Of a DNA stretch of 27,921 nt, positions 1 to 27,921 are shown one piece after another (the stretch's first letter is position 1; each line of letters starts with the position of its first letter). The stretch is taken from the NCBI GenBank assembly GCA_965371225.1, contig CBDUXP010000052.1:1-27921 (forward strand), read 5' to 3'. The notes under the pieces are model-generated. The model saw nothing but the letters and a program-made list of their open reading frames with translations. It did not search any database and was not told the origin of the DNA. The position numbers and the translations under genes are program-made. The stretch comes from CBDUXP01 sp965371225 [NCBI: uncultured bacterium]. Its GTDB lineage: Bacteria > Abyssobacteria > SURF-5 > CBDUXP01.

Positions 1-247
1 CCTCGATCGCGCCGCGGCTATGCAGAATCTTGTCCGCCAGATGCGCCGGCGGCGCATAGGTGCGAGGGGCGGGTTGCGCGGGCGCGGCGCTCCCCAGCCG
101 GTGCCCGCAGGAGTCACAGAAGTTCAGGTCGGCGGGATTCTCCGCACCGCACTGCGGGCAGGCGCGCGGCCCCGCCAAGTCCGCGCCGCACTTGCCGCAG
201 AAGCCCGCCGCGTCCCGATTGCCGTGTCCACAAGCCGGGCAGTCCAT
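1..247 (-). CDS. Zinc-ribbon class III adenylate/guanylate cyclase, N-terminal part (cut by window edge)
   Basis: Only the first 82 residues are inside the window; the gene runs off the left edge. The sequence shows two four-cysteine zinc ribbons (C3, C6, C17, C20 and C30, C33, C44, C47), then a proline-rich linker and the segment TYAPPAHLADKIL at about residues 63-75. From family knowledge, this order (double zinc ribbon, TYxPxHLAxKIL, then a class III nucleotidyl cyclase, often followed by an AAA ATPase and TPRs) is typical of large bacterial cyclase/ATPase signalling proteins. The cyclase domain itself is not visible, so the function is inferred from the N-terminus alone. The ATG at 247 is supported by a GAGGGGG Shine-Dalgarno about 7 bases upstream. 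The gene is divergent from the DUF4438 gene. Confidence 0.75.
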   Translation of the reverse strand, partial: MDCPACGHGNRDAAGFCGKCGADLAGPRACPQCGAENPADLNFCDSCGHRLGSAAPAQPAPRTYAPPAHLADKILHSRGAIE

Positions 248-293
248 GCCGGCGTCCCCCTCGCGCTCGGCCCGCCCGGGCCGACCTGCCCCA

Positions 294-299
294 ATCATA
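294..299 (-). promoter_or_regulatory. Probable -10 element (TATGAT) of the cyclase gene
   Basis: TATGAT, read on the minus strand, lies 46 bases before the ATG at 247 in otherwise GC-rich DNA. The same hexamer precedes pcm at 27654-27659. No convincing -35 was found 16-18 bases upstream. Confidence 0.45.
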
Positions 300-342
300 C
301 CGAACCCCGCGGCGCATCCGCGGCGGGCGGAGCGCCGGGGCT

Positions 343-371
343 TGGTGTGGGGCGCGGGTCCGGTCTAGACT
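343..371 (+). promoter_or_regulatory. Probable promoter of the DUF4438 gene (TTGGTG-N17-TAGACT)
   Basis: TTGGTG at 343-348 and TAGACT at 366-371 are separated by 17 bases, the usual sigma70 spacing. The predicted mRNA starts near 378 and carries the AAAGGA Shine-Dalgarno at 391-396, 8 bases before the ATG at 405. Confidence 0.5.
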
Positions 372-404
372 GCCCGCCACCCTCCGCGCGAAAGGACTGC
401 CCCC

Positions 405-1307
405 ATGCTGCGTACCAATGCCGACCGACTCGCCATGCTGTCCGTCATCGGCGAAGTGGCGAGCCCCGTGTACGGGCCGAATCCCTACCGGGTTACGGCG
501 GATGGCGAGCCGGTGATCATGCCCGGCGTCGGCGGGATCACGTACAACATTCAGGTGGGCGATCCGGCCTGCGGCTGGGAAGTGGACCACATCGAGCCGG
601 GCGTGAGCAGCCGCAACCCGGACGGGGTGCGCAACAACGCGTACAACCTGCTCAGCCAGGTGGGCAACGGGGCGCGCGTGGTGAACGGCGACGCCAAGGG
701 CGCGCGGGGCACGGTCATCGGCAAGCACGGCGGGATTGAACACGTGATGATCGACTTCCCGCAGGCGACGCTGGAGAAACTGGTCATCGGCGACAAGATT
801 CAGGTGAAGGCGTTCGGGATGCGGCTGCAACTGATGGACTACCCGGACATCGCCGTGATGAACCTGGACCCGGGCCTGCTCAAGAAGATCCCCATCACGG
901 AGGATCGAAAGCGCGGCGTGCTGACCGTACCCGTGACCCACCGCGTCCCGGCAGCGGTCATGGGCTCCGGGTTGGGCAAGACGCACGCGCTCCAAGGCGA
1001 TTACGACATTCAGATGTTCGATCGGGCCATCGTGGAGGAGTACCACCTGGAGACGCTGCGCTTCGGGGATCTCGTCGCCATCGAGAACGCCGACAGCACC
1101 TACGGGCGGCTCTATCGCACCGGCGCCATCACCGTCGGCGTCATCGTGCACAGCGCGTGCGTCATCGCGGGCCACGGGCCCGGTGTCGCCACGCTCTTCA
1201 CGTCGGCCACGGGCAAGATCACCCCCAAGATCACGAAGACCGCGAACGTGGCGCACTATCTGAAGCTCGGCCGGTTTCGCACTGGGCGTAAACGGGCGAA
1301 ACGGTAA
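405..1307 (+). CDS. DUF4438 family protein
   Basis: The gene encodes 300 residues, close to the family's usual length. It matches my memory of DUF4438, a conserved cytosolic family with solved structures but no firm function. Visible features are a glycine-rich N-terminal stretch (GVGGITYNIQVGD, about residues 41-53), a conserved-looking DHIEPGVSS segment (61-69) and a basic tail ending in RTGRKRAKR. There is no signal peptide or membrane helix. ATG 405 is chosen because AAAGGA sits 8 bases upstream and a TAGACT-type promoter precedes it. The gene stands alone and ends 6 bases from the converging membrane-protein gene, so its neighbours give no functional clue. Family assignment is fairly sure; biochemical role is unknown. 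Confidence 0.75.
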   Translation: MLRTNADRLAMLSVIGEVASPVYGPNPYRVTADGEPVIMPGVGGITYNIQVGDPACGWEVDHIEPGVSSRNPDGVRNNAYNLLSQVGNGARVVNGDAKGARGTVIGKHGGIEHVMIDFPQATLEKLVIGDKIQVKAFGMRLQLMDYPDIAVMNLDPGLLKKIPITEDRKRGVLTVPVTHRVPAAVMGSGLGKTHALQGDYDIQMFDRAIVEEYHLETLRFGDLVAIENADSTYGRLYRTGAITVGVIVHSACVIAGHGPGVATLFTSATGKITPKITKTANVAHYLKLGRFRTGRKRAKR

Positions 1308-1313
1308 GCGCCG

Positions 1314-3311
1314 TCAGCGCGCGGTCCCGTCACCTGCTGCGGGCGGGGGCCGTTTCCACGGCACGAGCCGGATGCGATCGATGCGCACGAGGGCGCCTTG
1401 GGTTCCCGCCGGGCGCAGCGCGAGTTGCACGATCGGTCCCGCCATCATGCTCCGGGGAATGTGGAAGATGGGGACGGCGTACGCGTGGGCCTCGCCGTCC
1501 GCTTCGATCGCGAAGCGGTACACGCTGTCCCCGTCGAACGTCTGCCGGCCCGGCGTCCGGAACAGCCATTCCGCATAGGTGATGGGGCTGGGCGACCGGA
1601 CCGCCATGGTGACTTCGGCGTAGGCCAGCGGCACGTCCCCGAAGTCCAGCGGCGGACTGAAGAAGAGCGCGAACGGGCTCTGGGTTACCCACGCGTGCTC
1701 CCCCGCGGATCGCGGCGCCGCGATCAAATGCAGATTCGGCGACCAGCCCTGCCGGTCCCAGTGGCCGGGCCCCTCCCACACCGCCAGGTCCGGCGCGCGG
1801 GGGTCTTGCGGATGCGCCCACGCCGGCAGCGGCTCCGCCCACCAGTGCAACGCCTCGCCGTCCCACCGTCGGACCTCGATGTGTTGCACCGGCTGTCCGG
1901 GGACGTGGTCCGGCACCGGCCACGCCGCGTGCGGGTGTTCGCGCTGTTCCCACAAGTGCAACTGGTCTCGTGCCTCCGGGGTGTAGGGGAGCAGCAGCGC
2001 GGCGGAGAGTGGCGTGAACATGCCGAAGTCGCCGAACCGGTTGGGTGGGTTCAGCAGATACACGCCGGTAGCCTCCTCGGGTGGCGGCAGACTCTCGGAG
2101 AATGTGTGCACCACCGCGCGCGTCTTGGCGAATCGCGATCGCCATTGCAGGCTTTCCGCCGCGGAAGAGACGGCCACCGCCGCCACGAGCAGCGTCCAGA
2201 GCACCGCGCCGCGCCGCGTGCCCGCGGGGTCCGCCGCCGCCACGGCCACCGCCAGCGCAAGGGGCCACCCGGGCCAGAACAGGTACCACGATTCGGGATT
2301 CCGCGCATTCAGGAAATCGACGATCGGCACGAGCGCCCCAACCCACCAAGCGGCGAGCCACGCGACGGCGGGCCAAGTGCTGCGCCACCGGCCGCCGGTC
2401 CCCAACAGCAGGACCAGGAGCGCGGGATACAGCCAGGCAACGTGTTCGAGGAGGGGATGGTGGCGGACATCGAGCAGTGTGAGTTGCGACGTGGTGCCGT
2501 AGTACAGGCCGGCGCCCATGCTACGCAGGACACCGATCCCCACTTCACTGAACACGCCGCGCGGCTCCCCGGTCAGCGTCGTCAGGCCCGCGCTTTGCAT
2601 GATGACGAACCGCACGAGCACGTACGCCCCGGTGGCGACGACGACGGGGAGGATGCGGGCGGCCAGGTCGGGCAGCCGCTGCCGCCAGGGCACGCCGCGC
2701 GCGAGGTACAGACTCACGACGACCACCGGCGCGCCGACGATCAGGTTGGGCTCGTACGACATGAACGTGCAAAGGAGCGCCACACCGCCGAGCAGGACGA
2801 GCCACCGCCGGCGCGGGTAGTCGGGATGCGTAAGACACCACACAGCCAATACCAGATACACGTGATCCAGCGAGCGGCCGATGAAATAGACGCGGCTGAA
2901 ATGTTGCGGCAGCAGCGCGAACAGCAGGGTGGCGGCCAACGCGGCACTGGAGGTAACGGTGACGCGCGCGCTGACCTCATACACCAATACGACCAAGAGG
3001 AGGTGTACCCCGATCCCCACCGCGAGGGATCCCATGGGGTTCGCGCCGAAAGCCTGTACCTGGGCGTAGACGGTCACCCACCACGCGGCGCGCCACACGT
3101 TGTTCGGATGCAGGATGCGGTGGAACATCGCCGCGGGCGACATGGGCTGCAATTCCGGGATCAGCCGAAATGTGTCGTGCATGAAGTCGCCCGTGAGCCC
3201 CGGGCCGAACCAGGCGAGCACGGCCACGGTCAGCACGATGCGCGGATGCGTTCCCGCCCAGCGCCACACGTCCCGAAGCTGATCGGCGCCGCGGGCCGCT
3301 CGTCCAGTCAA
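1314..3311 (-). CDS. Polytopic membrane protein, GT-C glycosyltransferase-like, paralog A
   Basis: The product is 665 residues. Residues 24 to about 390 hold roughly ten hydrophobic helices; residues 395-665 are soluble and probably form a beta-sandwich ending in RIDRIRLVP. The first loop after helix 1 carries an acidic motif (GDFMHDTF, D46), where GT-C enzymes such as PMT/ArnT keep the catalytic Asp. No donor-specific motif was recognised, so the glycosyltransferase call rests on topology. It aligns along its whole length with the protein at 4339-6300: SYExNL at 185-190, ESxYLF near 340, and a C-terminal AEVTMAVR block are shared. The gene follows the propeller gene by 15 bases. The start is uncertain: TTG at 3311 lacks a clear Shine-Dalgarno, and a GTG shortly inside is possible. 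Confidence 0.6.
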   Translation of the reverse strand: MTGRAARGADQLRDVWRWAGTHPRIVLTVAVLAWFGPGLTGDFMHDTFRLIPELQPMSPAAMFHRILHPNNVWRAAWWVTVYAQVQAFGANPMGSLAVGIGVHLLLVVLVYEVSARVTVTSSAALAATLLFALLPQHFSRVYFIGRSLDHVYLVLAVWCLTHPDYPRRRWLVLLGGVALLCTFMSYEPNLIVGAPVVVVSLYLARGVPWRQRLPDLAARILPVVVATGAYVLVRFVIMQSAGLTTLTGEPRGVFSEVGIGVLRSMGAGLYYGTTSQLTLLDVRHHPLLEHVAWLYPALLVLLLGTGGRWRSTWPAVAWLAAWWVGALVPIVDFLNARNPESWYLFWPGWPLALAVAVAAADPAGTRRGAVLWTLLVAAVAVSSAAESLQWRSRFAKTRAVVHTFSESLPPPEEATGVYLLNPPNRFGDFGMFTPLSAALLLPYTPEARDQLHLWEQREHPHAAWPVPDHVPGQPVQHIEVRRWDGEALHWWAEPLPAWAHPQDPRAPDLAVWEGPGHWDRQGWSPNLHLIAAPRSAGEHAWVTQSPFALFFSPPLDFGDVPLAYAEVTMAVRSPSPITYAEWLFRTPGRQTFDGDSVYRFAIEADGEAHAYAVPIFHIPRSMMAGPIVQLALRPAGTQGALVRIDRIRLVPWKRPPPAAGDGTAR

Positions 3312-3326
3312 CGGCAGGATGCCCGC

Positions 3327-4301
3327 TTAGGTCCGGGCGGCCGGAAGCAGGTCGCGGGCGACGGCAAGGTGCGTGCGCCACCGGCCGTCCGCCTGCGCTC
3401 CGTAATACAGGTACAGGTCGTCGCCGACGCGCAAGGGAAACGCGGCGCGCTGGCCGTCCCGTTCACTGGCCAGAGTGGATTCCAGCAACCGCCGGGGGGT
3501 CTGCCACCACACGGTATCCCGGGACGCGGAACCGTACACGCACCAGCGGCCGTCCACCTCTGCCGTGAAGATCAGCAGCCATCGGTCGCCGAGCCAGAGC
3601 AGGCGGGGGTAGCGGCACGCGCCCACGGCCGGCAACCACGCTTCCATAATGATGCCGACGCGGGACCAGTTCTGGAGGTCGATCGATTGCGCCAGCCCGA
3701 TGCGCCACGTGGTGCCGTTCGATGCCGCGTACACCATCAGCCACAGGTTGCGCTTTGGATCGCGCACGATGGCGGGTTCGGCCACGGCGACCCGTTGCGC
3801 CGCCCCCGCCGGTTCCAGCGTGACCGAGTGGCCCAACCAGCGGTCGGCGTCCGAGGAGATGGAACACCAGACGCTCGCGTGGCGGGCGGCGTCCAGCTCG
3901 GGAGTCTCGACCGCGCTATACCAGAGGTACCACAGGTGCTGATGATAGAGCGCGTAGGGGTCCCGCGCTCCGCCCGCGCCCCCCGGAGGCCCTTCCCCGA
4001 GCACCGGCCGCCGCGGTCCGCTCCAGTCGGCGGGGTCGCTACTCTCGATGCAGTACAGGCCGGCGGTGTGGCCGTCGAACGCCGTGTACCACAGCCGAAG
4101 CCGGTCATCGCGCCGCACTACGGACGCCACGTCGGCGGCGCGCGAGTCCGGCGCCCCCGGCGTGCCCACATCGAGCACCACCCCAAGCTTCTCGAACTGC
4201 TCGGCTTTTGGTTCGGCCGCCTGCCGGCGGTGGTCCCCGCCATCCACCAACGTGCGCACCCGCGCATACGGTCGATCGTGCGTATCTGAAATGGGCCCCA
4301 C
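3327..4301 (-). CDS. Five-bladed beta-propeller protein, GH43/GH130-like fold
   Basis: The product is about 324 residues with no signal peptide. Five similar blades are visible, each with an aromatic strand such as LRLWYTAF, LWYLWYSAVE, LWLMVYAAS, WLLIFTAEV or LYLYYGAQ, separated by polar turns. Several blades begin with an acidic residue before a Pro or Tyr (GARDPYAL, AEPAIVRDP, CRYPRLLW), as in GH43/GH130-type enzymes where these line the active site. This supports a glycosidase or phosphorylase fold, but a catalytic triad cannot be confirmed by eye, so a binding role is possible. The reading frame is open further upstream, but that part overlaps the previous gene's 3' end in another frame. 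I chose GTG 4301 because GAGG lies just before it and a TATATT -10 lies at 4317-4322. It sits between two paralogous membrane proteins. Confidence 0.6.
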   Translation of the reverse strand: MGPISDTHDRPYARVRTLVDGGDHRRQAAEPKAEQFEKLGVVLDVGTPGAPDSRAADVASVVRRDDRLRLWYTAFDGHTAGLYCIESSDPADWSGPRRPVLGEGPPGGAGGARDPYALYHQHLWYLWYSAVETPELDAARHASVWCSISSDADRWLGHSVTLEPAGAAQRVAVAEPAIVRDPKRNLWLMVYAASNGTTWRIGLAQSIDLQNWSRVGIIMEAWLPAVGACRYPRLLWLGDRWLLIFTAEVDGRWCVYGSASRDTVWWQTPRRLLESTLASERDGQRAAFPLRVGDDLYLYYGAQADGRWRTHLAVARDLLPAART

Positions 4302-4316
4302 CCTGACCTCGGGCCC

Positions 4317-4322
4317 AATATA
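4317..4322 (-). promoter_or_regulatory. Possible internal -10 element (TATATT) before the propeller gene
   Basis: TATATT on the minus strand ends 15 bases before the GTG at 4301, inside the 37-base gap after the upstream membrane-protein gene. It could provide an internal start for the propeller gene and the last gene of the operon. No -35 is evident. Confidence 0.35.
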
Positions 4323-4338
4323 GCACGCCGCCCGAGTG

Positions 4339-6300
4339 CTACGGCGCCGGCGCGGCGCGCAGCGGCACGAGGCGAATACGGTCGATGCGCACGAGCGCCT
4401 CCGGCTCGCCGGTGGGGCGCAGGGCAACCCGCGTCACGGGTCCCCCCAAGAGCGCACGAGTATGAGCCAGAATCGGAACGGCGTACGTGTGTGGCGCCCC
4501 GTCCGCGCGAATCCGGAAGCGGACGACTTTGCGTGCGTCCCATGCGGTGTCAGCCTCGGTGACGAACATGAAATCGCCATACGCATCAAGCCGGGTTGCG
4601 CGGACCGCCATGGTGACCTCGGCCCAGGCCAACGGAACCGCTCCAGGGTGCAGGGCGGGGCCGGTCAGCAGAGAGAACCGGCTCGCCGTCCGAAACCACT
4701 CCCCCGTCGCATCGCGCCGGACGCGCACCAAGTGCGGATTCGCCTGCCAACCCTGGGCGGCCCACGAGCGCGGTCCGCTCCAAGCCCCGAGGTCGGGCGC
4801 GCCGGGGACCGCGGGCCGCGCCCACGCGGGCACCGGCTCTGCCACCCATGTCGCGTCGCGCCAGCGCAAGACCACCACTGGCCAGGTGTCCACGTCAGGC
4901 ACCGTCGCCCCCACGTCCAGCGGCGGATCGTGCGGCAGGTCGCGCACCAGGTGCACGGCAATGTCCGCGCGCCGCGACGGGGGCACGGGCAACGTGACGG
5001 CGGTCGACAACGCCGCGAAGGGGTACTCGCCGAATCGCGAACCGGGTGGGTCCAGCAAGTAGTAGCGCCGCGCTTCCCCCGTCGCCGGTACGAAGGACGC
5101 GAATGACGTCACCACCGTGCGTGCATAGTGGGCCAACCGCAGCCACTGCACCACTTCGACGTAAGAGGCTACCACCAGGACGCCGAACACCAGGGCCCAA
5201 AGTGCCGTCGCCCGCCGCGCGCCACCCGGCGCGGGGGCGTACAGGGCGAGGGCGGTGGTCAACGCCCAGCCCGCGTAAAACAGATAGTGCGATTCCGCAT
5301 CGACGCGGCGCACTGCATCCACCGAGGGCACTAGTGTCGCCGCCCACCAGAGCACCAGCACGGCGCCCACCAGCCGGCCTCGCGGCGACCGCCCCGGTCC
5401 CAGGCAGAGGACGAGGGCGGCAGCGGGCGCAATGGCCGTGATCCACGACAGGACGGGGTAGTCCCAATACCGCAGCAGATGGGTGTGCGACGCGAGGGCG
5501 AGCGCCATCGTCACGGGAAACTGGCGCAGAAACCCGGCGGGTCCCTCGGCCAGCACCGTCTGCGCCGCACCGGTCACGTCGTAGTAGAAGGAGAGATTGC
5601 CCGCCCAGCCGAACCGCACCCAGGCGTAGAGCGCGGTGAGGACTGTGACCGGCCCAAGGCGCCATAGCAGGGTGCGGAGCTGCACGGGGGGCGTGCGCAC
5701 TGCCATCAGGATCGCCACGGCGTAGACGGCCGCGCCGATGGCCAGGTTCTGTTCGTAGGAAAAGAGCGCGAAGAGCAGGCTGCCAGTGCCCGCGACCCCC
5801 GGCCACCACCGGTGCGGATACGAGGGGTGCGTAAAACACCACACCGTCAGCACCCCCCACAACGCGTTGAGCGGTTGCACGATGTAATACACCCAGCGGA
5901 TGTGGTGGAGCGGCAGCAACGCAAAGGCGGCAGCGCCGAGCAACGCGGGCCCCGCCTCCGCGCCACACCGGCGCATGCACTGATACACGAGCAGGATGAT
6001 GGCGGCATACACGACCAGACCCAGGAGCAGGTACCCCGCCGCCCACGTGCCAAACAGCTGCACCTGGAGCCACATGCCCGTTACGGCAACGGCGCGAAAC
6101 AACGCTGCGGAAGTGCGTAGGGCCCAGAGGTCTTGCAGCGTAGTCTCTTGTGCCCACACCACAATGCCGAACGCGTCGTCGAAGAAGTAGCCGCCGACCC
6201 CCGGCCCGAGGGCCAGCAGAACGAGCACCGTCAGTGACCGGTGCGGGTGTGCGAGACACGCCCGCCACGCACCGGCTCCGCTCGGCCGCCCACGGGTCAT
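4339..6300 (-). CDS. Polytopic membrane protein, GT-C glycosyltransferase-like, paralog B
   Basis: The product is 653 residues from the preferred ATG at 6300. It has about ten hydrophobic helices in residues 20-390 and a soluble C-terminal domain of about 260 residues ending in RIDRIRLVPLRAAPAP. The first periplasmic-side loop has GGYFFDDAF (D41, D42), matching the acidic first-loop motif of GT-C transferases. It is a full-length paralog of the protein at 1314-3311: both share HPH/HPR before helix 1, THPxYP, SYExNL, ESxYLF, the PAWAxPxxPxAPDL block and the AEVTMAVR block. It is probably an envelope sugar transferase, but donor and acceptor are unknown. The frame is open to a TTG at 6378; I rejected that longer form because its 26 extra residues are low-complexity and non-membrane. 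No Shine-Dalgarno precedes 6300, which may be explained by the overlapping leader ORF. Confidence 0.6.
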   Translation of the reverse strand: MTRGRPSGAGAWRACLAHPHRSLTVLVLLALGPGVGGYFFDDAFGIVVWAQETTLQDLWALRTSAALFRAVAVTGMWLQVQLFGTWAAGYLLLGLVVYAAIILLVYQCMRRCGAEAGPALLGAAAFALLPLHHIRWVYYIVQPLNALWGVLTVWCFTHPSYPHRWWPGVAGTGSLLFALFSYEQNLAIGAAVYAVAILMAVRTPPVQLRTLLWRLGPVTVLTALYAWVRFGWAGNLSFYYDVTGAAQTVLAEGPAGFLRQFPVTMALALASHTHLLRYWDYPVLSWITAIAPAAALVLCLGPGRSPRGRLVGAVLVLWWAATLVPSVDAVRRVDAESHYLFYAGWALTTALALYAPAPGGARRATALWALVFGVLVVASYVEVVQWLRLAHYARTVVTSFASFVPATGEARRYYLLDPPGSRFGEYPFAALSTAVTLPVPPSRRADIAVHLVRDLPHDPPLDVGATVPDVDTWPVVVLRWRDATWVAEPVPAWARPAVPGAPDLGAWSGPRSWAAQGWQANPHLVRVRRDATGEWFRTASRFSLLTGPALHPGAVPLAWAEVTMAVRATRLDAYGDFMFVTEADTAWDARKVVRFRIRADGAPHTYAVPILAHTRALLGGPVTRVALRPTGEPEALVRIDRIRLVPLRAAPAP

Positions 6301-6389
6301 GGGCGGGCCGCCGGTGGGGTGCGCGTTGTCACCACCAACGTCGCGGTGCGGGACAGGTCCCTCGCGGTTCTCCAGCAACGTTTGGTCAC
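6297..6389 (-). other. Possible 30-codon leader ORF upstream of and overlapping paralog B
   Basis: On the minus strand a GTG at 6389 lies exactly 6 bases after the TATATT -10, so the predicted mRNA would start at or beside this codon. The frame (VTKRCWRTARDLSR and onward) stays open for 30 codons. Its TGA overlaps the ATG of the membrane-protein gene in the arrangement ATGA. The peptide is basic and Thr/Pro-rich and resembles no family I know. The overlap would allow translational coupling and would explain the missing Shine-Dalgarno at 6300. In GC-rich DNA a 30-codon open frame is not rare, so this is a hypothesis. Confidence 0.2.
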
Positions 6390-6395
6390 GGCGGG

Positions 6396-6424
6396 AATAT
6401 ACCCCAGCGCGCGAGCGAGGTCAT
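6396..6424 (-). promoter_or_regulatory. Probable promoter of the membrane-protein/propeller operon (ATGACC-N17-TATATT)
   Basis: On the minus strand ATGACC (6424-6419) and TATATT (6401-6396) are 17 bases apart. The nadB -10 (6432-6437) lies just behind this -35 on the other strand, so the two divergent promoters nearly touch and may interfere with each other. Confidence 0.5.
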
Positions 6425-6431
6425 CCGTTGG

Positions 6432-6437
6432 TAGACT
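6432..6437 (+). promoter_or_regulatory. Probable -10 element (TAGACT) of nadB
   Basis: TAGACT lies 11 bases before the nadB ATG. The predicted transcript would have a leader of only about 5 bases, with no room for a Shine-Dalgarno. The same hexamer precedes the DUF4438 gene at 366-371. No -35 is evident. Confidence 0.4.
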
Positions 6438-6448
6438 AGGGCCTCGCC

Positions 6449-8050
6449 ATGCCGCACTCGTCCGACCTTCTGATCATTGGCAGCGGGATCGCCGGCCTCT
6501 TCAGTGCGCTGAACTTCGCGCCGCACGGAACGGTGACCCTGCTGACAAAAAAGCAGCGGGCCGACTCGAGCACGAACCGCGCGCAGGGCGGGATCGCGGC
6601 GGTGCTGAGCCACACGGACTCGGTGGAGGCGCACGTGGCCGACACGCTGGGGGCCGGCGCTGGTCTGTGCGACGAGGCAGTGGTGGAGGCCATCGTCCGG
6701 GAAGGTCCGGCGCGGATTCACGATCTCATGGACCTGGGAGTACGGTTCGCCCGCGGGGAGGACGGGTCGGCGGAGTTCGACCTGGGCCGCGAGGGCGGGC
6801 ATTCGCACCCGCGCGTAGTCCACGCCGCCGATTTCACCGGCCAGGAGTTGGAGCGGGCATTGCTCGCGGCCGCGGAGACCCATCCCAACATCACGCTGCT
6901 GGAGAATCACGTCGCGGTGAATCTGATTACCACCAAACCGGTGGAGCCGGGCCCTGCGCACCGGTGCGTGGGCGTGTACGCCTACAACGCGGCCACGGAC
7001 GCGGTGGAACGGTACCTGGCCCCCGTGACACTCCTGGCGACGGGCGGCCTCGGAAAGGTGTATCTCTACACCTCCAACCCGGACATCGCGAGCGGCGACG
7101 GACTCGCCATGGCGTATCGCGCCGGCTGTCGGATCGCGAATATGGAGTTCGTGCAGTTCCACCCCACGTGCCTCTATTCGCCGGAAGCAAAGAACTTTCT
7201 CATCTCGGAAGCGGTACGCGGGGAAGGCGCCGTCCTCGTGCGCCCGGACGGCTCCCCATTCATGGAGGAGTACGACGAGCGCGGCGACCTGGCCACGCGC
7301 GATATCGTCGCGCGCGCCATCGACGCCGAGATGAAAAAGGCCGGCGCAGACCACATGCTGCTAGACACAACGCATCTGCCTGCGCGCTTCATCATGGAAC
7401 GGTTCCCCAATATTTACGAGCGGTGCCTGCAATTCGGGTTCGATATGACGAAGGAACCCCTGCCCATCGTGCCCGCGGCCCATTACTCGTGCGGCGGCAT
7501 CGTGACCGACTTGCAGGGCCAGACTTCTGTGTCAGGCCTGCTCGCCTGCGGTGAGGTGGCCTACACGGGGCTGCACGGCGCGAACCGGCTGGCGAGTAAC
7601 TCGCTTTTGGAGTGCGTCGTGGTGGGGCATCACGCAGCGCAACGGGCCGTGACGCTGCTACGCGACTTGCCGCCGGTACCGGAAGGGATCCCCGCGTGGC
7701 AGAGCGGCGAGGTGGAAGACCTGGACGAACACGTGGTCATCACGCACAACTGGGACGAGTTGCGCCGGTGCATGTGGGATTACGTGGGCATCGTCCGTAC
7801 CGACCGGCGGATGGCGCGCGCGGCCGCCCGCATCCGGAATCTGCAGGACGAGATTAACGAGTACTACTGGAATTTCCGGCTGGCTCCGGACCTGATCGAG
7901 CTGCGCAACCTCGCCACCGTCGCCGAATGCATCGTCGCCTGCGCGCGGCAGCGCCGGGAGAGCCGAGGACTGCACTACACGCTGGACTATCCGGCGCCCG
8001 ACGACGCGAACTGGAAGCGGCCGACCTTCCTCCAGCTCGACCCGGCCTAG
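6449..8050 (+). CDS. nadB: L-aspartate oxidase NadB
   Basis: This flavoenzyme oxidises L-aspartate to iminoaspartate, the first step of de novo NAD synthesis; NadA then makes quinolinate. The product is 533 residues, the normal NadB length. Visible motifs are the FAD dinucleotide-binding GSGIAG at 11-16, STNRAQGGIAAV, HSHPRVVHAADFTG, EFVQFHPT, HYSCGGI, and the C-terminal GLHGANRLASNSLLE that distinguishes this fumarate-reductase/NadB family. The helical C-terminal domain (VGIVRTDRRM onward) is intact. The ATG at 6449 matches the usual family N-terminus and has no Shine-Dalgarno, in keeping with the near-leaderless promoter predicted just upstream. nadA and nadC are not adjacent. It is divergent from the membrane-protein operon. 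Confidence 0.95.
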   Translation: MPHSSDLLIIGSGIAGLFSALNFAPHGTVTLLTKKQRADSSTNRAQGGIAAVLSHTDSVEAHVADTLGAGAGLCDEAVVEAIVREGPARIHDLMDLGVRFARGEDGSAEFDLGREGGHSHPRVVHAADFTGQELERALLAAAETHPNITLLENHVAVNLITTKPVEPGPAHRCVGVYAYNAATDAVERYLAPVTLLATGGLGKVYLYTSNPDIASGDGLAMAYRAGCRIANMEFVQFHPTCLYSPEAKNFLISEAVRGEGAVLVRPDGSPFMEEYDERGDLATRDIVARAIDAEMKKAGADHMLLDTTHLPARFIMERFPNIYERCLQFGFDMTKEPLPIVPAAHYSCGGIVTDLQGQTSVSGLLACGEVAYTGLHGANRLASNSLLECVVVGHHAAQRAVTLLRDLPPVPEGIPAWQSGEVEDLDEHVVITHNWDELRRCMWDYVGIVRTDRRMARAAARIRNLQDEINEYYWNFRLAPDLIELRNLATVAECIVACARQRRESRGLHYTLDYPAPDDANWKRPTFLQLDPA

Positions 8051-8084
8051 CGACTGACCGGGGTCCCGGGTGGTGCCGGGCCCA

Positions 8085-8113
8085 CTGCACCGAGACAGAC
8101 CACAAGCTATACT
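8085..8113 (+). promoter_or_regulatory. Probable promoter of the thiolase/DUF35/transporter cluster
   Basis: TATACT at 8108-8113 is a strong -10 in the 104-base gap after nadB. The hexamer 17 bases upstream (CTGCAC, 8085-8090) is a poor -35. The predicted leader is about 35 bases long and contains the strong purine-rich Shine-Dalgarno at 8141-8154. Confidence 0.5.
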
Positions 8114-8154
8114 GTGCCGCCGCGAGGCCCGGACCTACCTGGAGGAGGAGGGGG

Positions 8155-9321
8155 ATGGCAGTACTTTCGGGCGCCGCCGCGATTGTCGGCGTAGCCGAGT
8201 CCGACGACATGGGCAAGTGCGGGGGGAAGACCAACCTGGAACTGCACGCTCAGGCGGCGCGGAACGCGCTGGCCGATGCGGGCCTGACGCGGGACGACGT
8301 GGACGCGGTGCTCTGCGCCGGTGAATCGCCCCTCGAGGTGTGCGAGTACCTGCAGATCTTCCCACGCTTTCTGGACGGCACCTCCGTCGGCGGCTCCTCG
8401 TTCGTCATGCACGTGGCACACGCGGCCGCCGCCATCGCCACGGGCCGCTGCGAGGTCGCCCTGATCAGCCACGGCGAGGCGGGCTATTCCGACCGCAAGC
8501 GCACCGGCACGCGTGGTGGCGGCCGGCGGCGGCGGGCGATGGGCCTGCGCAACCAGTTTCAACTGCCGTATGGACACGCGGGCCCGCCGATGGATTACGG
8601 CATGGCCTGTCACCGCCACATGCACGAATTCGGCACCACGCACGAACAGCTCGCGGAAATTGCCGTCGCGACGCGCAAGTGGGCGGCGCTGAACCCGAAG
8701 GCCCTCTACCGCGATCCCCTCTCGATTGACGACGTGCTCAACTCCCGCTGGATCGCGTATCCGTTTCACTTGTTGGACTGCTGCCTGGTAACGGACGCGG
8801 GCGGCGCCGTGGTGCTCACGTCTACCGAACGGGCGCGCGACTTGCCACAGCCCGTCGTGCAGATCATCGGCATGGGTGAGAGCGCGGATCATTCGCTCAT
8901 GACGCAGATGCCCAGCCTCACGAGTTTCAGCGCCACAACGAGCGGCCGCGAGGCGTTCGCCATGGCCGGCGTGACGCACAACGACATCGACGTGACAGAG
9001 CTATACGACTCGTTCACGTATACCGTCCTGGTGACATTGGAAGACCTGGGGTTCTGCGCCAAAGGGGAAGGGGGCGCCTTCGTGAGCGGCCAGCGGACGG
9101 CGCCGGGGGGCGACTTCCCGCTGAACACGCAGGGCGGCGGGCTGAGCTACACCCATCCGGGCATGTTCGGGATCTTCACGCTGATCGAGGGGACGCGGCA
9201 ACTGCGCCACACGTACGCGGACACGCCGGAACGGCAGGTGCGGGATGCGAACATCGCGCTGTGTCACGGCACGGGCGGCAACCTGAGTTCCGCGGCCACC
9301 GTCATCCTCGCGCGGGAGTAA
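8155..9321 (+). CDS. Thiolase-fold lipid-transfer/acyl-CoA protein lacking the nucleophilic Cys
   Basis: The product is 388 residues of the thiolase superfamily (COG0183, SCP2-thiolase/lipid-transfer subgroup). Supporting motifs are the N-terminal AAIVGVAES, TELYDSFTY (281-289), NTQGGGLSYTHPGM (324-337) and CHGTGGNLSSAATV (370-383). True thiolases use a cysteine around residue 80-90; here that region reads GTSVGGSSF (75-83) and there is no Cys between 63 and 99. It is therefore more likely an aldolase-type partner such as Ltp2, or a scaffold, than a beta-ketothiolase. An Arg/Gly-rich insertion (TRGGGRRRRA, 119-128) is visible. The ATG at 8155 has an excellent GGAGGAGGAGGGGG Shine-Dalgarno; the open frame starts further upstream, inside nadB. 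The DUF35 partner gene follows after 2 bases, the standard arrangement. Confidence 0.85.
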   Translation: MAVLSGAAAIVGVAESDDMGKCGGKTNLELHAQAARNALADAGLTRDDVDAVLCAGESPLEVCEYLQIFPRFLDGTSVGGSSFVMHVAHAAAAIATGRCEVALISHGEAGYSDRKRTGTRGGGRRRRAMGLRNQFQLPYGHAGPPMDYGMACHRHMHEFGTTHEQLAEIAVATRKWAALNPKALYRDPLSIDDVLNSRWIAYPFHLLDCCLVTDAGGAVVLTSTERARDLPQPVVQIIGMGESADHSLMTQMPSLTSFSATTSGREAFAMAGVTHNDIDVTELYDSFTYTVLVTLEDLGFCAKGEGGAFVSGQRTAPGGDFPLNTQGGGLSYTHPGMFGIFTLIEGTRQLRHTYADTPERQVRDANIALCHGTGGNLSSAATVILARE

Positions 9322-9323
9322 CC

Positions 9324-9731
9324 ATGCCGAAGCGCACTTTGCCGGAACCGGATCCAATTACGCAGCCCTTCTTCGATTCGTGCAAGGCGCATGCCATGCG
9401 CGTGCAGCACTGCGCCGACTGCGGGAAGTGGGTCTTCTATCCGCGGAACCTCTGCCCGTTCTGTTTCGGAACGAGCCTCCACTGGGAGCCGGTCAGCGGC
9501 ACCGGCGTGCTCTACAGCTACATCATCTCGCACGTGCCGGGCCCGGGGTTCGCCCCGGACGAATGCCCCTACGTCACGGCCATCGTGGAACTGGACGAAG
9601 GGGTGCGCATGTTTACCAACCTCGTCCAGGTGGAGGCCAATCCCGAAGCCATTCGCATGGACATGCCCGTGGCGGTCGTCTACGAGGATCACGACGACGG
9701 GGTCACGCTCCCCCTGTTCCGTCCGGTATAG
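9324..9731 (+). CDS. DUF35 zinc-ribbon/OB-fold acyl-CoA-binding protein
   Basis: The product is 135 residues, the usual size of DUF35/ChsH2-like proteins. The N-terminal rubredoxin-like zinc ribbon is complete: C30-x2-C33 and C44-x2-C47. The following OB-fold shows GTGVLYSYIISHVP (59-72), a typical family strand pair, then PYVTAIVELDEGVRMFTNLV. From family knowledge such proteins partner with thiolase-fold or MaoC-like enzymes and bind the CoA ester. The ATG at 9324 begins 2 bases after the thiolase stop, with GGAG just upstream inside the thiolase 3' end, so the two are almost certainly co-translated and act as a complex, as in Ltp2/DUF35 aldolases. The substrate is unknown. Confidence 0.88.
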   Translation: MPKRTLPEPDPITQPFFDSCKAHAMRVQHCADCGKWVFYPRNLCPFCFGTSLHWEPVSGTGVLYSYIISHVPGPGFAPDECPYVTAIVELDEGVRMFTNLVQVEANPEAIRMDMPVAVVYEDHDDGVTLPLFRPV

Positions 9732-9796
9732 ACTGAGCGCGTGGGGGTGGGAATCAGAGCAGTGAACCGCGCGCGGCGGCTGGGGAGCGGGAGGCC

Positions 9797-11263
9797 GTGA
9801 GCGCCGCAACCGTTGCGCCCCCCACCGGCGAGCGACTTCGCGTCAAGACCCTCGCGTCCTACGGCGCGATTCAGCTGGGGATCAACGCCGTCAGCACCAC
9901 CTGCCTGGTGCACCTGATGTTTTTCTACACGGACGTGCTGCGGCTCAGCCCGAGCCGCGCGGGCCTCGTGCTCCTGCTCGGCCACGTGTGGGACGGCGTG
10001 ACCGACCCCCTCATGGGGTACATCAGCGACCGCGTCGCGTGGAAGGGTGGACGGCGCCGCCCGTTCTTCATCCCCGGCGCCGCCTGCATGGGGATCTTCT
10101 ACGGGCTCCTGTTCATGCCGCCCGCGAATCTGACCAACAGCGGGCTCTTCTGGTACATGCTCGCCCTGTACATCGCCTTCTGCACCGGCCGCACGGTGCT
10201 GAACGTTCCCTACAACGCGCTCGCGCCGGACCTGACGAAACACTACGACGAGCGGTCGCGCCTAGCGGGCTGGCGCGTCGGGCTCATGCTCATCGGGGAC
10301 ATGATGGGGGGGCTGCTGCCCATCGCGCTGCTCATGACGCTGGGCGCGCAGCGTCCGGCCTTCACCGTCGCGTGTGGGATCATGGCCACAATTGCCGTCG
10401 TCTGCGGGGCGGTAGGGCGCTGGGGCACCTTCGAGACAACGGTTGCGGTCGTGCGGGCACCGGGAGCCCCCTCCTGGAGCGGAGCGTTGCGGGCGGTGTT
10501 TTTCCCGCCGGACGCGCCGCAGGCCGGCTGGCTTGAACTCACGTGGCGCGTGCCGCTGCGCGGCCTGCGGGCGGTCGTGGCGCCGATCTGGAGTCCCCCG
10601 GCCCTCATTCTAATCGTGACCTTCGGGATGGTGGTCATCGGCACGGGGTTCCCGTACACCTCGTTCCGCTACCTGAGCAAGTATTACTTCCACGATCCGG
10701 GGCTGGACCTGTACATCATGATTGCGTACCAGGTCATGGGCCTGGCGGCGGTGCCCTTCTGGACCTGGACAACCCGCCGCTACAACAAGAAGCACACCTA
10801 CCAAGCGGCGATCCTGGGCTACATGGCGGTGGGGCTCGTCGTCCTGTATTGCACGAACGACAGCCGGGTGCTGTTTCTCTGCGCCATGGCGGCCTCAGGG
10901 TTCTTTGGGACCGGCATCTGGATGTTGCCGAATGCGCTGTCGCCGGACGTCATCGAGTGGCACCGGGCCCACCGGGAACACACCAACGAAGGCGGGTTCT
11001 ACGGCACGTGGTCGTTCATGTCGAAGCTGGCGGGGGGCGTGAGCCCATGGATCGTCGGCCTCACCCTCGATTACGTGGGGTGGGCCCCCGACGGGGCGCA
11101 GTCGTGGGAAGTGTTGTACGCGATGCTGTCCATGATCGCGGTGTATCCGTGGGCCTTCATGGGTATCGGCGTGATCCTGTTCACGTGGTACCCGATCAGC
11201 CGCGCCGTCTACGCGGACATGATGCGCAAATTGGATTCCGCGGCGCCGCCGACCGACTCGTGA
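9797..11263 (+). CDS. GPH-family (MFS_2) cation symporter, first of a pair
   Basis: The product is 488 residues with about 12 hydrophobic helices. It carries the glycoside-pentoside-hexuronide symporter signature in the first cytoplasmic loop: WDGVTDPLMG (65-74), then GRRRPFF (85-91). A second family signature, PDVIEWHRAHREHTNEGGFYG, lies in the C-terminal half. From family knowledge these transporters couple Na+ or H+ to sugar or glycoside uptake; distant members move other solutes, including lipids, so the cargo is open. The GTG at 9797 follows GGGAGG with a short spacer. The 65-base gap after the DUF35 gene contains TATAGACT (9727-9734) and might hold its own promoter. Its stop overlaps the next transporter's start. 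Confidence 0.88.
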   Translation: MSAATVAPPTGERLRVKTLASYGAIQLGINAVSTTCLVHLMFFYTDVLRLSPSRAGLVLLLGHVWDGVTDPLMGYISDRVAWKGGRRRPFFIPGAACMGIFYGLLFMPPANLTNSGLFWYMLALYIAFCTGRTVLNVPYNALAPDLTKHYDERSRLAGWRVGLMLIGDMMGGLLPIALLMTLGAQRPAFTVACGIMATIAVVCGAVGRWGTFETTVAVVRAPGAPSWSGALRAVFFPPDAPQAGWLELTWRVPLRGLRAVVAPIWSPPALILIVTFGMVVIGTGFPYTSFRYLSKYYFHDPGLDLYIMIAYQVMGLAAVPFWTWTTRRYNKKHTYQAAILGYMAVGLVVLYCTNDSRVLFLCAMAASGFFGTGIWMLPNALSPDVIEWHRAHREHTNEGGFYGTWSFMSKLAGGVSPWIVGLTLDYVGWAPDGAQSWEVLYAMLSMIAVYPWAFMGIGVILFTWYPISRAVYADMMRKLDSAAPPTDS

Positions 11264-12729
11264 GCACCGCAGCCTCCCCCGCCCCCCTCGCGGCCACTCC
11301 CGCGACGGAACGCCTGGGGGCCACGGTGATGCTGTCGTACTGCACCGCCCAGTTCGGCCTGAGCGCGTTGAACACGCTCATGAACACGTCGCTCCCCATC
11401 TTCTATATGAACACGTTGGAGGTGTCGGGCGCCGCGTTCGGGTGGATCATGCTTGCGGGCAAGCTCTGGGACGCGTTCACCGACCCGCTCATGGGGCACG
11501 TGACGGACAACACGCGGTGGCGCGTGGGCCGGCGGCGGCCCTTCTTCGTGCTCGGAGCCCCCTTCCTGGGGCTCACGCTGTGGCTGCTTTTCCGGCCGAC
11601 CCCCGGATTGAGCGGCGCGGCGGTGATCCCCTGGTTCCTCCTGATGTACCTGGGGGTGTACGCGTCGCGGACGGTGTACGAAACCCCGTACCAAGCCATG
11701 ATTCCCGACCTGACCAAGGACTACGCGGAACGGACGCGGCTCGCCACGTATCGCGCCACGATCGGCAACATGGGCGATTTGATCGGCGCCATGCTGCCCG
11801 TGCTGTTGCTAGGGTTCCTGCACCTGAGCGACCAGCGTGGGTATGCGATCAGCGCGTCGATCGTGGGGATCATCGTGGTGGTGACAGCCGGCGCCGCCCT
11901 GTTGGGGACGCGGGAACGCACCAAGGTCGATCACCTGCCGAAACAGCCCTTCGTGAAGAACATGAAGGCTATCTTTCTCTTCCCGATCCGCAATCGGCCC
12001 GCGGGGATTCTCATCATCTGCTATGCGTGTGCGGTCTTTTCCACCGCCATGCCCGTGGCCAGCTTCAAATTCCTTAATGAGTTCGTGTTTCTCGAGACCG
12101 GGTTGGAAACGACCGCCCTGGGCCCGCTCATCGAAGGCATGGGCCGCAAGAACTTCCTCGATATGGCCGTCCTCTTGTGCTACTTCACGGGCGTGTTCCT
12201 CTCCGCGCCCATCTGGGCCCGCGCCATGCGTTTCCGGGACAAAAAGCCTGCGTATATCTTCGCGTTTCTCTACCTCGGATGCATGGTCAGCTTCGCCTTT
12301 TTCATTCCCCGGCACCTGGGCTTCCTCTTCCCGCTGCTCAATCTGCTGGTGGGCGCCGGTGCGCTCGGCCTCTGGACGTTGCCGCAAGCCATCGGCCCCG
12401 ATTGCATCGAGTGGGAGGAACTGCACCACGGCGACCGGCACGAGGGCGGGTTCTACGGTATCTGGTCATTCGTCCAGAAAGCGGGCAGCGGCGTCGCGCT
12501 GCTCACGATGGGTTTCCTGCTCGACCTCATCGGCTTCGTTCCCAAGGCGGTGCAAACGGACGGCGCAGTGCTCGGGCTGCGGTTCATGTACGCCGGGACC
12601 CCCATTCTGATTTGCGTGGCCGCCGCGCTGATCTTCACCCGCTACCCCATCACCCGCGCGGTCTACGAGGACATCATGCAGCAGCTCGCAGCACGCCGGG
12701 GGGAAACTCCGGAACCACCAGCGCCGTAG
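11260..12729 (+). CDS. GPH-family (MFS_2) cation symporter, second of a pair
   Basis: The product is 489 residues and is a divergent paralog of the preceding transporter. It shows WDAFTDPLMG (70-79), GRRRPFF (90-96), and later PDCIEWEELHHGDRHEGGFYG. About 12 helices are visible. It has an extra loop in the middle (VFLETGLETTALGPLIEG to FLDMAVLL) that may extend the cytoplasmic or periplasmic face. The GTG at 11260 is preferred because it overlaps the previous stop as GTGA, which implies translational coupling; the open frame upstream only shadows the first transporter. The tight coupling suggests fixed stoichiometry, perhaps a heterodimer or two transporters for related substrates. Its 3' end converges on the TauD-like gene. 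Confidence 0.87.
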   Translation: MSTAASPAPLAATPATERLGATVMLSYCTAQFGLSALNTLMNTSLPIFYMNTLEVSGAAFGWIMLAGKLWDAFTDPLMGHVTDNTRWRVGRRRPFFVLGAPFLGLTLWLLFRPTPGLSGAAVIPWFLLMYLGVYASRTVYETPYQAMIPDLTKDYAERTRLATYRATIGNMGDLIGAMLPVLLLGFLHLSDQRGYAISASIVGIIVVVTAGAALLGTRERTKVDHLPKQPFVKNMKAIFLFPIRNRPAGILIICYACAVFSTAMPVASFKFLNEFVFLETGLETTALGPLIEGMGRKNFLDMAVLLCYFTGVFLSAPIWARAMRFRDKKPAYIFAFLYLGCMVSFAFFIPRHLGFLFPLLNLLVGAGALGLWTLPQAIGPDCIEWEELHHGDRHEGGFYGIWSFVQKAGSGVALLTMGFLLDLIGFVPKAVQTDGAVLGLRFMYAGTPILICVAAALIFTRYPITRAVYEDIMQQLAARRGETPEPPAP

Positions 12730-12769
12730 CGAGAGGCCCGGCCTACCCCCCTAGCGGCCGCCGACGAGA

Positions 12770-13627
12770 TCAGAACGGGCGGGTGCCGGCGATCTGGGTG
12801 CGGTACATGACGCGCCGCTGCGTGGCATCAAAGTCGGCGCGCTTGTGGTTCGTGCAGCGGTTGTCCCACACCACCACGTCGCCGGGGCGCCATCGGTGCG
12901 TGTAATAGAGGTGAGGCTGGTCCGCGTGTCGCCGCAATTGCTGCAGGAAGGCGCGCTCCTGGCTCGGGTCGGGCAAGCCGGCGAGGCCGAGGGAGAGTGA
13001 GCTGACGTAGAGGACCTTCCGGCCGGTCACCGGATGGGTCCGCACGACGGGATGGTGAAAGCGCGGCACCTCCGCGTCCGTGACCTTCTGGTTGGGCCCG
13101 GCCACGTCCAGCTTCGCGAACCGGCCCGCGTACGGATTGAACGCCCACACTTGCAAATCCGCCACCTGGGCCTTGGTCGCCGCGTCCAGCTCCTCGTAGG
13201 CCATATATAGGTTCGCCCACGACGTGTCGCCACCCTCTGCCGGCACTTCGACCGCATGCAGCATAGCGCCGAGCAGCGGCACGGGCATGTACTGCAGGTC
13301 GGAATGGGGCGCAATCGCCCCCTTCCCCAGGACACCGCCTTCCACCACGTTTGAAACGGGCACCACGGGCGGCTGCGATGCGTCGCCGAGCACCGGAATG
13401 TCAGCAGGCGGAACATACGTGGGGCCGAACCATTCGCTGACGGCCAATTGCCGCTCGCGGGTGAGGTCCTGGTCGCGGAAAATCAGCACTTGATAGTCCG
13501 CGAACGCCTGCAGGATGCCGTAGACGACGGCGCCGGGCTGGTCCCGCGCCAGGTCCACACCGTGCACTTCCGCGCCGAGGGGCCCGCCGGTGGGGACCAC
13601 CTCCAGCGCTACTGCCGCCTCAGGCAT
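12770..13627 (-). CDS. TauD/TfdA-type Fe(II)/2-oxoglutarate dioxygenase
   Basis: The product is 285 residues, the normal TauD length. The iron-binding facial triad is visible as H108-x-D110 (in APHSD) and H261 (in WDNRCTNHKRADFD), with R271/R272 as the likely 2-oxoglutarate carboxylate anchor. LGAEVHGVDL near the N-terminus and QVLIFRDQDL are family hallmarks. Such enzymes hydroxylate sulfonates, aryloxyacids, carnitine precursors or other small acids; the substrate cannot be read from the sequence. The ATG at 13627 overlaps the amidohydrolase stop by 8 bases, so the two are one operon and may act in sequence on the same compound. Confidence 0.9.
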   Translation of the reverse strand: MPEAAVALEVVPTGGPLGAEVHGVDLARDQPGAVVYGILQAFADYQVLIFRDQDLTRERQLAVSEWFGPTYVPPADIPVLGDASQPPVVPVSNVVEGGVLGKGAIAPHSDLQYMPVPLLGAMLHAVEVPAEGGDTSWANLYMAYEELDAATKAQVADLQVWAFNPYAGRFAKLDVAGPNQKVTDAEVPRFHHPVVRTHPVTGRKVLYVSSLSLGLAGLPDPSQERAFLQQLRRHADQPHLYYTHRWRPGDVVVWDNRCTNHKRADFDATQRRVMYRTQIAGTRPF

Positions 13628-15071
13628 TCGCGAGGATCTTCCGCGCCGTCTCTTCGACCACCGTGCCGTCGAAGAACGCCGGGTTCATGCCCCCGTGGAG
13701 GAGCACGGGATAGGTACACACGAAGTCCCGGTAGTCCGCGTCAGTGAGCAGCCCTCTGTCCACCAGGCACCGGCTCACCAATACCACTTCCTTGATGTCA
13801 GGCACGTCCCAATGGCCGATGTCGGACGAGAAGAACGCCTTCAGTCGCAGCCCAAACGGATTGCCCCGCCCGTCGAGCGCCCGGTAGACGCTCCGGTCGT
13901 CCGCCTCGCACCCAAAGAAGAACTGCCGGTCGAACACGTCCGCGATCTCCTGCTCTTCCTGAAAGCCGGCCGCCTCAAACTCGTCGCGCGCCCACGCGGG
14001 CGGCGCGCCCCCTTCGCTGCCGCGCACCCCGTCGCGCATGCTGCCCATCCCAGCCAGCACCGGCCGCCCGATTTTCTCGTTCAGCCCGTACTGCTCGACC
14101 AGCCCGAACAGCTCCGCCCGGTCCAGATGGGTGGGGTCGAATTGCTTTAGGCCCTCGGCGTTCCGCTTCTCCCAATGCTCCTCCAGCGAATGCAGCAGGT
14201 CCGCCGCCCAGCCCGCGCCGCATTCGAGGAAGCCGAAACGCAACTGCGGGAAGCGGCGCGTCACGCCGCCCATCACCAGCGACTTGGCGAATTCTCCCTG
14301 TTGATAGGCGTGGCCCATGATGTGGTTGAACATGTAGTTGGTCGGCGAGCGGCGGCCGGAATCCAGGTATCGCAGGCCGATCGCGCCATGGGAGGTGACC
14401 GCGACACCCAAGTCGCAGAAAGTTTGCCACAGCGGATCGTAATCGTGCGCGCTGTCGATCCCAAAGCGGTCCACCTGCGCCGCGGCAGGGAACGCGTCGG
14501 GATGCGCGGGCCAGGGCCGCGCCACGCCGGGCGGGACCATGGCCACCTTGTACCCGAGCGTCTTCACACAGTGTTCCAGCTCTGCCATCGCCTCTTCGGG
14601 CGTGTGCATGGGCAACACCGCAGACACGGTCAGTCGATCCGTGTGCGGCGCCATGAGTTCCGCGTTCATGGTGTTGATCGCGCGGCAAGCGAGCCGGCGC
14701 ATCTCATCGTCCGGCATGGTCGGGAGGGCGAGGCCCAAGGTGGGATACAACACCGCATAGTCCATCCCGATTTCTTCCAGCCGCTCGGCCAGCAGGTCGG
14801 GAATCATCACCGTGGCTAGGTCGCGCGCGTCGTTTGTGGTGCCCCACCACGCGCCCCGCTGGTCGCCGCGGTCGGCGTCGCCCATGGAATTGAGCGGATG
14901 CGCGCGCATGGTGTCCCGCAGGCGATCGGCGGCTCCTTCACCGCCCACCTTGTCCACGTACCCCAGAAACAGGCCAAAGGGTTCGATCAGGTGCCCGTCC
15001 CCATCAATAATAGGATGATCCAGCTTCGCACGCAGTTCGGATACCTTGGTCGCCGTGTCAGTCTGCAGCAT
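13620..15071 (-). CDS. Amidohydrolase_2 (metal-dependent TIM-barrel hydrolase/decarboxylase)
   Basis: The product is 483 residues, somewhat longer than the 300-400 usual for amidohydrolase_2 (ACMSD-like) proteins. Metal-site candidates are the N-terminal DGDGH (D23, D25, H27), H228 in VTSHGAIG, the NHIMGHAYQQG segment and a C-terminal Asp in FSSDIGHWD. LPMHTPEEAMAELEHC is a typical helix of this family. Members hydrolyse or decarboxylate aromatic and cyclic acids and lactones. An insertion of about 60 residues between the last strands (LAGMGSMRDGVRGSEGG onward) explains the extra length. The ATG at 15071 has GGAGGGG upstream. It is co-transcribed with the TauD-like gene, suggesting a catabolic step. 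Confidence 0.85.
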   Translation of the reverse strand: MLQTDTATKVSELRAKLDHPIIDGDGHLIEPFGLFLGYVDKVGGEGAADRLRDTMRAHPLNSMGDADRGDQRGAWWGTTNDARDLATVMIPDLLAERLEEIGMDYAVLYPTLGLALPTMPDDEMRRLACRAINTMNAELMAPHTDRLTVSAVLPMHTPEEAMAELEHCVKTLGYKVAMVPPGVARPWPAHPDAFPAAAQVDRFGIDSAHDYDPLWQTFCDLGVAVTSHGAIGLRYLDSGRRSPTNYMFNHIMGHAYQQGEFAKSLVMGGVTRRFPQLRFGFLECGAGWAADLLHSLEEHWEKRNAEGLKQFDPTHLDRAELFGLVEQYGLNEKIGRPVLAGMGSMRDGVRGSEGGAPPAWARDEFEAAGFQEEQEIADVFDRQFFFGCEADDRSVYRALDGRGNPFGLRLKAFFSSDIGHWDVPDIKEVVLVSRCLVDRGLLTDADYRDFVCTYPVLLHGGMNPAFFDGTVVEETARKILANA

Positions 15072-15192
15072 GGTCCCCTCCGACTTGTGAGGCGCGCCCG
15101 CTACACCCGTGAGGGCGCGCCGCCCCGCAGTCCGTCACCCTATCCCCTCGGAGGGGAGCCGGGCAACCTTGGCTCGCGACCGCCGCGCGGCC

Positions 15193-16206
15193 TTACGGCT
15201 CAGGGGTTTCGTGCAGCACGCGCTCGTAAAACGCGTACTCCGCGTCAGCCAGCGCCTGTGCCTGCGTCCCCGCGGTCTGGAACAAGTGCGCCGCCTCGGC
15301 ATTCTCCGACAGCGTCTTGAACGTATCCGAGAGGGCGGTCCATTGCTCGCCGATGGCGTGCATCTCGGCGCTCAAGCCCGCGCCCGCCAGTTCGGGTACC
15401 TCGGCCTCGACCTCGCGCAGAAAATCCGCGTACAGATACCGGAAGTGGCCCCCGCCCGTACCACGCCGCTCGATGATCTGATACGCGAAGCGCGTGGTCC
15501 AGCTCCAGTCCCCCGCCAACGCATCCGGCCAGTCTGGCAGCTCTTGCGCGAGCGTGCGCATCCCGGCCACTCCCTGAAACGCGATGGGCATTGCCGGGTC
15601 CGGGTCGAGCAGGGCCTCCGCGTTGCGCCGCATGGTGTGCAGCATCATCGCGCGCATGGCCGGCACGGGGCCCGGCTTCTCGAGCTGATGCCAGTGATAC
15701 TCCAAGGGCATGGGCAACTGGGCGGCGGACCGCGCCTCGTCCAACCGCGCCAGGGTCACGTGCTGCACGCTGTCGAACTGGGTGTCCGATAGGTACGCGT
15801 GCTCGTCGTCGTAGCCCACGAGCAGAATGGTGTGGCCGGCGAAGTGGGTGGACGAGTTGTAGTAGTCCAAGTAGAAGATGTCCGAGCGCAGCATGACCGG
15901 CACGTCCCGGTCCACCCACGCCGCCACGTGTTGCCACGCCTGGTCGCTGTCGGTCTCCAGGTTCCAGGTCCAGGGCTGCTGGATCGTCTCGAAGAAGTCG
16001 GTTTCGAGCATGCGGGACCGGCCGTTGATGACGCGGGGCAGCGGCGTGCCGTCGAGCTTCGCGTAGAAGAACCCGAGGCCGCAGGCGAGGCCGAAGCACA
16101 GCGCTTCGCTGTAGTCCAGCCCGTGATACACCATGGCGTTGTGCAGCGCGGTCGAGCCGCAGTGGCGGCCGGGATGGTGCGTGAAGGGGAGGTGATGCGC
16201 GGCCAC
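15193..16206 (-). CDS. BtrH_N plus DUF4872 protein (papain/C39-like acyl- or peptide-transfer fold)
   Basis: The product is 337 residues with two domains. Residues 5 to about 145 match the butirosin BtrH N-terminal family: GRHCGSTALHNAMVYHGLD with candidate nucleophile C16, a glycine-rich FGLACGLGFFY, THFAGHTILLVGYDD (H121/H125) and D141 in LSDTQF, forming a plausible Cys-His-Asp triad. Residues about 170-330 are helical and match DUF4872. From family knowledge BtrH transfers an acyl side chain from a carrier protein to an aminoglycoside, but most members are uncharacterised. No carrier protein, aminoglycoside or RiPP gene lies nearby. Start: GTG 16206 with AGGAG 7 bases upstream and a clear promoter. 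It ends 121 bases before the amidohydrolase start, so readthrough into that operon is possible. Confidence 0.85.
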   Translation of the reverse strand: MAAHHLPFTHHPGRHCGSTALHNAMVYHGLDYSEALCFGLACGLGFFYAKLDGTPLPRVINGRSRMLETDFFETIQQPWTWNLETDSDQAWQHVAAWVDRDVPVMLRSDIFYLDYYNSSTHFAGHTILLVGYDDEHAYLSDTQFDSVQHVTLARLDEARSAAQLPMPLEYHWHQLEKPGPVPAMRAMMLHTMRRNAEALLDPDPAMPIAFQGVAGMRTLAQELPDWPDALAGDWSWTTRFAYQIIERRGTGGGHFRYLYADFLREVEAEVPELAGAGLSAEMHAIGEQWTALSDTFKTLSENAEAAHLFQTAGTQAQALADAEYAFYERVLHETPEP

Positions 16207-16235
16207 AACGGTACTCCTAGCGTCGGGGGCGAATC

Positions 16236-16264
16236 AGTATGGCAAGCACGCCGCAGCGGGTCAA
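16236..16264 (-). promoter_or_regulatory. Promoter of the BtrH-like gene (TTGACC-N17-CATACT)
   Basis: TTGACC (16264-16259) and CATACT (16241-16236) on the minus strand are 17 bases apart and each differs little from the sigma70 consensus. The predicted start near 16229 gives a leader of about 23 bases containing AGGAG. Confidence 0.6.
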
Positions 16265-16278
16265 CCGCGAAGCGTCTC

Positions 16279-16284
16279 TATAAT
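16279..16284 (+). promoter_or_regulatory. Consensus -10 (TATAAT) of the gamma-glutamylcyclotransferase-like gene
   Basis: A perfect TATAAT lies 6 bases before the GTG at 16291, so transcription would begin on the start codon and give a leaderless mRNA. No -35 is visible, and the region upstream is shared with the divergent BtrH-like promoter. Confidence 0.55.
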
Positions 16285-16290
16285 ACGGTG

Positions 16291-16770
16291 GTGCCGCAGT
16301 ACTTCGCGTACGGCTCGAACCTGGATCCCGCCCAGTTAGCGGATCGCGAGGTGGCGTTCTCCAACCCGCGCCGCGCGCAGTTGCCCGACTGGAAGCTGAC
16401 CTTTAATAAGGTAGCCACCCTGAACGCGGTCCCCGGGGAAGGGCGGGCGAACATTGTGCCCGCGCGCCGCGACTGCGTGTTGGGGGTTGTGTTCGACGTG
16501 GACGAGGCGGGGCTGGCGAATCTGGACTGGTACGAGGGCGCGCGGTCGGGGCATTACCGGCGCACCACGGTGCCCGTCGTAGTGGATGGGGAGGCCGCCG
16601 TGGAGGCGCTGACCTACGTAGCCGAGTTCACCGGTACGGGTCTGCGGCCGTCCCCATGGTACCTGCGGAAGATCATTGCCGGGGCGCGGCACTTCCGGTT
16701 CAGCCCCGAGTACGTGGCGCGCCTGGAGACGTGGCCTACGGTCGGGCCAACCGAACGGCCGCCTAAGTGA
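16291..16770 (+). CDS. Gamma-glutamylcyclotransferase-like (GGCT/AIG2 fold) protein
   Basis: The product is 159 residues, the usual length. The N-terminus MPQYFAYGSNLDPAQL carries the diagnostic YGSNL substrate loop (residues 7-11), and the probable catalytic glutamate is E82 in LDWYEGA, followed by YRRTTVPV. Family enzymes release 5-oxoproline from gamma-glutamyl peptides or gamma-glutamylamines; which substrate applies here is unknown. The frame is open far upstream, but GTG 16291 begins exactly at the conserved N-terminus; GTG 16288, one codon earlier, is the only close rival. No Shine-Dalgarno is present, in keeping with the TATAAT only 6 bases upstream. It converges on the ferredoxin gene. 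Confidence 0.88.
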   Translation: MPQYFAYGSNLDPAQLADREVAFSNPRRAQLPDWKLTFNKVATLNAVPGEGRANIVPARRDCVLGVVFDVDEAGLANLDWYEGARSGHYRRTTVPVVVDGEAAVEALTYVAEFTGTGLRPSPWYLRKIIAGARHFRFSPEYVARLETWPTVGPTERPPK

Positions 16771-16829
16771 TCCCGCCCGCTGGTGCACGTTCGCGATACC
16801 GGAACGACACGGCCGATTTGTCGCAGCAT

Positions 16830-17195
16830 CTAGTCGGCAGCGGCGGCCTTGGGCGGACCGTCAGGTCCCCAGCGGTAGTCCGCGCGGGTAATACGCAGGC
16901 GTTCGACCGGATTGCCACCGATGATGTGCGACTGGATGATCTCTTCCACGTCGTCCACGGTTACGCCGCCATACCACACGGCCTCGGGGTAGACCACTAC
17001 GGTCGCGCCGTAGGGACATGCGTCCAGGCAGCCGGCCTTGTTGGCGCGCACTGCCCCGCGCAGCCGGTGGCGTTCGAGCGCGGCCTTGAACGCGGCGCGC
17101 AGCTCCACCCCGCCCTTGTCCTTGCAGCAGCCGCGGGGGTCGTCCGCCGGACGCTCGTTCTCACAGACGAATATGTGCCGTTCGTACTTCGCCAC
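16830..17195 (-). CDS. Thioredoxin-fold (2Fe-2S) ferredoxin
   Basis: The product is 121 residues, the size of Shethna/Aquifex-type 2Fe-2S ferredoxins. Cluster ligands are C11 (FVCENERP), C23 or C24 (GCC), C56 and C60 (GCLDACPYG), matching the Cx(11-12)C...Cx3C pattern of this family and of the NuoE-like domain. YPEAVWYGGVTVDDVEEII is the typical C-terminal part of the fold. It is a soluble electron carrier whose partner is not identifiable here. Start: GTG 17195, 17 bases after the glyS stop, with a weak Shine-Dalgarno, so it is probably co-transcribed with glyS. The C-terminal tail is rich in Pro and Ala. Confidence 0.88.
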   Translation of the reverse strand: MAKYERHIFVCENERPADDPRGCCKDKGGVELRAAFKAALERHRLRGAVRANKAGCLDACPYGATVVVYPEAVWYGGVTVDDVEEIIQSHIIGGNPVERLRITRADYRWGPDGPPKAAAAD

Positions 17196-17212
17196 GCCAG
17201 GTTCAGTCTGGC

Positions 17213-18550
17213 CTAGAAGCTGACCGCGGGCAAGATCACCCCGCGCAATTCGTCGATGGGGATCCGGCGCTGTTCCATGCTGTCGCGCTCACGCAGGGTC
17301 ACGGTCCGATCCTCGAGGGTCTGGCCGTCTACGGTCACGCAGAAGGGCGTCCCCGCCTCGTCTTGCCGCCGGTACCGCCGGCCGATGGCCCCCTTCGCGT
17401 CGTAAAACACTTTCATGGCGCCACGGAACTCTTGCGCGATCTCTTGGGCCAGCTCGGGCATGCCCGCCTTGTTGACGAGGGGCAGCACGGCCACCTTGAT
17501 GGGCGCGACCCGCGGATGGAATCGCATGACCACGCGGCGCTCTTTCTGGTCTTCCGGATTCTCCACGGCGTACGCATCCGCCAGCACAGCCAGGACGCAC
17601 CGGTCACAGCCGATGGCCGTCTCGACGATCCACGGCGTGAAACGTTCTTTCGTCTCCGGATCGAAGTACGTCAGGTCCGTCTTTTTCCCGGAGTACTCCT
17701 GGTGTTGCGTCAGGTCGAAGTCGCCCCGATTGTGAATCCCCTCCAGCTCCTGCCAGCCAAATGGAAACTGGTACTGGATGTCGAACGCCTTCTTGGCATA
17801 GTGCGCCAGTTCGTCCGGGCCGTGTTCCGCCCAGCGCAATTTCGCGCGCGTAAGGCCGATGGTGTCGTACCACTGCCAACGCAGCTCCCGCCAGGCGTCG
17901 AACCACTCGCCCGCGGACTCGGGCGTGACGAAGAACTGCATCTCCATCTGCTCGAACTCGCGGGTGCGGAAAATAAAATTCCCCGGGGTGATCTCGTTGC
18001 GGAACGCCTTGCCGATTTGCGCAATGCCGAAAGGCAGCTTTTGCCGCGACGGGCCGAGCACGTTCCCGAAGTTGACGTAGCTCCCCTGCGCGGTCTCCGG
18101 CCGCAAGTACACCACGTGCGCCGCGTCTTCCACGGGGCCCATGTACGTCTTGAACATGAGGTTGAATTGCCGGGCCTCCGTCAGCTCCCCCCCGCAGGCG
18201 GGACAGACGCCGGGGGTCTCCACGTGATCTTCGCGGAACCGCTGCTTGCACGCGCGGCAGTCCACCAGCGGATCGGCGAAACTCGCTACGTGTCCGCTGG
18301 CCTCCCACACGCGCGGATGCATGAGAATCGACGCTTCCAGGCCCTCGATGTCGTCGCGTTCGTACGTCATCGCGCGCCACCAGGCCTGCTTAATGTTCCG
18401 CTTGAGTTCCACACCGAGCGGACCGTAGTCCCAGCAACTACCGATGCCGCCGTACACTTCGCTACTGGGGAACACGAAGCCGCGCCGCTTGCACAGGGAG
18501 ACGATCTCCTCCATGCGCGCCTCGCCGGGTGATGTGGTTTTCTTTGCCAT
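17213..18550 (-). CDS. glyS: Glycyl-tRNA synthetase, single-chain (alpha2) type
   Basis: This class II synthetase charges tRNA-Gly. The product is 445 residues, near the length of alpha2-type bacterial enzymes and unlike the two-subunit GlyQ/GlyS form. The N-terminal GGIGSCWDYGPLG (34-46) is specific to this type. A zinc-binding insertion has C98, C101, C116 and C119. Motif 2 is IGKAFRNEITPGNFIFRTRE (179-198), followed by FEQMEMQFF. Motif 3 reads IGCDRCVLAVLADAY, where most homologs have GVDR. The anticodon-binding domain is complete to the C-terminus. Start: ATG 18550; the Shine-Dalgarno (CACAGGG) is weak and I see no clear promoter in the 99 bases upstream. The ferredoxin gene follows. Confidence 0.95.
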   Translation of the reverse strand: MAKKTTSPGEARMEEIVSLCKRRGFVFPSSEVYGGIGSCWDYGPLGVELKRNIKQAWWRAMTYERDDIEGLEASILMHPRVWEASGHVASFADPLVDCRACKQRFREDHVETPGVCPACGGELTEARQFNLMFKTYMGPVEDAAHVVYLRPETAQGSYVNFGNVLGPSRQKLPFGIAQIGKAFRNEITPGNFIFRTREFEQMEMQFFVTPESAGEWFDAWRELRWQWYDTIGLTRAKLRWAEHGPDELAHYAKKAFDIQYQFPFGWQELEGIHNRGDFDLTQHQEYSGKKTDLTYFDPETKERFTPWIVETAIGCDRCVLAVLADAYAVENPEDQKERRVVMRFHPRVAPIKVAVLPLVNKAGMPELAQEIAQEFRGAMKVFYDAKGAIGRRYRRQDEAGTPFCVTVDGQTLEDRTVTLRERDSMEQRRIPIDELRGVILPAVSF

Positions 18551-18649
18551 TACCCTGTGAATTGCCCGCCCGGTGCCGGACGCTTCTCCGGATTTGCCCG
18601 TCCTACTTTCATCGCAAACAACGCCGCATTCGGGAGGGGTGGAGCGGTT

Positions 18650-20014
18650 TCACGGGGTGGGGGCACGCGGCGCCAGGGTACCCGCGGGTTGCGTCTGGTC
18701 CAGTAAGCGCATGATCGCCACTGCTGTGAGTTGTGCGCGCGCGGTCAGACTGGGAATATCCAGCCATTCCCGGTGGGTGTGGAAGCCGCCACCCACGGGG
18801 CCGACCCCGTCGACCGCCGGACAGCCGCGCGCGCCGATCAAATTTGCGTCGCTCCCCCCGCCGCTGTGCCGCTGTACGAGCCGCTGCCCCAAGTCGTCCC
18901 CCACGCGAAAGAACAGGTCCCGCAGCGCTTCGGACTCGGGCGTCGGGGTCCAGGGCGGCCGATGCAGCACTCCGGCAGCCCGCGTGCGCGTCGGGGTACC
19001 GTCCGTGCGCGCGCGCACCGCCGGCGTCGCGCCCAAGCTGCCGAAGAAGCGCTCGATGGCCCCGCCCGCGTCGGCGCGCACATATCGCACGTCCACCGCG
19101 GCCTCGACGCACCCCGGGACGATATTTCGCTTGCAGCCCGGGCAAACCACGTCGCCCACATTGACGGTGGTCCCCGTGTCGTAATCCGTCATGGCCTGCA
19201 TGGACAGAATGTGGCCGGCCATCTCTTCGAGCGCGTTCGCGCCCTGGTCGTGGTGGACGCCGGCGTGCGCGGCCCGCCCTTCGACCACCACGCGAAACTG
19301 GCCCAACCCCTTGCGGCGGGTCGTGATCGTGGTCGCCCCGTTCTGCACCTGCCCGCCCTCGAAGACGATGGCGGCGTCGTGCCGCTGCGCCTCGGCCTCG
19401 AGCACGGGACGGGACGTGAGCGAGCCGAGTTCCTCGTCGCTGTTGAGGACGATCGTCAGCGTCGCCTCGTCCAGCACGCCGGCCCAGTGCAGCGCCCGCA
19501 GGATTGTGACCAACATGGCTACGCCGCCCTTGCAATCCACCACCCCGGGGCCGAACAGGCGATCCCCCTCGCGCGTCACGGAGAGGAAGCCGCTGTCCGG
19601 TTCGAACACCGTATCCAGGTGTGCGGACAGCAACAGCCGCTTGCCGCTTGTGCCAATGTGTCGGGCGATCAGGTGCGGCGCAGTCTCCACGGGTGGGTCG
19701 GGGTTGTGTGGGCACCCGATCGAGGCGATCGTATCGCCGGGGACCTCCTGTAGGAGAAAGCCCAGGGGCTCCAGTTCCGTGGCGCACATGGCGGCCACGG
19801 CCCGGATGCCGTCGGCGTTGCGGCTGCCGCTGTTCACCTCCACCAGCGCGGTGAGCAGTTGGACGGCCCGCGGCTCATCCTGCGCAATGGCGTCGACGAC
19901 GAGCTGCTCTTGTTGCGTCAGGCCCATGCCTAGCGCCGGCGTCGGCGCAAGCAGCAGGGCGATCGCGAACAGACACACCGCCGGTGCGCGGCGCGAGGCG
20001 GGTAGGCGTAACAT
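18650..20014 (-). CDS. Secreted M20 family zinc metallopeptidase (carboxypeptidase G2-like)
   Basis: The product is 454 residues. A signal peptide is visible at 1 to about 29 (SRRAPAVCLFAIALLLAPTP, then ALG). Two-zinc site candidates are H132 and D134 (SAHLDTVF), D160 (GPGVVDCKGG), catalytic E194 with E195 (NSDEELGS), E219 (VFEGG) and H412 (GGGFHTHREW). The dimerisation domain lies between about 230 and 345. This is the CPG2/M20A pattern, releasing C-terminal amino acids such as glutamate or deacylating amino acids, probably outside the cytoplasm. The frame is open to 20272, but ATG 20014 is preferred: it starts the signal peptide, and a TATACT -10 lies 7 bases before it, predicting a leaderless mRNA. 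Confidence 0.88.
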   Translation of the reverse strand: MLRLPASRRAPAVCLFAIALLLAPTPALGMGLTQQEQLVVDAIAQDEPRAVQLLTALVEVNSGSRNADGIRAVAAMCATELEPLGFLLQEVPGDTIASIGCPHNPDPPVETAPHLIARHIGTSGKRLLLSAHLDTVFEPDSGFLSVTREGDRLFGPGVVDCKGGVAMLVTILRALHWAGVLDEATLTIVLNSDEELGSLTSRPVLEAEAQRHDAAIVFEGGQVQNGATTITTRRKGLGQFRVVVEGRAAHAGVHHDQGANALEEMAGHILSMQAMTDYDTGTTVNVGDVVCPGCKRNIVPGCVEAAVDVRYVRADAGGAIERFFGSLGATPAVRARTDGTPTRTRAAGVLHRPPWTPTPESEALRDLFFRVGDDLGQRLVQRHSGGGSDANLIGARGCPAVDGVGPVGGGFHTHREWLDIPSLTARAQLTAVAIMRLLDQTQPAGTLAPRAPTP

Positions 20015-20021
20015 GCGCGCG

Positions 20022-20027
20022 AGTATA
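20022..20027 (-). promoter_or_regulatory. -10 element (TATACT) of the M20 peptidase gene
   Basis: TATACT on the minus strand ends 7 bases before the ATG at 20014, so the transcript should begin on or beside the A of the start codon. No -35 is evident and no Shine-Dalgarno fits in the gap. Confidence 0.5.
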
Positions 20028-20066
20028 GCACGCGGTGCGCGACGTCCCGCGCGCTCGGCACCGCCG

Positions 20067-21395
20067 CTAGCGGACGGGCCGCGGGCGGCCCCTACCGTCG
20101 CCGACGGTGGTCGTGATCGTGTAGGTAATGTCCTCAGTCTTGTGCGCGGGCACCGTAGGTTCAACCAAGAGCGTGGTGACATTCTCCCGTTCAATGGGCC
20201 CACGCCCTTTCCACGTCCAGTCGTTGTGGTGATATCGGCGGATCTCCCAGGTGGTCGGGCGGGTCGTTCCATTACGAAGGCGGAGCCGGAACGTTTCGAT
20301 GGTGTCGTAGCCCACCACGTTGCCCGCGTTGTTGAATCGGATGTTCTCCTTGCGGAAACGCATGCGGTCCATCTCGATGCTCACCCCCGGCGCGGCGCCC
20401 AGGTTCACCTCGATGTCCTCGCCGATAGGCACGTACTCGACCCTGCTCTGCCCGGCGAACAGCACGCGGTCGCTCTCCGGCAAGCGCCGGAAGGCCATGA
20501 CCCGGCCGTTCGGCAGCGGCTCCTTGCCCAGCTCGTTCTCTTCCGTGTTCTCGACCGTGAAGAATTTCTGCACGGCGTTCGTGTGCCACTCCTGCGGATC
20601 TACGCGGTAGTCTACCGACAGGGGCACGTCCGCCACGTGGAACGACCGCAGGCGCTTCGCCCACTGGTCCGGAATGGTCTCGCGGCCCTCCACCGAATAC
20701 AGAAAGTACTCCGAGAGTCCCTCCTTCATGATCTGCTTCGGCGCGGTGGGAGCCGCCCGGGCAGCTAGACTCGCGCCCACCTGCGCGCTACTCATGTCGT
20801 ACGCCGCGACGGCCTCCTGCATCCGGCGCATCTCATCGCGCCGCCCGCGGGCCAGGTCCGCGATGGGCTCGACCAGGTTGATCTTCCCCACCACCAGGCG
20901 CGTCTCCGCGTTCGGGTAGTCCTCCCCGCTGCGGTTGTGCACGGTCACGTAACCCGTGAGGGACATGCGCTCCTCGTTCGGGTCCGCCTCGATCACGTAG
21001 TCCGCCGCCCAGGAGATGCCGCTGGTGAAGTAGATGATCTCCACCTGCACGTCGCCCTCCACCTCGCTGGAGATGTGCCACACGAGATTGTTCGGCAGGT
21101 TCGGGGGGAACGTGGTGTCCAGCACGGCCACCTGGTGCGCGTGCGAGACCGGGCGCAGCTCGACCGACGTGGGGTCGATGAGCGTGCCGGCCCAGGAGAA
21201 CTGCAGGCGGTTCTCGCCCGTTTGCAGGGTCAGGTGGCGGCGCTCGCGCACCAGCGTGAGGTCCGCGCTGTTATAAATGGTGAGTTGTACCGTGTCCCGG
21301 GGGGGCAGGGTGACCAGCTCCACGTAGGCGAACACGGCCGGCGTGAGGGCCAGGGTGAGAGCAAGCGTCAGGGCGAAGCGGCGAAACGTTTTCAT
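20067..21395 (-). CDS. Secreted DUF4139-type protein, paralog A
   Basis: The product is 442 residues with a clear signal peptide (MKTFRRFALTLALTLALTPA, then VFA) and cleavage near residue 23. The mature part is all-beta in appearance and matches the DUF4139 type: an opening LTIYNSADLTLVRERRHLTL strand pair, NRLQFSWAGTLIDPTSV, ISWAADYVIEA, TVHNRSGEDYPNAETRLVVG, and a C-terminal ITYTITTTVG. Function is unknown; it probably acts in the periplasm or at the surface. A central segment rich in Ala and Gln (about 190-235) is missing from paralog B. Start: ATG 21395 with TAGGAGGT 7 bases upstream, overlapping the stop of paralog B, so both genes are one operon and translation is likely coupled. Confidence 0.75.
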   Translation of the reverse strand: MKTFRRFALTLALTLALTPAVFAYVELVTLPPRDTVQLTIYNSADLTLVRERRHLTLQTGENRLQFSWAGTLIDPTSVELRPVSHAHQVAVLDTTFPPNLPNNLVWHISSEVEGDVQVEIIYFTSGISWAADYVIEADPNEERMSLTGYVTVHNRSGEDYPNAETRLVVGKINLVEPIADLARGRRDEMRRMQEAVAAYDMSSAQVGASLAARAAPTAPKQIMKEGLSEYFLYSVEGRETIPDQWAKRLRSFHVADVPLSVDYRVDPQEWHTNAVQKFFTVENTEENELGKEPLPNGRVMAFRRLPESDRVLFAGQSRVEYVPIGEDIEVNLGAAPGVSIEMDRMRFRKENIRFNNAGNVVGYDTIETFRLRLRNGTTRPTTWEIRRYHHNDWTWKGRGPIERENVTTLLVEPTVPAHKTEDITYTITTTVGDGRGRPRPVR

Positions 21396-21406
21396 GGTTG
21401 AACCTC

Positions 21407-22519
21407 CTACTGCAGGTTCTTTCGCACCACGGTGAACTCGAGTAAGACCTTCTCGCCTTCGGCCGGGGCGGCGACGGTGAATTCCACGGTCTCGGAGTTC
21501 TCGATTTCATACGGGTGCGAGTGCTGGGTGATCGACCAGTCATCCGTGAGGTGCTCCACCACCCGCAACTGGACCGGCATGGGACGGAAATTCTCGATCT
21601 CAAGCTTGAAGCGCTCTTCCAGGTCGTACATGACGACCTGCCCATGGCGGTTGCGGCGCTCATTGAGCCGCTGCTCGCTCATCCGGTGGCGCTTCACCAC
21701 CACGTCCCGGGAATCGCCCACGTAGAGTTCCAGCTCATCCCCGACGGGGGTGTACGCCACCCAATCCTCGCCGAGAAACGCGGTGGTGCCCTGGCTGTCC
21801 TCCTGGAAGAGCCGCGCCTTCCCGCGCCGCAGGGCGAACTCACCGAGCCCCACCGCGGCCGTGTTCGGAATCACGTAGTGGAGCGCGACGCGCTCCTGCG
21901 TTCGGGCAAAGTCATAGCTGAACGTCTTGCGCACCGGCACCCGGTTGAGCGCGTACGACAGCATTTCCTTCGCCTCCCCGTTGTCGATCGACTTCGTGAA
22001 GTCCTCCCCATAGCCCGCGGCAATGTGCGCGTCCTCGAAAGGCTCGCCGCTGCCGTTGCGCACCTTGAGGTACGACCGGAACGTCATGAACTTCTCGGCG
22101 TTGTCCGCGATGGCCCGGTAGGCCACCTCCCGCTGAAAACCGGAGATGAGGTACGAAATGCGGATGCGCTCGGCCCCCACCTTCACACTGTCCACCTCCC
22201 ACACCAGGGAGTTCCCCTGCGGCGGGAAGCTGACGCTGAGGACACTCACCTTCGCCGGCTCGCTCAACGCCTGAAACTGGATGGACCCGGCATCGATGTT
22301 CACGTTCTGCCACGAGAAATCGATCTGGTTGCGCCCGCGCTGGAGCGCCACCGTGCGTTCCTCCTGGACGAGGACGAATTGCTGATGGTCCAAGCGCAGG
22401 TGAGCGCTATCCCGCTCGGGCAAAGTAACGAGCTTGGTGCGCGCCTGCGCGCCGCCGGGCGCCAGCGCGAGGCCGGCAGCGAGCAATGCGAGTTGGAGAC
22501 TACGGGCGAAACGTGGCAT
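21407..22519 (-). CDS. Secreted DUF4139-type protein, paralog B
   Basis: The product is 370 residues with a signal peptide (MPRFARSLQLALLAAGLALA, then PGGAQA), cleaved near residue 27. It aligns with the downstream protein from the first mature residues: KLVTLPERD here, ELVTLPPRD there; NQIDFSWQNVNIDAGSI here, NRLQFSWAGTLIDPTSV there; and the C-terminal half (YTPVGDELELYVGD here, YVPIGEDIEVNLGA there). It lacks the Ala/Gln-rich central insertion. Family function is unknown. Start: ATG 22519 with AGGAGGAA 5 bases upstream. As first gene of the pair it is preceded by a 237-base gap holding a weak TACTAT -10. Confidence 0.72.
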   Translation of the reverse strand: MPRFARSLQLALLAAGLALAPGGAQARTKLVTLPERDSAHLRLDHQQFVLVQEERTVALQRGRNQIDFSWQNVNIDAGSIQFQALSEPAKVSVLSVSFPPQGNSLVWEVDSVKVGAERIRISYLISGFQREVAYRAIADNAEKFMTFRSYLKVRNGSGEPFEDAHIAAGYGEDFTKSIDNGEAKEMLSYALNRVPVRKTFSYDFARTQERVALHYVIPNTAAVGLGEFALRRGKARLFQEDSQGTTAFLGEDWVAYTPVGDELELYVGDSRDVVVKRHRMSEQRLNERRNRHGQVVMYDLEERFKLEIENFRPMPVQLRVVEHLTDDWSITQHSHPYEIENSETVEFTVAAPAEGEKVLLEFTVVRKNLQ

Positions 22520-22593
22520 GTGGCTTCCTCCTGCTGGGTCCGGCCGGGTTGGGCCGGCCCCGGGAGCCCGGGCGATGCCCGAAGCCCTCTCGA

Positions 22594-22599
22594 ATAGTA
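22594..22599 (-). promoter_or_regulatory. Possible -10 (TACTAT) of the DUF4139 operon
   Basis: TACTAT on the minus strand is the most AT-rich site upstream of the ATG at 22519 and implies a leader of about 68 bases. No consensus -35 lies at the right distance. Confidence 0.3.
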
Positions 22600-22734
22600 A
22601 CGCGCAACTGCCGGAAAAGGTTTACTCGACTGCCGCGAGTTTTGCACGCCGATTCGCGCTATGTTTCCCCATTGCCCCGGGCCCGCCGCCACGCCGGGGC
22701 GGCTGCGACCGTGGCGGCCGGACCGTACGGCCAT

Positions 22735-22740
22735 TACACT
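22735..22740 (+). promoter_or_regulatory. Possible -10 (TACACT) of the Sel1-repeat gene
   Basis: TACACT ends 16 bases before the GTG at 22757. The predicted leader is about 10 bases. No -35 is evident. Confidence 0.35.
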
Positions 22741-22756
22741 TGGACTCGGGGCACGC

Positions 22757-23980
22757 GTGCGACGAGGAATACCGCGGCAAGCATGGCACTTTGCGGCCTG
22801 TGTAGCAGCCGGGTTGCTCGCCTCGCCGGCACGCGCGGAAGTGTATGTCCCGCCGGGCCTGAAAGCCTACCAGCGCGGAGACTACGCGACTGCGCTCGCC
22901 ACGTGGAGACCGCTGGCCGAGGCCGGCGATCCTACTTCCCAATACTTCCTGGGACTCTTGTACGACAAGGGAAAGGGCGTCCTGCAAGACACGGTGACGG
23001 CCAACCGGTGGTACGAGAAGGCGGCTGAGGGCGGCTACGAACACGCACAATACATTATTGCCTGGCGGTATCACCAGGGGGAGGGCGTGCCCCGCGATCT
23101 TCAGCGGGCGGTGTACTGGTTTCGCGTGAGTGGGGAGCGCGGGTACCGCGGAAGCCAGTTCTGGCTCGGCGCGCTGTACGCGCGGGGCGACGGCGTGCCG
23201 GTGGATCCCGTGGAGGCGGGCAAATGGTACCGCGCCGCCGCCGAACAGGGCGACACGGAGTCCATGTATCGTCTGGGGGCGCTGTATTTCGATGGCGCAC
23301 TGCCAGACCTTTCCCAGGCGGAGCACTGGTTTCGCGTCGCCGCCGCGGCGCAGGGGCACCGGGATGCCACCTTTGCGCTCGGCCGGATGTATCTCACCGG
23401 CCGCGGCGTGCCCCAGGACGAGGTGCATGCGCTGGCCTGGTTCGCGCTCAGCGCGCGGCAGGGCCGGGACGAGGCCGTGAAAGAAGCCGACGCGCTGCTC
23501 GCGGAACTCAGTCCCGAGGCGGTCGTGCAAGCCGACCACCTTTACCGCGCTTGGCGCGGGGACCGCACCATCTTCACTCCCCACGGCGGGTACACGCAGC
23601 ACTTCAGCCAGGGGATCCAACGCAACGGGTGTAAACGCCGGCTCGGACAGTTGATTGCCGCCCTCGCGCGGTACGCCCGGGAGCATGACGGGCACTATCC
23701 CGAGCGACTCGGCAATCTGTATCCCACCTACGTCACCGACCTGACCATGTTCCGGTGCCCGAGCGACTCACGGGGCGCGTGGCGTTCGCAGGATATCGAC
23801 GCCAAGGGATCGTACCTTTACCTTAGACCCCGAGCGTCATCTGGGTACGACGTGGAAGCGAAGCTGGTGCTGGTCCTGCGAGATAAGGACCATCTCCCGC
23901 ACCAGTACGGGATGTACCTGGACCGCCACATCGAAGTGCACACGCCCCCGTCAAGCGAGCCACCGACCGCGGTCCCGTAA
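22757..23980 (+). CDS. Secreted Sel1-repeat protein with pseudopilin-like C-terminal domain
   Basis: The product is 407 residues from GTG 22757. Residues 1-27 form a signal peptide (RR start, hydrophobic core, SPARA before the cut). Residues 37-57 are a half TPR, then five Sel1-like repeats at about 58-93, 94-129, 130-165, 166-200 and 201-236, each with the LGxxYxxGxGVxxD and WYxxAAxxG pattern; the fourth is shortened. Residues 290-337 (NGCKRRLGQLIAAL, YAREHDGHYPERLGNLYP, MFRCPSD) resemble the globular part of type II secretion or DUF1559-type pseudopilins but lack the N-terminal prepilin helix; C292 and C334 could form a disulfide. Sel1 arrays are scaffolds for protein complexes. The open frame extends to 22661, but only the GTG gives a sensible signal peptide. 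Confidence 0.75.
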   Translation: MRRGIPRQAWHFAACVAAGLLASPARAEVYVPPGLKAYQRGDYATALATWRPLAEAGDPTSQYFLGLLYDKGKGVLQDTVTANRWYEKAAEGGYEHAQYIIAWRYHQGEGVPRDLQRAVYWFRVSGERGYRGSQFWLGALYARGDGVPVDPVEAGKWYRAAAEQGDTESMYRLGALYFDGALPDLSQAEHWFRVAAAAQGHRDATFALGRMYLTGRGVPQDEVHALAWFALSARQGRDEAVKEADALLAELSPEAVVQADHLYRAWRGDRTIFTPHGGYTQHFSQGIQRNGCKRRLGQLIAALARYAREHDGHYPERLGNLYPTYVTDLTMFRCPSDSRGAWRSQDIDAKGSYLYLRPRASSGYDVEAKLVLVLRDKDHLPHQYGMYLDRHIEVHTPPSSEPPTAVP

Positions 23981-24003
23981 CCCGCCGCGGTGCGCGCGCG
24001 GGT
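23980..24003. terminator. Possible bidirectional hairpin between converging genes
   Basis: ACCCGC (23980-23985) pairs with GCGGGT (23998-24003) around a 12-base GC-rich loop. It fills the gap between the Sel1-repeat stop and the uvrA stop. There is no T-tract on either side, so intrinsic termination is unproven. Confidence 0.3.
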
Positions 24004-26958
24004 CTAGGACGACGTGGCGGCTTTGCCGCGCCGTTTGGCGTTCGGCTTGGAGTTTGTTGCCCGGCGCGTCCGTTTCTTCGGTGCGGGCCGCTTCGGACGC
24101 CGGACCCGGCCGTTCGCGCCCCCGGCGGCGAAGAACTGCCGGAGGAACTGGCCCGTGTAGGAGCTTTTCACGGTCGCCACGGTTTCAGGGGGCCCTTCCG
24201 CCACCAGGGCCCCGCCGCCGTTTCCGCCTTCGGGGCCGAGGTCGATGATCCAGTCGGCGGTTTTGATCACGTCGAGATTGTGCTCGATGACGATGACGGT
24301 GTTCCCCGACTCGACGAGCTGGTGCAGAATTGCGAGCAGCTTCTTTACGTCGTCGAAGTGCAGCCCAGTGGTGGGTTCATCGAGGATGTAGACCGTGCGG
24401 CCGGTGCTCCGCTTGCTCAATTCGGTGGCGAGTTTCACCCGCTGCGCCTCGCCGCCGGAGAGGGTGGTGGAGGACTGCCCGAGTCGAATGTACCCGAGCC
24501 CGACTTCATCGAGCGTCCGAAGCTTCGAGGCGATCTTCGGCACGTTGCGGAAGAACTCCCGCGCCTCCTGCACGGGCATGTCCAGCACGTCCGCGATGCT
24601 CTTGCCCTTGTAGCGCACCTCCAGGGTCTCCCGGTTATAACGTTTGCCGCGACAGGTCTCGCACGTGACATACACGTCGGGCAGGAAGTGCATCTCGATC
24701 TTCAGGAGCCCATCGCCCTGGCACGCGTCGCAGCGCCCGCCCTTCACATTGAAGCTGAACCGCCCGGGCTTGTACCCGCGCACCCGCGCCTCCGGCAGGC
24801 GCGTGAAGATGTCGCGCACGTGGGTGAACAGCCCCGTGTACGTGGCCGGGTTCGACCGGGGGGTCCGGCCGATGGGCGATTGGTCGATGTCGATGACCTT
24901 ATCGAGGTGCTGCAATCCCGTGAGGCGTTTAAATGGCCCGGGCTTGGCGCGCGATTTATACAGGTGCTGCGCCAGCGCGGGATACAGGGTGTAATTGACC
25001 AGGGACGACTTGCCGCTGCCGGACACCCCGGTCACGCAGACGAAACAGCCCAGCGGGAAATCCACATTGATACCCTGCAGATTGTGCAGCCGCGCACCCC
25101 GCACCCCGAGCTTTTTCCCCGTGGCGCCGCGTCGCGCCTCGGGTACCGGGATCTCCAACGCGCCCGACAGGTACTGGCCGGTGAGCGAGCGCGCAACCTT
25201 GGTGATTTCCCCCGGCGTGCCCTGGGCCACCACCTCGCCGCCCTGCACCCCGGCGCCCGGGCCGAGGTCGATCACGTGGTCCGCCGTTTCAATCGTGTCG
25301 CGGTCGTGCTCGACGACGATGACCGTATTGCCCAGGTCGCGCAGCCGGCAGAGCGTATCGAGCAGCTTCCGGTTGTCCCGCTGGTGCAGGCCGATGCTCG
25401 GTTCGTCCAGGATGTAGAGCACGCCCACGAGGCCGGAGCCGATCTGGGTGGCGAGGCGGATGCGCTGCGCCTCCCCGCCGGAGAGCGTGCCCGCCGCGCG
25501 GTCGAGGGTCAGGTATTCCAGGCCCACGTTGAGCAGGAAATGCAGCCGCTCGCGGATCTCCTTCAGGACGCGGTCGGCGATCAAGTGCTGCGTGTTGGTC
25601 AGCTCCAGCTCATCGAAGAACCGCGCGGCATCGAGCACGGAGAGGCTGGTCACGTGGACGATGTTGTGCCCGCCCAGGCGTACCGCCAGGCTCTCGGGCC
25701 GCAGGCGCGCGCCGCCGCAGTCGGGGCACGGCGCGTTCGTCATGAAGTCCTGAATGAAGTCGCGCACCTTCTCCGAATCGGTCCCGTCGTAACGCCGCAT
25801 GAGCCGCCGCAGGATGCCCATGAACGTGTCCTCGAAGGTCCACTCGCTGCGCTTCCCCTTGAACCGGAACTCGATCGCCTCTTCGCCCGACCCGTGGAGC
25901 ACGATGTCGCGGATGCGCTTGGGCAGCTTCTTCCAGGGGGTGTCGAGGGAGAAGTCGTAGTGCCGCGCTACGTTGCGCAGCACCGCCATGTGGTGGGACC
26001 CGCCCATGATGCCCTTGATCGGGGCGATCGCGCCGTCGCGAATGCTCAAGCTCGCGTCCCGAATCACCAGGTCCGGGTCCAAGTCCCGCGTGGCGCCGAG
26101 GCCCGTGCAGGTCTGACAGGCGCCGTGGGGACTGTTGAACGAGAACATGCGCGGCACCAGCTCCTCGATGCTGACGCCGCAGGTGACGCACGCGAACTGC
26201 TCGCTGTAGAGGATCTCCTGCTCGCGCGCGCGCGCGGTCGCTTGGTGCGTGACGCGGATGAGCCCCTGGCCGAGCCGCAAGGTGGTCTCGACGGAATCCG
26301 TGAGCCGGCTGCGCAGGCCGTCCTTGATCACCAGCCGGTCGACCACCACGTCGATGTCGTGCCGCTTGGTTTTGGCGAGGGTGATCTCCTCGCTCAGGTC
26401 GCGCACCTCGCCGTCCACCCGCACGCGCACGTACCCGGCCCTGCGCACCTGGTCGAACACCTGGCGGTACTCCCCCTTGCGGCCGCGCACCAGCGGCGCG
26501 AGCAGGTGCACGCGGGTCCCCTCGGGCAGGGCGAGGAGGCGTTCCGTAATCTCCTGCGCGCTCTGGGCCGCAATCTCGCGTCCGCACTGGGGGCAGTGGG
26601 GCGTGCCGATGCGCGCGAACAGGAGCCGCAGGTAATCGTAAATCTCCGTCACGGTCCCGACGGTGGAGCGCGGGTTGCGGCTGGTGCTCTTCTGCTCGAT
26701 GGAGATGGCGGGAGACAGCCCCTCGATGTACTCCACGTCCGGCTTCTCCATCTGGTCGAGGAACTGCCGCGCGTAGGCCGAGAGACTCTCCACGTACCGG
26801 CGCTGCCCCTCGGCATAGAGCGTGTCGAACGCGAGCGAGGACTTGCCCGATCCGCTGAGGCCGGTAATCACGACCAGTTGGTCGCGCGGGATGGTGAGGT
26901 CCAGGTTCTTGAGGTTGTGCTCGCGGGCGCCGCGAATGACGATGCGCTGGCCGGACAC
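24004..26958 (-). CDS. uvrA: Excinuclease ABC subunit A
   Basis: UvrA is the damage-sensing ATPase of nucleotide excision repair, acting as a dimer that loads UvrB. The product is 984 residues, the normal size plus a tail. Visible are Walker A1 GLSGSGKSS (33-41), the first zinc finger (CVTCG to CQTCTG around [10 protein letters not shown]), the ABC signature and Walker B of domain I ([23 protein letters not shown]), Walker A2 GVSGSGKSS, the second zinc finger (CDACQGDG to [10 protein letters not shown]) and the domain II signature ([23 protein letters not shown]). The last about 38 residues are Lys/Arg-rich and outside the conserved domain. GTG 26958 is chosen because it begins the conserved N-terminus and lies 2 bases after the pcm stop; the frame is open upstream only inside pcm. 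Confidence 0.97.
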
Positions 26959-26960
26959 GG

Positions 26961-27611
26961 CTACTTCCGCCACCCGTGCGCGCCGATGAGCGGCACGAAC
27001 ACGCAAGCGATCGATTCCTGAATCTCGACCTCCTCCCCGCGGCGCGTCACGACCATGCACAACTGCTTGCGCCGCGTACCCACGGGAATCACCAGGCGCC
27101 CGCCCTCGGCCAACTGATCTATCAGTACCTGTGGCACCTCGGGGGCGGCGGCGGTGACGATGATGCCATCATACGGGGCGCCGTCGGGCCAGCCGCAACT
27201 GCCGTCCCCCTCCACTACGGTAACGTTGTGCATGCCCAGCCGCTCCAGGCGCGCGCGGGCATTGGTGGCCAAGTCGCGGATGCGCTCGATCGAGATGACA
27301 TCCTCCGCCACGTGGGCGAGCACCGCGGCCTGATAGGCCGAGCCCGTCCCCACCTCCAGCACGTGGGACGCCGGGCCCACCCCCAGCGCCTGAGTCATCA
27401 CGGCCACCATGTAGGGCTGGGAGATGGTCTGGTCGCAGCCGATGGCCACCGCCCCGTCGTGATAGGCGCGGTCCACGTACTCCACCGGCAGGAAATCCTC
27501 GCGCGGCACGGCCTCCATGGCCGCCAGCACTCGGGAATCCCGGATGCCCCGGGCCACGAGCTGCTGCTCGACCATGAGGGTACGGGCTTCCGCAAAACTC
27601 TTCGCAGTCAT
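26961..27611 (-). CDS. pcm: Protein-L-isoaspartate O-methyltransferase
   Basis: This enzyme methylates L-isoaspartyl residues with S-adenosylmethionine, starting repair of aged proteins in the cytosol. The product is 216 residues, the usual length. [19 protein letters not shown] (52-70) is the family-specific active-site segment, [16 protein letters not shown] (84-99) is the SAM-binding motif I, and [20 protein letters not shown] followed by RLVIPVG is the conserved C-terminal part. ATG 27611 has GAGGA immediately upstream. uvrA starts 2 bases after the stop, so this is a two-gene repair operon. The usual surE/pcm/nlpD/rpoS neighbourhood is absent. A consensus-like promoter lies upstream. Confidence 0.95.
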
Positions 27612-27653
27612 GTCCTCTATAAACGCCCTTGGGCGAAGGCGAACAAGCGGCGA

Positions 27654-27682
27654 ATCATATCACGCCCAGGGCCCCGTCGCAA
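27654..27682 (-). promoter_or_regulatory. Promoter of pcm-uvrA (TTGCGA-N17-TATGAT)
   Basis: TTGCGA (27682-27677) and TATGAT (27659-27654) on the minus strand are 17 bases apart. Transcription would begin near 27647, giving a leader of about 36 bases that contains the GAGGA Shine-Dalgarno. Confidence 0.6.
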
Positions 27683-27726
27683 TGCGAAAGGGCAACCCGG
27701 GACAGAACCCCGGCCCACGAGGACAT

Positions 27727-27800
27727 TGAACCGCCAAGGCGCCAAGCACGCCAAGGAACACGGAGCATGGGAATGTGAACCACCAAGACACCAAGGACAC
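27727..27800. repeat. Degenerate CCAAG-type direct repeats
   Basis: TGAACCGCCAAGGCGCCAAG at 27727 recurs at 27776 as TGAACCACCAAGACACCAAG, 49 bases later; the differences are mostly G/A transitions. Further CGCCAAGG units lie between. From memory, similar CCAAG-rich intergenic repeats are common in several uncultivated and planctomycete-like genomes. Confidence 0.55.
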
Positions 27801-27815
27801 ACCCCAACAATGAAA

Positions 27816-27837
27816 GCCAGGGATCCCAATCCCTGGC
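27816..27837. repeat. Perfect 9-bp hairpin (GCCAGGGAT / ATCCCTGGC)
   Basis: GCCAGGGAT (27816-27824) pairs exactly with ATCCCTGGC (27829-27837) across a CCCA loop. It is a strong stem. No T-tract follows on either strand, so it is more likely an interspersed repeat element than a terminator. Confidence 0.55.
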
Positions 27838-27861
27838 GTGAGCGCCCGCCGTCTTGCGTAG

Positions 27862-27883
27862 GGGCGGACCTGCGTGTCCGCCC
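27862..27883. repeat. Perfect 8-bp hairpin (GGGCGGAC / GTCCGCCC) with a partial inverted copy at the window end
   Basis: GGGCGGAC (27862-27869) pairs with GTCCGCCC (27876-27883) across CTGCGT, preceded by GTAGG. The last 12 bases of the window (27910-27921, GGGCGGACACGC) are the exact reverse complement of 27872-27883, so a second copy in the opposite orientation is cut by the edge. Confidence 0.6.
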
Positions 27884-27921
27884 GAACAGCAAGGGCGGGT
27901 CGCGGAAGAGGGCGGACACGC

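Follow-up and report, generated by a model that had tools for sequence, protein, structure and literature searches.

The systems described to date that lie closest to the locus analysed here are leaderless genes, bidirectional promoters, proteins with the acyltransferase fold of the BtrH type and human gamma-glutamylcyclotransferase, and what is said below of published work follows excerpts of the papers cited. In bacterial leaderless genes a TANNNT element is found about 12 bp upstream of the start codon (PMC3160421), and in Deinococcus radiodurans the -10 element of such genes typically lies 6–7 bp before the ORF (PMC12340547). Bidirectional promoters possess a symmetric -10 element that serves both strands, the commonest distance between their two start sites being 18 bp (PMC12825309, PMC10268837). 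BtrH is an acyltransferase which, with its partner BtrG, adds the AHBA side chain (PMC7356214), and the BtrH_N domain has been described as a component of an acyl carrier protein:aminoglycoside acyltransferase, with the C39 and C70 peptidases as close relations (PMC10318531).

The stretch of DNA analysed (the window) is 27,921 nucleotides long with a GC content of 67%. It contains a BtrH-like gene and a gene of the gamma-glutamylcyclotransferase (GGCT) family which are arranged head-to-head and, given a GGCT start at the GTG at 16291, are separated by an intergenic gap of 84 bases (16207–16290). The features of this region are:

15193–16206, minus strand: BtrH-like protein with BtrH_N and DUF4872 domains (Pfam), GTG start, triad C16/H125/D141

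16214–16218, minus strand: AGGAG, a Shine-Dalgarno-like (SD) site 7 nt ahead of the GTG at 16206

about 16229, minus strand: predicted RNA start

16241–16236, minus strand: -10 element CATACT, 4/6 consensus, with TG at 16244–16243 (extended -10)

16264–16259, minus strand: -35 element TTGACC, 5/6 consensus, spacer of 17 nt to the -10

16285–16280, minus strand: TATTAT, the plus-strand -10 read on the other strand, with a possible RNA start at 16273, 18 bp from 16291

16279–16284, plus strand: -10 element TATAAT, 6/6 consensus, its first T 12 nt ahead of the GTG at 16291

16291, plus strand: predicted RNA start of the GGCT gene, leaderless

16291–16770, plus strand: GGCT/AIG2-like protein, GTG start (16288 alternative), Glu82 in LDWYEG

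The minus-strand promoter, TTGACC-N17-CATACT, agrees with the consensus at nine of twelve positions and qualifies as sigma-70-type by its -35 and -10 elements, a spacer within 16–18 nt and a frequency above chance. A promoter scan of positions 13000–19000 gave two sigma-70-like sites compared with 0.5 ± 0.6 in shuffled sequences; the second is at 16912 on the plus strand, within a ferredoxin gene. Among random 84-mers (4000 per model, first-order Markov, with the make-up of the window or of its noncoding DNA) a 9/12 site with a 16–18 nt spacer occurred in 0.98% and 0.63%, TATAAT in 0.23% and 0.43%, and both together in 0.05% and 0.18% for the window and noncoding models, respectively, these probabilities being post hoc. 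Six 9/12 sites with such spacers are present in the whole window, three of them in genes and three (16264, 6424 and 27682, all on the minus strand) in noncoding DNA. Since the latter accounts for 5.9% of the window according to a hand-made gene table, these sites favour noncoding DNA and the promoter reading is sound. No inverted repeats were found in 16200–16300 (arms of 7–12 bases if perfect, or 10–12 with one mismatch, and gaps of ≤24). The first-pass annotation had placed the motifs correctly, and they exceed chance.

On the plus strand the arrangement is of another kind. The TATAAT is the single occurrence of this hexamer in the window, both strands counted, and ends 6 nt before the GTG at 16291. 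This codon is a likelier start than the alternative at 16288 because the homologues align from there, the resulting MPQYFAYGSNL matching homologous N-termini that read MPVYAAYGSNM and MPIYAAYGSNM. A -35 element of sigma-70 type is absent from the plus strand, the best candidates agreeing at 1/6 positions with a 16–18 nt spacer and at 3/6 with a 15 nt spacer. Predicted pairing with the anti-SD sequence is weak upstream of the GGCT gene (-4.9 kcal/mol); nothing there resembles an SD site except a GGTG that directly abuts the start. By comparison the 20 nt upstream of the BtrH-like gene, where AGGAG is found, have a moderate predicted value of -6.8 kcal/mol, so that in energy the two genes differ modestly. 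With TANNNT at -12 and no good SD site the GGCT gene has the sequence characteristics of a leaderless gene.

As with the leaderless genes of the Deinococcus-Thermus group and the Actinobacteria in the excerpted reports (PMC12340547, PMC3160421), the first T of the GGCT -10 element is at -12, the gap to the start codon is 6 nt, and both a good SD site and a -35 are missing; the likeness is one of layout, the RNA start of the GGCT gene being predicted. Unlike them it has an exact TATAAT, in a window of 67% GC, while the usual form in high-GC genomes is TAnnnT. No relevant paper joining gamma-glutamylcyclotransferases with leaderless genes was found in the open-access library searched.

We propose that RNA polymerase carrying the main sigma factor reads TTGACC-N17-CATACT, with the TG before its -10, and would begin the minus-strand RNA near 16229. 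The resulting mRNA would have a leader of about 23 nt in which the AGGAG site directs translation of the BtrH-like protein from the GTG at 16206, and the amidohydrolase and TauD genes downstream are possibly co-transcribed. In the other direction TATAAT would act as a -10-only promoter and start RNA at 16291, where the GGCT start codon itself begins, and the GGCT protein would be translated from a leaderless mRNA. With starts about 62 bp apart the two polymerases would have overlapping footprints, and a strongly used promoter could damp its neighbour. Taken as a whole, this explanation (two ordinary, compact divergent promoters with overlapping footprints, one giving a leadered BtrH-like and the other a leaderless GGCT message) is the most likely one, at somewhat better than even odds. 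Points against it are the CATACT element, which agrees with the consensus at only four of six positions, the modest SD contrast, the post hoc nature of the motif probabilities, the lack of this layout in the best-scoring relatives of the GGCT gene (below), and the strong anti-SD pairing (≤ -10) in five other genes of the window, namely those for the thiolase, MFS1, the amidohydrolase and both DUF4139 proteins, which counts against a leaderless reading of the GGCT gene.

The region had been described in the first-pass annotation as a compact divergent promoter in which the minus-strand -35 occupies the place of the plus-strand -35, so that the two polymerase sites cannot be used at once. The divergent promoter region is real and ordinary, and belongs to known kinds, divergent promoters and leaderless genes. 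At a spacer of 17 nt the plus-strand -35 slot is 16256–16261 and the minus-strand -35 consequently overlaps it by three bases; the slot itself contains no actual -35. The mutual exclusion was deduced from overlapping polymerase footprints and, on the same grounds, may apply. According to the abstract of a recent study, basal transcription from the five E. coli bidirectional promoters tested did not reach the level needed for polymerases to compete, while one direction, when strongly activated, could repress the opposite one (PMC12825309). An overlap by itself should therefore not be taken for a switch.

Being near-symmetric, the TATAATA might initiate in both directions, its geometry fitting a known kind. 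TATAATA/TATTATA (16279–16285) would then be read on both strands, with the plus-strand RNA beginning at 16291 and the minus-strand RNA at 16273, and the minus-strand RNA from 16273 would serve the BtrH-like gene too, alongside or instead of that from the TTGACC promoter. As in the bidirectional promoters with a symmetric -10 in the excerpts cited (PMC12825309, PMC10268837), TATAATA faces TATTAT on the opposite strand, and the implied starts are 18 bp apart, which is the commonest spacing there. From the two implied starts, the -7T of each strand coincides with the -11A of the other. The locus departs from those promoters in that position -18 relative to the plus start is C and not T, and in that a separate minus-strand promoter with a -35 of its own sits 44 bp further on; the minus reading of the shared -10, in turn, is without a -35 (best 2/6). 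We regard such two-way use as unlikely. A fuller version, in which the near-symmetric -10 yields a leaderless GGCT mRNA and a leadered BtrH-like mRNA, the latter with a second promoter, and competition sets the balance of the products, is more doubtful still; if true, 21 bp would hold a promoter, a start codon and the starts of two RNAs.

The relatives of the GGCT gene bear on whether TATAAT is a promoter element at all. AIG2_2 matches were obtained in 47 of 346 Actinomycetota genomes, and 30 loci were taken from the best-scoring places; 28 could be read, L168 and L169 being dropped for want of an anchor. A TANNNT starting at -12 to -14 precedes 21 of the 28 GGCT genes, and none occurs elsewhere within 25 nt, the background being about 0.16% per position. 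Twenty-two of the 28 are head-to-head with a GGGPxGYEA-type protein, which was a pyridine-nucleotide disulphide oxidoreductase in both loci scanned (L144 and L154). These are:

L088–L091, L144–L156, L159 and L161–L164, divergent: reductase-facing GGCT loci of Actinomycetota

All but one of the 22 (the exception being L147) have the leaderless-type layout, which is found in none of the six GGCT genes outside this group (L157, with just 155 bases upstream and its neighbour beyond view, L158, L160, L165, L166 and L167). The reductase-facing genes look like a recurrent arrangement, divergent and, to judge by their upstream sequences, leaderless; because they are kin, the 21 are not 21 independent events. 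The same six genes (L160, L166, L165, L157, L158 and L167) are the best-scoring relatives of the window GGCT among the 30 loci. Since no TANNNT is present within 25 nt of their starts, the window gene does not owe its layout to the closest relatives found, and the family uses both modes; strong SD pairing is predicted in four of the six (L160, L165, L166 and L167).

Absence of the arrangement from these six relatives speaks for the TATAAT being incidental, the GGCT gene then being served by a different promoter or by read-through, with a leader or a different sigma factor. The strong SD pairing of several window genes and the missing plus-strand -35 point the same way. Against this, the sole TATAAT of the window falls within a gap of 84 bases at exactly the leaderless distance, and a leadered GGCT mRNA would have no good SD site. 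An incidental TATAAT is unlikely, and two ordinary divergent promoters with a leaderless GGCT gene remain the preferred reading.

Elsewhere in the window, at 6424–6297 on the minus strand, an ATGACC-N17-TATATT (9/12) is followed after 6 nt by the GTG at 6389, which opens a 30-codon ORF whose TGA overlaps, as ATGA, the ATG at 6300 of a large membrane-like protein. This is a second leaderless-like layout, in which the short ORF possibly specifies a coupled leader peptide. Two long proteins of 665 and about 653 amino acids, which resemble each other by eye, flank a glycosyl-hydrolase-like protein at 1314–6300 (minus strand); neither had a Pfam match at 0.001. Tandem DUF4139-type genes, also alike by eye, are located at 20067–22519 (minus strand), the second falling below the Pfam cut-off.

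The BtrH-like protein passes the curated Pfam cut-offs for BtrH_N (112.4 bits; cut-off 29.7) and DUF4872 (130.1 bits; cut-off 28) and falls short of the DarH equivalog (NCBIfam NF053550; 122.8 bits against a cut-off of 300). Its triad is intact, Cys16, His125 and Asp141 being invariant in 38 of 38 aligned sequences. The structure model (pLDDT 94.5) is closest to CtaG (Z 25.2, rmsd 3.1 over 292 residues), AziU3/U2 (Z 24.6) and CcbD (Z 23.4), the next row scoring 12.9. The titles of the structure entries mention the CtaG variants C11A, H128A and D144N and a complex of CcbD C19S with a carrier protein, which fits the same Cys-His-Asp triad in the BtrH-like protein. It thus has the triad and the two-domain fold in common with BtrH, DarH, CtaG, AziU3 and CcbD; it differs in that its identity to the solved ones is about 9–19%, its score lies below the DarH cut-off, and the window is without a carrier protein family. 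CtaG, AziU3 and CcbD are amide-forming, carrier-protein-dependent enzymes. By its modelled fold the BtrH-like protein is probably a thioester-type cysteine acyltransferase.

Ten neighbourhoods of BtrH relatives were fetched; ten chosen ORFs were scanned in six of them and the annotation was read in two. An acyl-CoA ligase, a hydroxyacyl-CoA dehydrogenase and a thiolase are near the relative in L129, acyl-CoA dehydrogenases near those in L135 and L136, with a thiolase also in L135; no acyl-CoA-type genes were among the ORFs scanned in L132 and L133. On an Acinetobacter plasmid a BtrH relative is near PaaI thioesterases and a P450, and in Haladaptatus acyl-CoA genes are located a few kb away. 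The neighbours in L129, L135, L136, L066 and L067 hint that the BtrH_N/DUF4872 clade may work on CoA thioesters; the sample of neighbourhoods being small, this is a lead only.

The GGCT protein belongs to the GGCT/AIG2 family by its Pfam scores (AIG2_2, 57 bits; GGACT, 48.8 bits), its YGSNL motif and its Glu, and would by family be a gamma-glutamyl cyclotransferase. The closest solved structure, by sequence (E 4.8e-9) and by the fold of the model (TM 0.84; 3cry), is human GGCT (C7orf24), with which it shares a nearly full-length match and a Glu in LDxxEG at about 29% identity; one model of five was good (pLDDT 79.2; the others 38–46). In GGCT the Glu of LDxxE is the catalytic residue, and the window protein aligns with human GGCT at this Glu. 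No relative of either this protein or the BtrH-like protein was found on viral contigs.

In butirosin synthesis BtrG acts as a cyclotransferase, and the first-pass annotation had seen in the BtrH-like/GGCT pair an echo of that pathway. The genomes with BtrH_N numbered 32 among 201 of Chloroflexota, 29 among 296 of Actinomycetota, 11 among 199 of Bacillota, 14 among 198 of Bacteroidota and 156 among 295 of Paenibacillaceae; the domain occurs in many phyla and is no butirosin marker. For adjacency 110 BtrH_N genomes of four phyla were used, comprising all 29 of the Actinomycetota, 11 of the Bacillota and 14 of the Bacteroidota, the 17 of 32 Chloroflexota that exceeded the cut-off and the strongest 41 of the 156 Paenibacillaceae, two of which are also counted under Bacillota. 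GGCT genes were searched for with GGACT (PF06094) in all 110 and with AIG2_2 (PF13772) in 58 of them. Among the BtrH_N matches listed, GGCT was within 10 kb in none of the 110 genomes, a sample in which no genome was identified as a butirosin producer that could serve as a positive control. Both families were present in 43 of the 110, on one contig in 16 and on different contigs only in 27, and the closest distance, again among the matches listed, was 12,149 bp in G604. By eye the ORFs of that locus resemble phosphotransferase, aldolase, HtpG-like and peptidase genes, and not an aminoglycoside cluster. In a plasmid collection BtrH relatives occur in 96 records and GGCT relatives in 10, with no annotated GGCT near the BtrH relative in the two neighbourhoods opened.

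The echo does not hold: the pairing is not recurrent, the adjacency being peculiar to the present genome as far as the sample extends, and the 21 predicted proteins of the window include no member of an acyl carrier protein, a gamma-glutamyl ligase or a PLP decarboxylase family. A butirosin-like module, in which the BtrH-like protein would take an acyl group capped with gamma-glutamyl from a carrier protein and attach it to an amine, and the divergently expressed GGCT would remove the cap as BtrG does, can draw on the BtrH_N and DUF4872 domains with their intact triad and CtaG/AziU3/CcbD fold, and on the head-to-head GGCT gene with its Glu kept, and is nevertheless rejected as very improbable in view of the adjacency result, the absent partner families, the shortfall against the DarH cut-off, and the disulphide reductase that GGCT faces instead in 22 of the 28 Actinomycetota genes read. 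The pairing looks accidental, and the two proteins need not act together. The UvrA protein of the window had a best near-full-length identity of 65% (shorter pieces, 77%) among 64 hand-picked genomes in four phylum draws, and since values of 64–65% were obtained alike in the Chloroflexota, Bacillota and Actinomycetota draws, none of the genomes compared is close.

The case shows how a known pathway, here butirosin synthesis, may be projected onto genes that are neighbours by chance. If the proposal of two ordinary promoters with a leaderless GGCT gene is true, the locus would be one more compact divergent promoter with one leaderless gene, in a high-GC organism. For the GGCT family, the reductase-facing layout amounts, among the Actinomycetota genes read, to a small testable rule on when GGCT loses its leader.
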